DNA of 64,000 nucleotides from Chloroflexota bacterium. GTDB lineage: Bacteria; Chloroflexota; UBA11872; VXOZ01. Position 1 is the first letter of the stretch. Each line of letters starts with the position of its first letter. Below are positions 1 through 64,000 of this stretch, one piece after another. A program made the position numbers and the translations under genes. The notes under the pieces are model-generated. The model worked only from the letters and a program-made list of their open reading frames with translations. It had not been told where the DNA came from and did no database searches. The stretch lies in the NCBI GenBank assembly GCA_012270555.1, contig JAAXIC010000033.1, forward strand, positions 1 to 64,000. Reading direction: 5' to 3'.

Positions 1-60
1 ACCTATCAGCCCAGTCTGTACACTCCAGGGAGAGGGAGCCTTCTTGCCTGCACATCGGGG
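1..60 (-). repeat. Partial copy of repeat family A at the window edge
   Basis: Read on the minus strand, this stretch has a GGCAAGAAG-like lead followed by CTCCCTCTCCCTGG. The same order occurs in the family A copies near 12.9, 22.9 and 57.6 kb. The second half of the palindrome is eroded. Bases 61-119 carry no recognisable feature. Similarity was judged by eye only. Confidence 0.4.
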
Positions 61-119
61 GCTATGCAAAGGTCTCCTAGGCATGAGTTGGGATAAGAGC
101 TACCGCCCTGCGCGTGAGT

Positions 120-2006
120 TTACTCGGCGCTGGCGGCCGCAGCGGCCTGTTTGGTGGGAGCACTGTCTTCAGAATCCGGCGAGACAGCCACTACCACATC
201 CGCTTCCTCGGTCTCACCATCCAGCGATGGTTCAGAGGATGAATCCTGAGGCTGCGCGCCCTTCACGCGGTCAACGAGGCGGCGCAACTGTTGGTCCTCA
301 GGCGCTATGGCTTGTCCCGCCTCACCTGCCGCCAAGGCTTCGGCTTCATTGCCGGTCTCCAAGTGCGTCCAGACGAGCATACGGTAGAGAAAGGCTTGCG
401 CAGGGGTATCGTCCGCCTGTTTTGCCAGTTCGAGCGCTTGCGTGAACTGCTCGAGCGCATCCTGGAACTTGCCCCGCTCGTAGCAAATGCGGCCGAGCAC
501 CGCAACCGGCGCATAGTTTTGGGGGTTATCCAGCACCAGTTGCTCCGCCATCATGGCGGCGCGTGTGTGCTCGCCGGTGACGGCAAGCTGCTGCGCGCAG
601 GCGAGGGCAACCTCGAGGCTTTCCGGCTCTTGCCGCGCCGCCTGTTCCAGAACGGTCAGCGCCTCTTGGTGATCGCCTTGCAGCATGTGTTGGAACGCCT
701 GCGCCATGCCCGCAGACGCAGAAGAGAGCGCTATTGCCGGTTTTTCGGCTGCCTTCTCTTCTTTTTCCCTGCGCGGCTCAGGCTGAGTCCGTTTGCGCGC
801 GCCGCTCCCGCGAGCAGCCGTATCCGGCGCGGCTTGAGATTCCGTTCGTGCTGAGCCTGTAGAAGCACGCGCCTGTCGGGTAGGTGTAGTGGTTTGCCGC
901 GACCGTGTTCCGCGTCCACGTGGGCGCGCGGCGTCCTCGCCACGGGCCGTTTGGCCGTTGCTGCTCTTGGTTGCGCGCTCCAACTCTTGCTTACGCGACT
1001 GCACGTCCTTGTACCGGCTGTCTAGATTGCTGCTGCGGGTGTAGGCTTCCAGGGCCTTATCCGGCGCGCCCAGCTTTTCGTACACTTGGCCGAGGTCATA
1101 GAAGACCTCCGCGTCGTCATCCTGCTGGCGCACCAGGTCTTCGAGTTCGTTGGCTGCATCGACGTGTTGCCCCAGAGCGGTCAAGGTGAGGGCAAGTCGA
1201 TGCCGATAGCGCATCTGACCCGGCATCAAGCGCACCGCCTGCGCAAAGTGGTTCAGCGCTCGCGATAATTCGTTGCGGTCGAAGGCATTGCGGCCGAGAC
1301 TATAGAGCCGGGCGGCCAGCATGTTGCGGTCAACGTGCGTATCCAGGGTCTCGCCGAGCGGCAACTCCGGCTGATCGAACTGTGCTTGCTCAGTCCGGAG
1401 CTTCTCATGCTCGATCACCAACGAGAGCAGCAGTCCAAGGTCGATGTATCCGTCGGCAACCAGCTTCAAGCCGGGATCGCTGCCCACGCCAAAGTTGCCC
1501 ACCATGACCTGCACGCCGCGGTCGCGCAAGCGCGAAAACACGGGAATGAAGTCCCCGTCTCCGGTCAACGCAAAGGCTTTGTCATAGAACCCCACGAAAT
1601 CGAGCATGTCCAACGACATCTCGATATCCAGGTTGCCCTTGTAGCCTCCGCCCGGCAGTTCCTTCGAACGCTTGTGGACCACGCGAAAGCCGTGGGTTAC
1701 AAGATAGTCGAGTTGCTGGCGAAAGCCCTCTACGCGCAGGTCCGTGCCGGTATAATAATACGCTCCCAGGAGCGTGTCTTCTCCTCGGAGCTGGTCCCGG
1801 ATCAGATGCCACGGCACGCGCATGATGCCGATGTCACGGGCTTGTCGTTCGATGTTGGCCGCATCGATGAAGATCATTAGGCGATGCGGCTTACTAGCCT
1901 GAAGGGGGGTACCGATTGCGGATTTTAGCGACTCCAGCGTGTGCCCGCAAGCCACACATATAAGGCTACTGCCTTTGTTCAAACTCCCACATGTTGGACA
2001 ATTCAT
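120..2006 (-). CDS. Zinc-ribbon / NYN-domain / TPR protein
   Basis: This 628-residue protein combines three modules. A small zinc ribbon (C3, C6, C17, C20) leads. An NYN (LabA/DUF88-type PIN-fold) domain follows at about residues 42-190, with acidic residues D48 in FIDAANI, D127 in NLDIEM and D150/D152 in TGDGDF. Two TPR blocks lie at about 225-340 and 420-590, separated by a basic low-complexity linker (about 345-415), and the tail is acidic. NYN domains are predicted metal-dependent RNases, so an RNA-processing or RNA-scaffold role is inferred. The ATG at 2006 is the only start that keeps the zinc ribbon. The gene stands alone, divergent from aroE. The substrate is unknown. Confidence 0.8.
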   Translation of the reverse strand: MNCPTCGSLNKGSSLICVACGHTLESLKSAIGTPLQASKPHRLMIFIDAANIERQARDIGIMRVPWHLIRDQLRGEDTLLGAYYYTGTDLRVEGFRQQLDYLVTHGFRVVHKRSKELPGGGYKGNLDIEMSLDMLDFVGFYDKAFALTGDGDFIPVFSRLRDRGVQVMVGNFGVGSDPGLKLVADGYIDLGLLLSLVIEHEKLRTEQAQFDQPELPLGETLDTHVDRNMLAARLYSLGRNAFDRNELSRALNHFAQAVRLMPGQMRYRHRLALTLTALGQHVDAANELEDLVRQQDDDAEVFYDLGQVYEKLGAPDKALEAYTRSSNLDSRYKDVQSRKQELERATKSSNGQTARGEDAARPRGRGTRSRQTTTPTRQARASTGSARTESQAAPDTAARGSGARKRTQPEPRREKEEKAAEKPAIALSSASAGMAQAFQHMLQGDHQEALTVLEQAARQEPESLEVALACAQQLAVTGEHTRAAMMAEQLVLDNPQNYAPVAVLGRICYERGKFQDALEQFTQALELAKQADDTPAQAFLYRMLVWTHLETGNEAEALAAGEAGQAIAPEDQQLRRLVDRVKGAQPQDSSSEPSLDGETEEADVVVAVSPDSEDSAPTKQAAAAASAE

Positions 2007-2461
2007 TACAATACGTCGTGCCTCACTCTTTCAAAATTCTTCTGACTTTCCGGATCACGTGTCCCGCGTGACCTTAGCTGGTATGATACCACAGTTCAAT
2101 CTTTTCAGTGCCTAGCGACCGCAGGGGCTGCGCCCATCGAGCATTGAAAGAGCACCCCCGTTACTGCGCGCTGGGTTCTGATTGACAATTTTTTTCCGCT
2201 GCCACAGGCCGCCGTTGACCGCTGGGACTCGAGGCGGTAGCATTGAGGCGCGCGTGCAGGCTTGGGGAACCCTCCCCATCCCTTGCTGGCAGGCGGAAAA
2301 GCCTCCCTCTCCCGGGGGAGAGGGCCGGGGTGAGGGGAAATTGGCACCGATACAGCTCGATTTCGAGTGTGTAGCAGAGTTGCACAAGAGTCTCCCTGGG
2401 GATTTCCCATCTGCATCCTCGTCGCATTCACCCGCACCTCTCTCAATTGCCAGGAGTTCGC
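2007..2461. other. Divergent intergenic region with a family A repeat
   Basis: This 455-base gap lies between the divergent NYN gene and aroE and holds no convincing gene. A short palindrome, GGTATGATACC, lies at about 2080-2090 and may belong to the NYN gene's promoter region. The rest is occupied mainly by the family A element listed separately. Confidence 0.5.
2286..2340 (+). repeat. Family A palindromic repeat, copy 1
   Basis: The core is an inverted repeat, CCCTCTCCC (2305-2313) against GGGAGAGGG (2316-2324), followed by GGGGTGAGGGG (2327-2337). It is preceded by a GGCAGGCGGAAAAG lead also seen at 22.9 kb. There is no T-run, so it is not a classical terminator. Confidence 0.8.
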
Positions 2462-3331
2462 ATGACAGCAGCGCAGACAATCCTCAAAGTTGGCGTCACC
2501 GGATACCCGCTCTCGCATACGGTCTCGCCGGCCTTCCAGCAACCGGCATTCGATCACTACGGCATTCCTGCGGAGTACCGACCCTATCCGGTGACCGCAG
2601 AAGCGTTGCCCGCATTGATCGCCCAGCTACACGACACGGAGTGGCTGGGTCTCAACGTGACCATTCCTTACAAAGAGGCCGTGATCACCTTGGTTGACCG
2701 CTGCACGCCCACCGCGGAGACTATCGGCGCCGTCAATACGCTCTTCAAGAAAGAAGGCAGCCTCATCGGCGACAACACCGATGCCCACGGCTTCCTCACA
2801 GCACTCCGCACCGATGGCGCCACCGATCCCTCCGGAGCACGCGTGCTCCTGCTGGGCGCGGGCGGCGCGGGACGCGCCGTGCTGGTCGCGCTCGCGCAAG
2901 CCGGTGCGAGTCACATCACGTTGGCGAACCGACACCGCGAGCGTGCGGAAAAGCTCCTGGACTCTCTGGCAGCTGCACTTCACGCCCAGCAGACCGCGGT
3001 CGTGGACTGGCAGAGCGCGGAGGCGCAGGCCGCGGCCAAGGCAGCCGATATTATCGTGAACTCTACCGCCGTCGGCATGGCCAAAGGCCCCGCGCCGGAT
3101 CTTTCACCCTTGCCTTCTAGCGTATTTCGCAGCGGCCAAGTCGTCTTCGATCTCGTCTACACACCAAGCCTCACTCCTCTCTTACGCCTTGCGCAGCAGG
3201 GCGGAGCGCGCACACTCGACGGCCTCCCCATGCTCGTCTATCAAGGCGCCGCCGCCTTCGAGCGCTGGACAGGAATGCCCGCGCCCCTTAAACTGATGAA
3301 GGCCAAGGCGCAGGCCGCACTTGGCACATGA
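2462..3331 (+). CDS. aroE: Shikimate dehydrogenase
   Basis: It reduces 3-dehydroshikimate to shikimate with NADPH. The substrate domain carries the catalytic pair K71 (NVTIPYKEA) and D107 (GDNTDAHGF). The NADP domain has GAGGAGRAV and an NRHRERAEK strand/loop. At 289 residues the length is normal. I chose the ATG at 2462 because AGGAG (2452-2456) is well placed before it; a TTG 15 bases upstream would put that ribosome site inside the gene. It is the first of four clustered shikimate genes, 131 bases before aroC. Confidence 0.95.
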   Translation: MTAAQTILKVGVTGYPLSHTVSPAFQQPAFDHYGIPAEYRPYPVTAEALPALIAQLHDTEWLGLNVTIPYKEAVITLVDRCTPTAETIGAVNTLFKKEGSLIGDNTDAHGFLTALRTDGATDPSGARVLLLGAGGAGRAVLVALAQAGASHITLANRHRERAEKLLDSLAAALHAQQTAVVDWQSAEAQAAAKAADIIVNSTAVGMAKGPAPDLSPLPSSVFRSGQVVFDLVYTPSLTPLLRLAQQGGARTLDGLPMLVYQGAAAFERWTGMPAPLKLMKAKAQAALGT

Positions 3332-3462
3332 GCCTCCATCCGTCATCGAAAGCCGCTGCTTCACCTCTGAGCTTGCAGAAGCTTGCACGGACATGTACGG
3401 AGAGGTGAGCACTAAGGGAACTTCCTAACGAGATGCATGTAAACGCAGAGGTCTAATCCACC

Positions 3463-4638
3463 GTGCTACGCGTACTGAAGATTCTTACCGCCGGTGAATC
3501 ACACGGTCAGGCCCTCCTGACCATTGTCGAGGGCATGCCGTCCGGTTTGCCAATCTCGGCGGAGGAGATTGGCCGCCACATGACCCGCCGCCAGCAGGGG
3601 TATGGGCGCGGCCGGCGCCAGCAAATCGAGCAGGACGCCGCCCAGATTCTCTCCGGCGTCCGCCACGGCAAGAGCATTGGCAGTCCCATTGCCATGCTGG
3701 TCGACAACAAAGATTGGGACAACTGGCAAGAAATCATGGCGGTGGAACCCGTCGCGACGCCGGTCAAAAAGGTGACGCACTTGCGGCCCGGCCATGCCGA
3801 CCTAGTGGGTGTCTTTAAGTATGGTTTTGACGACATTCGGCCCATTCTCGAACGCTCCAGCGCCCGCGAGACAGCGGCGCGTCTGGCGGCATCCGGCGTT
3901 TGTCGCGCCTTGTTGAGCCACTTTGGTACCAAAATCGCCAGTTACGTCTCGGTGCTCGGGCCGATTGAGATTGACGCCGCGTATGAGGTTACGCAAGAAC
4001 CGGATTCCGTGGACTGGGACGCGCTGGAGGAAGACCCGCTGCGCTGCCCGGACCCAGAGGCGAGCCGGCAGATGGTGGCGCTCATCGACGAAATGAAAGC
4101 AGCGGGCGATAGTCTCGGCGGTGTCTACAACGTGGTTGCCTGGGGACTGCCCATCGGGTTGGGCAGCCATGTCTTCTGGGACCGGCGCTTGGACTCCCGG
4201 CTGGCGGCGGCGATCCTCTCGATCAACGCTACAAAGGGGGTCGAGTTCGGCCCGGCGTTCGAGAACGCCCGTAAACAGGGCTCGCAGGTGCAAGACCAGA
4301 TTCGCTTCGAGCAAGGCCGAGGCTTCTCCCGCTTGAGCAACCGCGCCGGTGGGCTGGAAGCCGGCATCAGCAACGGCGAGCCGGTGCTCGTCCGTGGGGC
4401 GTTGAAGCCCATCTCCACCATTAAGAGTCCGCTCCCGTCAGTAGACCTGGCAACCTTGGAGCCGGCCCAGGCTCACTACGAACGCGCCGACACGACGGCC
4501 GTCCCCGCTGCGGGCGTGATCGGCGAGGCGATGGTGGCAATCATCCTGGCAGATGCGTTTTTGGAGAAATTCGGCGGCGACAGCTTGGCCGAGATCGAGC
4601 GCAACTATCACGGGTACATGGAAGGGCTGCCAAAATAG
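3463..4638 (+). CDS. aroC: Chorismate synthase
   Basis: It converts EPSP to chorismate using reduced FMN. The 391-residue protein has the N-terminal GESHG motif, the arginine-rich RRQQGYGRGRRQ segment, the RPGHAD motif, and the GGLEAGISNGEP signature. The start is GTG at 3463, and AGAGG lies 11 bases upstream. Its stop codon overlaps the proposed aroK start, so translation of the two genes is probably coupled. Confidence 0.97.
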   Translation: MLRVLKILTAGESHGQALLTIVEGMPSGLPISAEEIGRHMTRRQQGYGRGRRQQIEQDAAQILSGVRHGKSIGSPIAMLVDNKDWDNWQEIMAVEPVATPVKKVTHLRPGHADLVGVFKYGFDDIRPILERSSARETAARLAASGVCRALLSHFGTKIASYVSVLGPIEIDAAYEVTQEPDSVDWDALEEDPLRCPDPEASRQMVALIDEMKAAGDSLGGVYNVVAWGLPIGLGSHVFWDRRLDSRLAAAILSINATKGVEFGPAFENARKQGSQVQDQIRFEQGRGFSRLSNRAGGLEAGISNGEPVLVRGALKPISTIKSPLPSVDLATLEPAQAHYERADTTAVPAAGVIGEAMVAIILADAFLEKFGGDSLAEIERNYHGYMEGLPK

Positions 4639-5174
4639 AGAGCGTCGTACTCATCGGTCTTTCGGGCACGGGCAAGTCCTCCGTCGGCAGGCTGTTGGCG
4701 CGGAAAATGCGCTGGCGTTTCATCGATACCGACAGCGAAATCGAACGGCTGGAAAAGCGGCGGATTTCCCAGATCTTCCAAGACCAAGGCGAAGACTATT
4801 TCCGCGATCTTGAACGGCGTGTCGTGCGGGACATCTGCGCCCAACGGCACTACGTTATCAGCACCGGCGGCGGCGCGGTCCTCGACCCGGAGAACCGCAC
4901 CGCCATGCGGGCGGGAAACTTGGTAATCTGGCTGCGGGCGACGCCCGAGACCATCTTCAACCGTCTCAAGTGGAGCGTACACACGCGCCCCCTATTAAAG
5001 GCCCCCGACCCGCTTGCACGCATTCGTGCCATGGCGACTGAGCGGCAGCACGCCTACGACACTGCATGCCATGTGGCGGTGGATACGGATAACAAGAGTC
5101 ATGAGGCGGCCGCCGACCTCCTTTGGCAAGAAGTAGAATCATGGAAGACGTCGACTTCGTCGAAGACGCAATAG
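4635..5174 (+). CDS. aroK: Shikimate kinase, apparently with an ATA start
   Basis: It phosphorylates shikimate at O3. The Walker A motif GLSGTGKSS lies at residues 8-16, a shikimate-binding FIDTDSEIE follows, then GGGAV and an R-containing lid. No ATG, GTG or TTG lies in frame upstream of the P-loop; the first is a TTG at 4695, after it. An ATA at 4635, nine bases after GGAAGGG (4620-4626) and overlapping the aroC stop, gives an N-terminus (M/I-ESVVLIGLSGTGKS) of the length and sequence usual for AroK. At 179 residues the protein is normal. Function is secure; the start codon is inferred. Confidence 0.88.
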   Translation: MESVVLIGLSGTGKSSVGRLLARKMRWRFIDTDSEIERLEKRRISQIFQDQGEDYFRDLERRVVRDICAQRHYVISTGGGAVLDPENRTAMRAGNLVIWLRATPETIFNRLKWSVHTRPLLKAPDPLARIRAMATERQHAYDTACHVAVDTDNKSHEAAADLLWQEVESWKTSTSSKTQ

Positions 5175-6208
5175 TCGGACGCGACATCCTGCCAGAACTG
5201 TCCAGCGCCCTCGCCCGCCACGGCATTGAGGGGCGGCTCTTCATCATCGCCGATGAACGCGTGGCAGAGCGTACCGAGAACAAGCTGGCTGAGACGCTCG
5301 CGCGGCAGGGGCATACGGTAGCCACCTATTTGGTACCGTCCGGTGAAGCAAGTAAGAATCTCCGCCAGGCCGAACGTATCTACCACTGGCTCGCCGCGCA
5401 GCGGGCGGAACGCAAAGAAGCCATACTGGCCTTCGGCGGCGGGGTCGTCGGCGATCTCGCCGGATTCGTGGCCGCCACTTACCTGCGCGGTATGTCCTTG
5501 GTGCAGGTTCCCACGACATTGGTGGCGCAGATCGACAGCAGCATCGGCGGCAAGGTGGCCGTCGATCTGCCGGAAGGCAAGAACCTCGTCGGCGCTTTCT
5601 ACCCGTCAGTGATTACGTGCATCGATACTCGTTTCTTGGAGTCGCTTGCGCAACGCGACCTGCTGGCCGGCTGGGCCGAAGTCATCAAGACCGCGCTCCT
5701 TTTCGATGCGCCGCTCTTTGCGGAAATCGCCAAGCGAGGCCCCGCCGACCTGACGCCTGACTTCCTGCTCGAGGTCGTGCCGCGCTGCGTGCGCTGGAAG
5801 CAGAAAGTGGTAGCGGAAGACCCCAAAGAGCAGGGCATACGCGCACTCCTCAACTACGGCCACACCATCGGCCACGCCCTGGAAGCCGCCACCAGCTACC
5901 AGACGTATCTCCACGGCGAGGCGGTGGCGATCGGCATGCACGGCGCGGCGCGCATCGCTCTCCACCTGGGCCTGCTGGGGAAAGAGGCCTTTGAAATGCA
6001 GCGGGCCGTCATCGCCAAATACGATTTGCCGGTGCAGTATTCCAGCGTGGATCCCTCTGCCATTGAAGAAGCCATCACCCTCGACAAGAAGAACCGCCAA
6101 GGCCGTGTGCGCTGGATCCTCTTAGAAGACATCGGCACGCCGCGCATCGAGAGCGACGTACCGCAAGCGCTCGTGAGCCAAGTGCTACAGGAATTGCAGG
6201 CACGCTAA
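5141..6208 (+). CDS. aroB: 3-dehydroquinate synthase
   Basis: It cyclises DAHP to 3-dehydroquinate with NAD+ and a divalent metal. It shows GGGVVGDLAGF, the QVPTTLVAQIDSSIGGK segment and the metal-site histidines in NYGHTIGHALE and LHGEAVAIGM. I chose the ATG at 5141, preceded by an AGAAG site, over a TTG 18 bases upstream. It then overlaps aroK by 34 bases, which suggests coupled translation. The protein is 355 residues. The gene is the last in the shikimate cluster; aroA, aroD/aroQ and a DAHP synthase are not in the window. Confidence 0.96.
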   Translation: MEDVDFVEDAIVGRDILPELSSALARHGIEGRLFIIADERVAERTENKLAETLARQGHTVATYLVPSGEASKNLRQAERIYHWLAAQRAERKEAILAFGGGVVGDLAGFVAATYLRGMSLVQVPTTLVAQIDSSIGGKVAVDLPEGKNLVGAFYPSVITCIDTRFLESLAQRDLLAGWAEVIKTALLFDAPLFAEIAKRGPADLTPDFLLEVVPRCVRWKQKVVAEDPKEQGIRALLNYGHTIGHALEAATSYQTYLHGEAVAIGMHGAARIALHLGLLGKEAFEMQRAVIAKYDLPVQYSSVDPSAIEEAITLDKKNRQGRVRWILLEDIGTPRIESDVPQALVSQVLQELQAR

Positions 6209-6513
6209 GAAGGTACGTTCGTGATAAGAGTATCCGTTCGTCCTGAGCTCGTCGAAGGATGAACGGATACTCGCTTTTCCGGGGGAGCGTCTCTTCTTTC
6301 CGTGACGTTGTGACTTCGCTAAGTCCTTGCCGAACCATGGAAGGAAGCCAACCAAGAGTTTCTCAATTTGCTCAATTGTGTGTGGCTCAACAAACACAAC
6401 GATCAGGCCTACACTCACCAATTCCGTAACAGACTGCTAAAGACCGTGCTAGCACGTAGCTGCTAAAATGAAGAGAGTAATCCGCGTCGAATCTGCACAA
6501 ACCGAGGTATGCA
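6209..6513. other. Intergenic region after aroB
   Basis: The gap begins with the family B hairpin listed separately. The remaining 240 bases show no gene. TAAAAT near 6464 could be a weak -10 box for the downstream small gene, but I see no convincing -35. Confidence 0.4.
6228..6272 (+). terminator. Family B hairpin, copy 1; probable terminator of the aro cluster
   Basis: The 12-bp arms GAGTATCCGTTC (6228-6239) and GAACGGATACTC (6261-6272) pair perfectly around the family B core (CTGAGCTCGTCGAAGG). GCTTTTCC follows. It starts 20 bases after the aroB stop, so a terminator role is plausible. The same core recurs at five other places with different arms. Confidence 0.65.
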
Positions 6514-6849
6514 ATGCAGAAATTCATCTTCTTCTACCACGCATCGCCGGAAGCTATGCAGCGCATGGGCAGCGCTTCGCCTGAGGACCAGCAGGCGCAC
6601 TTTGCAAAGTGGCAAGCGTGGACCGAAAGCAACGCGGAGTCCCTGGAAAATGCAGGAACGCCCTTGAGCGGGGGGCAGGTCCTGACCGCTGCAGGCAGTT
6701 CCGAGTCAACAAGCACAATCATGGGATACGCCATTCTCCAAGCAGAGGATATGGCGGCGGCCCAGGCCATCCTCAAGACCGATCCCTTCCTCGACCAGGG
6801 CGATGGCTGCTCGATTGAGGTCTACGAGTGCATGTCCATGCCCGGATAG
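6514..6849 (+). CDS. YCII-related (DGPF-type) small protein
   Basis: This 111-residue protein has the ferredoxin-like alpha/beta pattern of YCII/DGPF proteins: an FIFFYHAS opening strand, a helical middle, GGQVLTAAGSS, and the AAQAILKTDPF segment that resembles the family's conserved ILxxDPF region. Family members are small dimeric proteins of uncertain enzymology, some linked to sigma factors. None of those partners is visible here. The gene stands alone. Confidence 0.7.
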   Translation: MQKFIFFYHASPEAMQRMGSASPEDQQAHFAKWQAWTESNAESLENAGTPLSGGQVLTAAGSSESTSTIMGYAILQAEDMAAAQAILKTDPFLDQGDGCSIEVYECMSMPG

Positions 6850-7021
6850 TCGTCAAAGCTGGGATGGCCTGAGCGCTGGAATCTAAGCAACGGTCGGCAT
6901 GCTTTCCGTCTCCCGGCGAAGAGCTCCAAAGGGATCCGTCTAACATCGAATGTCCCCTTCACGCGCAAGATTTCACGCTGTCTTCTTGCGGGACAAGAGG
7001 ACGTAACAGAGAGGTTACATC

Positions 7022-7234
7022 TTGAACACCGAACCGACTAAACCTGAACGGGCCGGCGCGAATACGGACAGAACGGGTCTTTGGGTCGGCCTTGGCGTGG
7101 CGTTCGGCGCTGCCCTCGGGGCTGCCATGGATGACGTTGGTATCGGCGTTGCGCTGGGCGCCGCCCTCGGCGGCGTATTTGGCGCTGCCTTCTGCTACGC
7201 TAGCAAATTGCTGCGCAGGTCCGACCGCGACTAA
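7022..7234 (+). CDS. Small glycine-zipper membrane protein
   Basis: This 70-residue protein has a charged N-terminus (about 1-20), a long Gly/Ala-rich hydrophobic stretch (about 22-64) with GxxxG-like spacing that could form two packed membrane helices, and a basic tail KLLRRSDRD. The start is TTG at 7022 after an AGAGAGG site. It sits 11 bases before the aldo/keto reductase and is probably co-transcribed. No function is recognised. Confidence 0.6.
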   Translation: MNTEPTKPERAGANTDRTGLWVGLGVAFGAALGAAMDDVGIGVALGAALGGVFGAAFCYASKLLRRSDRD

Positions 7235-7245
7235 CTGGGGATTGC

Positions 7246-8226
7246 ATGGAATATCGGCAGCTAGGCACAACCGGCGTACGTGTTTCCACCATTGCTTACG
7301 GCACATTCCCCCTGGGTAAGTACACCGATACCGGCGCGGGCGTGCGGATGATTCACGCCGCCATGGACCGCGGCGTGAACTTCATCGATACGGCCAACGT
7401 CTATTTTAAAGGTCGGTCGGAAGAGATCGTTGGCGCGGCGCTGAAGGGACGGCGCCAAGAGGTCGTCCTCGCCAGCAAGTTTGGCCACCCGATGGGAGCG
7501 GGCCCCAACGAGAGAGGGTCCTCACGCTACCACATTTGCCAAGAGATCGAGGGTTCGCTGCGCCGCCTCCAGACTGACTGCATCGACGTCTATTACATTC
7601 ACATCCCGGACCCCACCACGCCGCTAGAAGAGACCATTCGCGCTTTGGACGACCTCGTGCGGCAGGGCAAAGTGCGCTACCTTGGCACCTCCCATTTTGC
7701 GGCCTGGCAGATCGTGTACGGCCTGTGGCTGGCGGAACGCAACCGGCTGACACCCTGGGTGGTGGAGCAGCCGCGGTACTGTCTGATCGACCGCGCCATC
7801 GAGCAAGAGGTAGTGCCCATGGCGCAGGCGCACGGCATCGGCATCGTCGCCCACAGCCCGCTCGGCGGCGGCTTCCTGACCGGCAAGTACAAGCCGGGCG
7901 AACCGCCACCGCCGGACTCCCGCTTTGCCGCCCGTCCGGACGGCATCACCTCGCTGCCCCAGCACTATGACCTGATGCTGACCGAGCCGAATCTCAACGT
8001 CGTGGAGGCGGTACGCGCGCTGGCGCAAGCGCACGGCACCACGCCCAGCGCTATTGCCTTGGCATGGGTGATGGCACAGCCGTTCGTTTCCTCTGCCATC
8101 ATCGGCCCCAAGAATCCCTTTCAACTCGAGGACAATCTAGCAGCCGCAGACGTTACGCTCTCGCCGGAAGACATGGCGAGTCTCGACAGCGTCTCGGACT
8201 TTGCCCGCAATCTCCCGCGCACGTAG
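7246..8226 (+). CDS. Aldo/keto reductase
   Basis: This 326-residue protein belongs to the NADP(H)-dependent (alpha/beta)8 oxidoreductases. The catalytic tetrad is visible as D48 and Y53 (FIDTANVYF), K78 (ASKFG) and H119 (YYIHIPDP). The C-terminus has the family's cofactor-binding pattern (SAIIGPKNPFQLEDN). It resembles the YajO/voltage-gated K+ channel beta-subunit-like branch that acts on small carbonyls. The substrate cannot be told from sequence. Confidence 0.88.
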   Translation: MEYRQLGTTGVRVSTIAYGTFPLGKYTDTGAGVRMIHAAMDRGVNFIDTANVYFKGRSEEIVGAALKGRRQEVVLASKFGHPMGAGPNERGSSRYHICQEIEGSLRRLQTDCIDVYYIHIPDPTTPLEETIRALDDLVRQGKVRYLGTSHFAAWQIVYGLWLAERNRLTPWVVEQPRYCLIDRAIEQEVVPMAQAHGIGIVAHSPLGGGFLTGKYKPGEPPPPDSRFAARPDGITSLPQHYDLMLTEPNLNVVEAVRALAQAHGTTPSAIALAWVMAQPFVSSAIIGPKNPFQLEDNLAAADVTLSPEDMASLDSVSDFARNLPRT

Positions 8227-8266
8227 AGCCTATCGACAGCTTGTTTCCGGCTCATGCGCGCTCGCC

Positions 8267-8290
8267 CTTCGACAAGCTCAGGACGAACGT
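8267..8290 (+). repeat. Family B repeat core, copy 2
   Basis: The core CTTCGACAAGCTCAGGACG lies between the convergent reductase and hydrolase genes. The left stem arm is missing or degraded, unlike copies 1, 3 and 6. Confidence 0.65.
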
Positions 8291-8412
8291 TTTGTCTATC
8301 AAGACCGTTCATACATAGGGCTATCGGATAGGTTCTTAGGACTTGGCGCAGCCAGGATAGACTCTCCGGCAAGCGGTCGGAAAGGCTCGGTGTCTCCCAG
8401 CACCATCACGTG

Positions 8413-9348
8413 CTATGTCGAGCACGTCCGACCAAAAGCGTTCAAGAAGAAACCGGCAACGCGCTCCACGTATGCGTCTTTGAGTTTCTCGTAGGCGCGG
8501 CCATGTCCCGCATCGGGAATGATCCAGAGTTCTTTGGGACCGTCGGCGGCCACGTACAGTTGATAGGCGTCCTGCACGTAGACGACATCATCCTCCGTAC
8601 CGTGAATTATGAGAAGTGGGCACGGCGCGGTGTGCTTGATGCGGTCTATCGGGCGCACTCTGCCAAGCACGTGAGCCAGCTTCTCACCAACAAACCGGCT
8701 TGAGAACCAAACCGTGGGCGTGCGAAAAATCGAGGGAGGCAGCCCGGCAATTCTGCGAAAGCCGTGGTCTATTGCGCCCCGAAGCGTGGCAAACGCGCTG
8801 TCAGTCACTATAGCGCGGACACCCATGCCGTCCTCAAGCGTAAGGAGCGCCGTCGCGCCGCCCATGGAGACGCCGTACACGCCGATGCGGTCCGGATCCA
8901 CGTCGCCGCGCGACCGGAGATACTGGAGCGCGCCAATGACATCCCGCCGCTCCCGTAGCCCCAATGTCGTCACCTCGCCTTCGCTCGCCCCATGACCGCG
9001 AAAATCAAACAAAAGGCACTGCAAGCCGTGCGCCAAAAGGTCGTAGGCGAGATGCACCAGTCCAAAGTGGTTCACGCCAAAGCCATGCAGCAGCAGCACT
9101 GTGCCTTGCGGCCGCGGATGCGCCAGAAACCAGGCAGCCAGCCGCGTGCCGTCAGCAGCGGGAAAAGCCAGCGGCTCCAGCGCCGGTGTCTCGGCGGGGA
9201 GTTCATCCAGCCGCCAGGTGCGGTCCGGGTGCACAAGGGTGTGCCCCGTCCGGGCAGAAATCACCAGCACCACCCCGACCGCGCCCAGGGCGCACAGGGC
9301 AGTGAACACGACTATCTGCACGTAGAAACCGGCGAGCGCTTGGAACAC
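8413..9348 (-). CDS. Membrane-anchored alpha/beta hydrolase
   Basis: This 311-residue serine hydrolase has one N-terminal transmembrane segment (about 10-31) followed by an alpha/beta hydrolase core. The oxyanion segment is LLLHGFG (86-91). The nucleophile is S161 in GVSMGG, the acid is D253 or D254 in GTEDDVV, and the base is H282 in DAGHGRAYE. The layout resembles the BEM46/YqkD-type hydrolases of the cell envelope. The substrate is unknown. It converges with the aldo/keto reductase. Confidence 0.85.
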   Translation of the reverse strand: MFQALAGFYVQIVVFTALCALGAVGVVLVISARTGHTLVHPDRTWRLDELPAETPALEPLAFPAADGTRLAAWFLAHPRPQGTVLLLHGFGVNHFGLVHLAYDLLAHGLQCLLFDFRGHGASEGEVTTLGLRERRDVIGALQYLRSRGDVDPDRIGVYGVSMGGATALLTLEDGMGVRAIVTDSAFATLRGAIDHGFRRIAGLPPSIFRTPTVWFSSRFVGEKLAHVLGRVRPIDRIKHTAPCPLLIIHGTEDDVVYVQDAYQLYVAADGPKELWIIPDAGHGRAYEKLKDAYVERVAGFFLNAFGRTCST

Positions 9349-9702
9349 GCTTTTCCACTTTCTCCACGACCACGCGTTTCATTAATCGTAGCAGTGTCAC
9401 TGTGCGGTCGCTTGAAGTCGACTGCACCGCACTATCGGCACTGCGCCGGTCGAAGATAAAACGGTAGCAGCATGGTTCAAGTGCCATGTGACGGCCCAAT
9501 GTGCCCGCAGACCGTCAACCTGGAGTTTTCGCATCACCTTTCCAAATGGAGTTGCACCGAGAGATTTGATGACTTTCCCCTTCTCATGCGAAGTGCAAAC
9601 GTGGGTGCTCTTCTCGCACCGAATGCTCAGCTTAAGTCACAATAGCAGTTGGCTATTCGCCCTTCAGGTCAACAGGCATTGCAAGAAATGGATTGATCCG
9701 GC
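9349..9702. other. Divergent intergenic region without recognised features
   Basis: The 354 bases between the hydrolase and comEC carry no member of the repeat families and no convincing small gene. Promoters for both flanking genes must lie here, but I see no clear -10/-35 pair. Confidence 0.4.
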
Positions 9703-11895
9703 GTGACTCGCATCCTCGGGCCGGCGTTTCTCGTCGGCATCGTGCTGGGGACCCTCTTGCCGCCGTTTCCGCTGGTGGTTCTTGGTCTCCTGCTGGTGAG
9801 CGGTCTTGGATTGGCGGCGATGGGCACGCGTCCAGTGGCGCTGGGCGCACTGCTTCTCATTGCCGCCGCGTTGGGCATGCTCCGCTACCACACTACCGCG
9901 GCCGCCTCCGCCACCAATCCTTTGGAGCCGTACCTTGCTCAATCGGTCACGCTGCGCGGCTGGGTAGCATCGGAGCCGGTACGCTCCGAGCGCAGCACAC
10001 GGGTGAAGTTTCGCGCCGAGGCCATCTTCACCGACGACGCCTGGCGGCCCATCTCCGGTCAAGCGTGGGTAACGCTGCCGCCCAGGTTCCCGGCACAGTA
10101 TGGCATGGTGTGGGAACTCAGCGGACGCTTGGAGGCGGTGGAAAGCGTGAACAGCCGTTCCTACCAGCGCTACCTGGAGCGATTGGGCGCTCAAGCGCTG
10201 CTGGCCTTCCCCCAAGTAGAGTTTCTGCCAGGCGAACGCGGCATGCCGTTCTTGCGCGCGCTCTACGGAGTCAAGGAGAGGCTCCTCGCCACCATGGAAA
10301 CCATCCTGCCGCGGCCCCACGCCCCGTTGCTGCAAGGGATCCTGCTCGGCGCGCGGGCCGGCATTCCCGCCACGCTGCGCCAAGCCTTTGATCTTTCCGG
10401 CACCACACACCTCATCGCCATCTCCGGCTTCAACATGACCATTGTCGCCATTATGCTGGAGAGCGTCACGCGCCGCTTGTTCGGTAGGCGCTCCCTCTGG
10501 CTGAGCATGGGCGGTGTCGCGCTGTACACGATTCTCGTTGGCGCAAACCCAGCGGTGGTGCGCGCAGCCGTCATGGCAATACTGCTGCTCTTCGCTGCCA
10601 CACTTGGCAGAGACCGCGATCCCTGGTCGGCGCTCTCCTTGGCAGCGGTGGCCATGACGGCCTGGGATCCCAACATCCTCTGGGACGTAGGCTTCCAGCT
10701 CTCGGTAGCTGCAACGGCCGGACTGCTCGTGCTCTCGGACCCTCTGTATGGCCGGCTGCGCTGGTTGCCGTACCCTTTGCCGGCCATCATCGCGCCGACG
10801 CTCGCCGCACAGCTTTTCGTCCTCCCCTTGCTGCTTTTCGTATTCGGTCGCGTTTCGCCGTTCTTTCTCATCAGCAACGTGCTGGCCATTCCGCTCATCC
10901 CCTGGATCATGTTGAGCGGCGCGGTAGCAATGGCGGCAGGCCTCGTCCACACCGCTAGCGGTCAGGTCTTGGCGTGGAGCGCCTACCTGCCTTTGGAAGC
11001 CTTCATTCGCATCGCCACGGAAGTGAGCCGCTGGCCGTCGCTCACCGTTACCGCAGGGGCACTGTTACCGGCCGTGCTGGCGGTGGTCCTTACCGTGCTC
11101 GTTGTCGCTTGGACGCGCCGCAGAATTCCAGGGCCGAAACCGAGTTACCGCTTTGACGAAACCCCTCTCTCCTGGATGACGATTTTCAGCCTTGGTATGG
11201 TTGGGAGCATCGTCTTTGTCCTATGGGGAAGCCTTACGGCTGACTTCAACCGCCAACCCAGCGTGACGCTGCTCGAACGTTCACTGGGCAGCACCGTTCT
11301 GATCGAGACGGCCAATCGCCGCCCTCTGCTCATCGGCTTTCGTGAGCCGCCCAGCCGCTATGACCTCGATCGTTTGCTGCCCATCTGGCAGCGCAACAAT
11401 ACGCTCTGGATCGGGGGCAGCGAAACGCTGTTGCCCCGCGCATACACTGGGAACACGCTCCAGCACGACGGGGACGCCTGGGTATTTGGAGCGCGCGCGG
11501 CGAATGAACGCCTATCTAGCGGCGACCGGTATCGCATTGCACTCGGCTCCGCTGCCGCTCTGAGCATTCAGGCTGAAAGCACGCCGGAGTTTATACTCGC
11601 CAGGTTTGGCAGCCAGCAACTTGCTATCATACAGGCAAACGCTACCGTAGCTCGTGCGCAGCCGGTCGCGGTGCTCATCGTGCAAGGGGCCATCACACCC
11701 GCGCGGCTGGCGCACTTCATAGCGATATTGCAGCCGCGGCTGCTCGTGTTGGATGAACCGTGGCTGGACGAAAACGATGCCCGGTGGAGAGCGCAGGGCG
11801 TGAAGGTAGTGCGCCCTCCTGCTCGCGGCTACGTGACACTGCGGTGGAACGGCCACGCCTGGCAGGTAGAACCATCTGAAAGGGAAGAACGATGA
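9703..11895 (+). CDS. comEC: ComEC/Rec2-family DNA uptake channel with degenerate C-terminal domain
   Basis: This 730-residue membrane protein has an N-terminal hydrophobic pair, an OB-like region (about 75-170), then the competence domain with the HLIAISGFNMTIVA signature near residue 235 and many transmembrane segments to about 470. Such proteins carry single-stranded DNA across the inner membrane during transformation. The C-terminal 230 residues align in layout with the usual metallo-beta-lactamase-like domain, but its GQGD and HxHxDH motifs are missing. The start is GTG at 9703. The stop overlaps proC by 4 bases (ATGA). Confidence 0.88.
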   Translation: MTRILGPAFLVGIVLGTLLPPFPLVVLGLLLVSGLGLAAMGTRPVALGALLLIAAALGMLRYHTTAAASATNPLEPYLAQSVTLRGWVASEPVRSERSTRVKFRAEAIFTDDAWRPISGQAWVTLPPRFPAQYGMVWELSGRLEAVESVNSRSYQRYLERLGAQALLAFPQVEFLPGERGMPFLRALYGVKERLLATMETILPRPHAPLLQGILLGARAGIPATLRQAFDLSGTTHLIAISGFNMTIVAIMLESVTRRLFGRRSLWLSMGGVALYTILVGANPAVVRAAVMAILLLFAATLGRDRDPWSALSLAAVAMTAWDPNILWDVGFQLSVAATAGLLVLSDPLYGRLRWLPYPLPAIIAPTLAAQLFVLPLLLFVFGRVSPFFLISNVLAIPLIPWIMLSGAVAMAAGLVHTASGQVLAWSAYLPLEAFIRIATEVSRWPSLTVTAGALLPAVLAVVLTVLVVAWTRRRIPGPKPSYRFDETPLSWMTIFSLGMVGSIVFVLWGSLTADFNRQPSVTLLERSLGSTVLIETANRRPLLIGFREPPSRYDLDRLLPIWQRNNTLWIGGSETLLPRAYTGNTLQHDGDAWVFGARAANERLSSGDRYRIALGSAAALSIQAESTPEFILARFGSQQLAIIQANATVARAQPVAVLIVQGAITPARLAHFIAILQPRLLVLDEPWLDENDARWRAQGVKVVRPPARGYVTLRWNGHAWQVEPSEREER

Positions 11896-12716
11896 TCCGA
11901 AAGCTGGCAGTCGTCGGCGGCGGCGCCATGGGCGAGGCGCTCTTGGCCGCGGCAATCGCGCAAGACGTGTGCAACGCCAAAGCGATCACGGTCGGTGAGC
12001 CGGTGGCGAGCCGCCGCGCACATCTTCGTGAGACGCATGGCGTTGGCGTGGACGTAGACAATGAAAAGGTAGTCGCGGACGCCGATGTTGCCATCCTCGC
12101 CGTCAAGCCCCAGCAGGTGCAGGAAGCGCTGCCGCCGCTGCAAGCGGCTTTGTCTCAAGACGCGCTCGTGATTTCCATCATGGCCGGCGTTCCCCTCAGT
12201 ACCATCGGTTCACTACTCAATCACAGGCGACTGGTACGCGCGATGCCGAGCATTTTGGCAACCATCGGTGAAGCCGCCACGGTGTGGACGGCAAGCGCAG
12301 AAACAACCGCCGAGCAAAGGGCACAGGCACAGGCGCTCTTCCAAGCGGCGGGCTTGGAGCTTGCGGTGCCGGACGAGCACTATCTGGACATGGCGACCGC
12401 CGTGAACGGCAGCGGCCCGGGGTTCGTCTTCCTGCTGCTGGAAGCCCTCATAGACGGCGCGGTGCGGGTCGGACTGCCCAGAGATACGGCAGCCGCGCTC
12501 ATCATACAAACGGTAAAGGGCTCGGCTCTCATGGCCCAGAACCAGGAGCAGCATCTGGCCGAACTACGCAATCTCGTCACCTCGCCCGGCGGCACTACGG
12601 CTGAGGGGCTGCAGGCGTTGGAACAAGGCGGCGTACGCGCGGCGTTGCAAGACGCGGTCATGGCGGCGTATCGCCGTTCGCAGGAACTCGCCGCACCGGA
12701 AACTGATGGGCATTGA
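11892..12716 (+). CDS. proC: Pyrroline-5-carboxylate reductase
   Basis: It performs the last step of proline synthesis, NAD(P)H-dependent reduction of P5C. It has the N-terminal GGGAMGEAL nucleotide motif and AVKPQQV, and the C-terminal signatures SGPGFVFLLLEAL and SPGGTTAEGL. The 274-residue length is normal. Its ATG overlaps the comEC stop (ATGA), so the two genes are translationally coupled. Confidence 0.96.
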   Translation: MIRKLAVVGGGAMGEALLAAAIAQDVCNAKAITVGEPVASRRAHLRETHGVGVDVDNEKVVADADVAILAVKPQQVQEALPPLQAALSQDALVISIMAGVPLSTIGSLLNHRRLVRAMPSILATIGEAATVWTASAETTAEQRAQAQALFQAAGLELAVPDEHYLDMATAVNGSGPGFVFLLLEALIDGAVRVGLPRDTAAALIIQTVKGSALMAQNQEQHLAELRNLVTSPGGTTAEGLQALEQGGVRAALQDAVMAAYRRSQELAAPETDGH

Positions 12717-13070
12717 GCGGGCAGCAGCGACCCTCTACAGGTCTCGGCTACTGTACGACCCGGAGCAAGAACCGGCGGCAGTCTGACCAACCGTTTGCCC
12801 TTCAACAAGGGCTTCTTGAAGCCCAGGCTTCGCGCAGCACTCAGCACGAACGGTCTTAATACAAGCCCTTACGGAGATATATGATGCGCAGCCCAGGCCA
12901 CTAGGCGAGAAGACTCCCTCTCCCCAGGGAGAGGGCTGGGGTGAGGGGAAAGCGGCGCCAATCAATCCCAATGCCAACTGTTCGGCAGAGTCACACTACG
13001 GCCTCTTATGGGAGATTCCCATGCAAGAAAAAAAGCGGTCCGCAGGCCAACCCCTGTCATGGCTGCACGC
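12717..13070. other. Convergent intergenic region with a long family A element
   Basis: The 354 bases between proC and the convergent esterase hold no gene. Most of the second half is the family A element listed separately. Confidence 0.5.
12880..13020 (+). repeat. Family A repeat with conserved flank, copy 2
   Basis: The palindrome core is CCCTCTCCCC (12916-12925) against AGGGAGAGGG (12926-12935), then GGGGTGAGGGG (12938-12948). Downstream, AATGCCAACTGTTCGGCAGA (12970-12989) is nearly repeated at 57.67 kb. The element is therefore longer than its hairpin. Confidence 0.75.
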
Positions 13071-14114
13071 CTACAGCCAGCGCCGCAGCCAGTCAACCGC
13101 CACTGTGCCGTGCCACTGATGCTCGCCTTCGAAAACGTCCAACGCGAGCCGCTCCGGCTCTCCGAGCATCGTGTAGACCTGCGCCAGCTTGTCGTACGCG
13201 TCGTGCACGCCGGGAAGCGGAAAAATCGGGTCTTCCGTCCCGGCCTCGATGAGCAGGGGTCGCGGCGCGATGAGGGCGCCGATGTCGGCCATCTCTGCGT
13301 GCTGGAGAATGCCGGGGACGTAGTTATCCTCGCAATGGCGCATCGCCATGATCGACCATTGCCACGTGCAAAAGTAGCCGCTGATGACCGCCGCCGTGAT
13401 CCGTGGGTCCATTGCCGTGGCAAACGTCGTCACGGTTCCGCCGCCGGAGAGACCCACACACGCCAGCGTATCGGTCTGCGCGAGACCCGTCTGTTGGGCA
13501 TAGTCAATGATGCGCATCACGTCCCACACGCGCATGCCGACCATCGTGCGGCCCAGCATCATCGCATTCATGCTCGCCTGGCGGCACGAGGACTGGCCCG
13601 GCGCTTGCGCAACGTCCTCCATCTCGCGGCGCTCGCCAAACGCGCGCTGCTCCGGCGCAAGCACGAGAAAGCCCTGCCGCGCAAGCTGCCGGCCGTAGTC
13701 GTGGTTGCAGCGGCGCATGTGTTCCGCTATTTGCTCGCTTTGGGGCTCGCCAATGACCTCCTGCACCCCGGAGCCGTGGCCGTGCAACGCAATCACCGTG
13801 GGATAGGGCGCCTGCCCGCTTTCCGGTGTGAGGATGTATACAGGCAGCCGGACGCCGGGCTCGCTGGTGATTTCGACCTTCTGCTGGACGTAACCATCCT
13901 TTTGCGCGGTCGCCAGCACCTGCGGTTCGAGATCTCCACGCGGCGCGCTAAAGCCGCCCAAGAGGCTGGCTACTTTGGCGCGGAGCGCCGCTTGCCACTG
14001 TGCGAAACCGGCCTGCCCCATCGCCTCGTAGTCGTAGGTGGGTACTGTCTGCGCATACACCTGACGCACGTGGGTCAAGGGAGCGTACTCCGCCGGTGTG
14101 CTTGGACTTACCAT
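13071..14114 (-). CDS. Acetyl-xylan-esterase / dienelactone-hydrolase-like alpha/beta hydrolase
   Basis: This 347-residue protein has an N-terminal helical region, then an alpha/beta hydrolase core with IALHGHGSG (oxyanion region, 108-116). The nucleophile is S223 in GLSGGG, the acid is D295 in GTEDPIF and the base is H332 in EGEHQW. The pattern fits the Abhydrolase_7/acetyl xylan esterase branch. There is no signal peptide, so it is probably cytoplasmic. It is a lone gene, convergent with proC and divergent from grpE. The substrate is unknown. Confidence 0.75.
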   Translation of the reverse strand: MVSPSTPAEYAPLTHVRQVYAQTVPTYDYEAMGQAGFAQWQAALRAKVASLLGGFSAPRGDLEPQVLATAQKDGYVQQKVEITSEPGVRLPVYILTPESGQAPYPTVIALHGHGSGVQEVIGEPQSEQIAEHMRRCNHDYGRQLARQGFLVLAPEQRAFGERREMEDVAQAPGQSSCRQASMNAMMLGRTMVGMRVWDVMRIIDYAQQTGLAQTDTLACVGLSGGGTVTTFATAMDPRITAAVISGYFCTWQWSIMAMRHCEDNYVPGILQHAEMADIGALIAPRPLLIEAGTEDPIFPLPGVHDAYDKLAQVYTMLGEPERLALDVFEGEHQWHGTVAVDWLRRWL

Positions 14115-14304
14115 GTCATTGCCTCCAAATAAGCGCTGTTCGTTACAACCTCGGCAAACCTTGGTCTACTTTCAAGGGTCCTCTTCTCTCACACGCTGTA
14201 ACAGCACGGTTTCTCTTCGCGAAGCAATATTGAGTATACTAGGAACAAGGCGAACTGTTGCCCAACACTGCGTATGATGTTCTCATTCCTTCAGGATAGG
14301 CTTG

Positions 14305-15048
14305 ATGGCACGCAAGAAAGCAAAAAACAGCAAGAAGAAATCAGCCGAGGAAGCTTCCGCTGCCGCTTCTCAAAGTGGAGATCCGGAGAGCGGGGCGGCA
14401 ACTGAGACCGGTGATGAAAGCGACGGCGACTCGGACTCAGGCCCCAGTGCCGATGACATGATCGAAGAACTGCGGTCCGAGGTCGCGGCTGCCGAAGAAG
14501 CGCTAGCGGCGAAAGATGAAGATCTCCAGCAAGTCCGGGAAGCATTGGCCCGTGCCCGCGCCGACTTTGCCAACTTTCGCCGGCGCACACAGCAGGAACA
14601 GGAAGAGCAGGCAAAGTTCGGCACAGCGCTCCTGGTGGCGGAGTTTCTCCCCATCCTCGACAATTTCGAACGCGCACTGGACACCATTCCCCGCGAGCTC
14701 CGCTTCTTCTCGTGGTTGCAGGGTGTCGACCTGGTCCACCAGATGGCGCGCAACGTGCTGGAGAAACGCGGACTGGAGCCGATCGATACGCAAGACAAGC
14801 CCTTCGATCCCAACTATCATGAGGCGGTGCTCCGCGAGGGTGAGGACGACGGCAGCGACGTCGTCGTGCTCGAAGAACTGCAAAAGGGCTATGTCATGTA
14901 TGACCGGGTATTGCGTCCCAGCTTGGTCAAAGTAGGCCCGCCGCAGAGTGAAGATGCTGCGGCAGATGCAGAGAGCGACGAAGCGGATGCGACGGAATCA
15001 AGCGCAGATTCCACAGCGCCGCCGCATGCCGATACTGAGCAAGCATAG
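14305..15048 (+). CDS. grpE: Nucleotide exchange factor GrpE
   Basis: GrpE releases ADP from DnaK. The 247-residue protein has a lysine-rich then acidic, disordered N-terminus (about 1-50), a long coiled-coil (about 50-105, EELRSEVAAAEEALAAK), and the C-terminal beta domain with FDPNYHEAV and VLRPSLVKVG. A second acidic tail follows, making it longer than usual. ATG at 14305 is preferred to TTG at 14302 because of AGGA at 14293-14296. The gene lies 25 bases before dnaJ. No CIRCE operator is visible upstream. dnaK is not in the window. Confidence 0.95.
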   Translation: MARKKAKNSKKKSAEEASAAASQSGDPESGAATETGDESDGDSDSGPSADDMIEELRSEVAAAEEALAAKDEDLQQVREALARARADFANFRRRTQQEQEEQAKFGTALLVAEFLPILDNFERALDTIPRELRFFSWLQGVDLVHQMARNVLEKRGLEPIDTQDKPFDPNYHEAVLREGEDDGSDVVVLEELQKGYVMYDRVLRPSLVKVGPPQSEDAAADAESDEADATESSADSTAPPHADTEQA

Positions 15049-15073
15049 GCCCGCATTGGTGAAATAAGAACGA

Positions 15074-16195
15074 ATGAGCACAAAAGCTGACTACTACGAA
15101 ACCCTCGGCGTTGGCCGCAACGCTTCTGAGGCCGAGATCAAACAGGCCTTTCGCAAACTTGCCCGGCAGTATCATCCCGACGTGAACAAGGATCCGAATG
15201 CCGAGGCGCGCTTCAAGGAAATCAACGAAGCCTACGAGACGTTGCGCGATCCCCAGAAGCGGCGCGCCTACGACCTCTTCGGTCACAGCAACGGGCGTTC
15301 CGGCGGCATTCCGCGCGGCGTTGACCCCGCGGACATGGGCGGTATCGGCGATATCTTCGAGGCGTTCTTTGGCGTTGGCGCGCGGCCTTCAGCGCGCTCC
15401 GGCCCGGAGACCGGCGCCGACTTGCGTATGGACTTGCCCCTGGACTTTGCGGAGGCTGTCTTTGGCGCGGAAAAAGACATCGAAGTCTCTCGCTTGGAAT
15501 CCTGCCCGGACTGCTCCGGCAGTGGCGCGGAACCGGGCAGCAAGATCGGTACCTGCCCGGCCTGCAAAGGGCAAGGCCAAGTGCGGCGGATGCAGTCGAA
15601 CTTCTTTGGGCAGTTCACTACCGTCACCACCTGCTCGCGCTGCGGCGGCGAGGGCAGAGTCCCGACCGTGCGCTGCGGCACCTGCACGGGCAGCGGGCGT
15701 ACCAAGCAAGACCGCACGATTACTGTCAAGGTGCCGGCCGGCGTGGATACGGGACTGCGCATCCGCTTGGGCGGCCAGGGCGAAGCCGGCCCCAGAAGCG
15801 GCCCGCGCGGCGACCTCTATGTCTTCGTCACGGTGCGCCCGGATGAGCGCTTCGAGCGCGAAGACGACGACATTCACGTTGACTACCGCGTGAACTTCGC
15901 CCAAGCCGCGCTCGGCGACACGGTTGTTATCCCCACGCTGGAAGGCAATGAGAGTCTGGACATTCCCGCAGGAACGCAATCAGGCTCGGTATTCACGTTG
16001 CGCAGGCGCGGCGTACCGCACCTGAACGGCGGCGGCCGGGGCGACCAGCACGTGCACGTGCACGTGGAAGTCCCGAAGCGGCTCTCTACCCATCAAAAAG
16101 AACTGCTCAACGAACTTGCCAAGTCATTTGGCGGCGCGACAAACCCACAGGATGACAAGGGCTTCTTCGACAAGATGAAGGATGCGCTGGGGTGA
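15074..16195 (+). CDS. dnaJ: Chaperone DnaJ (class I Hsp40)
   Basis: DnaJ delivers substrates to DnaK and stimulates its ATPase. The J-domain has HPD at 34-36, then a G/F region. All four zinc-finger repeats are intact (CPDCSGSG, CPACKGQG, CSRCGGEG, CGTCTGSG), followed by the two beta-barrel substrate domains. The 373-residue length is normal. The stop overlaps the following methyltransferase start (GTGA). Confidence 0.96.
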   Translation: MSTKADYYETLGVGRNASEAEIKQAFRKLARQYHPDVNKDPNAEARFKEINEAYETLRDPQKRRAYDLFGHSNGRSGGIPRGVDPADMGGIGDIFEAFFGVGARPSARSGPETGADLRMDLPLDFAEAVFGAEKDIEVSRLESCPDCSGSGAEPGSKIGTCPACKGQGQVRRMQSNFFGQFTTVTTCSRCGGEGRVPTVRCGTCTGSGRTKQDRTITVKVPAGVDTGLRIRLGGQGEAGPRSGPRGDLYVFVTVRPDERFEREDDDIHVDYRVNFAQAALGDTVVIPTLEGNESLDIPAGTQSGSVFTLRRRGVPHLNGGGRGDQHVHVHVEVPKRLSTHQKELLNELAKSFGGATNPQDDKGFFDKMKDALG

Positions 16196-17070
16196 ACCAG
16201 GTCTGGTTCGGCGATAACCTGCCAATCCTCTCTGAGTTTCCGGACGAATCCTTCCCGCTCATCTACATCGATCCACCATTCAACACCGGCAAAAAACGTC
16301 ACTATACGCGTTTGCGCACCGTGGCTGCCGCAAACGGCGACCGTACGGGTTTCCACGGCAAGCGCTACCGTACCACTCATGCCGGCAGCAACACCTACGC
16401 TGATGAGTTCGATGACTTCCTCGCGTTCCTGGAGCCGCGCCTGCGCGAAGCTCACCGCCTGCTCACGCCTGCCGGCACGCTCTACTTCCACATCGACTAT
16501 CGGGAAGTCCACTACTGCAAGGTGCTGCTTGACCGTATCTTTGGCAGAGAATGCTTCCTGAACGAGATCATCTGGGCGTATGACTACGGTGGCCGGACCA
16601 AACGCAAGTGGCCGGCGAAGCACGACAACATCCTTGTTTATGTAAAGGATGCCGATCAGTATTTCTTCAACGCAGACGCTGTTGACCGCGTACCCTACAT
16701 GGCTCCCGGCCTGGTGGGACCGGAGAAGGCCGCCCGCGGCAAGCTGCCAACCGACGTTTGGTGGCATACGATTGTGCCCACCAATAGCAAGGAGCGCACG
16801 GGCTATCCCACGCAGAAGCCGCTCGGCATCCTGCGGCGCATCGTCCAAGCTTCCTCAAGTCCCGGCGATACGGTGCTCGATTTCTTTGCCGGCAGTGGCA
16901 CTACCGGCATGGCCGCCCATGAATGCGGCCGTTCTTTCGTGATCATCGACGACAATCCGCAAGCGATTGCAATTATGCGGCAGCGCTTTGCGGAAATCCC
17001 GAACGTGTCATTTCATGAGCCCGCAAAGCCGGAGAGCGTTGCAGGCGCAACGGGCGGACACCAAGCATGA
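16192..17070 (+). CDS. Orphan beta-class DNA (N4-cytosine or N6-adenine) methyltransferase
   Basis: This 292-residue protein carries catalytic motif IV DPPF at 27-30 near the N-terminus and the AdoMet motif FAGSGTTG near the C-terminus. That order defines beta-class amino-methyltransferases. WAYDYGGRTKRKW and GYPTQKPLGIL are further family landmarks. No restriction endonuclease or specificity gene is adjacent, so it looks like an orphan regulator-type enzyme. GTG at 16192 overlaps the dnaJ stop, and its own stop overlaps prmA (ATGA), so all three genes are probably coupled. The target sequence is unknown. Confidence 0.85.
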   Translation: MNQVWFGDNLPILSEFPDESFPLIYIDPPFNTGKKRHYTRLRTVAAANGDRTGFHGKRYRTTHAGSNTYADEFDDFLAFLEPRLREAHRLLTPAGTLYFHIDYREVHYCKVLLDRIFGRECFLNEIIWAYDYGGRTKRKWPAKHDNILVYVKDADQYFFNADAVDRVPYMAPGLVGPEKAARGKLPTDVWWHTIVPTNSKERTGYPTQKPLGILRRIVQASSSPGDTVLDFFAGSGTTGMAAHECGRSFVIIDDNPQAIAIMRQRFAEIPNVSFHEPAKPESVAGATGGHQA

Positions 17071-17987
17071 ACGCGCCAACGCGCTGGTTGGAACTCTCCG
17101 TGCGGGCGCATCAAGAAGCCGCGGAGACGGTGGCGGCGCTCTTGCACAAGTGGGGTGAGGGCGGCGTCGCGATCTTTCAAGACCACGAGCAGGAGACCGT
17201 TGACCACGATCCCCGTCCGGTCGGCGCGTGGCTCACGCTCACCACATATGTGCCCGATTCTGCCGCCATCGCTGCGCGGCGAGACGGCCTCGAAAAAGAC
17301 CTCTGGCACCTGCACGCGTTTCACGGCGATTTGGTCGGTGAACTGGAAACGCAGTGGGTGGCGGAAGAGGACTGGGCCAATGCCTGGAAGCAATTCTATA
17401 CCGTCCTCCACGTTGGCGAGCGCCTAGTCATTAAACCGCGCTGGCAGGACTACGCTCCCGCTCCAGACGAGATAGTAATCGCCCTCGATCCCGGCATGGC
17501 CTTTGGCACGGGGACGCATCCCACGACGCAGCTTTGTTTAGAAGCGCTCGAAAAGCTGCCGGTAGCAGGAAAGAGCGTACTTGACGTGGGCACCGGCTCC
17601 GGCATCTTGGCGATTGCCGCGGCCAAGCTCGGCGCGGCGTACGTTGATGCGCTCGATACCGACCCGGTGGCCGTATCCGCGGCCCGCGACAACGTGGTAG
17701 AAGCGGGACTGGCAAGCGCGATTACTGTGAGAGAGGGAACTCTGCCGCTTTCCGACCCTGCGCCCACCTATGACGTTGTGCTCGCCAACATTACCGCCCA
17801 AACGCTCATCACTTTAGCCCCGCACCTGCGGGCAGTGATCGCGCCACACGGACGACTGCTCGCCTGTGGCATCATTGACGCGAAGGCCGACGCGGCGCTC
17901 GCCGCCTTTGACGCAGAAGGGTTGAGGCTGCTTGACCGCAGGGAGGCAGGCGACTGGGTGCTGCTTGACATGGAGCGGCCTACATAG
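17067..17987 (+). CDS. prmA: Ribosomal protein L11 methyltransferase
   Basis: It trimethylates ribosomal protein L11 with AdoMet. It shows the N-terminal substrate domain, the DPGMAFGTGTHPTT signature, the AdoMet loop DVGTGSGILAIAAAKLGA and the ANITAQ motif IV. The 306-residue length is normal. ATG overlaps the methyltransferase stop. A dnaJ-prmA neighbourhood is common in bacteria; the methyltransferase between them is not. Confidence 0.94.
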   Translation: MNAPTRWLELSVRAHQEAAETVAALLHKWGEGGVAIFQDHEQETVDHDPRPVGAWLTLTTYVPDSAAIAARRDGLEKDLWHLHAFHGDLVGELETQWVAEEDWANAWKQFYTVLHVGERLVIKPRWQDYAPAPDEIVIALDPGMAFGTGTHPTTQLCLEALEKLPVAGKSVLDVGTGSGILAIAAAKLGAAYVDALDTDPVAVSAARDNVVEAGLASAITVREGTLPLSDPAPTYDVVLANITAQTLITLAPHLRAVIAPHGRLLACGIIDAKADAALAAFDAEGLRLLDRREAGDWVLLDMERPT

Positions 17988-18149
17988 GCTCCAGGCTTCG
18001 CCCAGAGAACGCCGCCTCCGCCTTCTTCCCATGAACAGCAGCCTTTGTGTGCTAGCTGTGTTAGTCTCTGTCAAAGTGCGCCTTTTCCAGAAGCGCCATA
18101 GACATTTCTGGGACCGAGAGAGAATTCGCCTTGTAAGGAGCGTGAGTCT

Positions 18150-20261
18150 ATGAAGGAAAGTGCAAAACGCGTCTACGTCATTGGTCTGGACGGCATGATG
18201 TTCCCCATGTACGAGCGGTTCGCCGCCGAGGGACTATTGCCGAACCTCAAGAAGCTGGCGGATGCCGGAATCGTCGGCGAAGCGTATCCCTCCATGCCGG
18301 TGTGGACGCCGACAAACTGGACCACCCTCGCCACCGGCGCGCATACCGGGACTCATAGTGTTTCGCGCTGGTTTCTCAACCTGCCCAATCCCAAACAAGA
18401 AGACAAGACGCTCTCTGCGTTCGTCCGCCCGGCGGTGGCGGCCGAGAACGTCTTCGAAGCAGCCGCGAAAGCCAGGCTCAAGAGCGTAGCTATCCATTAC
18501 CCGGCGGCCTCTCCCAGCCAATCCCCGCTCGCCCACGTCATTGACGGTTTCGGCCACCCCAACTACGGCAGCACGCCGTTTGAGGTCACGCCCGCCTGGG
18601 GCTACAAAACCCAGGACAACGTCACCAACAGCACAAAGGTCGTCTTGCAACCGGCCAGAGCGTCAGATTACCAAGCGGGCAGCGTCCAAACATCGCTCTT
18701 GGATACGGCCCGCCAGCCGCCGCTCGCAGACGGCTCGTGGGAATTCCTGCCGGAATGCCCGGCGGGCGCCAGACTGCCCCTGGAATTCCCTATCGAAATC
18801 ATCACAAAGCGTGAGGGTGAGAATCAGACCCTCTGGGGCCTCGTTCTCGACACCCAGGGCGAGGGATACGACACGATCATAATCTGCGAGACGCGTGACA
18901 GCCGCACAGAGCTCGGCCGCACAAGCCCCGGTACCTGGAGCGACTGGATCTATCGCTCCTTCACGGTCGAGGGCGCTGCACAAGCAGCGGCGTTTCGCTG
19001 CAAGGCCGTGGAACTCGCTCCTGATGCCAGCCACCTGCTGCTCTACCGCTCACAGGTCATGCACGTGGACGACTTCTGCGAGCCGCCTGCATTAAGCAAT
19101 TCGCTGGTTGAGCGCTTTGGGCCGTATCTCGAACACGCCTCGGTGTTCCCTTACGTCTGGGGCATTGCCGACCTGGATACTTGCCTGGAAGAGATCGAGT
19201 ACCAATGCCAGTGGATCGCCCGTGCCGGTAAGTTTCTTCTCGAGGAGCAAGACTTCGCCCTGCTCTATACACACATTCACATCTTCGACTACATCAACCA
19301 CCACTTCCTGCCGCTCGTGGATCCCGCCTGCCCCGGCTACCGTGAGGAAAAAGCCGCGGAAGGCTGGCGCGCCTACCGAGAGTCTTACAAAGTCGCCGAC
19401 CGCCTCTTTGGCACGCTCTTAGCAGACGCGCCGGACGACACCGCCGTGATCGTCGTATCCGATCATGCTGCCATTCCCCAGTTCCGCGCCACGGACATTC
19501 CGCGCCTGCTCCACGACCACGGCTTTTTGGCCTATAAGGAACCGGTGGCGCACTTCGACCCCAACGAAGACTTTGCCAAGATCGACATGGAGCATTCGAA
19601 GGTCTTCATCACGCCCGTGCGTAACTACGAACTCTTCGTCAACGCGCCGGAAGGGTCGGAGGAGTACGTGCGCATTCAGCGCGAGGTCATCACGCTGCTC
19701 CGTTCGTGGGTAGATGTGGAGACCGGCCAGTGCCCGGTGGCCGTGGTGCTGCCCAAGTACCACGCCGCGCTCATGGGCTGTTGGGGCGACCAGTGCGGCG
19801 ACATCGTCTATGCCATGGAGGACGGCTACGTGAGCGGCTATCCCGGCGGCGACGCAGCGGGGCAAGACCCGTACGTCTTCAAACCGGCAGAGTACGGCGC
19901 GCACCATGGGCCGTATCTGCCCACCGCCCGCACGGCGCTATCATCTAATCTGGCATACTTGCTGGCGCAGGGACCCGGCCTGAAGCAAGGCTACCAACGT
20001 CCGGTCGAACGGCTAGGCTACGTGCACATGACGAGTGTCGTGCCGCTTGTCTGTCATCTGCTCGGCATCGAGCCGCCCGCCCAGTGCCAGGGCGTCTTGC
20101 CGCGCGATTTCTTGGAAGGCGTCGCGGCCACTGCCGACCGCGTGCCCGATCTGCCGGACTGGGAGTGGGGCACGCAGGTGGACGGCTGGGGCGATCGGGT
20201 CTGGACGCAGAAACGGGACATGTTTGAAGGCTTCATGCCGGGGTACGAGCGTAGAGACTAA
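18150..20261 (+). CDS. Alkaline-phosphatase-superfamily phosphodiesterase
   Basis: This 703-residue protein shows the type I phosphodiesterase/nucleotide pyrophosphatase core. D14 lies in IGLDGMM, the probable threonine nucleophile T53 in the VWTPTNWTTLATG segment, then HIFDYINHHF and VVSDHA supply the second metal site. A long insertion (about 140-300) separates the halves. There is no signal peptide. The family cleaves phosphodiesters or phosphonate/nucleotide esters; the substrate here is unknown. A perfect hairpin lies 15 bases after the stop. Confidence 0.82.
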   Translation: MKESAKRVYVIGLDGMMFPMYERFAAEGLLPNLKKLADAGIVGEAYPSMPVWTPTNWTTLATGAHTGTHSVSRWFLNLPNPKQEDKTLSAFVRPAVAAENVFEAAAKARLKSVAIHYPAASPSQSPLAHVIDGFGHPNYGSTPFEVTPAWGYKTQDNVTNSTKVVLQPARASDYQAGSVQTSLLDTARQPPLADGSWEFLPECPAGARLPLEFPIEIITKREGENQTLWGLVLDTQGEGYDTIIICETRDSRTELGRTSPGTWSDWIYRSFTVEGAAQAAAFRCKAVELAPDASHLLLYRSQVMHVDDFCEPPALSNSLVERFGPYLEHASVFPYVWGIADLDTCLEEIEYQCQWIARAGKFLLEEQDFALLYTHIHIFDYINHHFLPLVDPACPGYREEKAAEGWRAYRESYKVADRLFGTLLADAPDDTAVIVVSDHAAIPQFRATDIPRLLHDHGFLAYKEPVAHFDPNEDFAKIDMEHSKVFITPVRNYELFVNAPEGSEEYVRIQREVITLLRSWVDVETGQCPVAVVLPKYHAALMGCWGDQCGDIVYAMEDGYVSGYPGGDAAGQDPYVFKPAEYGAHHGPYLPTARTALSSNLAYLLAQGPGLKQGYQRPVERLGYVHMTSVVPLVCHLLGIEPPAQCQGVLPRDFLEGVAATADRVPDLPDWEWGTQVDGWGDRVWTQKRDMFEGFMPGYERRD

Positions 20262-20275
20262 GAAGTGCAAAAGCA

Positions 20276-20303
20276 AGAGCCGTGCAACAGTCTGCACGGC
20301 TCT
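20276..20303. terminator. Bidirectional hairpin between convergent genes
   Basis: Perfect 11-bp arms AGAGCCGTGCA (20276-20286) and TGCACGGCTCT (20293-20303) flank a 6-base loop. On the minus strand GCTTTTGC follows; on the plus strand there is no clear T-run. The position between the convergent phosphodiesterase and lipoprotein genes fits a shared terminator. Confidence 0.6.
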
Positions 20304-20379
20304 CTGTCCTAACCGCTAATATGTGGCTCCGCATTCGCGCTCTTAGCTTCAGCTTGAAGAATCGCGCTCAACGAGTGCG

Positions 20380-20796
20380 CTAAATAGAATTGGGAATATT
20401 CGCCGTAATCACGCCGCGCATTGTTTCACCGCCCCCGGTAACGGTGAATTCATATATCCCCGGTGGAAGGATGATCTCCAAAATATAACTCTGTCCGGCA
20501 GAAATCGACGCTTGTTGCTCGTCAATCGCCTCGCCAGTAAGCGTGAACGTGCGCGACTGCTGCGCCTTATTGTGAATCTCTATGTGCACGGGACCGCGCG
20601 GCACGGCAATTGCAGAGGGCGCAACGCCCTCGCCATCGATGGTCAAGACGACATTAGTCGGTTCTTGCTCTTGCTCTTGAACCTCACTCGTTAGCGCTTG
20701 TTCATCAAGAGGCCTGTCCGATGCCGTCGGGCCTATGCGGCATGCGCTTAAGCCGATCACCATTAGAACGAGCAGTATGCTTGCCGCTATTCTCAT
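20380..20796 (-). CDS. Lipoprotein with cupredoxin-like domain
   Basis: This 138-residue protein has a lipoprotein signal with lipobox LSAC and C19 as the lipidated residue. A Glu/Gln-rich linker follows, then one beta-sandwich of about 90 residues (FTLTGEAID, PPGIYEFTV). It resembles cupredoxin-like domains, but no Cys/His/Met copper-ligand set is present, so copper binding is unlikely. ATG at 20796 is chosen because GGAGGG sits just upstream; a GTG 12 bases earlier would use that site as coding sequence. Function is unknown. Confidence 0.72.
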   Translation of the reverse strand: MRIAASILLVLMVIGLSACRIGPTASDRPLDEQALTSEVQEQEQEPTNVVLTIDGEGVAPSAIAVPRGPVHIEIHNKAQQSRTFTLTGEAIDEQQASISAGQSYILEIILPPGIYEFTVTGGGETMRGVITANIPNSI

Positions 20797-20938
20797 GAAA
20801 CCCTCCACGTCTTGTTAGAGTCTGTCCCAACCCCCATGCAAACCAATCCCCGCAAACGGGCACATCGCACTCCCATTAATCTATTGCACCATAGAGTATC
20901 ACTTCGCGTGAGATTGTGCATCCCCAAATCTCGCGTCG

Positions 20939-21796
20939 TTAGAATTCCGGCAAAGACACCGGCGGCCGCGCGGCGCCCGCCACAGTCTGCAGTGAGCGCG
21001 GCAACTCGCGCAATGCCGAGTGATTGCCCTTGCCCTGCCGTTTAACGCTTACAATCTCCGCCATGACGGCCACCGCAATCTCCTGCGGCGTCCGGGCGTT
21101 GATGGCAAGTCCAACCGGCGCATAGACGCGCGCGAGCTGTTCGGGCGTCACCCCTTCCTCGAGCAGCCGCCGGTAGACGGTGATCACCCGCCGCTTGCTG
21201 CCAATCATCCCAATGTACGGCGCCGGCGAATCCGCCACCCGTTTGAGCACCGCTTCATCATGCTCATGCGCGCGCGTGACAAGCACCAGATACGTCGTGC
21301 GGTCGATGGCTACCTGTGCGGGAACGGTACCAAACGGAATGCAGAGCACTTCATCGGCGTGAGGAAAGCGCTCCCGCGTGGCAAAATCCGCGCGGTCATC
21401 CACCACTATCACTTCAAAACCCAAAATCGTGCCGATTTCATGCAGGGGCACGGCAATGTGCCCGGCTCCAATCACGAGCAGCCGGTCGGGGGGCAAGAGC
21501 GGTTCAAAGAGCAACTGAACGTACGTGCGGCTGCGGCGGGGCGCAAGGGTGCCATCGGGCAAGTACTGCTTAAGCCTCGGTTCACCCTCCTCGATTGCAT
21601 CCGCAGCCTGTTCACACGCTGCTCGGTCAAGATCCTCGGAACCCAGCGAACCGTGGTTTAATCCGTCTGCGGAGATGAGGAGCTTGGCACCGAGTTTCAC
21701 GCCGCTGTCGACGCCTCGGGCATTGACGACGGTGACCATTACGGCTGATTCGCGGCGTTTCAGTGCCGCCGCCACCTGTTTTGCCAAAGTCAGCAC
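20939..21796 (-). CDS. XdhC/CoxI-family protein with Rossmann domain
   Basis: This 285-residue protein has a short XdhC_CoxI-like N-terminus (GVKLGAKLLIS) and a C-terminal Rossmann domain with LLVIGAGHIA (about 105-115), VVDDR, and the YIGMIGSKRR signature. XdhC proteins help insert sulfurated molybdenum cofactor into xanthine-dehydrogenase-type enzymes. No molybdenum hydroxylase lies in the window. A second, short XdhC protein lies 192 bases upstream on the same strand. The pair probably supplies the full function. Confidence 0.85.
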   Translation of the reverse strand: MLTLAKQVAAALKRRESAVMVTVVNARGVDSGVKLGAKLLISADGLNHGSLGSEDLDRAACEQAADAIEEGEPRLKQYLPDGTLAPRRSRTYVQLLFEPLLPPDRLLVIGAGHIAVPLHEIGTILGFEVIVVDDRADFATRERFPHADEVLCIPFGTVPAQVAIDRTTYLVLVTRAHEHDEAVLKRVADSPAPYIGMIGSKRRVITVYRRLLEEGVTPEQLARVYAPVGLAINARTPQEIAVAVMAEIVSVKRQGKGNHSALRELPRSLQTVAGAARPPVSLPEF

Positions 21797-21988
21797 GAGC
21801 GCCTGCCTCGTGAATCCCTTGCATAATTAACCGCAATTTGCATACACCGTGGCCTTTGGTTGAAGCGAGCGCAGCGCTTGCAGTCAGCCAGCGCGAGCGT
21901 GCTATCTCGCTGCTGGTTCCTGGATACGCGATGGTGAAGGATTGGAAAGTTCAGACACGAAAGAGACCGCATCCGGCAAGGCATCTCA

Positions 21989-22333
21989 CTATGATCTGTT
22001 CTCGTTCGGATCATGCGCCGGCGTGGCTTCCGGTTGCCAAATGTCAATAAAAACAGTGAGCGTACCGCCACAGACGTCACCCATCACGTCGTCGTTCAAG
22101 TCCACTTCGACGATCCGGGATGCTCCTGCGCGCAGTGCCGCGGTCGCTTCCTTCCAAACTTCCGCTTCCACGCAGCCGCCCCCGATTGTGCCCTGGGTGC
22201 GCCCATCCTCATGCACGAGGAGCTTGGCGCCCACCTTCTGCGGTGTGGAACCGCGCGCCTGTATGACGGTAGCAACCGCCAGGCACTCCTCCTGCTCGAG
22301 GCGTTCAACCACGTCGTCGTAAACCGTACGCAC
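21989..22333 (-). CDS. XdhC_CoxI-domain protein, N-domain only
   Basis: It has the conserved XdhC N-terminal motifs ARGSTPQKVGAKLLV and GTIGGGCVEAEVW, but no Rossmann domain. I chose GTG at 22333 (114 residues) because the resulting start VRTVYDDVVERL matches family N-termini and GGGAG lies upstream; a TTG at 22369 would add 12 atypical residues. It is transcribed in the same direction as the Rossmann-containing partner. Confidence 0.8.
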   Translation of the reverse strand: MRTVYDDVVERLEQEECLAVATVIQARGSTPQKVGAKLLVHEDGRTQGTIGGGCVEAEVWKEATAALRAGASRIVEVDLNDDVMGDVCGGTLTVFIDIWQPEATPAHDPNENRS

Positions 22334-22477
22334 TTGCCAATCAACTCCCGTTCCTGCGACCAATTTCAATAATAGAGAAGCGCTTGCGGGTGGTCAAAAC
22401 GGGAAGCCGCAGCCGGCGCCGGCTGCGGACGAACAGGCCCAGTAAGCACTGCGCGCTGGCTTGTTCCGCCGTAGGCA

Positions 22478-22819
22478 TCAACCCGGCGGCCAGCCCAGTT
22501 TGCGTCCGCCGAGGAGATGGAGATGGAGATGGTCCACAGACTGCCCCGCCGCGCGGCCGCAGTTGAAGACGAGGCGGTAGCCGGTTTCGCCAATACCCTC
22601 CTGCTGCGCGATCTCCTGTGCGGCGAGGAACATCTCGCCCAACAGCGGCGTATGCGCTTCACCAAGTGCGGCAACCGATTCGATGTGTTCACGCGGCACG
22701 ATGAGGACGTGCGTCGGCGCCTGCGGGGTAATATCGCGAAACGCGACGATCTGGTCGCCTTCGTAGATCAATTCTGTTGGCAGGCTCCCATTTACAATGC
22801 CGCAAAAGATGCAATCCAT
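22478..22819 (-). CDS. HIT-family nucleotide hydrolase
   Basis: This 113-residue histidine-triad protein has the N-terminal CIFCGIV zinc-type motif and the active-site HLHLHLL near the C-terminus. HinT-like members hydrolyse nucleoside phosphoramidates and acyl-AMP. The length is typical. The start ATG at 22819 gives the usual MDCIFC opening. Confidence 0.93.
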   Translation of the reverse strand: MDCIFCGIVNGSLPTELIYEGDQIVAFRDITPQAPTHVLIVPREHIESVAALGEAHTPLLGEMFLAAQEIAQQEGIGETGYRLVFNCGRAAGQSVDHLHLHLLGGRKLGWPPG

Positions 22820-22884
22820 CTGTCACCTCACTTCTTTGTGACTATCGCACGTGTCCACCAGCCTGTCTTTCCCACAGAGACTTC

Positions 22885-23060
22885 TGCATAACCCAGGCCA
22901 GCAGGCGAGAAAACTCCCTCTCCCAGCGGAGGCCTTTGTCCAGCCGGCAGGCGGAATAGACTCCCTCTCCCTGGGGAGAGGGTTGGAGTGAGGGAAAACC
23001 TATGCCGATCCAGCCCTATTCCGCTTGGTTAACAGCATTGCGCAAAGGTCTCCTCAAACT
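22885..23060 (+). repeat. Two adjacent family A repeats, the first truncated
   Basis: Copy 3 begins near 22893 (CCAGGCCAGCAGGCGAGAA) and stops after CCCTCTCCC at about 22925. Copy 4 restarts with GGCAGGCGGAATAGACTCC (22946-22964) and has the full core CCCTCTCCCTGGGGAGAGGG (22963-22982). Its flank ends near GCAAAGGTCTCCTC (23042-23055), a phrase also seen at 65-78. One copy appears to have landed in or recombined with the other. Confidence 0.7.
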
Positions 23061-23160
23061 GGTGAGAGCATACGAGACTTCATTTGCTAGCGCATTGGCC
23101 CCTCTCACGCACGCCCCCACCTCAACCCTACGCTAAGCCGGAGCCGGCAGCGACGGCGCA

Positions 23161-24537
23161 CTAAACCAGTTTGCTGTGGGGTGCACCTCCCGGCATCTCA
23201 CCAAGCACACCGTCCTTGTAAGGCTCTACAAGCCGCACCGCACTCACGGTGCCTGAAGTTATCGTATCACTCTTGACGTACACGCGCAGATAGTTATCGG
23301 TACAGCCGCGCCAAAGACCCTCCGCTTCCTCTTCCCATACCACAGCGAGCGTATTTCCAATAAACCGGTCTCTATAGGACTGACGGAGCGCCGGCACCCT
23401 TGCCAAAAGCTGCTGCACGCGCCGCTTGCGCACGCCAAAGGGCACGTGCCCGGCAAAGTGCGCGGCGGCGGTTCGGGGACGCACCGAATACGGGAAGACG
23501 TGGAGATCGGCGAATGCCATTTCCTCCACAAACGCGGCCGTCTCGCCAAAGTGCTGCTCGGTCTCGCCGGGAAAGCCCACGAGCACGTCGGTCGTGAGGG
23601 CAAGCTCAGGACATTTCTCCCGCGCCCGCTGCACGATCTGCCGATATTCGTCTAGCGTATGGCGTCGATTCATGCGCCGCAGAATGTGCGGGCTGCCGCT
23701 CTGCAGCGGCAGGTGCATATGCCGGCAGACACGGGGATGAGCGAATAAATCCAAGAACGCGTAATCGAAATGCATCGGATTGATCGAGCTTATGCGGATG
23801 CGAGGGATGTCGGTCTCGTCAAGTAGGCGCTGGATGAGCGTCGTTAAGCTGCTGCCAGTGGCGGGGTCCGCATAGTCACCAATGCAGACGCCCGTCAGCA
23901 CTACCTCCGCCACACCCTCAGCATGGAGTTTCCGCACACGCTCCACAATCTCAATCGCCGGGCGCGATACGGAGCGGCCGCGGGCACGCGGTACAATACA
24001 GTACGCGCAGGCGTGCCAGCAGCCGTCCTGCACCTTGACGAAGACGCGGCTGCGGGTCCGGCTTGCCTTTGGCTGGAGCAGCGCGGCATAGGCCAGTTCT
24101 TCGGGCGAGAGCGGTTCCGGCATCGGCACGCCCCGCTCTTGCAGTGCATTGGCAACGATATCCACCAAGTCAGCCTGCTGGTCGCGCTGAACTACCAACG
24201 CATCGGGCGCCACCGCAGCCGCCTCTTCCGGCAAAACGGCGGCGTAGCAACCCGTCACCACCAGGACACCCTGCGGGCTGGCAAGCTGGGCGCGGCGGAT
24301 CATCTGGCGTGACTTGCGGTCGGCCACGTGAGTCACCGTGCAGGTGTTCACCACGCTCACTTCCGCCGGTTCGCCAAACGCCACCGGCCTGAAGCCCGCT
24401 TGCGCAAAGCGCTCGCGTATCTCCTCGGTCTCCGCCTGATTTACCTTGCAGCCAAGCGTAAGCACCGCGCAGCGCGGCGCGCCTCCGTCCTCCCGTGCGG
24501 ACGCTTCATGCTGTTTTTCCGTAATCGCAACGGCCAT
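23161..24537 (-). CDS. mtaB: tRNA threonylcarbamoyladenosine methylthiotransferase MtaB
   Basis: It adds a methylthio group to t6A37 of tRNA. The N-terminal UPF0004 domain supplies C30 (LGCKVNQAE), C66 and C97 for the second [4Fe-4S] cluster. The radical-SAM motif is C173, C177 and C180 (CWHACAYC). A TRAM-like C-terminus follows. The LGCKVNQ form and 458-residue length favour MtaB over MiaB. It is downstream of the SDR gene on the same strand with a 149-base gap. Confidence 0.92.
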   Translation of the reverse strand: MAVAITEKQHEASAREDGGAPRCAVLTLGCKVNQAETEEIRERFAQAGFRPVAFGEPAEVSVVNTCTVTHVADRKSRQMIRRAQLASPQGVLVVTGCYAAVLPEEAAAVAPDALVVQRDQQADLVDIVANALQERGVPMPEPLSPEELAYAALLQPKASRTRSRVFVKVQDGCWHACAYCIVPRARGRSVSRPAIEIVERVRKLHAEGVAEVVLTGVCIGDYADPATGSSLTTLIQRLLDETDIPRIRISSINPMHFDYAFLDLFAHPRVCRHMHLPLQSGSPHILRRMNRRHTLDEYRQIVQRAREKCPELALTTDVLVGFPGETEQHFGETAAFVEEMAFADLHVFPYSVRPRTAAAHFAGHVPFGVRKRRVQQLLARVPALRQSYRDRFIGNTLAVVWEEEAEGLWRGCTDNYLRVYVKSDTITSGTVSAVRLVEPYKDGVLGEMPGGAPHSKLV

Positions 24538-24686
24538 CGGTAGCTTTGACTACTATGACTTCTCAAATCATGTATGACACTGGGCAGCAGGCGCGAGGTT
24601 TTCAAGAGCACTGGTGTAGGCCAGCTCGCTCGGCAGTGCGGGCCCAGAGTGTACTCGTCACCACTCTCTACTTATACCACAACGGT

Positions 24687-25460
24687 CTACGCCATCAGCG
24701 AGCCGCCATTGACGTCCAAGCAAGCGCCGGTGACGTAGCTGGACTCGTCGCTGACGAGAAAGACCACCACGCTCGCGAGCTCTGCTGGATCCGGCAGACG
24801 GCGCAGGGGCGTGGCTTCGATCATGTGGTTGCGCTCTTCTTCTGTCATCCGGTCCCAGGCGTTTTGGAGCGCCGGGCCGCTGACCGTGAAGCTGGGCACA
24901 AGACAGTTGACGGTGATGCCGTGCGGCCCGAGGTCTTTGGCAACCTGGCGCGTGAGGCCGATGATACCGATCTTGGCAGCGATGTATTCCGGCGTGACCT
25001 GGCCGAACCATGCCGTGCCCCGCGCGGCGCGCGAGGAGACGTTCACGATCTTGCCGCTGCGCTGCTGCTTCATGTGCGGCGCGACGTGCTTAATGCAGAG
25101 CATGGTCGTGGTGAGGTTGATGGCGATGATCTCATCCCAGTGCGCGCGGTCGATCTTCTCAATTTCGGACTCTGCGGTCTGCTGTCCGGCGCCGCCCGCG
25201 TTGTTGACGAGGATGTCGATCCGCCCAAACTCCTCCCTCACTTGGCGCACCATCCCCTGCACCTGCTCCTCGTCGGTCAGATCCGCCTGGAACGCGCGTG
25301 CTTGCCGGCCGAGCGCGCGCATGCCCTGCGCCGTGCCTTCACCATCAAGCACGTCAACCACTGCCACGCGGCCTCCTTCCCGCGCGATGGCCTGAGCATA
25401 CGTCGCTCCCAATCCACCCGCAGCGCCGGTAACTATGGCAACTCTGTCATGTAACCGCAT
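24687..25460 (-). CDS. Short-chain dehydrogenase/reductase
   Basis: This classical SDR of 257 residues has TGAAGGLG (11-18) for NAD(P), NNAG (86-89), catalytic S142/S143, and Y159 with K163 (YIAAK). The C-terminus GACLDVNGGSLMA is typical. ATG at 25460 is chosen from the GGAGAGGA site just upstream; a start 33 bases earlier adds an atypical tail. It sits just downstream of a NUDIX gene and a ThDP enzyme on the same strand. The substrate is unknown. Confidence 0.9.
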   Translation of the reverse strand: MRLHDRVAIVTGAAGGLGATYAQAIAREGGRVAVVDVLDGEGTAQGMRALGRQARAFQADLTDEEQVQGMVRQVREEFGRIDILVNNAGGAGQQTAESEIEKIDRAHWDEIIAINLTTTMLCIKHVAPHMKQQRSGKIVNVSSRAARGTAWFGQVTPEYIAAKIGIIGLTRQVAKDLGPHGITVNCLVPSFTVSGPALQNAWDRMTEEERNHMIEATPLRRLPDPAELASVVVFLVSDESSYVTGACLDVNGGSLMA

Positions 25461-25527
25461 GCTCGTTTCCTCTCCGCTGTGCGCCGGTCTCACCCTTGTC
25501 GTTCTTAAGGCAGACCGAGACAGGCGT

Positions 25528-25965
25528 TCATACCTCCTGGGCAGTAGGTGAAAGCGTATCTAACAGCGCGTCCTGCCCACCGGCAAGGCGCAAACGCGGG
25601 TCATCCAGCTTTACCCAAAAGAAAGAGAACGCAATGGGTTCGCTGGTACCGGCGTGCAACTCGTAGTGGAGCCACCTGTCCGGTACGGCGGCGATGAGTC
25701 GAAGATGGTAGAAGTGCCGTTCATGGCAGTAGGGGCCAGCTTGCCAAAGACGGCGCCCCAAGTATGCCGTTACACGCACCGCCGTGGGCGGCAAGCCGGT
25801 TTCCTCATGCACTTCACGCAGCACGGCCGCGTCGAGTGTCTCACCTGCTTCCACGGTGCCGGCCGGCACTTGCACACCGGCTTCAGGAAAGTCACGGTGC
25901 GTGAAGACCAGGAGTTCGTCTTCCCGGGTAACGTATGCAACCACTTTCTTGATAGTTTCGGTCAT
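25528..25965 (-). CDS. NUDIX hydrolase
   Basis: This protein of about 145 residues has the Nudix box as GTVEAGETLDAAVLREVHEE followed by TGL. That matches GX5EX7REUXEEXGU and coordinates the catalytic Mg2+. The family cleaves nucleoside-diphosphate-linked compounds; the substrate cannot be inferred. Starts at 25986 or 25965 are both possible. I prefer 25965 because the first seven residues of the longer form are atypical. It lies 40 bases after the ThDP enzyme stop. Confidence 0.88.
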   Translation of the reverse strand: MTETIKKVVAYVTREDELLVFTHRDFPEAGVQVPAGTVEAGETLDAAVLREVHEETGLPPTAVRVTAYLGRRLWQAGPYCHERHFYHLRLIAAVPDRWLHYELHAGTSEPIAFSFFWVKLDDPRLRLAGGQDALLDTLSPTAQEV

Positions 25966-26005
25966 CGCAATCCCACGCAATCCCATAGGAAAAGCTGCCT
26001 ACTGA

Positions 26006-27709
26006 CTATTCCTGCAGTGTCGCCAAGCGCCGGCGCAAGTCGAGTTCCGGCGTCTGCCACGGATCGACACGCACGTCGAGCAGCACCGGGCCTGCGGTTG
26101 TAAAAGCCGTGTGCAGCGCCGGGCCAAGCTCGGCAGGCTCCCTTACAGACAAGCCTTCACAGCCAAAGCCCCGCGCAATCATGGCAAAGTCGGTATCGGG
26201 AAAGTCCACTTCCTCGTAGTCCGCGCTGTAGTTCAGCATCTCGGAGATCTTGCTGTAGCCCAGGCAGCTATTGTTTAGCACAACCACAGTTATGTCTAAA
26301 CCGTACTTGGCGAGTACAGCCAACTCGCCGATGGCGTAGGTCACGCTGCCGTCGCCCACCACGACTACTATCTTGCCTTCCGGCTGCGCAAAGCGCGCGC
26401 CAATCGCCGCCGGAACGCCAAAGCCCATCGTCGCCAGACCGCGTGGAAACAGGAAGCGCTGACCGCCGCGCAGCGCGCGCAGGTATGTGCCCACCCAGCC
26501 TACAGAGAAACTCGCGTCAGAGACGACGATGTCCTCAGGATTTAGCCGCACTTGGATGTGGTGCATGAGATGTTGGGGGCGGATGGGCGTTCCCACATCG
26601 TTCATTTCCGCCTCAATCACGTCTTGCCACTGCCTCTTGAACACGTTCACCTGATCGAGCCACACGCCCCGCTCCGGTCGGCAGTCCGCACACGCAGCCG
26701 CCAGCGCCTCCAGACCCGCGCGCGCATCGGCCACCATGCCCGCCTCGACCGGGAAAACCTTGCCAACCTCTGCCGGGTCAACGTCTAAGTGCACCACAGT
26801 CTGCGTTTCCGTGGGCTGGGTCCACGCCGACGTGACTTGCTGCGAGGATTTCATGCCCACCAGAAAGACCGCGTCGGCGGCGGCCACCACTTGATTCGCG
26901 GCCTCGGAGCCGTACTGTCCACCCATCACGCCTATAGCCAGAGGATGATCGTCGGGAAAGACCCCTTTTCCAGAAATAGTGGTAGCCACCGGAATCTGAA
27001 GCTGTTCCGCCAAACTGCGGAGGGCATCCCACGCTTGGGAAAGCGCCACGCCGCCACCTGCCACCAGGACGGGGCGTTCAGCGTTCTCAAGCACACGCGC
27101 CACGTCTGCTACGTCTGCCGGGTCCGGATGGGCGCGCCAAGCCGGAAAGCGACCGGCGCGTGGACTGCTCACCACCTTGACCGCGCTTTCGTCCCAGTCC
27201 TCTTTGAACACGTCCGCCGGAATATCGAACACCACCGGTCCCGGCCGGCCCGCAGAAGCAAGCTGGAAACTGTAGCGCACGGTATCGGGCAAAGAATTCT
27301 GGGTGGTGACGCGAAACGTCCCTTTCGTAAGCGGCGTAAAGGGAGATACCTGCTCCACGCCCTGCGCCGTGCAGCCCCGCTCATTCCACACCATCCAATC
27401 GCGCGGCGCGTTACTCAGAATCCCCAGCACGGGAATCGAGGAGTTATAGGCTTCAGCCATACCTGAGGGCAGCTTGAGCACACCCACACCAAACGCGGCA
27501 TCGCAGACGCCTACCTTGCCGCTTACGCGCGCATAGCCGTCGGCGGCATAAGCACTGGAGCGCTCGTCACGCACGGCGATGTGCTGCGCCTTGCCCCTGC
27601 GGCGGTGCAGCGCATCGTTGAGCGGATAGCCCTGCCCGCCAATAGCGCCAAAAACGTGCTCCACGCCGTGGGCAATGAGCAGTTCCGCGAGCAAGTCTCC
27701 GGTGTTCAT
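26006..27709 (-). CDS. Thiamine-diphosphate-dependent enzyme, acetolactate-synthase-like
   Basis: This 567-residue three-domain ThDP enzyme has catalytic E49 (RDERSSAYAADGYAR), a central domain with GGGVALSQAW, and the ThDP/Mg2+ motif starting GDGSVTYAIGEL and ending VVVLNN. It belongs to the acetolactate synthase/benzoylformate decarboxylase/oxalyl-CoA decarboxylase superfamily. Lack of a regulatory subunit and of ilvC nearby argues against an anabolic role. ATG at 27709 follows AAGGG; an upstream start at 27748 adds 13 atypical residues. The substrate is not assignable. Confidence 0.85.
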   Translation of the reverse strand: MNTGDLLAELLIAHGVEHVFGAIGGQGYPLNDALHRRRGKAQHIAVRDERSSAYAADGYARVSGKVGVCDAAFGVGVLKLPSGMAEAYNSSIPVLGILSNAPRDWMVWNERGCTAQGVEQVSPFTPLTKGTFRVTTQNSLPDTVRYSFQLASAGRPGPVVFDIPADVFKEDWDESAVKVVSSPRAGRFPAWRAHPDPADVADVARVLENAERPVLVAGGGVALSQAWDALRSLAEQLQIPVATTISGKGVFPDDHPLAIGVMGGQYGSEAANQVVAAADAVFLVGMKSSQQVTSAWTQPTETQTVVHLDVDPAEVGKVFPVEAGMVADARAGLEALAAACADCRPERGVWLDQVNVFKRQWQDVIEAEMNDVGTPIRPQHLMHHIQVRLNPEDIVVSDASFSVGWVGTYLRALRGGQRFLFPRGLATMGFGVPAAIGARFAQPEGKIVVVVGDGSVTYAIGELAVLAKYGLDITVVVLNNSCLGYSKISEMLNYSADYEEVDFPDTDFAMIARGFGCEGLSVREPAELGPALHTAFTTAGPVLLDVRVDPWQTPELDLRRRLATLQE

Positions 27710-27787
27710 GCGTGTTTCCCTTCTTCTCTGAAGCGGCGTATTGCTCACTCAAGCGCACCTGTTTGCATTTCCCATTCGGTCGCACTT

Positions 27788-27829
27788 CATTTCCGTTGCA
27801 CTTCGACAAGCTCAGTGCGAACGGAAATG
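27788..27829 (+). repeat. Family B hairpin, copy 3
   Basis: Arms CATTTCCGTT (27788-27797) and AACGGAAATG (27820-27829) pair perfectly around CTTCGACAAGCTCAGTGCG. The core matches copies 1, 2, 4, 5 and 6, but the arms differ. Confidence 0.8.
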
Positions 27830-28050
27830 ATCGAATCCCACTTGAAGTGCACCGCACCCACATGGGGCGAGCCGAATACTACCGGCTCGCGCCCAACAAA
27901 CTTACTGGCAAGATTACCGTATATTGCTGACCGCGCGCGAGCCATGTGTTGTCATTACGTTGCCGTAGCAGGCATTCGATTGCAGCACTGTCTATAATTC
28001 TGATGATTAAGTAATCACGAAGGCGCTACTATATGGAATAGCAGACTGGT

Positions 28051-28090
28051 CATCCGTTCGTACTGAGCTTGTCGAAGTGCGAATGGAAGT
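28051..28090 (-). repeat. Family B repeat, copy 4
   Basis: This is the core in inverse orientation (TACTGAGCTTGTCGAAGTG, about 28061-28079) with imperfect arms CATCCGTTCG and CGAATGG. It forms an inverted pair with copy 3 upstream of the DgoD-like gene. Confidence 0.75.
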
Positions 28091-28162
28091 TGTGCGCCAC
28101 GATTCCCGGACAATTCCTGTGACTTTCCTCAACCCCACTCTAAGAAGAGGAGCACCATTGCC

Positions 28163-29302
28163 ATGAAGATTACTGCCGTCAACGCGCTGCCTATCGACCG
28201 GTATCTTTTCGTGCAGATCGAGACCGACGCCGGCATTACGGGACTGGGGGAGTCTGGCACGTGGGGACATCTGGAGGCGTCGCAAGCCGCGCTGGAGAAA
28301 TTCGCTGTTTACTTGGTCGGTGAAGACCCCGGCCGCATCGAACACCACTGGAACGTGATGTACCGCACCGCCCACTTCCGAGGCGCGGCGATCATGGGTG
28401 CGCTTTCGGCGATTGATATCGCGCTCTGGGACATCAAGGGTAAGCAGCACGGCGTGCCCGTCTACGATCTGCTGGGCGGCAAATGCCGCGACAAAGCGCG
28501 AGTCTACTACCACGTCTATGGGCGCACCATCGCGGAGCAGGTACAAGGTTGCGTGGAGGCGCGGGACAAGGGCTTTACGGCCGTGGGGCACCTCAACCCG
28601 TTGCTCGATGAAGGTCGCGACGTACCCTTCTTCAAGACCCACGCCGCCAGGATTGGCGAAGCCGCCGATAACGTACGGCAGTATCGCGAGGCCGTCGGCA
28701 CCGACGTTGATCTCTGCATCGAGATTCACCGGCAGTTGACACCCGCCGAAGCCGTCGTCCTCGCGCGCAGCATCGAGCCGTACCACCCCTACTTCTATGA
28801 GGATCCCACGCTGCCCGACAGCTTCGATGCCATGGCGCAAATCGCGGACAAGATTGGCATCCCCATTGCCACCGGCGAGCGACTGCACACGCTCCACGAA
28901 TTTCAGATGCTCCTCACCCGCGGCGCCGTGCAGTACGTGCGCCCCGACGTCTGTCTGGTCGGCGGCATCTCAGGCGCCAAGAAGATTGCGGCGTTGGCGG
29001 AGGCGCACTACGTGGGCGTGGTGCCGCACAACCCGCTCTCGCCGGTCAGCACCGCCGCCTGCCTGCAAGTTGCCGCCTGCATTCCCAACTTTGCCATCCA
29101 AGAATACCCCATCGGCGAAGACCGGCCACCAAAGAGCGAAATCGTGCAGACCGCCGCGCAGTGCGAGCAGGGCTTTCTCATTATTCCGGATGCGCCCGGC
29201 ATTGGCATTGAACTCATGCCTGACGCCGCCGCGAAGTATCCGCCCGTGCCGCGTCCTACGGGCGCGCGCCTCCACGTGGATGGCAGCGTGGTGGACCAGT
29301 AG
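28163..29302 (+). CDS. Enolase-superfamily sugar-acid dehydratase, D-galactonate-dehydratase-like
   Basis: This 379-residue mandelate racemase/muconate lactonizing enzyme family protein has metal ligands E187 (CIEIHR), E213 (YEDPT) and E239 (TGERLH), acid H189 and base H289 (VVPHNPLSP). The spacing 26/26/50 is the same as in E. coli DgoD (183/209/235/285), which has Asp at the first position. Dehydration of an aldonate is therefore likely, but the exact sugar is open. The start ATG at 28163 has AAGAGGAG upstream. Confidence 0.85.
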   Translation: MKITAVNALPIDRYLFVQIETDAGITGLGESGTWGHLEASQAALEKFAVYLVGEDPGRIEHHWNVMYRTAHFRGAAIMGALSAIDIALWDIKGKQHGVPVYDLLGGKCRDKARVYYHVYGRTIAEQVQGCVEARDKGFTAVGHLNPLLDEGRDVPFFKTHAARIGEAADNVRQYREAVGTDVDLCIEIHRQLTPAEAVVLARSIEPYHPYFYEDPTLPDSFDAMAQIADKIGIPIATGERLHTLHEFQMLLTRGAVQYVRPDVCLVGGISGAKKIAALAEAHYVGVVPHNPLSPVSTAACLQVAACIPNFAIQEYPIGEDRPPKSEIVQTAAQCEQGFLIIPDAPGIGIELMPDAAAKYPPVPRPTGARLHVDGSVVDQ

Positions 29303-29349
29303 ACTCGCGGTCGTCATGCGTTCGCGCGGTGGTCTAGGAATTTTGCGAG

Positions 29350-29748
29350 ATGAATCGGATGTATGTCAGAAAGGCAGCAGGAGACGTGCTGCGGGTAGCA
29401 TGTGCGGTAGTTCTTGCTCTCTGGATACTAGCCGGACTCTCTGCCTGTGGTCCAGGAGGTATTGCCGAGATCGAAGTCCGCATTAACAACATTTCCCAGT
29501 TCGACTTTATTGAGGTAAGCGTCGCCGACCAGTCCTTCGGCGACATCGCCGCCGGTGGCAGCAGCGACTTTGTCATAGTCACGACACGCTTCGGTTACGC
29601 AGTCGTCAAACTGACGGCAGACGGCCGCAAAGTGACAGGGCAAACCCTGAATATGGGGGCCAAACGCTTCACCTACGAGATCGACGTCGTAGACCTCTTG
29701 GCAGGTCAATTGGCCATCGACGTGGTGCCGGAAGAAGATCCCGCTTGA
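29350..29748 (+). CDS. Small lipoprotein of unknown function
   Basis: This 132-residue protein has a basic N-terminus, a hydrophobic signal (about 16-30) and lipobox LSAC with C33 lipidated. The mature part is a short beta-rich domain of alternating hydrophobic strands (IEVRINNI, FIEVSVAD, YAVVKLTADG). No family is recognised. It follows the DgoD-like gene by 47 bases and may share its transcript. It converges with a PHP gene. Confidence 0.65.
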   Translation: MNRMYVRKAAGDVLRVACAVVLALWILAGLSACGPGGIAEIEVRINNISQFDFIEVSVADQSFGDIAAGGSSDFVIVTTRFGYAVVKLTADGRKVTGQTLNMGAKRFTYEIDVVDLLAGQLAIDVVPEEDPA

Positions 29749-29817
29749 GATAGCCATCTGGGCAGAGGCCGGCGCTACTTATCTGTGCGATACCTGCACC
29801 GACCAACACGCCTCAGC

Positions 29818-30465
29818 CTAGCGGAAACGCGAACGCAGTTTCGCCCAACGCGTGAAAGCGTGGACGAACCAGGAACTTTGCCGCTTGACCAAGCGTCCCT
29901 CGCGCAGGGATTCGAGGAATGTCTGCGGCGAATCGAAGTCTGGCATTTCCACGTAGGCGCGGCCCAACTCATGGGCCGTGTGAGAATCGCTGCCCGCCAC
30001 CGGTATGAGGCCGTGCTCAGCGGCCAGCAGGTCTGCGCGCCGGTTGTCCCGCGCAAAAGCCGTGCGCGCGTTGAAGACCTCTATTATGTCGACTTCCGCC
30101 AACACCCGCCGTAAGGCCTCTTCCGTGAGGCGCGATCGCCGGAAGCGGTCGAAGGGGTGGGGGATCATCACCAGTCCTTGCTGGTCGCGGATGTGCCGGA
30201 TCGTCTCCTCCGGCGTGAGGCCGCGGGCGATCTCCTCCTGCAGGAAAAGACCGATGATCTCACCCTCGCACGTCCTCACCTCGCTCCCCACGATCACGCG
30301 CAGCGGCGCCCAGTCCCGCAGCGCGATTGCTCCGGCGATAGTGTTGTGATCAGTCACCGCCACACAATCGATGCCCGCGCGCTGCCAGCCTTCAACAGCG
30401 TCTTCCAGCCCGAGTTCAGAGTCCGAAGAGTACTCCGTATGAGTATGCAGATCGACGCGCACCAT
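29818..30465 (-). CDS. PHP-domain phosphoesterase
   Basis: This protein of about 215 residues has the N-terminal PHP motif DLHTHTEYSSDS (H7, H9), then TDHNT, GSEV, PHPFD and GSDSHTAHELG, which together supply the multi-metal site. The family hydrolyses phosphate esters such as nucleoside 3',5'-bisphosphates or histidinol phosphate. ATG at 30465 is chosen because the longer form adds 21 atypical residues. A second PHP protein is encoded at 61.7 kb. Confidence 0.85.
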   Translation of the reverse strand: MVRVDLHTHTEYSSDSELGLEDAVEGWQRAGIDCVAVTDHNTIAGAIALRDWAPLRVIVGSEVRTCEGEIIGLFLQEEIARGLTPEETIRHIRDQQGLVMIPHPFDRFRRSRLTEEALRRVLAEVDIIEVFNARTAFARDNRRADLLAAEHGLIPVAGSDSHTAHELGRAYVEMPDFDSPQTFLESLREGRLVKRQSSWFVHAFTRWAKLRSRFR

Positions 30466-30543
30466 TGCTTCTCTTTCCCGAGCCCGGCTCGTCATTCCTA
30501 TGAAAAATAACACGACGGGCTCCGTCATTCCTGTAGGTGTTGA

Positions 30544-30756
30544 GTAATTCGTTGACAGAATCTCCTGTCCACTAGACAGCGTTGGCAGTCCATGTCATTC
30601 CGAGCGCAGCGAGGAATCTAGTGCCATACTCTACACAGTCTGTAGCCCCAGCACCCTAGATTCCTCACTGCGCTGCGCTCCATTCGGAATGACATGTGCT
30701 GCGGTCATATACCACGGTAACCACCGATCTTTCTCCCAAATCTGTCAACGAATTAC
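30544..30756. mobile_element. 213-bp MITE-like nested inverted-repeat element
   Basis: The ends are a perfect 16-bp inverted repeat, GTAATTCGTTGACAGA (30544-30559) and its complement (30741-30756). Inside is a second inverted repeat, CATGTCATTCCGAGCGCAGC (from 30591) against GAATGACATG ending at 30696, with CTAGATTCCTC/GAGGAATCTAG in the middle. There is no coding capacity. A TGA near both ends could be a short target duplication, but this is weak. The structure resembles a non-autonomous mobile element; no cognate transposase is in the window. Confidence 0.6.
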
Positions 30757-30768
30757 CTGACATTTACA

Positions 30769-30815
30769 ATTCCCGCGAAAGCGCGCCCCCGCACGGGGGC
30801 GCGGAATCCATCTTC
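30769..30815 (-). repeat. Family C repeat, copy 1
   Basis: It reads ATTCCCGCGAAA, then a GC hairpin GCGCCCCCG/CGGGGGCGC region, then GGAATCCATCTTC. The same order occurs in the APH-type kinase gene at 55.8 kb and, inverted, at 42.5 kb. Confidence 0.8.
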
Positions 30816-30853
30816 AATGTTCAGCCTCAAACACTCACCCACGAGGATCCCGA

Positions 30854-30887
30854 CCCTCACCCTAGCCCTCTCCCAGAGGGAGAGGGG
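30854..30887 (-). repeat. Family A-like repeat overlapping the 3' end of galE
   Basis: CCCTCACCCTAGCCCTCTCC then AGAGGGAGAGGGG, in inverse orientation to copy 1. Read on the minus strand it encodes the last residues of GalE (VPSPSGRGLG) and its TGA stop. Confidence 0.8.
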
Positions 30888-32026
30888 ACAGAGCCATAGC
30901 CGTTGGGGTGCCGCTGCAGCCAGTCCCACGCGCTGGCGATGATGGTCTCCAGGTCCGAGTACGCCGGTTCCCAGCCCAGCTCGCGACGGGTCTTATCGGC
31001 ACTGGCGAGTGATGCCGGGGCGTCGCCGAGACGCCGAGGACACTCCCGCACCGGTATCGGACGGCCGGTCACACGGCGGGCCATCTCGATCACTTCCAGG
31101 TTAGTCGCACCCCGCTCACTGCCGATGTTGTAGATAGTGACCCTGCCCGATCCGTCGTTCCCGCGAGGTGAAACTCCTGCGTCACCCCGTTCGGCAAGGA
31201 ACGTATCCCCTCTCCCTTGAGGGAGAGGGTCAGGGTGAGGGTGAATCCGCGCAGTCCGGCCCGATCCCACTGGACTGGCAGCGCTCTGCGATGGTCCCCG
31301 CAGACGGGATTCCATCTCTTCAATCGCCAGCCGGTGCGCCTGCGCCAGATCCCGCACGTGAATATAGTCCCGGCTCGCGGTGCCGTCGCGGGTCGCGTAG
31401 TCCGTACCGTAGAGATCAAGGTGCGGCCGCGCTCCCTGTGCCACTTGCAGCACGATGGGGATGAGGTGACTCTCCGGTCGATGGTCTTCCCCATACCTGG
31501 CAGTAGCGCCCGCGGCGTTGAAGAACCGGAAGACGGTAGCCGCCATCCCGTGCGCTTGCGCGTACCACTGGATGATGCTCTCCACCTGGCGCTTGCTCTC
31601 ACTGTAAGGATTGAGCGGATCAATCGGATGATCCTCTTCAATCGGTAGTGTTTCCGGCGTGCCGTAGACGCCGGCGGTGGATGAGAACACGATGTGCGGC
31701 GCCTTTGCCGCAAGCATGGCATCCAGGACATTCAGGGTATGGGCGGCATTGTTGCGGAAGTACTTGCCCGGATCATGCATCGATTCGCCCATCTGGATGT
31801 AGGCCGCCATGTGCACGACAACGTCCGGCGCAGCGGCGCACATTGCCTCCCGCACGCCGGCGGCGTCCGCCGTATCACCGCAGACAAGCCCTGCGCGCGG
31901 ATCGACGGCCGCCCGGTGTCCGGTCGCGAAGTTATCAAAGACGAGGACATCGTGCGCGTTATCCAGCAGCAACTCGGTGACGACGCTGCCAATATAGCCC
32001 GCGCCGCCGGTAACAAAGACCTTCAC
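30857..32026 (-). CDS. galE: UDP-glucose 4-epimerase with an in-frame repeat-derived insertion
   Basis: It interconverts UDP-glucose and UDP-galactose with bound NAD+. It has GGAGYIG (7-13), S115/S116 (FSSTAGVYG), Y141 and K145 (YSESK), and RDYIHVRDLAQAH. Residues about 239-294, between the RLAIEEM helix and the RVTIYNIGS strand, are a 56-residue stretch translated from genomic repeats (IHPHPDPLPQGRG and flanks). The last 10 residues and the stop also come from a repeat. Without these, the length is about 324, normal for GalE. All catalytic motifs are intact, so activity is plausible but untested. Confidence 0.88.
   Translation of the reverse strand: MKVFVTGGAGYIGSVVTELLLDNAHDVLVFDNFATGHRAAVDPRAGLVCGDTADAAGVREAMCAAAPDVVVHMAAYIQMGESMHDPGKYFRNNAAHTLNVLDAMLAAKAPHIVFSSTAGVYGTPETLPIEEDHPIDPLNPYSESKRQVESIIQWYAQAHGMAATVFRFFNAAGATARYGEDHRPESHLIPIVLQVAQGARPHLDLYGTDYATRDGTASRDYIHVRDLAQAHRLAIEEMESRLRGPSQSAASPVGSGRTARIHPHPDPLPQGRGDTFLAERGDAGVSPRGNDGSGRVTIYNIGSERGATNLEVIEMARRVTGRPIPVRECPRRLGDAPASLASADKTRRELGWEPAYSDLETIIASAWDWLQRHPNGYGSVPSPSGRGLG
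31151..31315 (-). repeat. Composite repeat cassette inside galE
   Basis: It contains a family C-like part (GTTCCCGCGAGG near 31156), the family A core CCCTCTCCCTTGAGGGAGAG (31208-31227) followed by GTCAGGGTGAGGGT, and a second family C-like end (ACGGGATTCCAT, 31304-31315). Total length is about 165 bases, a multiple of three. It lies wholly within the galE reading frame. Confidence 0.8.
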
Positions 32027-32163
32027 CTACACACGCTCCATGGACTTTCTCAGACGCCCGTATTGGCCGAACCCGATCAGGAGTGCAGACCGTTGATTTG
32101 CCGCGAACCCGCTTGTGAACGGCCGCACCGTCGTGCACTTGGATGCCCCAGCAGCGCACTACC

Positions 32164-32207
32164 TGGATTCCTCGGTTTCCCAACCGCGCTTCCGCCGGAA
32201 TGACGGC
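32164..32207 (+). repeat. Family C-like repeat upstream of galE
   Basis: TGGATTCCTCGGTTTCCCAA then CGCTTCCGCCGGAATGACGG matches the ends of the copy at 42.55 kb, but the middle hairpin differs. It lies in the 254-base gap between galE and the MFS gene, which holds nothing else recognisable. Confidence 0.6.
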
Positions 32208-32280
32208 TGATTTCGCGGCTGCCTCCCGATTTAATGCTAGCGTGATTTCCCTACCGGCATCAAACCAAACGCAACTCTTT

Positions 32281-33498
32281 TCACCGCTCTCTATCCACAT
32301 CAGGGTAAGGAAAGCGGCGTCGAAACGCGGAATACAAGCCAAAGCCACCCAAGAGAAGTATCCCGTCAACCAGAAAGACTCCCGACAGCGAGAGTGAGGC
32401 CACCAGGCCGCTTGCCACCCGACCGGCGGCGGTGCCGCCTAAGCCAACGCTTGTCAACAATCCAAACCCGGCGCCGCGCCGTTCCGGCGGCACGAACGGC
32501 TCAGCCGCCGTATACACCAATGCCGGAATGGTGCCGGTGAAGAGCGAGAGCAGGGGACGAAAGACGAGCAAGTGCCAAAGCTGACTGGCAAAGAAGAGCG
32601 GCACGCATACAATTGCCCCGCCGATGAGGCCCGGCAGCACGGCGATATGCGCAAGACGGGTTGGCACCACCCGCCCGATGAAGGCGTTTGCCGCTACGTA
32701 CGTCGCCGCGCTCAGGGCGGTAATCAGTCCGACGATTACTGCTACTTGGTCCGGCGCCACATCCAGGTGCTGCAGGTAGAGGGGAATGATCGGCAGCGTG
32801 CTGCCTTCCGCATAGAACGAAACCAGCAGCAAGAGCGAAAGCATCGCCATCTGCGGCTGCGCGAAGATCATCTGCCAGGGCGAGCCGTTGCCGGTTTCGG
32901 TACGTTTCGACGTAAGCTGCTCGGTGCTGGGGTACCAGAACGCCACAATAGCCGTGGCGACCCAAAATACCACGCCGGCCATCACAAAGGCCGCTTTCAA
33001 GCCCAACACCGACGCGACAGCGCCTCCCATGGCCGGCGCGACAATGAGCGCGCCGAAATTCACCATCTGCAGCCAGCCGAAGGCCCGCACCATATCTTCG
33101 CGGGGCGCGTGTTCGGCAATGGCGGCGGCGAAGAACGTCCAGTACACCCCGCAAAAGCCAAACAACATGCGGCCGATCAAGAGGTGCCAGGGGCTCGTCG
33201 CCAGCGCCAAGGCGGCAATGGTGAAGCCACCGAGACCAAGGCCGATCAGGGCCATTGGCTTCAAGCCGATACGGTCGCCAAGCAGACCGAGGTAGGGTAC
33301 GGATAGTGTAGACGTAAGCGGCGTAATCGCCAGCAGCACGCCGCTCCAGCGTGCGGCCTCGCCGACGTCAGATATGCCCAACTCCGCCATGTAGAGCGGT
33401 ATGAACGGCATGAACGCCGGCACACCGAGTTGGGCGGTGAATGCCGCGAGAAGGACCGGGAAGAGGCGCCGTTGCCAGGATGTCACTAGCGGGGGCAT
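32281..33498 (-). CDS. Major facilitator superfamily transporter
   Basis: This 405-residue protein has about 12 predicted transmembrane segments in two halves. The first-half loop GLLGDRIGLKPM matches the MFS GxxxDRxGrr motif, and PERRGAGFGLLTS is the related second-half motif. It resembles drug/sugar efflux permeases. The substrate is unknown. It is downstream of mazG, overlapping its 3' end by 13 bases, so the two are probably co-transcribed. Confidence 0.85.
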   Translation of the reverse strand: MPPLVTSWQRRLFPVLLAAFTAQLGVPAFMPFIPLYMAELGISDVGEAARWSGVLLAITPLTSTLSVPYLGLLGDRIGLKPMALIGLGLGGFTIAALALATSPWHLLIGRMLFGFCGVYWTFFAAAIAEHAPREDMVRAFGWLQMVNFGALIVAPAMGGAVASVLGLKAAFVMAGVVFWVATAIVAFWYPSTEQLTSKRTETGNGSPWQMIFAQPQMAMLSLLLLVSFYAEGSTLPIIPLYLQHLDVAPDQVAVIVGLITALSAATYVAANAFIGRVVPTRLAHIAVLPGLIGGAIVCVPLFFASQLWHLLVFRPLLSLFTGTIPALVYTAAEPFVPPERRGAGFGLLTSVGLGGTAAGRVASGLVASLSLSGVFLVDGILLLGGFGLYSAFRRRFPYPDVDRER

Positions 33499-34880
33499 CC
33501 CCAGGGATTGCTCGTGGCGAGCTTGGCCTCTTCCCAGAGGGAATCGAGTTTCTCAAACGAGTAGTCGCCGAGGTCACCGCCCGCATCGCGGGCGACTGCT
33601 TCCATGTAGGCGAAACGGCGACGGAACTTGCTATTGGAAGCGCGCAAGGCTTCTTCCGCATCGACCTCCAGCCACTTGGCAACCTGTGCCATGACGAAGA
33701 GCACGTCGCCCAGTTCTTCAAAGCGCTGCTCTGCGGTTTCGGCTGCGTCCAATTCGTCCATCTCTTCACGCAGCTTGGCCATAGCGTCCTGTATAGCCGG
33801 CCAATCGAAGCCGACCTTCGCCACGGTATTGCCGATAGCCTGCGCCGCGGCCAAGCCCGAGAGCGACCGAGGGATCCCATCGAGCAGCGAGTGTCGCTCT
33901 TTGCCCTGCGCGGCATGTTCCTCCTGCTTGATAGACTCCCAATTGGCGAGGGCCTGCGCGGCGCTGCCCACGGCGCGGTCGCCAAACACGTGGGGGTGGC
34001 GGCGCACGAGCTTCTCGCTGATGCCGCGCACCACGTCATCGAAGGTAAAATCACCCTGTTCCTCGGCAATCTGCGCCTGAAAGTAGACCTGCAAAAGCAA
34101 GTCCCCCAGCTCTTCACGCAGCGCGTCCATGTCAGCGTCGTCGAGAGCGTCCAGCACCTCAGCGGTCTCTTCGAGCAGGTGCTTCTTGAGTGTCTGATGG
34201 GTCTGCTCCTGGTCCCACGGGCAGCCGTCCGGCGCGCGCAGGCGCGCCATAATCCACCGGAGCGTCGCGGGCTCCTCCAGCCGCGCGAGGTTCGGGAGCG
34301 GCGGGATGTAGAGCACGTCTGGACGATACGCAATTGCCTCGCCAAGCAGCATCCTGCGTATGCCGAGCGACGGCTCTCCTGCGAACGTCAGCATCTCCAC
34401 TTCATGGGTCTCAGGATAGTAACGCATCGTTTCCCGCAACAGGCAAAACGGGGCGTTGGCTGCCAGCACAAGCAACCCCGTTTCCGCAGCGCGCTGGATT
34501 GGTTCTGAACCGCTCACCACAGTGTGTGGATCACTTCCCAGTGCAAGGGTAGCGTATACCTGCTCAAGCAAACTTGGCGCAGCCTCCACTTGCACCTTCC
34601 ACCCGGCTTTCGTCGCCTGTTGGTGCAATTCTCGCGCGCAGCCGTCATCCAAGAGCGGATGCCCGACGGCGATGTAGGCAAAGTCTTCCCCTCTCTCCAG
34701 TAAGCCTTGCATGCTGGCTGGACGCGCTTCCTGCACAATTCCGCCACATTGCTTTCGAATTATGGGATGCCGGGGATTGCTGGCGATAAGCGCGATTGAT
34801 CGATCCAAATAAGCGGAGACGGCCTCTGAAAGCGGAGAAGCACCACCGGGGTCAAGACCCAATTGAAGCAAGCGAGGCAT
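33486..34880 (-). CDS. mazG: YabN-like fusion: tetrapyrrole-methylase-like domain plus MazG pyrophosphohydrolase
   Basis: This 464-residue protein has an N-terminal domain (about 1-210) related to tetrapyrrole methylases, with VYATLALG and AANAPFCLLRETM, but without the glycine-rich AdoMet loop at the start. It is followed by two MazG modules (EETAEVLDALDDADMDALRE; later FEELGDVLF and DGIPRSLSGLA). MazG hydrolyses nucleoside triphosphates, including aberrant ones. ATG at 34880 with AAGGA upstream is preferred to an ORF start at 34967. It is divergent from gcvT. Confidence 0.88.
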   Translation of the reverse strand: MPRLLQLGLDPGGASPLSEAVSAYLDRSIALIASNPRHPIIRKQCGGIVQEARPASMQGLLERGEDFAYIAVGHPLLDDGCARELHQQATKAGWKVQVEAAPSLLEQVYATLALGSDPHTVVSGSEPIQRAAETGLLVLAANAPFCLLRETMRYYPETHEVEMLTFAGEPSLGIRRMLLGEAIAYRPDVLYIPPLPNLARLEEPATLRWIMARLRAPDGCPWDQEQTHQTLKKHLLEETAEVLDALDDADMDALREELGDLLLQVYFQAQIAEEQGDFTFDDVVRGISEKLVRRHPHVFGDRAVGSAAQALANWESIKQEEHAAQGKERHSLLDGIPRSLSGLAAAQAIGNTVAKVGFDWPAIQDAMAKLREEMDELDAAETAEQRFEELGDVLFVMAQVAKWLEVDAEEALRASNSKFRRRFAYMEAVARDAGGDLGDYSFEKLDSLWEEAKLATSNPWGCPR

Positions 34881-35100
34881 CGTCAATTCCTTTCCCTTCC
34901 CGTGCCATTGTATCACGCTGCCTTGACCGCCTTTTCCGCTCCTGACCAGTGCGAGCCATTCGGGCATCTCGGCTTCTCACAACCAAATGAGGATGATGTC
35001 GGCTCCAGACTTCGTACGTTGAAGGCAGTGCTTAGAGTGGGTAGAATATGCGTAGACAGGATGGCCCGAAATTCAACTTCCCTCTCAATACGGAATCGCG

Positions 35101-36204
35101 ATGCAGTTGAAGCGTACGCCTCTCTATGCAACCCACGTCGCAGCCGGTGCGCGCATCGTGCCCTTCGCGGGCTGGGAAATGCCCGTTCAGTACGAAGGCG
35201 TCATTGCCGAACACCAGGCGGTGCGCAACGCGATTGGGTTGTTCGACATCAGCCACATGGGCATTCTCGACTTCGCCGGTGACGGCGTCTGCGCCTTCTT
35301 GGACGGCATCCTGACCAACAAGGTTTCCGACCTCGCGGAAAACCAGATTCGCTACAGCCTCGTGTGTCGTCCGGATGGCGGCGTGCTGGATGACGTTTTG
35401 ATCTACCGATTGCCGACCCATTATCGTCTGGTGGTAAATGCCTCCAACACCGACAAGATCGTCAATTGGTTGGAGCATCAGAATGCGACCCAGCATTGGT
35501 CGATTGATATTAGTGTGGAGAATAGCAATCTGGCGCTGCTGGCAGTGCAAGGACCGCAGGCGCTCACCCTCCTGCAAGACATGGTTGGGGCAGCCACAGA
35601 CCTCGCTGCGATCCGCTACTACCGCGGCACGCAGGTTCCCTTTCTCGGCAAGACCATTACCGCGACGCGCACCGGCTATACCGGTGAGGATGGCTTCGAA
35701 CTCTTTGTCCCTGCCGACGACGCGGCAGAGGCCTGGCACGCGCTCCTTGAAAAGGGCGCGCCGCACGGCATAAAGCCGGTCGGCCTCGGCGCCCGCGACA
35801 CCCTGCGGCTGGAAGCGGGACTGCCGCTCTACGGTCACGAGCTAGACGATGCGACTTCTCCCTTCGATGCGGGACTGCAGAAGTTCGTGCGTTTCAGAAA
35901 CCGTCAGTTTATCGGCAAAGAAGCGCTCTTGGAGGAGCGGCGCATGGGTCCTGATAGGGAATTGATCGGCTTGGAACTCATCGATCGCGGCATCGCGCGG
36001 GAGGGAACTCTCGTCGTGGTAGATGGTGAAGACGTCGGCGTCGTCACCAGCGGCACGTTTAGCCCGACACTGCAGAAGGCCATTGCCATTGCGAACGTCG
36101 AGACGGGGAGTGCATTGGTGGGGGCTACGGTGCACGTGCGCGTGCGCGCGGATTTGCGCGCATCCAGAGTGGTCGCATTGCCGTTCTATCAGCGCCCGCG
36201 TTGA
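35101..36204 (+). CDS. gcvT: Glycine cleavage system T protein (aminomethyltransferase)
   Basis: It transfers the methylene group from lipoyl-H protein to tetrahydrofolate and releases ammonia. It shows FAGWEMPVQY, LFDISHMG, the RTGYTGEDGFEL signature, LGARDTLRLEAGLPLYG and the C-terminal barrel. The 367-residue length is normal. It is first of four gcv genes in the same direction, 211 bases before gcvH. No glycine-riboswitch sequence is evident upstream. Confidence 0.96.
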   Translation: MQLKRTPLYATHVAAGARIVPFAGWEMPVQYEGVIAEHQAVRNAIGLFDISHMGILDFAGDGVCAFLDGILTNKVSDLAENQIRYSLVCRPDGGVLDDVLIYRLPTHYRLVVNASNTDKIVNWLEHQNATQHWSIDISVENSNLALLAVQGPQALTLLQDMVGAATDLAAIRYYRGTQVPFLGKTITATRTGYTGEDGFELFVPADDAAEAWHALLEKGAPHGIKPVGLGARDTLRLEAGLPLYGHELDDATSPFDAGLQKFVRFRNRQFIGKEALLEERRMGPDRELIGLELIDRGIAREGTLVVVDGEDVGVVTSGTFSPTLQKAIAIANVETGSALVGATVHVRVRADLRASRVVALPFYQRPR

Positions 36205-36415
36205 AGGGCCGCTTGCCGGCACAGGTAGACTAAGCGCTCACGCTATTCAACGAGGACCGAGATGAACGCAGGCAGGGACGGTCGCGCCGAACGCAGCCAC
36301 GCAGCGGTCCGGGAGATTGCTAGAAGCCACTGGTAGCACTACAGTATCATGGGGCGGCAGCGCGAGGACACGTCTGCTGCCGGACTACGAGAGGTGAATT
36401 GCAACGGAGAAGCAT

Positions 36416-36811
36416 ATGAACATACCGGAAGAGTTGTGCTACACCAAAGAACACGAGTGGGCGCGCATGGAGGGGGATCTCTGCGTGGTTGGCATCACCG
36501 ATTACGCGCAAGGAGAACTCGGCGACATTGTCTACGTAGAGTTACCGGAGCCGGGTACGCACGTTGACATCATGGGCGAGTTTGGCGTGGTTGAGTCCGT
36601 GAAAACGGCTTCCGATCTTTACTCGCCACTTGCCGGTGAGATCGTGGAGGTCAACGACGAGCTCGCCGACAGCCCGGAATTGGTGAACGATTCCCCGTAT
36701 GACGAGGGCTGGATGCTAAAGATCCGGCCGTCAAACCTCGATGAGGACTGGGAAACGCTGCTGGATGCAGAGGGCTATAGGGCCGTCCTCGCAGAATCCG
36801 GCGCGCACTAG
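36416..36811 (+). CDS. gcvH: Glycine cleavage system H protein
   Basis: This 131-residue lipoyl carrier shuttles the aminomethyl group between P, T and L proteins. K63 in ESVKTASDLYSP is the lipoylation site. YTKEHEWAR, GITDYAQGELGDIVYVELP and NDSPYDEGWMLKI are further signatures. An AACGGAGAAG ribosome site precedes the ATG. Confidence 0.97.
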   Translation: MNIPEELCYTKEHEWARMEGDLCVVGITDYAQGELGDIVYVELPEPGTHVDIMGEFGVVESVKTASDLYSPLAGEIVEVNDELADSPELVNDSPYDEGWMLKIRPSNLDEDWETLLDAEGYRAVLAESGAH

Positions 36812-36906
36812 AGTACAGCGCACGGTATGCGAACGCAGCAGCCAAGCAGGCCTTTGCAGGTGGTCCCCAGACTAGAAAACGTGAAGCCTAATCTCACTAT
36901 CTACGC

Positions 36907-36931
36907 TTGAAATGACGCGAATGACTATAAT
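36907..36931 (+). promoter_or_regulatory. Possible promoter of gcvPA
   Basis: TATAAT at 36926-36931, preceded by TGAC, lies 49 bases before the gcvPA start. TTGAAA at 36907-36912 is only 13 bases upstream, shorter than usual, so if real it may act as an extended -10 promoter. Weak evidence. Confidence 0.35.
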
Positions 36932-36980
36932 TGGCCGACATTAGAGACTGAATTGGCTTGTGTGATAAAAAGAAGGTGCC

Positions 36981-38339
36981 ATGGACTACGTTCCACACAG
37001 TAACGAAGACCGCGAGGCGATGCTGCGCGCGATTGGCGTAGCCTCCACAGATGAACTCTTTCAAGATATTCCCGCGGACGTGCGTCATCCGCACCTCGAC
37101 TTGCCGCCGGGGATGTCCGAGCCGGAAGTCATTCGCCACCTGCAAGCGCTGGGACAACAGAACCGCAATGTACTCGAGATGCCGAGCTTTCTCGGCGCCG
37201 GCTGCTACAACCACTTCATCCCCAGCATCGTGAATGCTCTCATCCTGCGGGGCGAGTTCCTGACCAGCTACACGCCCTACCAGCCCGAACTTTCCCAGGG
37301 CACGTTGCAGGCCATGTACGAGTTTCAGAGCATGGTCTGCCTGCTCACCGGCATGGACGTGGCGAATGCAAGCATGTACGACGAAGCCACCGCTACCGCC
37401 GAAGCCGTGCTCACCGCATGCAGCATCACCAAGCGGTCAAAGGTCGTCGTGCCGGACACGTTCCATCCCACTACGCTGGAAGTGCTGGAAACGTACGCCG
37501 AGGGACGCGAACTTACGCTCGTGCGGGTGCCAGCGTTCACCATTGATGACAAGGGCGCCTTTCACGACCAGTGGGGGGCCGTCAGTGCTGCCATCGACGA
37601 CGATACCGCCTGCGTAGCCGTGCAGGTGCCAAATTTCTTTGGCTGGGTACATGAGTGCCAGGACATTGCCGAAACCGTACACGCCCACGGCGCCATGTTC
37701 GTCGTGAGTGCCGATCCGGTCGCGCTGGGCATCCTGACACCACCGGGAGAGTACGGCGCGGACATTGTTACGGGCGAGGGGCACAGCCTCGCTCTGCCTC
37801 CCGGCCTTGGCGGTCCACGTCTCGGCCTGTACGCAACGCGCAAGAAGTACTTGCGCCAGATGCCCGGCAGGGTCTCAGGCATGACGGAAGACATTGAGGG
37901 CAAACGCGGTTTTGTCTTGACGCTCCAGGCCCGCGAGCAACACATCCGTCGCGAAAAAGCCACGTCGAACATCTGCACCAACGAGGCCCTGGCGGCACTG
38001 GCGTTCACGATCAATGTGAGCTGGCTGGGCCCAGAGGGCATGCGCAAGAAAGCGGAGCTATGCCTCGCCAAGTCCCACTACGCCGCGGCGCAGATTGACG
38101 GCTTGCCCGGATTTGCAGTTTCAGCGCCCGGACCGTACATCAAGGAGTTCATGGTGCACTGCCCAACCCAAGTGCGCCATGTGAACGAGCATTTGCTTGA
38201 ACACGGTGTGCTAGGCGGCTACGACCTTGGGAGCGTACGCGCTGAACTTGACCGGCACATGCTCATCTGCGTTACAGAGCTTAATACGCGACAGGACATT
38301 GACCGACTCGTTGCGACGCTGCGCGAGTTCGGAGCATAA
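36981..38339 (+). CDS. gcvPA: Glycine decarboxylase subunit 1 (P protein alpha half)
   Basis: This 452-residue protein is the non-PLP-lysine half of a two-subunit glycine dehydrogenase. It shows FLGAGCYNHFIPSIV, TPYQPELSQGTLQ, the MYDEATATAEA segment, and GLGGPRLGLYATRKKYLRQM. It works as an alpha2beta2 complex with the next gene. It lies 169 bases after gcvH. Confidence 0.96.
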   Translation: MDYVPHSNEDREAMLRAIGVASTDELFQDIPADVRHPHLDLPPGMSEPEVIRHLQALGQQNRNVLEMPSFLGAGCYNHFIPSIVNALILRGEFLTSYTPYQPELSQGTLQAMYEFQSMVCLLTGMDVANASMYDEATATAEAVLTACSITKRSKVVVPDTFHPTTLEVLETYAEGRELTLVRVPAFTIDDKGAFHDQWGAVSAAIDDDTACVAVQVPNFFGWVHECQDIAETVHAHGAMFVVSADPVALGILTPPGEYGADIVTGEGHSLALPPGLGGPRLGLYATRKKYLRQMPGRVSGMTEDIEGKRGFVLTLQAREQHIRREKATSNICTNEALAALAFTINVSWLGPEGMRKKAELCLAKSHYAAAQIDGLPGFAVSAPGPYIKEFMVHCPTQVRHVNEHLLEHGVLGGYDLGSVRAELDRHMLICVTELNTRQDIDRLVATLREFGA

Positions 38340-38425
38340 CATTCCCGATTAGCCACATAGCGGCCCGATACCACGACCCAATAACCACAAGCAACGGTGC
38401 TTTCAGAAAATCAGGAAACGCAAAG

Positions 38426-39880
38426 ATGCAGAATGCAGAACCCCTCATCTTCGAGCGCAGTTCTCCCGGGCGCCACGGCTACTCATTGCCAGAGAGTGAC
38501 GTACCTGCTCTCGATAGCAACGAGGCCGTACCCGCGCATTGGCAACGCTCATCACTGCCTCTGCCCGAAGCCTCGGAACTCGACGTTGTGCGGCACTTCA
38601 CCCGCCTTTCCCAGCGCAATTACAGCATCGAGCACGGCTTCTATCCGCTGGGTTCTTGCACGATGAAGTACAACCCCAAGGTAAACGACGCCACCGCCGG
38701 GATGCCGGGCTTCTCCTTTGTACACCCCCACCAGCCGGAGAGCACAATTCAAGGTGCGTTGGCGCTAATACACGGTCTTTCCCGGTTGATTATGGAGATC
38801 ACGGGCTACGCCAATTGCTCGCTGCAACCGGCGGCCGGCGCGCACGGCGAACTCTGCGGTGTGCTGATGATGCGCGCGTACCACGTCAAACAGGGCAATC
38901 CGCGCCGCAAGATGATTATTCCGGACTCCGCCCACGGCACCAATCCGGCCACTGCCGCCATGTGCGGCTACACCGCCATCGAGGTACCCTCCAGCGACCG
39001 CGGCACCGTGGATATGGACGCATTGGCGACGCTGCTCGATGAAGACGTGGCCGGTCTCATGCTCACTGTGCCGAATACGCTCGGTCTCTTTGAGCAAGAC
39101 ATCGTGGAGATCTGCCGCATGGCGCACGCGGTTGGCGCGCTCGTCTACTGCGACGGCGCCAATATGAACGCCCTCTTGGGCACGGTGCAGCCCGCGGCTT
39201 TGGGACTGGACGTGCTCCATCTCAATTTGCACAAGACATTCACGACCCCCCACGGCGGCGGCGGGCCCGGCGCGGGCGCGATCTGCGTCAACGAAACGTT
39301 GGAACCATACTTGCCGGTGCCGCTCGTCAAGGAGCAAGACGGCGAGTATGCCTGGGACTACGACCGCCCCGATTCCATCGGGCGCATCCACTCGTTTTAC
39401 GGCAACTTTCTCAATCAAGTTCGCGCCTACACGTACATCTGTACTCTTGGCGCCGAGGGTATCAAGCGTGCTGGTGAATACGCCGTACTGAACGGGAATT
39501 ATCTCAAGGAACGCCTCCGCGACGCCTACGCCCTCCGTTACGACCGCACCTGCATGCATGAAGTCGTCTTTGCGGGTTTGAAGGAAAAAGCAGAAGGCGT
39601 GCGCACTTTGGACGTGGCCAAGCGCATGATCGACTACGGCTTCCACCCGTCCACGGTCTATTTTCCGCTGATCGTACCGGAAGCGCTCATGATCGAGCCG
39701 ACGGAGACCGAGAATAAGGACACCCTCGATAGCTTCATAGAGGCGCTCCTGGCCATTGCCGAGGAAGCGCAAACGGCCCCTGAATTGCTCAAAGAGGCCC
39801 CGGTCTCAGCGCCCGTGCGCCGCCTCGACGAGACCACCGCCGCCCGCCGTCCCAACCTGCGCTGGCAACCGCCGGAGTGA
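38426..39880 (+). CDS. gcvPB: Glycine decarboxylase subunit 2 (P protein beta half)
   Basis: This 484-residue PLP-binding half carries K270 in LNLHKTFTTPHGGGGPG, plus GSCTMKYNPKVN and DSAHGTNPATA. The family average is nearer 480, so the length is normal. With gcvT and gcvH this completes all glycine-cleavage genes except lpd, which is not in the window. It converges with tgt with only 33 bases between. Confidence 0.96.
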   Translation: MQNAEPLIFERSSPGRHGYSLPESDVPALDSNEAVPAHWQRSSLPLPEASELDVVRHFTRLSQRNYSIEHGFYPLGSCTMKYNPKVNDATAGMPGFSFVHPHQPESTIQGALALIHGLSRLIMEITGYANCSLQPAAGAHGELCGVLMMRAYHVKQGNPRRKMIIPDSAHGTNPATAAMCGYTAIEVPSSDRGTVDMDALATLLDEDVAGLMLTVPNTLGLFEQDIVEICRMAHAVGALVYCDGANMNALLGTVQPAALGLDVLHLNLHKTFTTPHGGGGPGAGAICVNETLEPYLPVPLVKEQDGEYAWDYDRPDSIGRIHSFYGNFLNQVRAYTYICTLGAEGIKRAGEYAVLNGNYLKERLRDAYALRYDRTCMHEVVFAGLKEKAEGVRTLDVAKRMIDYGFHPSTVYFPLIVPEALMIEPTETENKDTLDSFIEALLAIAEEAQTAPELLKEAPVSAPVRRLDETTAARRPNLRWQPPE

Positions 39881-39913
39881 GCCCCGCACCGCCTGTTCCG
39901 GCCAAGAAAGGCG

Positions 39914-41095
39914 CTAGCCCTTCTTGCTCTTGCTATCCCGCCGGGCCTGCCACTTGCGCCGTTGTTCCACCCGCACTTCCTCGGAAGCGGGCGTATACGC
40001 CGCGAGGAAGCGCTCCTTGAAGTCCGCGAAGCGCTGCTCCATGATGGCCGTGCGCGCATCCTCCAAGAGGCGAAAGATGAAGCGCAGATTGTGCAGCGTG
40101 GCGAGGCGGTGGTAGAGCAACTCTTCGCTGCGGCAGAGGTGATGCAAGTAGGCGGCGCTGTAATGCGCGCAGGTAGGGCAATCACAGGTTGGGTCTACAG
40201 GTGTTTCTTGGGTACGGTACGCGGCCTTGCGAATGTTCACGCGTCCGGTAGGCACGAAGAGCGCGCCGTGGCGCGCCAGGCGCGTGGGCAACACGCAATC
40301 GAAGAGGTCCACCCCATTTCCGATGGCTTCCAAAAGGTCTTCCGGCGATCCTACGCCCATGAGGTACCGTGGTCTGTCCTGCGGCAGTATGGCGTGCAAA
40401 TTCGTTAGCATCTCGTACATGTCAGCTTTGGACTCGCCCACGCTCAACCCCCCGATGCCGTATCCTGGGAAGCCGATCTGCTCCAGCGCCCGTATCGCGC
40501 GCTTCCGCAGATCGAGATGCAACCCCCCTTGCACGATGCCGAAGAGCGCCTGGTCGTCGCGCCGTTTGGCTTCCCGGCAACGGGCGGCCCAATGGAGCGT
40601 ACGCGCCAAAGCGGCTTCATCTGCCGCGCGGTCGGCAGGCTGAGGCGTGAGGTGGTCGAGGGCCATGATGACATCTGCGCCGAGCGCTTCCTGCACCGCA
40701 ACTGCACGCTCTGGGCTGAGCACGTGCAGGCTGCCGTCGAGGTGCGAGCGAAACGCGACCGCTTCATCAGTTACGTCTACGCGATGCCCGAGACTATAGA
40801 TCTGATAGCCGCCGCTATCGGTCAGGATGGGCCCCGGCCAGCGCATGAAACCGTGGAGACTACCAAGCTGCCGCATCACGTCCGCGCCGGGCCGCAGCAT
40901 GAGATGGTACGTGTTGGCTAACACCATCTCCGCGCCGAGGGCGCCAACTTCGTCGCTCGTAAGCGCCTTGACGCTGGCCTGCGTCGCAACCGGCATGAAG
41001 GCGGGCGTGGCGACTGAGCCGTGCGGCGTGCTCAACGACCCCGCGCGGGCGGCGCCATCCGTACTCTCGATGCGGAGAGAGACTACATTGGGCAT
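39914..41095 (-). CDS. tgt: Queuine tRNA-ribosyltransferase (TGT)
   Basis: It exchanges G34 for preQ1 in tRNAs with GUN anticodons. The 393-residue protein shows NTYHLMLRPG, ILTDSGGYQIYSL (D93), GYGIGGLSVGESK, MGVGSPEDLLEAI and the zinc site CDCPTC...H near the C-terminus. GGYQIYSL differs from the common GGFQVFSL. The start ATG at 41095 is well placed. Other queuosine genes are absent from the window. Confidence 0.95.
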   Translation of the reverse strand: MPNVVSLRIESTDGAARAGSLSTPHGSVATPAFMPVATQASVKALTSDEVGALGAEMVLANTYHLMLRPGADVMRQLGSLHGFMRWPGPILTDSGGYQIYSLGHRVDVTDEAVAFRSHLDGSLHVLSPERAVAVQEALGADVIMALDHLTPQPADRAADEAALARTLHWAARCREAKRRDDQALFGIVQGGLHLDLRKRAIRALEQIGFPGYGIGGLSVGESKADMYEMLTNLHAILPQDRPRYLMGVGSPEDLLEAIGNGVDLFDCVLPTRLARHGALFVPTGRVNIRKAAYRTQETPVDPTCDCPTCAHYSAAYLHHLCRSEELLYHRLATLHNLRFIFRLLEDARTAIMEQRFADFKERFLAAYTPASEEVRVEQRRKWQARRDSKSKKG

Positions 41096-41179
41096 GACCT
41101 ACTCCTATGCGACCTCCGCTGCCGCCAGCCAACCAAAACGAACTTTCGTCAAAGCCCCCGCTGTCATCTATCCAACAAA

Positions 41180-41205
41180 CGTACTTCGACAGGCTCAGTA
41201 CGAAC
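41180..41205 (+). repeat. Family B repeat, copy 5
   Basis: CGTAC (41180-41184) and GTACG (41198-41202) flank the core TTCGACAGGCTCA. It lies in the 289-base divergent gap between tgt and the MDR gene, which shows no other feature. Confidence 0.7.
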
Positions 41206-41384
41206 GGTGGGCAAGTGTCTCTCTTGGCGGGCCGCACCGAGCACTGCTTAATTCTAGTCCATTCATACGGTGGGATGCGCACCGACAGAACACGCGGTAC
41301 CATGTTTGCTGGACGCAAGATAGGACAACCACCAGCTACACAGCAAAGAACCGCATGCGAAACGTCACTTGAGGAGAGAAATCT

Positions 41385-42419
41385 ATGCGCGCTGTACGCT
41401 TTCACTCGTTCGGAGGTCCCGAAACCCTGCAACTCGACACCGTGCCGGTGCGAGAACCAGGAGCAGATGAAGTCGTGGTCAAGATCCACGCGTCTGGCGT
41501 GAACCACCTCGACATTTGGTTGCGCATCGGCGCGCGGCCGGGCATCGAACCGCCGCACATCCCTGGGTCAGAAGTTGCCGGAGAAATTGTGCGAGCCGGG
41601 GAGGCGGTTCAAAACGTAACCGTGGGGCAACGCGTCGCGGTATCGCCGTGGGTCTTCTGCGGCGCGTGTGAGTTCTGCTTACAGGGCGAGGAGAGCATCT
41701 GCGCCAACGGCCACATCATCGGCACCGGCCCGAATCAAGGCGGCTATGCGGAGTACATCACCGTGCCGGCGTCGATTGCCGTACCCATTCCAGATTCACT
41801 TTCCTACGATGCCGCGGCGGCCCTCACCCTGGCCGCCATCACCTCCTGGCATATGCTCTACCGGCGCACGCGCGTTCAGCCGGGGGAATGGGTGCTGGTG
41901 CAGGCAGCCGGCAGCGGTGTCGGTGTTTACGCCGTACAGATTGCCCGCTTCCTCGGCGCACACGTTATCGCCACTGCCAGCACCAAGGAGAAACTGGACC
42001 GCGCGCAAGCGCTTGGCGCAGAGGCCACCATCAACTACGGCGAAACGGACCTTGTCGACGAGGTGAAGCGCATCACCGACGGACGCGGCGTGGATGTGGT
42101 CTTTGAGCACGTGGGCGAAGCGACCTGGGAGCAAAGCATCCGCTCGCTCGCCCGCAACGGGCGGCTCGTCACCTGCGGCGCGACGACGGGGCGCGCTGGT
42201 AAGGTGGACATCGGTTACCTCTACACGCGCCAGCAGAGCTTACTCGGCAGCATGGGCGGCAATCGCCTCGACCTACAGCACGTGCTCGGGCTCGCCGAAC
42301 GCGGGATACTGAACCCGGTGCTCGATACCGTACTCCCACTGGAGCAGGCGGGAAAGGCGCACGAACGCATGGCCGCCCGGGCACAATTCGGCAAGATGTT
42401 ACTACATCCGACAGAGTAG
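41385..42419 (+). CDS. Medium-chain (zinc-type) alcohol dehydrogenase family oxidoreductase
   Basis: This 344-residue protein has the structural-zinc site C92, C95, C98, C106 and a Rossmann loop AAGSGVGVYAVQIA. At the catalytic-zinc position the usual Cys is replaced by N40 (GVNHLDIW), so it may use a different metal set or act like a quinone reductase. ATG at 41385 follows AGGAG. It is a lone gene, divergent from tgt. The substrate is unknown. Confidence 0.87.
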   Translation: MRAVRFHSFGGPETLQLDTVPVREPGADEVVVKIHASGVNHLDIWLRIGARPGIEPPHIPGSEVAGEIVRAGEAVQNVTVGQRVAVSPWVFCGACEFCLQGEESICANGHIIGTGPNQGGYAEYITVPASIAVPIPDSLSYDAAAALTLAAITSWHMLYRRTRVQPGEWVLVQAAGSGVGVYAVQIARFLGAHVIATASTKEKLDRAQALGAEATINYGETDLVDEVKRITDGRGVDVVFEHVGEATWEQSIRSLARNGRLVTCGATTGRAGKVDIGYLYTRQQSLLGSMGGNRLDLQHVLGLAERGILNPVLDTVLPLEQAGKAHERMAARAQFGKMLLHPTE

Positions 42420-42552
42420 ATTGGGAGAAGCGGATTAGATGCGCGGGGTTCCGTGTCCCCAGGACAACTCTTTAAGGAACCTATGGTCTCGTCCGGCCAC
42501 GGGAATTCCGTTTAGTGGCGGGCAATTATGGATACATCGTTAGACCACAAGA

Positions 42553-42603
42553 GAAGATGGATTCTGCGCCCCGTGCCGGGGCGAGCTTCCGCCGGAATGA
42601 CGG
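42553..42603 (+). repeat. Family C repeat, copy 2
   Basis: GAAGATGGATTCTGCGCCCC (42553-42572), hairpin with GCCGGGGC, then CTTCCGCCGGAATGACGG. It is the inverse orientation of copy 1 and sits at the convergent junction of the MDR gene and cysK. Confidence 0.8.
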
Positions 42604-42656
42604 GTCGGTAAAGCAGCGGCCGATCTCTTCACAAAGGTCAAAGAAACGGCGCCCGG

Positions 42657-43601
42657 CTACTCCAACTCCCACATCGAAAGATAACGTTCCCCGGAGTCAG
42701 GAATAACCGTCACCACGGTCCTGCCCGGCCCCAATTCTTGTGCAACTGCAAGCGCGGCGACCACCGCTCCACCGGCGGAGATACCGGCCAGGATGCCTTC
42801 CTCCTTTGCCAGACGCTCTGCCATGGCAATTGCCGCTTCATCCTCCACGGTGAGCACCTCGGCCAGCACACTGCGGTCCAAGATGCCCGGGACGAAACCG
42901 GCGCCCGTTCCCTGGATGCGTGTAATGCCGGGCCGGCCGCCGGTAAGCACCGCCGACTTTGCCGGTTCCACGGCAACCACACGCACGTGGGGCGCTTCGT
43001 CACGCATCACTTGGCCGATGCCGGTGATGGTGCCGCCGGTGCCCACCATTGCCACTACTGCATCCAGCTTTCCCTCCGTGTCGTGGAGGATTTCCCGTGC
43101 CGTGGTCTCGCGGTGGACCGCCGGATTTGCCGGATTCATAAACTGCTGCGGCATGAAGTAGCCATGCTCTTTCACAAGTTCTTGCGCCGCGTACACTGCT
43201 CCGGACATGCCTTCGATTGCGGGGGTAAGCACCAATTCCGCGCCGAGCAATGACAGAAGTTTGCGCCGTTCCACGCTCATGTCTTCCGGCATCGTGAGCA
43301 AGAGCCGGTAGCCGCGCACGGCGCAGACGATTGCCAGGCCGATGCCCGTATTGCCGCTGGTCGGTTCCACCACAGTGTCGCCGGTCTGGAGCTTGCCTTC
43401 CCGCTCCGCCGCTTCGATCATGGCCAGGCCGATGCGGTCTTTCACGCTGCCGCCCGGATTGCGCGACTCGATTTTGACGAGCACCGTCGCGGAATCCGGC
43501 CCCGGCAGACGGTTCAGGCGCACCAGCGGTGTCCGCCCGATCAGTTGCAGCACGTTGTTGTAGATCATGGGCGGCAGGTTGGAGGTGTCGGACATCGTCA
43601 T
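42657..43601 (-). CDS. cysK: Cysteine synthase (O-acetylserine sulfhydrylase)
   Basis: This 314-residue PLP enzyme has K54 in NPGGSVKDRIGL, the substrate loop PTSGNTGIGLA, and the phosphate loop VGTGGTITGIG. It makes cysteine from O-acetylserine and sulfide. The C-terminus SGERYLSMWELE is typical. An internal ATG at residue 3 is an equally good start. cysE is not in the window. Confidence 0.95.
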   Translation of the reverse strand: MTMSDTSNLPPMIYNNVLQLIGRTPLVRLNRLPGPDSATVLVKIESRNPGGSVKDRIGLAMIEAAEREGKLQTGDTVVEPTSGNTGIGLAIVCAVRGYRLLLTMPEDMSVERRKLLSLLGAELVLTPAIEGMSGAVYAAQELVKEHGYFMPQQFMNPANPAVHRETTAREILHDTEGKLDAVVAMVGTGGTITGIGQVMRDEAPHVRVVAVEPAKSAVLTGGRPGITRIQGTGAGFVPGILDRSVLAEVLTVEDEAAIAMAERLAKEEGILAGISAGGAVVAALAVAQELGPGRTVVTVIPDSGERYLSMWELE

Positions 43602-43697
43602 CCCTTCATTCAGGCGCCTACAGGCAATGTTTCACTTTGGATACCTACACTCTACAAGAGGATGGGAACATCGCTACGGCGCCGTTTCGGGCTCCGC

Positions 43698-44801
43698 TTA
43701 TGGCTCCACGTCCGCTTGCTGAATGGATGCTTGGTGGCCTTCAACCGGTTCAAGTTGGCCCATGGCCGCGACACGTTGTTGCATCATGCTGCGTATGGCA
43801 TAGGTGTTCGGCCTGAGCACACTTCTTTCGTCAACAACGTCATCGTAAACCATGTTGCCTTCGTAGCCGATCACCTCGCTGTACACGCGTTCTCGCGGAA
43901 TCGCAAGACCCAACCGTGCCAGTGCCGTGACTCGTTGCGGGTGTAGGGGAAAGTTGGTATCAACCGCGCCATAGAGCTCGTTAAGGAGGAAGGGGACCTT
44001 AACCAGATTTTGGAAGGTCAGTAGCTGGGACTTGAGCGCCACTAAGGCCTGCTGCTGGCGGTCGATGCGACCAAAGTCGCCGCGTGGATCATCGAAACGC
44101 GTGCGCACGTAGCGCAGCAAGGTATCGCCGTTCATATGGTGCACCCCTGCCTTGATGATGAAGGGGTCGAAGCCGGTGTCGTCTGCATTCGGGAAACGAT
44201 AATCATTGATGTCATACTTTACGTCAATCTCCACGCCCCCCAGGGCATCGATGACGCGTCGGAAACCCTCGAAGTCAATGGTGAGATAGAAGTCAATCGG
44301 GATTCCCAGCAGATTCTCAGCCGACGTCATCACAAGCTCCGCGCCGCCAATACTGAAAAGCTCATTTATGCGCCGACTTTCGTAGCCCGGCACCGAAGCC
44401 AACACGTCCCGCGGGATAGAGACGAGGATCGCGGCTTTCTTCACCGGGTCAATGGTCGCCACGATGATCGTATCCGCGCGGCCTACGTCGAATGCACGGG
44501 TATCGACACCGATGATGACGACGCTGAATATCTCTGTATCCGTCCAGTCGAGGGTTGGGGGCTCTTCAGTCGTAGGCGTGTCTTCTAAGATCTTCTTTCC
44601 TACGGCTGAATCTTCCCCGGGGTCTCTTTCCGTCGAGGTCTGATCTGTTCCCGCACGGCTTACATTCGAAGACTCGCCTCTATTGACAAACCAGGCCGTT
44701 GCCCCGAGAAATGCGAAGAGGAGAACGATAGCCAGCCCCAAGCCAAGGAACACGCGCAACCAGGGCACGCGCCGCGAAGTAAAGTGGACCCGTCTCTGCA
44801 T
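43698..44801 (-). CDS. LytR-CpsA-Psr family cell-wall ligase
   Basis: This 367-residue protein has a single N-terminal membrane helix (about 17-37), an acidic Thr/Pro-rich linker, and the LCP domain: IIGVDTR, ADTIIVATIDP, SIPRDV, INELFSIGGAE, and RYVRTRFDDPRGDFGRIDRQ with the conserved Asp/Arg residues. LCP proteins attach glycopolymers to peptidoglycan on the outer face of the membrane. ATG at 44801 with GAGG upstream is preferred to TTG at 44804. Confidence 0.9.
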   Translation of the reverse strand: MQRRVHFTSRRVPWLRVFLGLGLAIVLLFAFLGATAWFVNRGESSNVSRAGTDQTSTERDPGEDSAVGKKILEDTPTTEEPPTLDWTDTEIFSVVIIGVDTRAFDVGRADTIIVATIDPVKKAAILVSIPRDVLASVPGYESRRINELFSIGGAELVMTSAENLLGIPIDFYLTIDFEGFRRVIDALGGVEIDVKYDINDYRFPNADDTGFDPFIIKAGVHHMNGDTLLRYVRTRFDDPRGDFGRIDRQQQALVALKSQLLTFQNLVKVPFLLNELYGAVDTNFPLHPQRVTALARLGLAIPRERVYSEVIGYEGNMVYDDVVDERSVLRPNTYAIRSMMQQRVAAMGQLEPVEGHQASIQQADVEP

Positions 44802-44934
44802 CAAGCGCCTCAGATACGTTTTTTCTCAGCCGGGCCGGTCACAGGCAGAGCGTGAGGGAAAATTTGCCAGCCCGCTTAATTATGCCACTCAGCGTGCGTA
44901 GGAACAATCTCACATGCGCCCAGCGAGCGGGCGC

Positions 44935-44965
44935 AGAAACCCTCTCTTCTTGGGAAGAGGAGAAA
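44935..44965. repeat. Hairpin resembling a degenerate family A core
   Basis: CCCTCTCTTCTTGGGAAGAG in the divergent gap between the LCP gene and the Gfo/Idh-like gene. It is AT-richer than other copies and lacks the GGGGTGAGGGG tail. Confidence 0.35.
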
Positions 44966-45044
44966 ATGACCAAATTGCCACTCGCGGAAAATCCTCTTGT
45001 GTTAGGCTAATGAGAACCAAGCGCGAGCAAAGAGAGAAAGGATC

Positions 45045-45875
45045 GTGGTGCAGGATTCGCCCTGGGTCGCACTCATAGGGCCCTTCCCGCAAGAGATTCG
45101 CCCCAGTACGCGGTGGCGCGACCGCTACCAACGCAGTCCCCGTACGCTTCCGGCGGATCGGCTTGAAGCGGCGCTGGCAAATCCGGCGCTCGATAGCATC
45201 GTTCTGCACTGGAACCTGCCGGAGCGCCTGAGCCTGGCACAACGAGTCTTGCATGCGGAGCGTCCGTTATGTCTCCCCGGGCCGCTAACGTTGGAAGAAC
45301 AGCAGTTTCTGCGCTCCGCCGACCGCTCTCCGTTACTTGGCGGGCCGAGTAGCGCGCTGCCCGCCGTGCGCGCCATGCGGCTGGCGCTCGGTGACGAGAA
45401 CACCGGCCCCGTACGCTACGTCGCCGTGCGCCGCCTCACCCAACCCGCGCCTGCCACGCCACACTTTGCGCCGCTGGCAGATGCGCTGGAAACCGCCTCG
45501 AGCTTCATAGACGAAGACCCGGAATGGGTCTTCGCGCAGAGAGCGGAACGCGCAGAGTCGACCACTATTATCGCCAACCTCCACTTCCCTTCCGCCGAGG
45601 TGATGGCAACCTGGGTACAGACGCCGGACGGACCGGCGCACGACGATTGGCTGCTCTACGGCACGAAAGGCATGCTGCACCAGCGGGACGAAGAGGCGGA
45701 CCACACACTGGCCGCCCACCTGTTCGATCATTGGCTCAGCGTGCGCGGCGGGCGTGACGAACTGCTATTGCACCCGATGCAGGCCCTTATCGCCGCGCGC
45801 CTCGCTCAGGCCGTAGAGCGCTCGTTGCAGGAACGCCGCCGCATCGCATGGCAGGAGGTGGCTGTAAATGGCTGA
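45045..45875 (+). CDS. Degenerate Gfo/Idh/MocA-like protein
   Basis: This 276-residue protein follows the outline of a Gfo/Idh/MocA oxidoreductase: a strand ALIGPFP, the segment ALDSIVLHWNLPERLSLAQR, and a C-terminal helix AARLAQAVERSLQERRRIAW like the family's last helix. It lacks the GxGxxG nucleotide loop, and the EKP motif is replaced by LPGPL. It overlaps the intact paralogue downstream by 8 bases. I infer a non-catalytic partner subunit. Similarity was judged by eye, so the family call is moderate. Confidence 0.6.
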   Translation: MVQDSPWVALIGPFPQEIRPSTRWRDRYQRSPRTLPADRLEAALANPALDSIVLHWNLPERLSLAQRVLHAERPLCLPGPLTLEEQQFLRSADRSPLLGGPSSALPAVRAMRLALGDENTGPVRYVAVRRLTQPAPATPHFAPLADALETASSFIDEDPEWVFAQRAERAESTTIIANLHFPSAEVMATWVQTPDGPAHDDWLLYGTKGMLHQRDEEADHTLAAHLFDHWLSVRGGRDELLLHPMQALIAARLAQAVERSLQERRRIAWQEVAVNG

Positions 45876-46920
45876 GAAACTGCGCATCGGTTTAGTGAGC
45901 GGCATCCGCCACCAGGATGACTACGCCCCGTTCTTTGCCCGCCATCCTGATGTGGTCCTGGTGGGTCTGGCCGACGATGCTGACATTTCGGACGAATACC
46001 ACGCGCTTAACCGCGATTTGGCCGACCAATTCGCGCTGGAATATACAACGGACCTCGATGCCTTTCTCGCTCGTGACGACGTTGACGCTGTGTGCGTGGC
46101 GCCGGAGTACGCCCGCCACACGCCGCTCGCGCTCCGGGCCATCGCTGCCAACAAGCATGTGCTTGTCGATAAGCCCATCGGCATCACCCTGGAGCAGTGC
46201 AATGCCCTGATAGCGGCGGGACGAAAAACCACGCGCACGTTCGCCTGGATCGCCCGCATCGGCCACCTCTCGCTGCAGCGGGCGCATGACGCCGTGGCGT
46301 CCGGCGACCTCGGCGAGGTAGTGAACGTCAACGCCCACTTCCTGGCGACCTACGGCAACGGCGAGAAATGGGATGATGAAGAGTACGCCTTCTTCGATCC
46401 CGTTGTCAACGGCGGCGGCGAACTCCTGAACTTCGGCCTTTATCCGCTCACCGCCATCCTCAACGTCACCGGCCTTGCGCCCACTACCGTGCACTGCGTT
46501 ACTGGCAAATACTACAACCGCCCCCACCGCGAGTTCGACATCGAGGACATGGCGCTGCTCAATTGCGAGATGGAGAACGGCATCCTGGCCTCGATTTGCG
46601 TGGGCCGGGCCCACGTGCCGGGGAATCTGCACAACAGTGATCTCTGGCTGGAGGTCACGGGCACCCAGGGCACGCTGGTGACCGACGAATTGGTGCCCGA
46701 CGCCGTGCTCACCGGCCCCACGCCCGGTCACGTAGAACGCCGCTACCGCTCGCCCTACGCGAGTTCAGGACACTTCGAGGCCGTCATCGACAACTTCGTC
46801 TGGGCCGTCCAAACCGGCGGCCAGCCCTTCCTCGGCGCCGGCGAAGCGGAGAAGGTGATGCACACTGTTTTTGCCGCGTACGAGTCCGCCGATACCGGCG
46901 AAGTTGTGGCCATTGAGTAG
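45868..46920 (+). CDS. Gfo/Idh/MocA-family oxidoreductase
   Basis: This 350-residue protein has an N-terminal NAD(P)-binding fold (LRIGLVSGIRHQD, VDAVCVAPEYARHTP), the catalytic motif as DKPIG (usually EKP), and the C-terminal beta-sheet domain with NGGGELLNFGLYPL and YNRPHREFDIEDMALL. Such enzymes oxidise or isomerise sugars and inositols. The N-terminal loop is less canonical than usual. It is translationally coupled to the degenerate paralogue just upstream. Confidence 0.85.
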   Translation: MAEKLRIGLVSGIRHQDDYAPFFARHPDVVLVGLADDADISDEYHALNRDLADQFALEYTTDLDAFLARDDVDAVCVAPEYARHTPLALRAIAANKHVLVDKPIGITLEQCNALIAAGRKTTRTFAWIARIGHLSLQRAHDAVASGDLGEVVNVNAHFLATYGNGEKWDDEEYAFFDPVVNGGGELLNFGLYPLTAILNVTGLAPTTVHCVTGKYYNRPHREFDIEDMALLNCEMENGILASICVGRAHVPGNLHNSDLWLEVTGTQGTLVTDELVPDAVLTGPTPGHVERRYRSPYASSGHFEAVIDNFVWAVQTGGQPFLGAGEAEKVMHTVFAAYESADTGEVVAIE

Positions 46921-48589
46921 CCAATTGAAAAGGCCATTTATAATCCTTGCTTTGGGCGCATGCATAGCCCTTTGTTTGATCGTAACCGCATGTGCCGAGG
47001 GTTCAAGGGTTCAAGTCAGTAGCACCCAGCCACGTCAAGACACTCCGTCCGTCACCCCTACCGCGACGGAGACAATGTCCTTGCTTACGCGCACCGTCCT
47101 GCGAAATACTGATTACGCAGCCGGACTCCCGTCCTACGGAACGCTACAGAGAGATCGCATCGGCGCGCAGGACCCGCTCGCCTTTGGTGACCTCAACGGC
47201 GATGGTGTAGAAGACGCGGTGGTAGTGCTGCTGCTAGTGGACGGCAACACCGGGCATCGCTACCTCGCTGCCGTCCTCAATAAAAACGGAGCGCCGCAGC
47301 ATGTTGCCTCCGCCTTCTTGGGACTGAACATAAGGATTGACGCGGTCGCAATCACAGACGGGATCGTGACGCTGCAAACAAAGCAACTCGGTCCCAACGA
47401 CCCGACTTGCTGCCCAACGAAAGAAGTCGCGGCCGTTTTTGAGTTGGCTCAAAATACCTGGCAGTTACTTGGTGAAATGCCCTCTGGCCAAATTACCGCG
47501 AACTTCTCAGCGCAACTTCCCGCGGCCAGTCCTTCGCTAGATCCCACCTTGGAGCATGCCCTTCACACATTGCGCACCGCATGGCAATCCGCTGGAGAGG
47601 GAATGTATCAACTCTTCCTTGCTACAGGCGCAAGCGCTCAATTCGGCCCGATTGCGAGTACATCGCAATGGCACTCAGCGCCTAACCGCATCATCATCAA
47701 CGAACGTTACCGCACTGAAAGTCCTGAAGCGCTGGCACACGCGCTCATTTGGCCAGCCGTAGCGCTCGCTTTCTACATGGAGGCAGGCGCTCCCGATTCC
47801 TGGGAGGCGTGCATCGAGAGGGTGGTGGCCCAGCATACCGCTCAGGCCCAATGGTGGTTGAGCGAGTGGGGTGAGAGCGGCAACCCCATCCCCACGCAGT
47901 TGGAACAAGAAGCAAACATCAACCTAGCGCTTTACCTAGACGGGCAACTAGGAGATCGCTTACGCAACGACGAACACTATCGGCAATACTGCGCTCAGTT
48001 CGGAGAGCCGCCTTCTGCGCAATTGCCTAAAGATACCGTGTTAGCTGTCTTGCCGCATAAACTCGCAAAGGAGATGGGCCATAAGGAAGGATCGGGCGGA
48101 TACTACATGATTGCAAATTTGCTGAGGAAAAGCGTAGAAAGCGCTATGTGGCTCTATGAGGGACATTATGTTTTGAGCAACCCTCGGCTTGGGAACGCGG
48201 ATCCTCGACTAGCAATCGGCGTTTATGATGAACAAGAAAAACTCATTCGATCTTGGCTGAACGATCCAGCAGAGATGCGCCGCACAGCGCAGGAAGTACG
48301 TACATGGCTCTACACTGCTCTGAGCGGGAGAGCTACCGGCAATATTCAGGATACCGGCAACGCTTGGCTGAACAGACTCTTAAGGTCGGATCCAGAAGGG
48401 CTTGTCTACTGGGTGACAGGCATGGAGGAAGCGTTTGTGAGGGCCTTATATCCGGGCTTAGCTGAGACCATTGCTCCCGCTAGACGAACGGCATTGGAGA
48501 ACCAGATTTTGATATTCCTGTATACCAATGCCGAAGACCCGGATAGGACTACCGGGCCCACCATGCTACCGCGTGGCTGGCTTGAATGA
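46913..48589 (+). CDS. Large lipoprotein with an FG-GAP-like calcium loop
   Basis: This protein of about 558 residues has a signal peptide with lipobox IVTAC, then a Thr/Pro-rich linker, a repeat-like DPLAFGDLNGDGVEDAVVVL segment of the FG-GAP/calcium-loop type near residue 90, and a long alpha-helical remainder with PEALAHALIW and GHKEGSGGYYMIA. No enzyme family is recognised. The start is uncertain: TTG at 46904, 46913 or 46925 are possible, and I chose 46913, which overlaps the Gfo/Idh stop. It probably faces the outside of the membrane. Confidence 0.65.
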   Translation: MSSQLKRPFIILALGACIALCLIVTACAEGSRVQVSSTQPRQDTPSVTPTATETMSLLTRTVLRNTDYAAGLPSYGTLQRDRIGAQDPLAFGDLNGDGVEDAVVVLLLVDGNTGHRYLAAVLNKNGAPQHVASAFLGLNIRIDAVAITDGIVTLQTKQLGPNDPTCCPTKEVAAVFELAQNTWQLLGEMPSGQITANFSAQLPAASPSLDPTLEHALHTLRTAWQSAGEGMYQLFLATGASAQFGPIASTSQWHSAPNRIIINERYRTESPEALAHALIWPAVALAFYMEAGAPDSWEACIERVVAQHTAQAQWWLSEWGESGNPIPTQLEQEANINLALYLDGQLGDRLRNDEHYRQYCAQFGEPPSAQLPKDTVLAVLPHKLAKEMGHKEGSGGYYMIANLLRKSVESAMWLYEGHYVLSNPRLGNADPRLAIGVYDEQEKLIRSWLNDPAEMRRTAQEVRTWLYTALSGRATGNIQDTGNAWLNRLLRSDPEGLVYWVTGMEEAFVRALYPGLAETIAPARRTALENQILIFLYTNAEDPDRTTGPTMLPRGWLE

Positions 48590-48672
48590 CCGTTGTCACG
48601 GTCAATTCATCTCAATGCCCTGGTCTCGCAGCGGGACTGAGAAAGTCTCCCACTTGCTCAACAAGACCGGTA

Positions 48673-48693
48673 GCGCAGGTTTGCAACCTGCGC
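48673..48693. repeat. Family D palindrome, copy 1
   Basis: GCGCAGGTT then TGC then AACCTGCGC, a perfect 9-bp hairpin, 83 bases after the large lipoprotein gene. A second copy lies at 59096. Confidence 0.8.
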
Positions 48694-48734
48694 CGATCAG
48701 GGAGGGAAAACCGAGTCTGGCAGAGAATGAGCGC

Positions 48735-48902
48735 TCACGGAATCCATTTCAGGATTGCCACCGCAACGCCGAGGGCCGCAACGAAGAGCATTGCCAAATG
48801 CATGGTCTGGCGGTTGAGACGCTGCTCAAATTCGGCGCGGAGACGTAGCTCCAACGCCTGTAGCTCCGTCCGCAGACCTGCCTGATTAGCGACTTTGCGG
48901 AT
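48735..48902 (-). CDS. Possible 55-residue coiled-coil/membrane protein with non-standard start
   Basis: The frame encodes an amphipathic helix (TELQALELRLRAEFEQRLNR), then one hydrophobic helix (HLAMLFVAALGVAVAIL) ending KWIP. GGAGG lies just upstream, but the first in-frame start-like codon after it is ATC at 48902; the next ATG is inside the helix junction. It could be a real AUC-start gene, a gene broken by a small error, or a remnant. Layout and ending resemble the 51-residue neighbour at 49011. Confidence 0.4.
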   Translation of the reverse strand: MRKVANQAGLRTELQALELRLRAEFEQRLNRQTMHLAMLFVAALGVAVAILKWIP

Positions 48903-48989
48903 TCTTCACCTCCCACACCAACTAAGCGCCTAGCCTAAGCGGGTGATTGCTATTCACGCCAAGCATATCCCGTGTCCCGAAACGGAGAG

Positions 48990-49009
48990 GCGGGGGGCAA
49001 GCCCCCCGC
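48990..49009. repeat. GC-rich palindrome
   Basis: GCGGGGGGC and GCCCCCCGC with a 2-base loop, immediately beyond the 3' end of the 51-residue gene. It could act as a terminator for it, but has no T-run. Confidence 0.55.
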
Positions 49010-49010
49010 A

Positions 49011-49166
49011 CTACGGTAACAGCTTTATCAAGGCCACGATCATCACGCCCTGCAAGATTTGGAGCGCGGCAAGCTGGATTGTCAGGATCGTCAGCCGTCG
49101 GTCTAGCCAGATGCGAAATTCTTCTATAGTGATGCCGTGGTCAGTACTTTCGGCTTTAGCGGTCAT
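49011..49166 (-). CDS. Small membrane protein, 51 residues
   Basis: It has a charged N-terminus and amphipathic helix (TIEEFRIWLDRRLT), then one transmembrane helix (LAALQILQGVMIVALIKLLP). ATG at 49166 has only a weak GTGAAG site, and a GTG 12 bases upstream is also possible. The reading frame stays open upstream, but that part looks non-coding. The ending ALIKLLP resembles AILKWIP of the 48735 candidate, so the two may be paralogous. Function is unknown. Confidence 0.45.
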   Translation of the reverse strand: MTAKAESTDHGITIEEFRIWLDRRLTILTIQLAALQILQGVMIVALIKLLP

Positions 49167-49317
49167 GTCTTCACGCACTGTAGCTGTACCATATCTGTTT
49201 CGCGACGTGCCGCCTCTCAAACCTACGCCTTGAGCAGAAACTCCACTTGACTCTCTGGGAAGGATGCGCCTCCTTGGCAGGAGAACGAGCCGTTTCCATG
49301 CGGGGAATAAGGCCTCG

Positions 49318-49524
49318 TTACTGAAACGCTTGCCATGCTTCGTCTTCCTCCGGCCGATTCCAGTCTTCAGACAGACTCTTCTCACTAAGCAAAGCGTCAT
49401 CACCGGCCACTGCAGCCCCCTGCTCTTCCAAGACGCGCTGTCGCACAAACAAGTAGAAGTCATAGACTTCCTGTCGTGCCGATTCTGGCAAATCCCGTAA
49501 GTCAATGTGGTCTGTTCTTGTCAA
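49318..49524 (-). CDS. DUF2281/VapB-type antitoxin-like protein
   Basis: The product is about 68 residues. DLPESARQEVYDFYLFVRQR resembles the LPxxxxxEVxDFxxFL motif of DUF2281 antitoxins, followed by an acidic tail with a Trp-rich end (EDWNRPEEDEAWQAFQ). TTG at 49524, with AGGA upstream, is the best start; an ATG 42 bases earlier reads through a repeat. No toxin gene follows within the window, so it is an orphan or a decayed pair. Confidence 0.55.
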   Translation of the reverse strand: MTRTDHIDLRDLPESARQEVYDFYLFVRQRVLEEQGAAVAGDDALLSEKSLSEDWNRPEEDEAWQAFQ

Positions 49525-49554
49525 TGCGTGTCCTATTCCAGGTGCAAGCGCATT

Positions 49555-49579
49555 GGGTACCCACAAGGGGTACCCCTAC
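49555..49579. repeat. Double KpnI-like palindrome
   Basis: GGGTACCC (49555-49562) and GGGGTACCCC (49567-49576) lie 4 bases apart, between the antitoxin-like gene and the ilvD 3' end. Confidence 0.5.
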
Positions 49580-49622
49580 GCGGAGGGCGCAGCGTGACGG
49601 AGATGTCTATCCCTTGCTGCGC

Positions 49623-51311
49623 TTACTCGCACACCGCGCCGCGAGCGGCGGAGGTGACCAGCTTGGCGTATTTTGCCAGCACGCCTTTTGTGTAGCGGGG
49701 CTCCAGCGGCTGCCAGTGCTTGCGGCGTTCTTCCAGCTCGGCGTCGTCCACGTGCAGGGTGAGTTCCTGGTTATCGCCGTCAATGGTGATTTGGTCGCCC
49801 TCTTGGATGAGACCGATGGGGCCGCCCATAGCCGCTTCCGGCGCCACGTGACCCACCATCATGCCGTGGGTCGCGCCGGAGAAGCGCCCGTCAGTGATGA
49901 GGCCCACGGAATCGCCCAAGCCGCGGCCAAAGACCGCGCCTGTTACCGCCAGCATCTCGCGCATGCCGGGACCGCCTTTCGGGCCCTCGTTACGAATGAC
50001 GATCACGTCACCCTCGTTAATGTGGCCTTTCACCACTGCCTGGAAGGCGTCGTCCTCGATCTCGAAGACCCGCGCCGGGCCCGAATGCACACGATTCGCC
50101 ACGCCTGCCACCTTCACTACCGCGCCTTCCGGCGCCAAGTTGCCACGCAAAATGACCATCGTGCCGCCGGCAAAGATGGGATCGTCTGCCGAGCGCACGA
50201 TGTCCTGACCGTTTTCCGATACCTGTGCGGCGCCAACGTCTTCTGCCAGCGTGTTGCCGGTCACCGTTTGGCAGTCGCCGTGCAGCAAACCCGCCCGCAG
50301 CATCTCCTGCATGATGAGGGGCACGCCGCCCACCTTGTCCAAGTCGGCCATAACGTACCGACCGCCGGGTCGCATATCGGCTATATGGGGCACGCGCTTG
50401 CTCACGCGGTCGATGTCGTCGAGGTCGAAGGGCACGCCCATTTCCCACGCAATGGCGGGCAAATGCAGCGCCGCGTTGGTGGAGCCACCGGCCGCCAGTG
50501 CCACGGCTACGGCGTTTTCCATCGACTCTTTCGTGATGATGTCGGACGGCCGCCGATTGTTGCGCACGCAGTCCATCACCAGGTGACCGGCGTCAATACA
50601 CACCTGGTCGCGGCGGTCGTCCATGGCTGGTGGCGAGGCGCTGCCGGGAACAGAAAGCCCCATCGCCTCCAACGCGCTCGACATGGTGTTGGCCGTGTAC
50701 ATGCCGCCGCACGAGCCCGGTCCCGGACAGGCGTGTAACTCGAGGTCTACCAACTCGTCTTCAGTGAGCTTGCCCGCGGCATGGGCGCCCACGGCCTCAA
50801 AAACGTCCTGGATGGTCACGTCCTCGCCCCGCCAGCGTCCGGGCATGATGCTGCCGCCGTAGACAAACACGCTGGGTATGTTGAGGCGCGCCATGGCCAT
50901 GGCGCAGCCCGGCAGGCTCTTATCGCACCCGGCGATGGTGACTACGCCGTCCAAGCGCTCGCCAATGGCAACCGCCTCAATGGAGTCCGCGATGATCTCA
51001 CGAGTCACCAAGCTGGTGCGCATGCCTTCCGTGCCCATGGCAATGCCGTCGCTGACGGTGATTGCCACAAACTCGATGGGCGTGCCGCCCGCTGCGCGAA
51101 TGCCCTCTTTCACCTTCTGGGCCAGCCGGTCCAGGTGGTAGTTGCACGGCGTGACCTCGTTCCACGTACTGGCCACGCCAATGAGGGGCTTGGCCAAGTC
51201 CTCGTTGCTGAACCCCATGGCATGGAACATGGAACGCGCCGGCGCGCTCTTCGGCCCCACGGTGATGTCTTTGCTAAAGCGTTTGACGTCTACGTTTGCG
51301 TCGTCACTCAT
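49623..51311 (-). CDS. ilvD: Dihydroxy-acid dehydratase
   Basis: It makes the 2-keto acids of valine, leucine and isoleucine synthesis. Iron-sulfur ligands C56 (TPCNYH), C129 ([10 protein letters not shown]) and C201 (CPGPGSCGG) are present, a three-Cys pattern. [15 protein letters not shown] is the C-terminal signature. At 562 residues the length is normal. No other ilv or leu gene is nearby. Confidence 0.96.
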
Positions 51312-51667
51312 TTTCTCGCTCTCCTCTATCTATGCCGCATAGCGTTCTGCAAGAAACTGTTCTCTCTCCAAAGGCAAGCCGGATATGCTCATAGCCTATC
51401 CATGCGCAAGTCAGGACGTCTCTGAAGCCTTTCTCAATGCTAAGACCTGGTGCAGAAGAGACAGGCTTCTCGTACGTCACTGTCCGCGCGCTGCCACAAC
51501 CATACAGTAGCAGGATACTACCACCCCGTCACCGGTCGCGCTGCGCAAGGCGGCGCCGGTCTTCGCACGCGGGCTGCAAACGTGGGCTACCGCGATGGCT
51601 GGTCTCGCCCTGCACTATCGCATCTGTCTATAATCACACTGTTCCACCCAGCACGAAGGGCACCGCC
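51312..51667 (+). other. Divergent intergenic region with a possible -10 box
   Basis: The 356 bases between ilvD and the DUF3604 gene hold no gene or repeat. CTGTCTATAATC places TATAAT at 51629-51634, 34 bases before the DUF3604 start; no good -35 is visible. Confidence 0.4.
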
Positions 51668-53683
51668 ATGACACCACGCGTACGCGCTTCCATTTCACCA
51701 ACCGTAGGCACCGCCGGCGAGTACGGCACGTGGGTTGTGCGCTGCATCGTCGAAGAAGGGGAAATCGGCGCCGGTGACACCATCGCCGTCGCGCTGCCCA
51801 ACACCTGGCACGCGTGGCAACGGAATTCCGCGAAAGGCGTGCATAGCCTCGATCCTAAACAACCCAACTTCGTTTCCGCGCGCGCCTCCCGCAAAAACGT
51901 TGCTATTCTGTGCACCGTGCCCGGCGGCTCTACCGACGAATTTGAGAAGGCCACCCGTGAGGCCCTGGTCGGACCGCCCAACCGCTGCGCCTACCACACC
52001 GAGGTAACAGTGACGCAGGGCACGTTGCAAGCCGGCGACTGGATCGACGTCACCTACGGCAATACCAGCGGCGGCAGTCCCGGTTTCACCGCCGCGCTGC
52101 ATCCCAACGGACCGGAGAACGTGCGCATTGCCGTGCTGCCCGCCGGCGCCGACGCTGAAAGGGTACTGCTGCCGGTAGCGGAAAGCCCGTTTCTGCTTAC
52201 CGTGGCGGGCGCGCCGGTGGAAGTCGCTGCCTACGCCCCCTCCCACGCGCGCGTGGGAGTCGAGGCGGCCTGCCACGTGGTTGCGCTGGACTCCTGGCAA
52301 AATCCCGCCACAGATACGCGCCTCAGATTCACGGTCACGGTCGTTGCGGGCCGCGCACAGTGTCCCAAAACAGTCACACTGAATCCTGAGAGCGGTACGT
52401 GTGTTGTGCCATTCACGCCGACCGCGCCGGGCGTTGTGCGTTTGATGGTAACTAGCCTCACAGAGACCAACGCCCCCTGCGACAGGATCGGGGCGAACGG
52501 GGGAAATGAGCTCGGGATAAATGGGGAGGACACGTGCGGAACTGACGGGGAAGGGACATTCACGGCAGTCTCCAATCCAATCCTCTGCGCGGAAGAGTTG
52601 CTCCGCGAACAGGTCTTTTGGGGGGATCTTCACTCCCATGCCCGGCGCAGCTTCGACGCTACCGGCGACCTTTCCTTCCACTACGCTCGCGACGTGGCGC
52701 GCCTGGACTTCTACGCCCTCACCGACCACGTGGAAGGACTCTCGGACGAGATGTGGCAAGAGATTCGCCTCGCGTCGCAGGACTGGTACGACCCTGGGCG
52801 ATTCGCCACGATCCTCGGCTACGAAGCCACGTTCCCCGCGCCGTGGGCGCATCACAACGTCTACTTTCGCGACGATGACGACGTACGTATCGGCCGCCAC
52901 AACGGCACCGTGCAGGACCTGTGGCGGCAACTCATGCCTGGACAAGCGATGACTATTCCCCATCACACCGGGGTACGCTTCTCACCGAAAGCGAGCAACC
53001 TGCCCGGCGGCACCGGCCCGAACATCGATTGGCAATTCGCCAACGACGCCTTTCGCCGCGTTGTCGAGGTCTATTCCGGTCACGGTCTCAGTGAGTATTA
53101 CGACCCCGATCACCCGCTGGCGTACCAGCACTGCGACTTCTCGTTAAACGACTCGGCAGTTGGGGCCCACTACGTGCAGGATGGCTGGCTCACGGGTCAA
53201 CGCATGGGGACGATCTGCTCGTCGGACAACCATCAGGCGCAACCTGGCAGACGCCAGACCGGCCTCGCGGCGGTCTGGACGCCCGCGCTCACGCGCAAGG
53301 GCATTTTTGACAGCATTCACAACCGCCAAACCTATGGCACCACCGGCGCCCGCATCTTGTTGAAAGCGTGGGTAAACGACACATTCATGGGACAAGAGAC
53401 CGCCAGCGGCAACGGTGTGAGCGTGCGTGTCTGGGCGGTAGGCACGGGGAATATCGCCTGGATTGAGATTCTGCGGGGAGATCTAGACGCGCAGCGCTTT
53501 GACGTGGTCTACCGGCGGGAGCCGGAAGCTGCGGAAGCGGCTTTTTCCTGGGACGATCCAGAGCCGGTTGCTAATGCGCTCTATTACGTGCGACTGCGGC
53601 AGGAAGAGCCTGTAGCCGGCCGCGTGGTGCAGGCATGGTCCAGCCCGGTGTGGGTTGTGCAAAGCCAAGAAAAAGAGGTCTAG
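51668..53683 (+). CDS. DUF3604 PHP-like metal-dependent hydrolase
   Basis: This 671-residue protein has a non-catalytic N-terminal part (about 1-300) of beta-sandwich character, then a PHP-like core: FWGDLHSHARRS, YALTDHVEGL, ILGYEATFPAP, MTIPHHTG and a late CSSDNHQAQPGRR. A short beta domain closes it. DUF3604 proteins are predicted metal-dependent phosphoesterases of unknown substrate. ATG at 51668 with AAGGG is chosen; the frame is open 231 bases further upstream but reads as non-coding. A hairpin starts 11 bases after the stop. Confidence 0.85.
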   Translation: MTPRVRASISPTVGTAGEYGTWVVRCIVEEGEIGAGDTIAVALPNTWHAWQRNSAKGVHSLDPKQPNFVSARASRKNVAILCTVPGGSTDEFEKATREALVGPPNRCAYHTEVTVTQGTLQAGDWIDVTYGNTSGGSPGFTAALHPNGPENVRIAVLPAGADAERVLLPVAESPFLLTVAGAPVEVAAYAPSHARVGVEAACHVVALDSWQNPATDTRLRFTVTVVAGRAQCPKTVTLNPESGTCVVPFTPTAPGVVRLMVTSLTETNAPCDRIGANGGNELGINGEDTCGTDGEGTFTAVSNPILCAEELLREQVFWGDLHSHARRSFDATGDLSFHYARDVARLDFYALTDHVEGLSDEMWQEIRLASQDWYDPGRFATILGYEATFPAPWAHHNVYFRDDDDVRIGRHNGTVQDLWRQLMPGQAMTIPHHTGVRFSPKASNLPGGTGPNIDWQFANDAFRRVVEVYSGHGLSEYYDPDHPLAYQHCDFSLNDSAVGAHYVQDGWLTGQRMGTICSSDNHQAQPGRRQTGLAAVWTPALTRKGIFDSIHNRQTYGTTGARILLKAWVNDTFMGQETASGNGVSVRVWAVGTGNIAWIEILRGDLDAQRFDVVYRREPEAAEAAFSWDDPEPVANALYYVRLRQEEPVAGRVVQAWSSPVWVVQSQEKEV

Positions 53684-53694
53684 ACTGCCATCCC

Positions 53695-53739
53695 GGTTTT
53701 CCGTTCACCTTTCGACGGGCTCAAGGCGAACGGAAAACC
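53695..53739. terminator. Family B hairpin, copy 6; probable terminator
   Basis: Perfect 12-bp arms GGTTTTCCGTTC (53695-53706) and GAACGGAAAACC (53728-53739) flank TTTCGACGGGCTCAAGG. It lies between the convergent DUF3604 and eno genes. AT runs in the arms could support termination both ways. Confidence 0.65.
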
Positions 53740-53796
53740 TGCCGCCTTACATACGTATCGTATTGAGCGCTCACCATACTAGCGCGTCCCATACCT

Positions 53797-53870
53797 GACA
53801 CGCGCCCAATTGGACACGCACCGCACCGTACCGGACACGCAACATTCTGGACACGAACCGTGCTGCCGTC
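53797..53870. repeat. Two degenerate 37-bp direct repeats with GACACG boxes
   Basis: GACACG occurs at 53797, 53813, 53834 and 53850, with spacings of 16, 21 and 16. This is two tandem 37-bp units. The position is between convergent gene ends, so an operator role is unlikely. Confidence 0.45.
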
Positions 53871-53940
53871 ACGCTGCGCTCGGCCATGCGGATTCTTGCC
53901 GAAGTGGAGCGCGTATACTTGGGCTCCCGCGCCAATGAGT

Positions 53941-55293
53941 TCAACGTGCGTCGAGAAATCGTCGAAAGACCTCGCGCCCGCGATAGATGCCCTGCGCTCC
54001 CAGTTCTTCCTCGATGCGCAGCACCTGGTTGTACTTCGCCAGCCGTTCCGAGCGCGTGATAGAGCCGATCTTGATCTGGCCAGCGTTCGTGCCCACCGCC
54101 AGATCGGCGATGGTCGCATCCTCGGTCTCGCCGGATCGCGCGGAGACCACGGGCAAATATCCATGAGCACGGGCGAGACGGAGCGTCGCCACCGCCGCCG
54201 TCAGCGTGCCAACTTGGTTTACCTTCACGAGTACCGCGTTGGCCGCATTGCGCTCAATGCCCTGCTGAAGACGCTGGGTGTTCGTCACGAAGAGGTCGTC
54301 GCCAATAAGCTGCACGCGCCCGCCGACGCGGGCGGTGAGTTGTTGCCAACCGCTCCAGTCATCTTCGGCCAGTCCGTCCTCGATGGAGATTATGGGATAC
54401 GCCTCGACCCACCGCACGAGCAAGTCGACCATTTCGGCGCTGGAGAGTGTGCGGTTCTCCGCGCTTAGACGATACTCCCCCTCGTGATAGAAGTGGGTCG
54501 CCGCCACGTCCAGGCCGATAGCGGCATCTTCCCCGGGCCGATAGCCCGCTTTCTCGATTGCCTGAACCAAGAGCTGCACGGCGGCTTCGTTCGCGCCGGT
54601 CACAGCGTCACTCTCATCCACCGCCGGGGCCAGGCCGCCCTCATCCGCGACCAGCGTGCTCGCACCCCGCTCCGTCAGAATCTCACCCATGGCGTGGTAG
54701 ACATTGCGCACCATCACCAGTGCCTCGCTGAAGCTCCGAGCGCTCAGTGGTATAAGCAAGAAGTCTTGGAAGTCCACGATGCCGCGCGCGTGCAGACCGC
54801 CGCTGAGGATATTCACCATCGGTACCGGCATCTCCCGCCCCTGGCTGCCGCCCAGATAGCGGTAAAGCGGTAAACCAAGGCCCGCCGCCGCGGCGTGGGC
54901 GGTTGCCAGCGAAATGCCAAGCACCGCATTCCCGCCGAGACGGCGCAGATTGGGCGTACCGTCTGTCTCCAAGAGCAGCGCATCGACCACGTGTTGCGAT
55001 ACCGCGTCCACGCCCATCACGGCGGGACCCAGCACTTCATTCACGTGGCGCACCGCGTGGCGCACCCCTTTGCCCTGATAACGGGCCGGATTGCCGTCCC
55101 GAAACTCCAGCGCCTCATGCCGTCCCGTTGACGCGCCCGAAGGCACGATGGCGCGTCCCCGCGCGCCGCTGGCGAGGGTTACGTCCACTTCGACCGTAGG
55201 CACGCCCCGCGAGTCGAGCACCTCCCTGGCATGCACACACGTGATCGTTGTGGGGCGCTTTGTTCCGTCATTCCCGTGAAAACGGGAATCCAT
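53941..55293 (-). CDS. eno: Enolase, start codon supplied by a repeat
   Basis: It converts 2-phosphoglycerate to phosphoenolpyruvate. [18 protein letters not shown], the GASTG loop, metal ligands in [21 protein letters not shown] and IGDDLF, catalytic K in [10 protein letters not shown] and [18 protein letters not shown] are all present. No ATG, GTG or TTG lies between VHARE and a family C repeat. The nearest ATG (55293) is inside that repeat and adds [19 protein letters not shown] lies just upstream. At 450 residues it is about 20 longer than usual. Confidence 0.93.
55267..55293 (-). repeat. Short family C repeat at the start of eno
   Basis: TCATTCCCGTGAAAACGGGA then ATCCAT: the ends of family C without its GC hairpin. 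Its CAT (minus-strand ATG) is the apparent enolase start codon. Confidence 0.75.
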
Positions 55294-55307
55294 CCGTCTC
55301 CCTGACA

Positions 55308-56465
55308 TCAATGCACCGCCTCCCCAGCAATGCAAGCGTAAATGCCATCCATAGTCGCAGGCCGCTCGTAAAGAATGAAGAAACTCACACGCCGCACGCT
55401 CTCCTTGGTCAGTTCATCGGTAATGTATTCGACCGGCGACTTGCCGTCGATCCGCGCCAGCATCAGGCAGCCAAGCTGCAAGCACGTTTCCGCCTGAAGC
55501 TCTGCCCAGTCCACCTCCGGCAGAGTCTCGTTGTATCCTGCCATGAGCGCCGTGACCGACTGGAAGTAGGTCTCTTGGATATGGGAATTGACAATCGACT
55601 TGATAAGCAGGTGGTTGATGCAAAACGCCAGGTCAAAGGCCGGATCGCCCCAGTGCACGACCTCGAAATCAAGCAGGAGAACTGAGTTTGCAGTACCTAC
55701 TTCGTTCTCATTCTGGGAGCTACCTGTCGGCTTGCCCACTCTGTCATTCGTGCGCGAGCCGGAATCTATCGCTGTTTCCCCTCTGTCATTCCCGCGAAAG
55801 CTCGCCCCGTGCCGGGGCGCGGAATCCATCTTCTCCGGCAGCACGAACATATTCTTCGGACTATAGTCCCCATGCACCAGCGCCGTCTTTCGTGCCTTCA
55901 TCTGTGCGATTGCATGCTCAATAACCGGCCTCACCGAAGGGTGCTTCTCCGCAGTCGTGTTGTAGTACGGGTCGACCCGCAACTGCCAGAAGACCTCATC
56001 ATCAATGAACCGCTGGCGCACGTCCGGCTCTTGAATGGCGTGCATCTGCGCCAGCAACCGGCCCGCCGCCGCCGCCACCGGCACGTTCACCACGCCTGCG
56101 AGTAAGTCTTCTTTCCACAGCGTCGCCGCAGCCGGCGCGCACGACATGCCGTAGATGAAGTTCTCCTCATCTATGAAATAGACTTCCGGTACGGCGCCGC
56201 CCGGCAGATGCTCGGTCACGATCCGTAGCGCCTCCGCCTCCCGCAAGGCGCGATCGATGCGCGACGGCCAGTACGCCTCTACACGCAATTCGGGCAGCGC
56301 CTGCTTGAGCACCATGCACTGGGTTGGCGTCGTTACCCTGAGCACGATGTTCGAGACACCGCCGCCCAGGGCTTTCACCGCGACCGCAGTCTCAGATTCC
56401 AGCACGCCCTGCGCCGCGAGGTAACGCCCAATCTCAGCACTGCTCAGCTTATCGAGAGCAAGCAT
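55308..56465 (-). CDS. APH-type kinase with a repeat-derived insertion in the catalytic region
   Basis: This 385-residue aminoglycoside-phosphotransferase-fold protein has the ATP-binding [11 protein letters not shown] (34-44) and K54, the catalytic loop HGDYSPKN (198-205, D200) and the metal-binding [17 protein letters not shown] (265-281). The fold acts on small molecules; the substrate is unknown. Residues 213-261 do not fit the family. They are translated from family C copies ([15 protein letters not shown], then degenerate copies), placed between catalytic and metal loops, where about 12-15 residues are usual. The frame and all motifs are kept. It sits 14 bases upstream of eno. Confidence 0.82.
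55683..55829 (-). repeat. Family C repeat array inside the APH-type kinase gene
   Basis: The 147 bases (49 codons) hold one complete family C copy (CATTCCCGCGAAAGCTCGCC from 55789 through GGAATCCAT ending at 55829) and two degenerate copies (CATTCGTGCGCGAGCCGGAA from 55745; TTCGTTCTCATTCTGGGAGC from 55700). The length is a multiple of three and contains no minus-strand stop in the gene's frame. Confidence 0.8.
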
Positions 56466-56607
56466 AGTTCTTACGCTACTCTAGCCTTGTATCAAGCTTT
56501 GAACCAGGAAGACGCGCAATTCAGTCAAAGGTGTTCTCTTGTCCGCCCATCTCGTGCCGATCCCGCCGGTTGCCAATCGCACGGTACTGTTTTATTAGCG
56601 TAGCAAG

Positions 56608-57300
56608 TTAACCGAAGGTCTCCGGGCCAAGCGGCCGGTAAACTCTATCATGCCGCCCGGGACCCCATTCATCTGGGCCAAGTCCTTCGCCGAACAGTGG
56701 ATAGCGGTCCGACAATCCAAACGTATAGGCAGACAACTTGAGCTGGAGCCGTTGCACGTACACCATAAGATTGAAAAGACTCTCAGGATATGTGCCTATC
56801 AGGAGCACGGGGATCCAGGTGAGCCAGTAGACAAGCAATACCAGAAGTCCGATAACAAACAAGAAGATAAAGAAGGGGACGAGTACGGCAAACCTGAAGA
56901 TTCCGCCAACCAGCGGTAACGCAAGTAAGCGGTTCGGCTGTTTGGGCAGCGCTATTTCGAGTCGTACCTCAGCGCTCGAGTCGAGGGAAAAGCCAGGGTA
57001 GGAATCGCTGAGGCCGAGAAAGAAGCAATTGGCCTTGGCCGAGAGCCGCAGCGCGCCCACGGCGAGCGTGTGGGCAAGCTCCCAGTATTTGCCGGTAAAG
57101 AGCACGAAAAACGCGTTAATGACGCTCAGTGCCATCGCAGCGAAGGCTACGATCATGATCCAGAGGCTTATCGGGATCACAACGATGAGCTTTACCGCGC
57201 CGCCAAGCACAGGAAACGCCCACAGCCGATTTGGGTTCTCAAGATAATCGACGCTAAACGTTGAGTTGTCTGTCTCTTTATTTGGGGACCTAGTGTTCAT
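56608..57300 (-). CDS. DUF4389 membrane protein, duplicated domain
   Basis: This 230-residue protein has two similar halves, each opening with PNRLWAFPVLGG or PNRLLALPLVGG and followed by two transmembrane segments and a conserved YPGF/YPLF loop, the layout of DUF4389 proteins. ATG at 57300 is preceded by AAGGAGG at 9 bases; a longer ORF start at 57390 would include that site. It is a lone gene with no known role. Confidence 0.8.
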   Translation of the reverse strand: MNTRSPNKETDNSTFSVDYLENPNRLWAFPVLGGAVKLIVVIPISLWIMIVAFAAMALSVINAFFVLFTGKYWELAHTLAVGALRLSAKANCFFLGLSDSYPGFSLDSSAEVRLEIALPKQPNRLLALPLVGGIFRFAVLVPFFIFLFVIGLLVLLVYWLTWIPVLLIGTYPESLFNLMVYVQRLQLKLSAYTFGLSDRYPLFGEGLGPDEWGPGRHDRVYRPLGPETFG

Positions 57301-57757
57301 CAGGAGAGTCCTCCTTGCCATTGCCGTCTGGTGCTGCAGACGCATACGCGGCATGATCGCGGCCGCTCTTCCCATCGGGATGTCAGTCACCTTGCAGGCG
57401 CAGCGTCACCGCCTTGATAGTAGCATGGCCGCTGCTTGGGGCGTCCTTCACGGCAGGGAAGTATGCCAACATCCATACCGGCATGTATTGATCTCCCTCC
57501 TTATATGGATGGTTGAATGACCGCAGCATGGCGTAGACTGGTTGCATGCCTTAAGGAGACCCCTGTATCGGGGGTACAGGACATATTTTACATACCTTAG
57601 GCGGTAGGCAAGAAGACCTCCTCTCCCTGGGGAGAGGCTGGGTGAGGGGAAATCGGCGTTGACACGGCCCAATGCCAACTGTTTGGTGGGGTTATACAAA
57701 AGCCTCCATAAGGCAGCAAAATCAAGCGGGAAATGTAGTCAACGTAAGGAGCAACCC
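57301..57757. other. Divergent intergenic region with hairpin and family A repeat
   Basis: The 457-base gap holds no gene. A CCTGTA/TACAGG hairpin lies at 57562-57580, and the family A element fills the second half. Confidence 0.5.
57595..57720 (+). repeat. Family A repeat with conserved flank, copy 7
   Basis: The lead GGTAGGCAAGAAGACCTCC precedes the core CCTCTCCCTGGGGAGAGG (57618-57635), then GGGTGAGGGGAAATCGGCG. Downstream CCCAATGCCAACTGTTTGG (57668-57686) matches copy 2 almost exactly. Confidence 0.75.
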
Positions 57758-58909
57758 ATGATCCGGATCACCAGCGACGTTGAGTGCGGCAACGGCAAGG
57801 AAATCGAGCAACTGGCCGTGGACCGCTTTCGCCTGCAGGTGGACGGCGACAAGCAGAGCGGCTACTGCGGCTACTTTTGCTTTGACATTATCAATGAAGG
57901 CCCGCAGGCAGACGTAACCATCGAACTGTGGGAGGATGCGAAGTTTGAGAGTCCCACCGGTTTCCGCACGCTCTTCCCCACGACGATTTGGTTCAAGCCG
58001 GTGGACTTCCACCGCTACCGGCCTTTGCCGGGCACACCGCCCGCAAGCATCAAGGGTCACATAACCTTCACCGTGCCGGTGGAGCAAGACCAGCATGTCC
58101 GTGTCGCCATGACGTACGTGGCTCCCTATAGCGAGATTGCCGAGTCTTTGCACCAGTTCACTTCAGAACGCACCGACCGCTGCAAGCCTTTCTCTGTGGG
58201 CACCACGGTACAGGGACGGGAGATTCTGGGGCTGCGCGCGGGCAAGCCGGGCAAGCCGAAACTCTTCTGCGTGGCAGGACAGCATCCTCACGAGCACGCG
58301 GGTGTCTGGGGCGTGCTGGGCATTGCCGACTTCATGTCTTCCTTGCTGCCGGAGGCGGCAGCCCTGCGCGACCAACTCGACGTATTCGTCGTGCCCACGG
58401 TCAACCCTGACGGCAACGTGTTGGGCCGGAACGCCTTCAATGCCGAGGGCTTCGACATGTATCAGGCATTTGGCGACAATCCTGATGCCGACCTGCCAGA
58501 AGCCCATGAGAGCCGCTTGCTTTGGAAGTGGGTCACGTCAGAACAACCCGCGCTCTGGATGAATTTCCACTGCTTCACCGGCTGGCGCCTCAACAGTGAG
58601 TATCCCTACGACGGCTGGTACGAGGTAGAAGACCGCACCCTCTTCAGCGATCCCACGCAGCGTCGGCTCTACGCCGCCCTCTGCGACACCCTGCGCTTGG
58701 AAACCGACGGCCCGTCAACCCACGAGCGCGCCAGCATCCACCAGCCCAACACGCTCTGTTACCAATTCGCCAAGCGCTTCGATCTGCCCCATGCCTTCTA
58801 TGAGATCAACAACGGCACCGCGGGCAAGCATCTGGGCACGCAGCGCGCGCTGCACGTCTTCAAGCGGGTGACGAACACGCTGCTGCACTACGCGGGACGC
58901 GGCGGCTGA
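57758..58909 (+). CDS. M14-family zinc carboxypeptidase
   Basis: This 383-residue protein has an N-terminal beta-sandwich (about 1-130) like that of cytosolic carboxypeptidases, then the M14 domain: zinc ligands H176 and E179 (GQHPHEHAG), third ligand H271 (MNFHCFTGW), the substrate-site NPDGN, and the catalytic Glu in HAFYEINNGT. It lacks a signal peptide, so it is cytoplasmic. ATG at 57758 with AAGGAG is chosen over an upstream ORF start at 57659. The substrate is unknown. Confidence 0.87.
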   Translation: MIRITSDVECGNGKEIEQLAVDRFRLQVDGDKQSGYCGYFCFDIINEGPQADVTIELWEDAKFESPTGFRTLFPTTIWFKPVDFHRYRPLPGTPPASIKGHITFTVPVEQDQHVRVAMTYVAPYSEIAESLHQFTSERTDRCKPFSVGTTVQGREILGLRAGKPGKPKLFCVAGQHPHEHAGVWGVLGIADFMSSLLPEAAALRDQLDVFVVPTVNPDGNVLGRNAFNAEGFDMYQAFGDNPDADLPEAHESRLLWKWVTSEQPALWMNFHCFTGWRLNSEYPYDGWYEVEDRTLFSDPTQRRLYAALCDTLRLETDGPSTHERASIHQPNTLCYQFAKRFDLPHAFYEINNGTAGKHLGTQRALHVFKRVTNTLLHYAGRGG

Positions 58910-59238
58910 CTGGGACTATGGACTAAAGAGTGGATGAAGTGGTTGGGGCGCGAGAAGCCAGTGCCAACCGTCACTCCGGCGCAGGCCGAAGTCTAGGGAC
59001 AACACACAACGCGGACGCAGAAGCGCGCGAAGCAAGACCGCTGTTCAGGCACGCGCGAAACAAGCACTAGTAGGGAATCGGGCTGCACTCGTTTGGCGCA
59101 GGTTCCAAACCTGCGCTACCGGAGTGAACGGTCTAGAGCCGAAGGGAATCCACGCTCTGGGAAAGCCTGCTCCCCGCATGCCACGGCGCCATGTTGACTT
59201 GGTGGAACTCGCCATACGCTGTTCGTGGTCTTACATGT
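58910..59238. other. Convergent intergenic region with a family D palindrome
   Basis: The 329 bases between the carboxypeptidase and lon show no gene. The family D hairpin (59096-59116) is the only recognised feature. Confidence 0.45.
59096..59116. repeat. Family D palindrome, copy 2
   Basis: GCGCAGGT then TCCAA then ACCTGCGC, followed by TACCGG. It is nearly the same as the copy at 48673-48693. Confidence 0.8.
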
Positions 59239-61731
59239 TTATGCCGTCGCCTTGACCCGCTTCTTCCGGGGATGGAGGGCAAGTCCCAGCACTTCGCTGA
59301 CGTTCTCTACCGGATGGAACGTCATGTCGTCGCGCACGTGCTCAGGAACGTCTACCAGGTCCTTCATATTTTCCTTGGGCAAGATGATCGTGCGGATACC
59401 GGCGCGGTGGGCGGCGAGCACCTTCTCCTTGAGTCCGCCGATTGGCAGTACGCGGCCGCGCAGGGTCATCTCACCGGTCATGGCCACGTCGCGGTGCACC
59501 GCTCGCTCTGTGAGCGCCGAGATCAGCGCCGTCGTGAGCGTGATGCCGGCGCTGGGGCCTTCTTTCGGCACGCCGCCCGCGGGTACGTGGATGTGCACGT
59601 CCATTTTCTCCCAATCCACGTCCTGCAAGCGCAGCCGCTCCGCGTGCACCCGCGCATAGCTCAGCGCCGCGCGCCCTGACTCTTTCATCACCTCGCCGAG
59701 CTTGCCGGTCAGGATGAGCTTGCCCTTCCCCGGTACCAGGGTTACTTCCACGGCGATGATGTCACCGCCGAATTCCGTCCACACGAGACCGGTGGCCGTG
59801 CCGACCTGATCTTCCTCCTCCGCCATACCGTAGAAGAACTGCGGCGCGCCCAAGAACGTGTTCACATTGCGAATACTCACCGAGACCAGCCCGTCGTCGC
59901 CTTCCGCGTGTTTGCGCGCGACCTTGCGGCAGACCGTCGCCACCTGGCGCTCCAGGTTGCGGACGCCCGCCTCGCGGGTGTACTGGCGCACCATGCGCCG
60001 CAACGCGCCCTCGGTAAAGCACACGTTACGCTGCTTCAAGCCGTGCTCGGCTCGCTGTTTCGGCACGATGTAGCGGGTGGCGATGGGCAGCTTGTCTTCC
60101 TCGGTGTAGCCGGGCAGTTCGATGACCTCCATGCGGTCCCGCAGCGCCACTGCCAACGTGTCTACCGTATTGCCGGTGGTAATGAAGATCACGTTAGAAA
60201 GATCGTAGGGCACCTCCAGGTAGTGGTCGGAGAAGGCGTAGTTCTGCTCCGGGTCCAGCACCTCGAGCAAGGCCGCCGAAGGGTCTCCCCGGAAGTCGGC
60301 GCCCATCTTCTCGATTTCATCCAGCATGAAGACCGGATTCACTGTGCCCACCTGACGCATCGCCTGCAAGATACGCCCCGGCAGCGCCCCGACGTAGGTA
60401 CGCCGATGGCCGCGAATCTCGGCTTCATCGCGAATGCCGCCCAGGGAGATGCGCACGAACTTCCGGCCGAGCGCCTGGGCGATGGAGAGTCCAAGCGACG
60501 TTTTACCCACCCCCGGCGGTCCCACAAAGCAGAGAATGGGCGTGCGCACGTCGGGCGCCAGCTTGCGCACCGCGATGTATTCGAGGATGCGTTCCTTCAC
60601 TTTGGGCAGGCCGTAGTGGTTCGTGTCCAGCACCTTCTTGGCGTGTTCGATATCCAAGTCGTCTTGGCTTGGCTCTCCCCACGGCAGGTCCAGCAGCCAA
60701 TCCAGATAGGTCTGAATCACGCTTACTTCCGGGCTGGCGGTAGGCATCGCTTCCAGGCGATCCAGCTCTTTGTAGGCTTTCTCCGCGACCTCCTCCGGCA
60801 GCGGAGTCTCCTCTAACCGTTCTCGCAGAGCGGCGATGTCGCTGCTGACCTGATCGGTTTCGCCCAATTCCTTGTGAATGAGCTTGAGTTGTTCCCGCAG
60901 GAAGCGCTCGTGCTCCTCGGCGTCTGTGGAAGTGGGCGCGGCATCCTCGTCGAACTTCCGCTGCAAGGCGAGAATCTCTAGCTCCCGCCGCAAGTGCGCG
61001 ATCACCTTTTCCACGCGCGCGGCAACGTCAAGCTCTTCCAGCAGATCTTGCTGCGTCGGCGTCATCAGATCGATGGTATAGGCAATCAAATCCGCCAAGG
61101 CACCGGCCTCGTGGGTGTTGATCGCCTGCACGTAGGCTTCGTCCGGCAAGTCCTTGCTGAGTTCCACCGCCTCCTTGAAGAGCGCCAGCATCGCCTGCAT
61201 CTGGGCATTAAGCTCTTCGCCCTCCGCGGCCGGCGGCTCGACGTCGATGGCCTGCACGCGAATGTGCGGGTCCAGTTGCAGGAAGTGCGTAATCGTCAGC
61301 CGGCGTTGTCCCTCCACCAGGATACTCACGCTGCCGTCCGGCATCTTGAGCGTGCGCCGTATGTTCACTTCTACGCCGACGAAGTAGAAGTCTTCAGGAT
61401 TGACGTCATCGATGGTGGGATCGCGCTGCGTCACCACGAAGAGCCGCCGGTCCTTATCCAGGGCATTGCTCACCGCCTCCAGGGAACGATCCCGTGCGAC
61501 GATGAGCGGCACCGTCATCCCCGGAAAGACGACCTGATCGCGGATGGCCAACACCGGTAATTCCACCGGGTGGAGCATTGCCTCCATCAAGTCCACCTCA
61601 CGGTCGCGTCGGCGCGCGGACCGCGCCCTCTTCCTGCTTGCGCCGTCCCCGCTGGCTGCGGCGGTCTCCTCAGAGGATTCGTCTGAAGTCTTCCGCCTTT
61701 TCCCTGCCACTGTCTTGCTCTCTTTTGCCAT
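59239..61731 (-). CDS. lon: ATP-dependent protease Lon
   Basis: It degrades misfolded and regulatory proteins in the cytoplasm. The 830-residue protein has a basic/Ser-rich N-terminal extension (about 1-50), the LON substrate domain (LPVLAIRDQVVFPGM), a coiled-coil region, the AAA+ module with Walker A GPPGVGKTSL, Walker B FMLDEIEKMG, and the protease domain with catalytic Ser in EGPSAGIT and Lys in GGLKEKVLAAHRAG. ATG at 61731 after AAGGGG is chosen; an ORF start 36 bases earlier is less likely. It is preceded 14 bases upstream by a PHP gene. Confidence 0.96.
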   Translation of the reverse strand: MAKESKTVAGKRRKTSDESSEETAAASGDGASRKRARSARRRDREVDLMEAMLHPVELPVLAIRDQVVFPGMTVPLIVARDRSLEAVSNALDKDRRLFVVTQRDPTIDDVNPEDFYFVGVEVNIRRTLKMPDGSVSILVEGQRRLTITHFLQLDPHIRVQAIDVEPPAAEGEELNAQMQAMLALFKEAVELSKDLPDEAYVQAINTHEAGALADLIAYTIDLMTPTQQDLLEELDVAARVEKVIAHLRRELEILALQRKFDEDAAPTSTDAEEHERFLREQLKLIHKELGETDQVSSDIAALRERLEETPLPEEVAEKAYKELDRLEAMPTASPEVSVIQTYLDWLLDLPWGEPSQDDLDIEHAKKVLDTNHYGLPKVKERILEYIAVRKLAPDVRTPILCFVGPPGVGKTSLGLSIAQALGRKFVRISLGGIRDEAEIRGHRRTYVGALPGRILQAMRQVGTVNPVFMLDEIEKMGADFRGDPSAALLEVLDPEQNYAFSDHYLEVPYDLSNVIFITTGNTVDTLAVALRDRMEVIELPGYTEEDKLPIATRYIVPKQRAEHGLKQRNVCFTEGALRRMVRQYTREAGVRNLERQVATVCRKVARKHAEGDDGLVSVSIRNVNTFLGAPQFFYGMAEEEDQVGTATGLVWTEFGGDIIAVEVTLVPGKGKLILTGKLGEVMKESGRAALSYARVHAERLRLQDVDWEKMDVHIHVPAGGVPKEGPSAGITLTTALISALTERAVHRDVAMTGEMTLRGRVLPIGGLKEKVLAAHRAGIRTIILPKENMKDLVDVPEHVRDDMTFHPVENVSEVLGLALHPRKKRVKATA

Positions 61732-61745
61732 AGCTCCCCTTGCAA

Positions 61746-62414
61746 CTATTCGATAGAAACCCCGCATCGCTTTAGAAGAGCGACGGGATTCTCCTGACGT
61801 ATCGTTTCGACCTGCGTACGCTCCAAGCCCGCTCCGAGGATGATCTCCGCCACCAGTGACTCCGTGAGCAAGTCCCCCGGCGCGTGTGCGTCGCTGTCTA
61901 CAATCATGGTAGCGCCGACTTCCTGGCAGACCCGCGCGACCCGGCCGTTAGCGGCGCTGTGACCCTTGCGCGCGCTCAGCTCGAAAGCCAATCCGCGTTC
62001 CCGTCCGACCCGCGCGTCTGCCACGGTGAGCAAGCCGGGATGCGCCAACACGTCAACCGCCGCACACTCTGCTGCCGCGGCGTTCGTGCCCGCCGGGACG
62101 GGTTCCGTAATCGTCTCACCGTGCACGGCTACCACCTGCGCGCCCGCCGCTTTGCAGCGTTCTGCAAGAGCACCCAGCGCGCGCGGCGCGACGTGGGTGA
62201 TCTCCACACCCGCGAGCGACGTAATCGGCAGCTCCCGGTTGATGACCTCGCACTCGCGCAGCAGGGCTTCACAGACATACTGGTAGTTCGCATAGCCCAC
62301 GTGATCCGTCATGGCGATCGCCCGGTACCCAGCGGCCACGGCGCGTTGCACAAGCTCCGCCGGTGAAAGCACGCCGTCACTGAGAAAGGTATGAGAGTGA
62401 AAGTCGATTATCAT
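61746..62414 (-). CDS. PHP-domain phosphoesterase, histidinol-phosphatase-like
   Basis: This 222-residue protein has DFHSHTFLSDG (H6, H8), AMTDHVGY, a GVEITHV strand, the metal-binding VLAHPGLL, and IVDSDAHAPGDLL. These are the full PHP metal-site set. ATG at 62414 is the natural start. It is immediately upstream of lon with a 14-base gap, so the two are probably co-transcribed. The substrate is unknown. Confidence 0.85.
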   Translation of the reverse strand: MIIDFHSHTFLSDGVLSPAELVQRAVAAGYRAIAMTDHVGYANYQYVCEALLRECEVINRELPITSLAGVEITHVAPRALGALAERCKAAGAQVVAVHGETITEPVPAGTNAAAAECAAVDVLAHPGLLTVADARVGRERGLAFELSARKGHSAANGRVARVCQEVGATMIVDSDAHAPGDLLTESLVAEIILGAGLERTQVETIRQENPVALLKRCGVSIE

Positions 62415-62512
62415 GCACGGAGCGTCTCTAACGCCGCAAGGCTCAATTCAAAGACTCACACTCAGTGTACCTAACGGGTAGGAGCGGCTTCAAACTGTCG
62501 CAGGCATCAGGC

Positions 62513-64000
62513 CTAACGCACAAAGGCGCCCAGCGCTTTCGCGATGTCTCCGCTGTTCACTACTGTCACTTCGCCTGCTTTGGCGAAAGGTGTCTCGACG
62601 CGCCACCACTGGAACGCGGCTCGCTGCGCGCGGACCACCACCACATTACCGTAGTCGTGACTGCCCGTGGGGAGGCCGTAGCGGTCAAGCCAGTTCGGCG
62701 TATTGAGTACGTAGGTGGCGATTGCCGGTACCTCGTACATGATGGCCATGTGCCGTGCCGCCACTTGCTCCCAATTAAGGTCGTCAGCCGCGGACGTATC
62801 AATCGGCGGGGGAACGAGATATTGAGTTGCAAGGACAGGGTCGAAACCCTGTGCGCTCAGCAGGTCGAAGACGTTGAGATAGGCGAAGGAGCGGGTTGCC
62901 GGCTGCCATTGCAACACGCCCTTCTGGAAGAATTGCGTCGGCCGGCCCTCGTAGGTAATAGCGCGCGTGATCGGATAGCCCAGGGCGTCAACGCCCCCGG
63001 CGCGCCGGAACTCCGCGAGAAATGGCACTTCACCGTACGCTTCCGAATCGTTCACAACGTCATAGCACGGCAAGGTCACTACCTCATCGGCCAGCGTGGG
63101 CGTTTGCCCGGTCGTCTGACCGTAGCAAGCGTAATCTTCGCTAACATACTCAATCACAAGCTGGGGCGTACCCTGTACGAAGCGCAAGTGGAGCATATGC
63201 GGTAGAAAAGCGGACTGCGTTGAGAACGACCACGTGCGCGCAAAAGGACCGACGTCGCTTGCCACGGCATTGCCGGTGATGCTCACCGTAATCGTCTGTC
63301 CTGCCCCAAGCGGCAGTTTGGTCATGAAGTACGTCCAGCCGCCGTCGTCAACACGATGGAAGGACAAGGGCACGCCAGCTTGGTCTATGATGCGCACATC
63401 TGTTATGTGCACCGGCTCTTGCGCCCACGGCGCTGCGCCGATGCTAATGGGGCTACCAACGTAGCCCTCGGTGTCCGGCAGCGGGTTTGGAATCTCTGTT
63501 CTGGGCAAGAAGCTGTGCGGCACGTCGCTTTGGCCCGCTCCCGGATAGATGTAGAGGCGATCATCGTCCGGCAGGCCGTCAACGCAGCCCCCAAAGTCGA
63601 ACACACTCCCGCCCGCGCTCTGTCCGTAGCCTACCAGCACCAACGCCGGATGCAACATAATCGTGCGATGATAGACGCTATTCACCAGCGCGTCCACGGC
63701 CGCCACCGGATCACCGCTAAGGGTGGAGGCAGACTCGCCGGAGCACTTGCCGATAAACCCGGCGGCCTGTATGCGGTCTGCCGGTGTCGCGCCCGTGAAA
63801 CCGGCACTCGTAGGATCCTGATAGTGTCCGGTAAAGCCATTCTCGGCATAGTACGCCGCATGCGCTTCCGCCGCCTGCTGTAGCGCCGGATCGGCCCGCA
63901 CGGGAGGCGCCTGCGCATACGCGCGCAACTCATTCAGACGGGCAATTGCTTGCTCTTGGGGCGTGGCGCTCGCCGCCTGTAGCGGGATGTACGGCGCGCA
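62513..64000 (-). CDS. CAP/SCP-domain protein with tail module, N-terminus beyond window
   Basis: The frame is open to the window edge, so the gene is partial; an in-frame TTG at 63928 would be inside the first CAP helix. The CAP domain (about 150 residues) has RLNELRAYAQAPPVRADPAL, HAAYYAENGFTGH and NSVYHRTIMLHPALVLVGYG, with histidines at the CAP cavity. The C-terminal third has a repeat of the RRAGGVDALGYPIT / FFQKGVLQWQP type, a tail often seen in secreted Chloroflexota proteins. Secretion is likely, but the signal peptide is not visible. Confidence 0.82.
   Translation of the reverse strand, partial: CAPYIPLQAASATPQEQAIARLNELRAYAQAPPVRADPALQQAAEAHAAYYAENGFTGHYQDPTSAGFTGATPADRIQAAGFIGKCSGESASTLSGDPVAAVDALVNSVYHRTIMLHPALVLVGYGQSAGGSVFDFGGCVDGLPDDDRLYIYPGAGQSDVPHSFLPRTEIPNPLPDTEGYVGSPISIGAAPWAQEPVHITDVRIIDQAGVPLSFHRVDDGGWTYFMTKLPLGAGQTITVSITGNAVASDVGPFARTWSFSTQSAFLPHMLHLRFVQGTPQLVIEYVSEDYACYGQTTGQTPTLADEVVTLPCYDVVNDSEAYGEVPFLAEFRRAGGVDALGYPITRAITYEGRPTQFFQKGVLQWQPATRSFAYLNVFDLLSAQGFDPVLATQYLVPPPIDTSAADDLNWEQVAARHMAIMYEVPAIATYVLNTPNWLDRYGLPTGSHDYGNVVVVRAQRAAFQWWRVETPFAKAGEVTVVNSGDIAKALGAFVR

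Follow-up and report, generated by a model that had tools for sequence, protein, structure and literature searches.

Palindromic repeats read in frame inside galE and other core enzyme genes of a Chloroflexota genus, probably tolerated insertions that later grew

Short palindromic repeats that are mostly intergenic in a Chloroflexota genome also occur, in frame and free of stop codons, inside galE and several unrelated genes, where they probably reflect rare insertions that were tolerated in putatively exposed linkers and then grew at places where insertion was already harmless. We infer both these tolerance-and-growth dynamics and the presence of the galE segment in the folded protein. The window, by which we mean the whole stretch of 64,000 nucleotides that was analysed, lies on contig C10 of the 3.18 Mb genome, which comprises 56 contigs.

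The galE gene (UDP-glucose 4-epimerase; 30857..32026, reverse strand; Pfam Epimerase E=3e-54) encodes 389 aa and contains an in-frame cassette of 171 nt, or 57 codons (ESRLRG...GNDGSGR), between LAIEEM and VTIYNIGS. Ortholog alignment places this cassette at 31142..31312 on the reverse strand. The first-pass annotation had described a segment of about 56 codons at 31151-31315; the segment is confirmed, as are its frame and its lack of stops, but those limits are a few bases off. The same annotation had read it as a family A palindrome with family C-like flanks, a description that holds for two of the three pieces. The family A palindrome (31206..31238, reverse strand, read as PHPDPLPQGRG) is recovered by nhmmer at E=1.1e-9, and its likeness to intergenic copies spans ~90 nt. 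At 31152..31166 on the reverse strand (TCGCGGGAACGACGG, read as PRGNDG) lies half of a family C (dRS3-like) palindrome, the 3' one, with a score that 0.1% of shuffles attain. The 5' flank (31295..31312, reverse strand, read as ESRLRG), in contrast, is not significant alone (p ~0.07); what support there is for it as a possible 5' half of a C palindrome comes from the galE orthologues L003 and L005, in which a full, unmistakable C element begins at the same codon. A second family A copy, at 30849..30901 (reverse strand), forms the last galE codons (GSVPSPSGRGLG) together with the stop codon, and galE also terminates in such a repeat in L002 and L003 and not in L004. The internal and 3' A copies are both of the short form here, whereas in L002 both are of a long form that adds a hairpin module, and this matching within each galE hints at concerted change of the copies. 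An Rfam search of the window returned no family match.

Alignment of GalE with its relatives, proposed as a check by the first-pass annotation, places the segment within this genus. None of the solved GalEs among the best matches has it, and the two alignments shown stop at residues 236-240 and restart at 293-294. GalEs of the class's other families have a short loop at the insert site. Each of the four orthologues found in the genus, from as many other assemblies, carries 32-65 extra codons at the identical site, and the first insertion is therefore most likely older than the genus. The content of the insert differs by species, with a plain C in L005, a long C in L003, A and C remnants like those of this genome in L002, and unrecognisable sequence in L004. 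To judge from these alignments, the galE insertion appears to be neither recent nor private, but an old insertion repeatedly rebuilt, with content differing in all five species where galE was found. GalE identity to RHO3_bin_22, a Chloroflexota MAG among the nearest named relatives, is 89%.

The flanks and the insert evolve at different rates. Across the 320 codons that flank the insert, every species pair has a dN of 0.06-0.13 and a dS of 0.7-1.5. For the two nearest species, dN/dS is 0.063/0.712 (~0.09) in the flanks versus 0.237/0.305 (~0.8) in the insert, which suggests near-neutral evolution of the insert. Its neutrality may be incomplete, since it diverges less than the flank synonymous sites (pS 0.25 vs 0.46 in the same two species). 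With its flanks under purifying selection and its active-site columns invariant, galE looks like a working gene. The AlphaFold model of GalE has a confident fold, with a TM of 0.93 by target length to the Foldseek match GalE 8wxk. In this model the insert runs from helix 224-242 to strand 296-300 and residues 246-292 have pLDDT <50, and it is thus predicted to be a disordered linker, forming a loop between helix and strand.

Genome-wide, the repeats are palindromes of 20-45 bp from at least three families (core models 26-43 bp). The survey covered 1.60 of 3.18 Mb, with genes called by a simple hexamer model, so that counts at gene edges are approximate. Self-comparison identified 299 repeat regions, of which 250 lay between genes, 32 were at gene edges and 17 fell wholly in called genes, although genes take up 82% of the sequence. 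Family A has 130 non-overlapping copies in this sequence, and searches with the family models give 341 copies for A, C, D and E together, none of them overlapping. Counting these against chance, another suggested check, places 18 of the 341 copies more than 75 nt inside a gene, versus ~279 expected at random placement, a pattern that fits the earlier proposal of insertion filtered by purifying selection. The 18 gene-internal copies are spread over 11 genes, and 10 have a neighbouring copy no more than 160 bp away (random placements average 0.1, with a maximum of 4 in 2000 trials). The other option raised by the first-pass annotation, a repeat type under selection to be without stops in the tolerated frame, is not supported. 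Stop-free frames make up 0.71 of the frames in intergenic copies for A, 0.83 for C and 0.74 for D, compared with 0.82, 0.91 and 0.78 once those copies are dinucleotide-shuffled and ~0.7 in intergenic DNA taken at random; the repeats show no special lack of stops. The five genomes drawn from the genus hold 10-47 copies each of an exact C 23-mer, which also occurs in 16-40 copies in four genomes from two other families of the class and is rare elsewhere among 301 genomes drawn across the phylum.

Three further genes carry cassettes of the same kind. An APH-family kinase gene in the window, 25 kb from galE (55308..56465, reverse strand; Pfam APH E=8e-17), contains a 54-codon cassette at 55680..55841 (reverse strand) that begins with a long C element (Clong match E=6e-13). 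The first-pass annotation had spoken of two in-frame insertions within 25 kb, and this second case is likewise real. The kinase insert measures 54-102 aa across the genus, always at the same site, where the outgroup kinase L196 has a short turn. MoeA (C8:164955-166409) has a C-A-C insert of 65 codons, which is spanned by the Pfam MoCF_biosynth domain; its orthologues have 113-162 codons, and outgroups have a tight hairpin. C stands at both ends of all five MoeA inserts, the flanking copies being in direct orientation in the moeA cassettes. Collagen-like GSP/GTP tracts are seen inside the MoeA inserts of two species (L201, L204). UvrA (C20:7631-10819) contains C three times at site 1 and D twice at site 2; across the genus, inserts span 58-340 codons at site 1, where they follow the common order RHSxES...KMDSR, and 19-100 codons at site 2. 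Same-site inserts of differing content are thus found throughout the genus sample: 5/5 for galE, five complete and one contig-truncated for the kinase, 5/5 for moeA and 6/6 for uvrA. At these sites the outgroups have no insert or a very short one. No cassette has been lost in any species examined, despite synonymous divergence of 0.7-1.5.

A comparison of 333 orthologous pairs with the genome G001 gave 16 variable internal sites, about five of them with repeat-derived or similar sequence (galE, the kinase, the C17 methyltransferase, C14:25678 and possibly a DUF3604 gene); the remainder are mostly coiled-coil or low-complexity differences. The DUF3604 protein (51437-53683) has 32 extra residues (TETNAPCDRIGANGGNELGINGEDTCGTDGEG) where the G001 orthologue has two, and these are Gly/Asn-rich like decayed galE inserts. 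In an enolase-like gene (53941-55335), a C element at 55264-55294 falls in the predicted N-terminal extension, so that the start codon may lie inside the repeat or may have been called too early. An NYN/TPR protein (120-2006) has an in-frame family D copy at 842-868, read as RASTGSARTE, and an Eco57I-type methylase of 1231 aa (L067 16309-20000, G000 C7) has in-frame A and C copies within the methylase region. The 2824 bases of L065 (G000 contig C5) read wholly as N.

Taken as a set, the inserts share several properties. Each of the 27 inserts collected across the four genes has a length divisible by three and reads without a stop in the frame of its gene; in the other two frames, 11 and 23 of them contain stops. 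The joint chance of 27 stop-free in-frame inserts is ~1e-29 on shuffled sequences, a figure that is overstated since the orthologues are related. The inserts are hydrophilic and Gly/Ser/Pro-rich, with VILMFWYC residues at 11.7% versus 34.1% in genes, and ATGAC or its complement occurs at 7.7 per kb in inserts versus 1.85 in genes.

We favour an explanation in which short, mostly intergenic palindromic repeats (A, the dRS3-like C, and D) would occasionally land within genes, and selection would remove nearly all of the gene-internal copies. Before the genus diversified, a few would have entered putatively exposed loops, in GalE, the APH-like kinase, MoeA and two UvrA sites, in frame and stop-free, and would have been kept. 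Once a linker existed, later repeat landings and local duplications would also be tolerated, and because additions to an existing linker are tolerated, each site would become a lasting, translated, disordered cassette that is rebuilt in each species. We regard it as an evenly balanced question whether core enzymes of the genus are permanent translated landing sites, through which selfish intergenic repeats keep supplying disordered segments to UvrA, MoeA and GalE. Neutrality with deletion bias predicts some losses and none is seen; a weak benefit or the difficulty of precise deletion may therefore contribute. That no species has lost any cassette also leaves room for weak function.

This retention is one of the points in favour of a reading that we consider unlikely, namely that the cassettes were domesticated once inserted and now have a function as disordered linkers, so that the presence of some linker is selected for solubility, spacing or partner binding while the exact sequence is free. 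The five sites have never been lost in the species examined, their hydrophilic, Gly/Ser/Pro-rich composition suits such a role, and the galE insert is less diverged than synonymous sites. However, outgroups manage without the cassettes, no sequence is conserved across the genus, length varies widely (32-65 aa in galE, 58-340 aa at UvrA site 1), and the dN/dS of the galE insert is ~0.8. Still somewhat more doubtful is the view that these are insertion hot spots hit many times independently, rather than sites of one old, inherited event. The strong differences in insert content between species fit that view, and both readings are left open for RPE-4/6/7 of Rickettsia (PMC3767692). Descent is nevertheless favoured over repeated hits because the MoeA and UvrA inserts share architecture, with C at both ends in MoeA and a common motif order at UvrA site 1, and because C begins at the same codon in the galE of L003 and L005; in addition, the galE of G016, a genome from outside the genus that is rich in C (40 exact copies), lacks the insert.

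The segments could in principle be left untranslated, skipped by ribosomes or cut from the RNA, which we judge very improbable. They are palindromic and may form strong hairpins (the folding energy of the galE insert is -78.7 kcal/mol, z -1.95), and bypassing of palindromic inserts is on record, with ribosomes skipping palindromes in Magnusiomyces mitochondrial genes according to work cited in PMC6649704. Skipped segments need be neither multiples of three nor stop-free, whereas all 27 inserts are both, and for this reason skipping or excision is unlikely. The condition under which the first-pass annotation would have withdrawn its interpretation, that galE is a pseudogene, is ruled out, as is misassembly of the insert. 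Beyond the odd length of galE nothing speaks for a decaying gene or an assembly error; the flanks are under strong purifying selection in 10/10 species pairs, the active-site columns are invariant, and same-site inserts occur in five genome assemblies.

The preferred reading, rare tolerated insertion followed by growth, can be set beside several known systems of small repeats. Short, GC-rich, mostly intergenic palindromes in many copies recall REP elements, which RAYT transposases mobilise. Of seven genomes searched, four (this one and three relatives from the genus) have Y1 transposase genes. REP palindromes flank the RAYT gene, but a scan of 10 Y1_Tnp loci gave no A or D match, with one weak C and one E match near one locus. 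RAYT mobilisation was rejected on these grounds. Intragenic ERIC, RU and QMITE elements (PMC2759123, PMC5896051) are likewise small mobile repeats that are sometimes fused in frame; these are longer, however, and QMITE insertions mostly affect hypothetical genes or the ends of genes, whereas the present inserts lie inside conserved enzymes and are genus-wide. A literature search with incomplete coverage found no in-frame insertions of such kind in sponge Chloroflexota.

Family C fits the 20-bp dRS3 pattern of Neisseria, ATTCCC(N8)GGGAAT (PMC3898611), with 25 exact matches in the 1.6 Mb, while spacers of any other length between 4 and 15 give 0 to 2. In Neisseria, dRS3 also serves as the target of a filamentous phage integrase. 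Several cassettes have C at both ends, in the manner of RS elements between dRS3 copies in NIMEs (PMC3898611, PMC9778887). NIMEs are intergenic units of 50-150 bp with inverted dRS3 flanks, whereas the arrays described here lie within core genes, in the reading frame, with flanking C copies in direct orientation in moeA.

As regards the process, the pattern resembles that of the Rickettsia palindromic elements (RPEs). Protein-coding palindromes are reportedly called a unique feature of Rickettsia in the title of Ogata's 2002 paper, and they have been reported from Wolbachia too. RPEs (Ogata 2000, 2002; facts from PMC3767692 and PMC10969869), and especially extended RPE-4 (PMC3767692), likewise lie in frame in many unrelated housekeeping genes, and Rickettsia orthologues all carry same-site insertions in solvent-exposed regions, with a different or no recognisable RPE; for RPE-4/6/7, inheritance versus repeated insertion was left undecided (PMC3767692). 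In the Chloroflexota genus, galE, the kinase, moeA, uvrA and several genes with internal copies carry repeats in frame without being destroyed, every orthologue in the clade has its insert at the shared site, with content that varies or can no longer be recognised, whereas outside the clade the insert is absent, and ATGAC is enriched as in RPEs. The GalE insert is modelled as a disordered loop that may be exposed. RPEs are 100-150 bp units of alphaproteobacteria, found in Rickettsiales and grouped in ten families, whereas the present elements are Chloroflexota palindromes of 20-45 bp, from at least three families, that combine into composite cassettes as long as 340 aa. Because unit length and taxonomic range differ, we do not file the cassettes as RPEs and liken them to RPEs by description and ATGAC content only.

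The same pattern with REP/dRS3-like repeats in Chloroflexota suggests that the process is independent of reductive intracellular life and of any one repeat family. The comparative series, with five to six species and at least five sites, allows the conversion of non-coding repeats into protein to be followed, and cautions that extended disordered stretches of MAG proteins may derive from repeats. By analogy, the process would work as it does for RPEs, with different, shorter and composite repeats in another phylum as its new elements.
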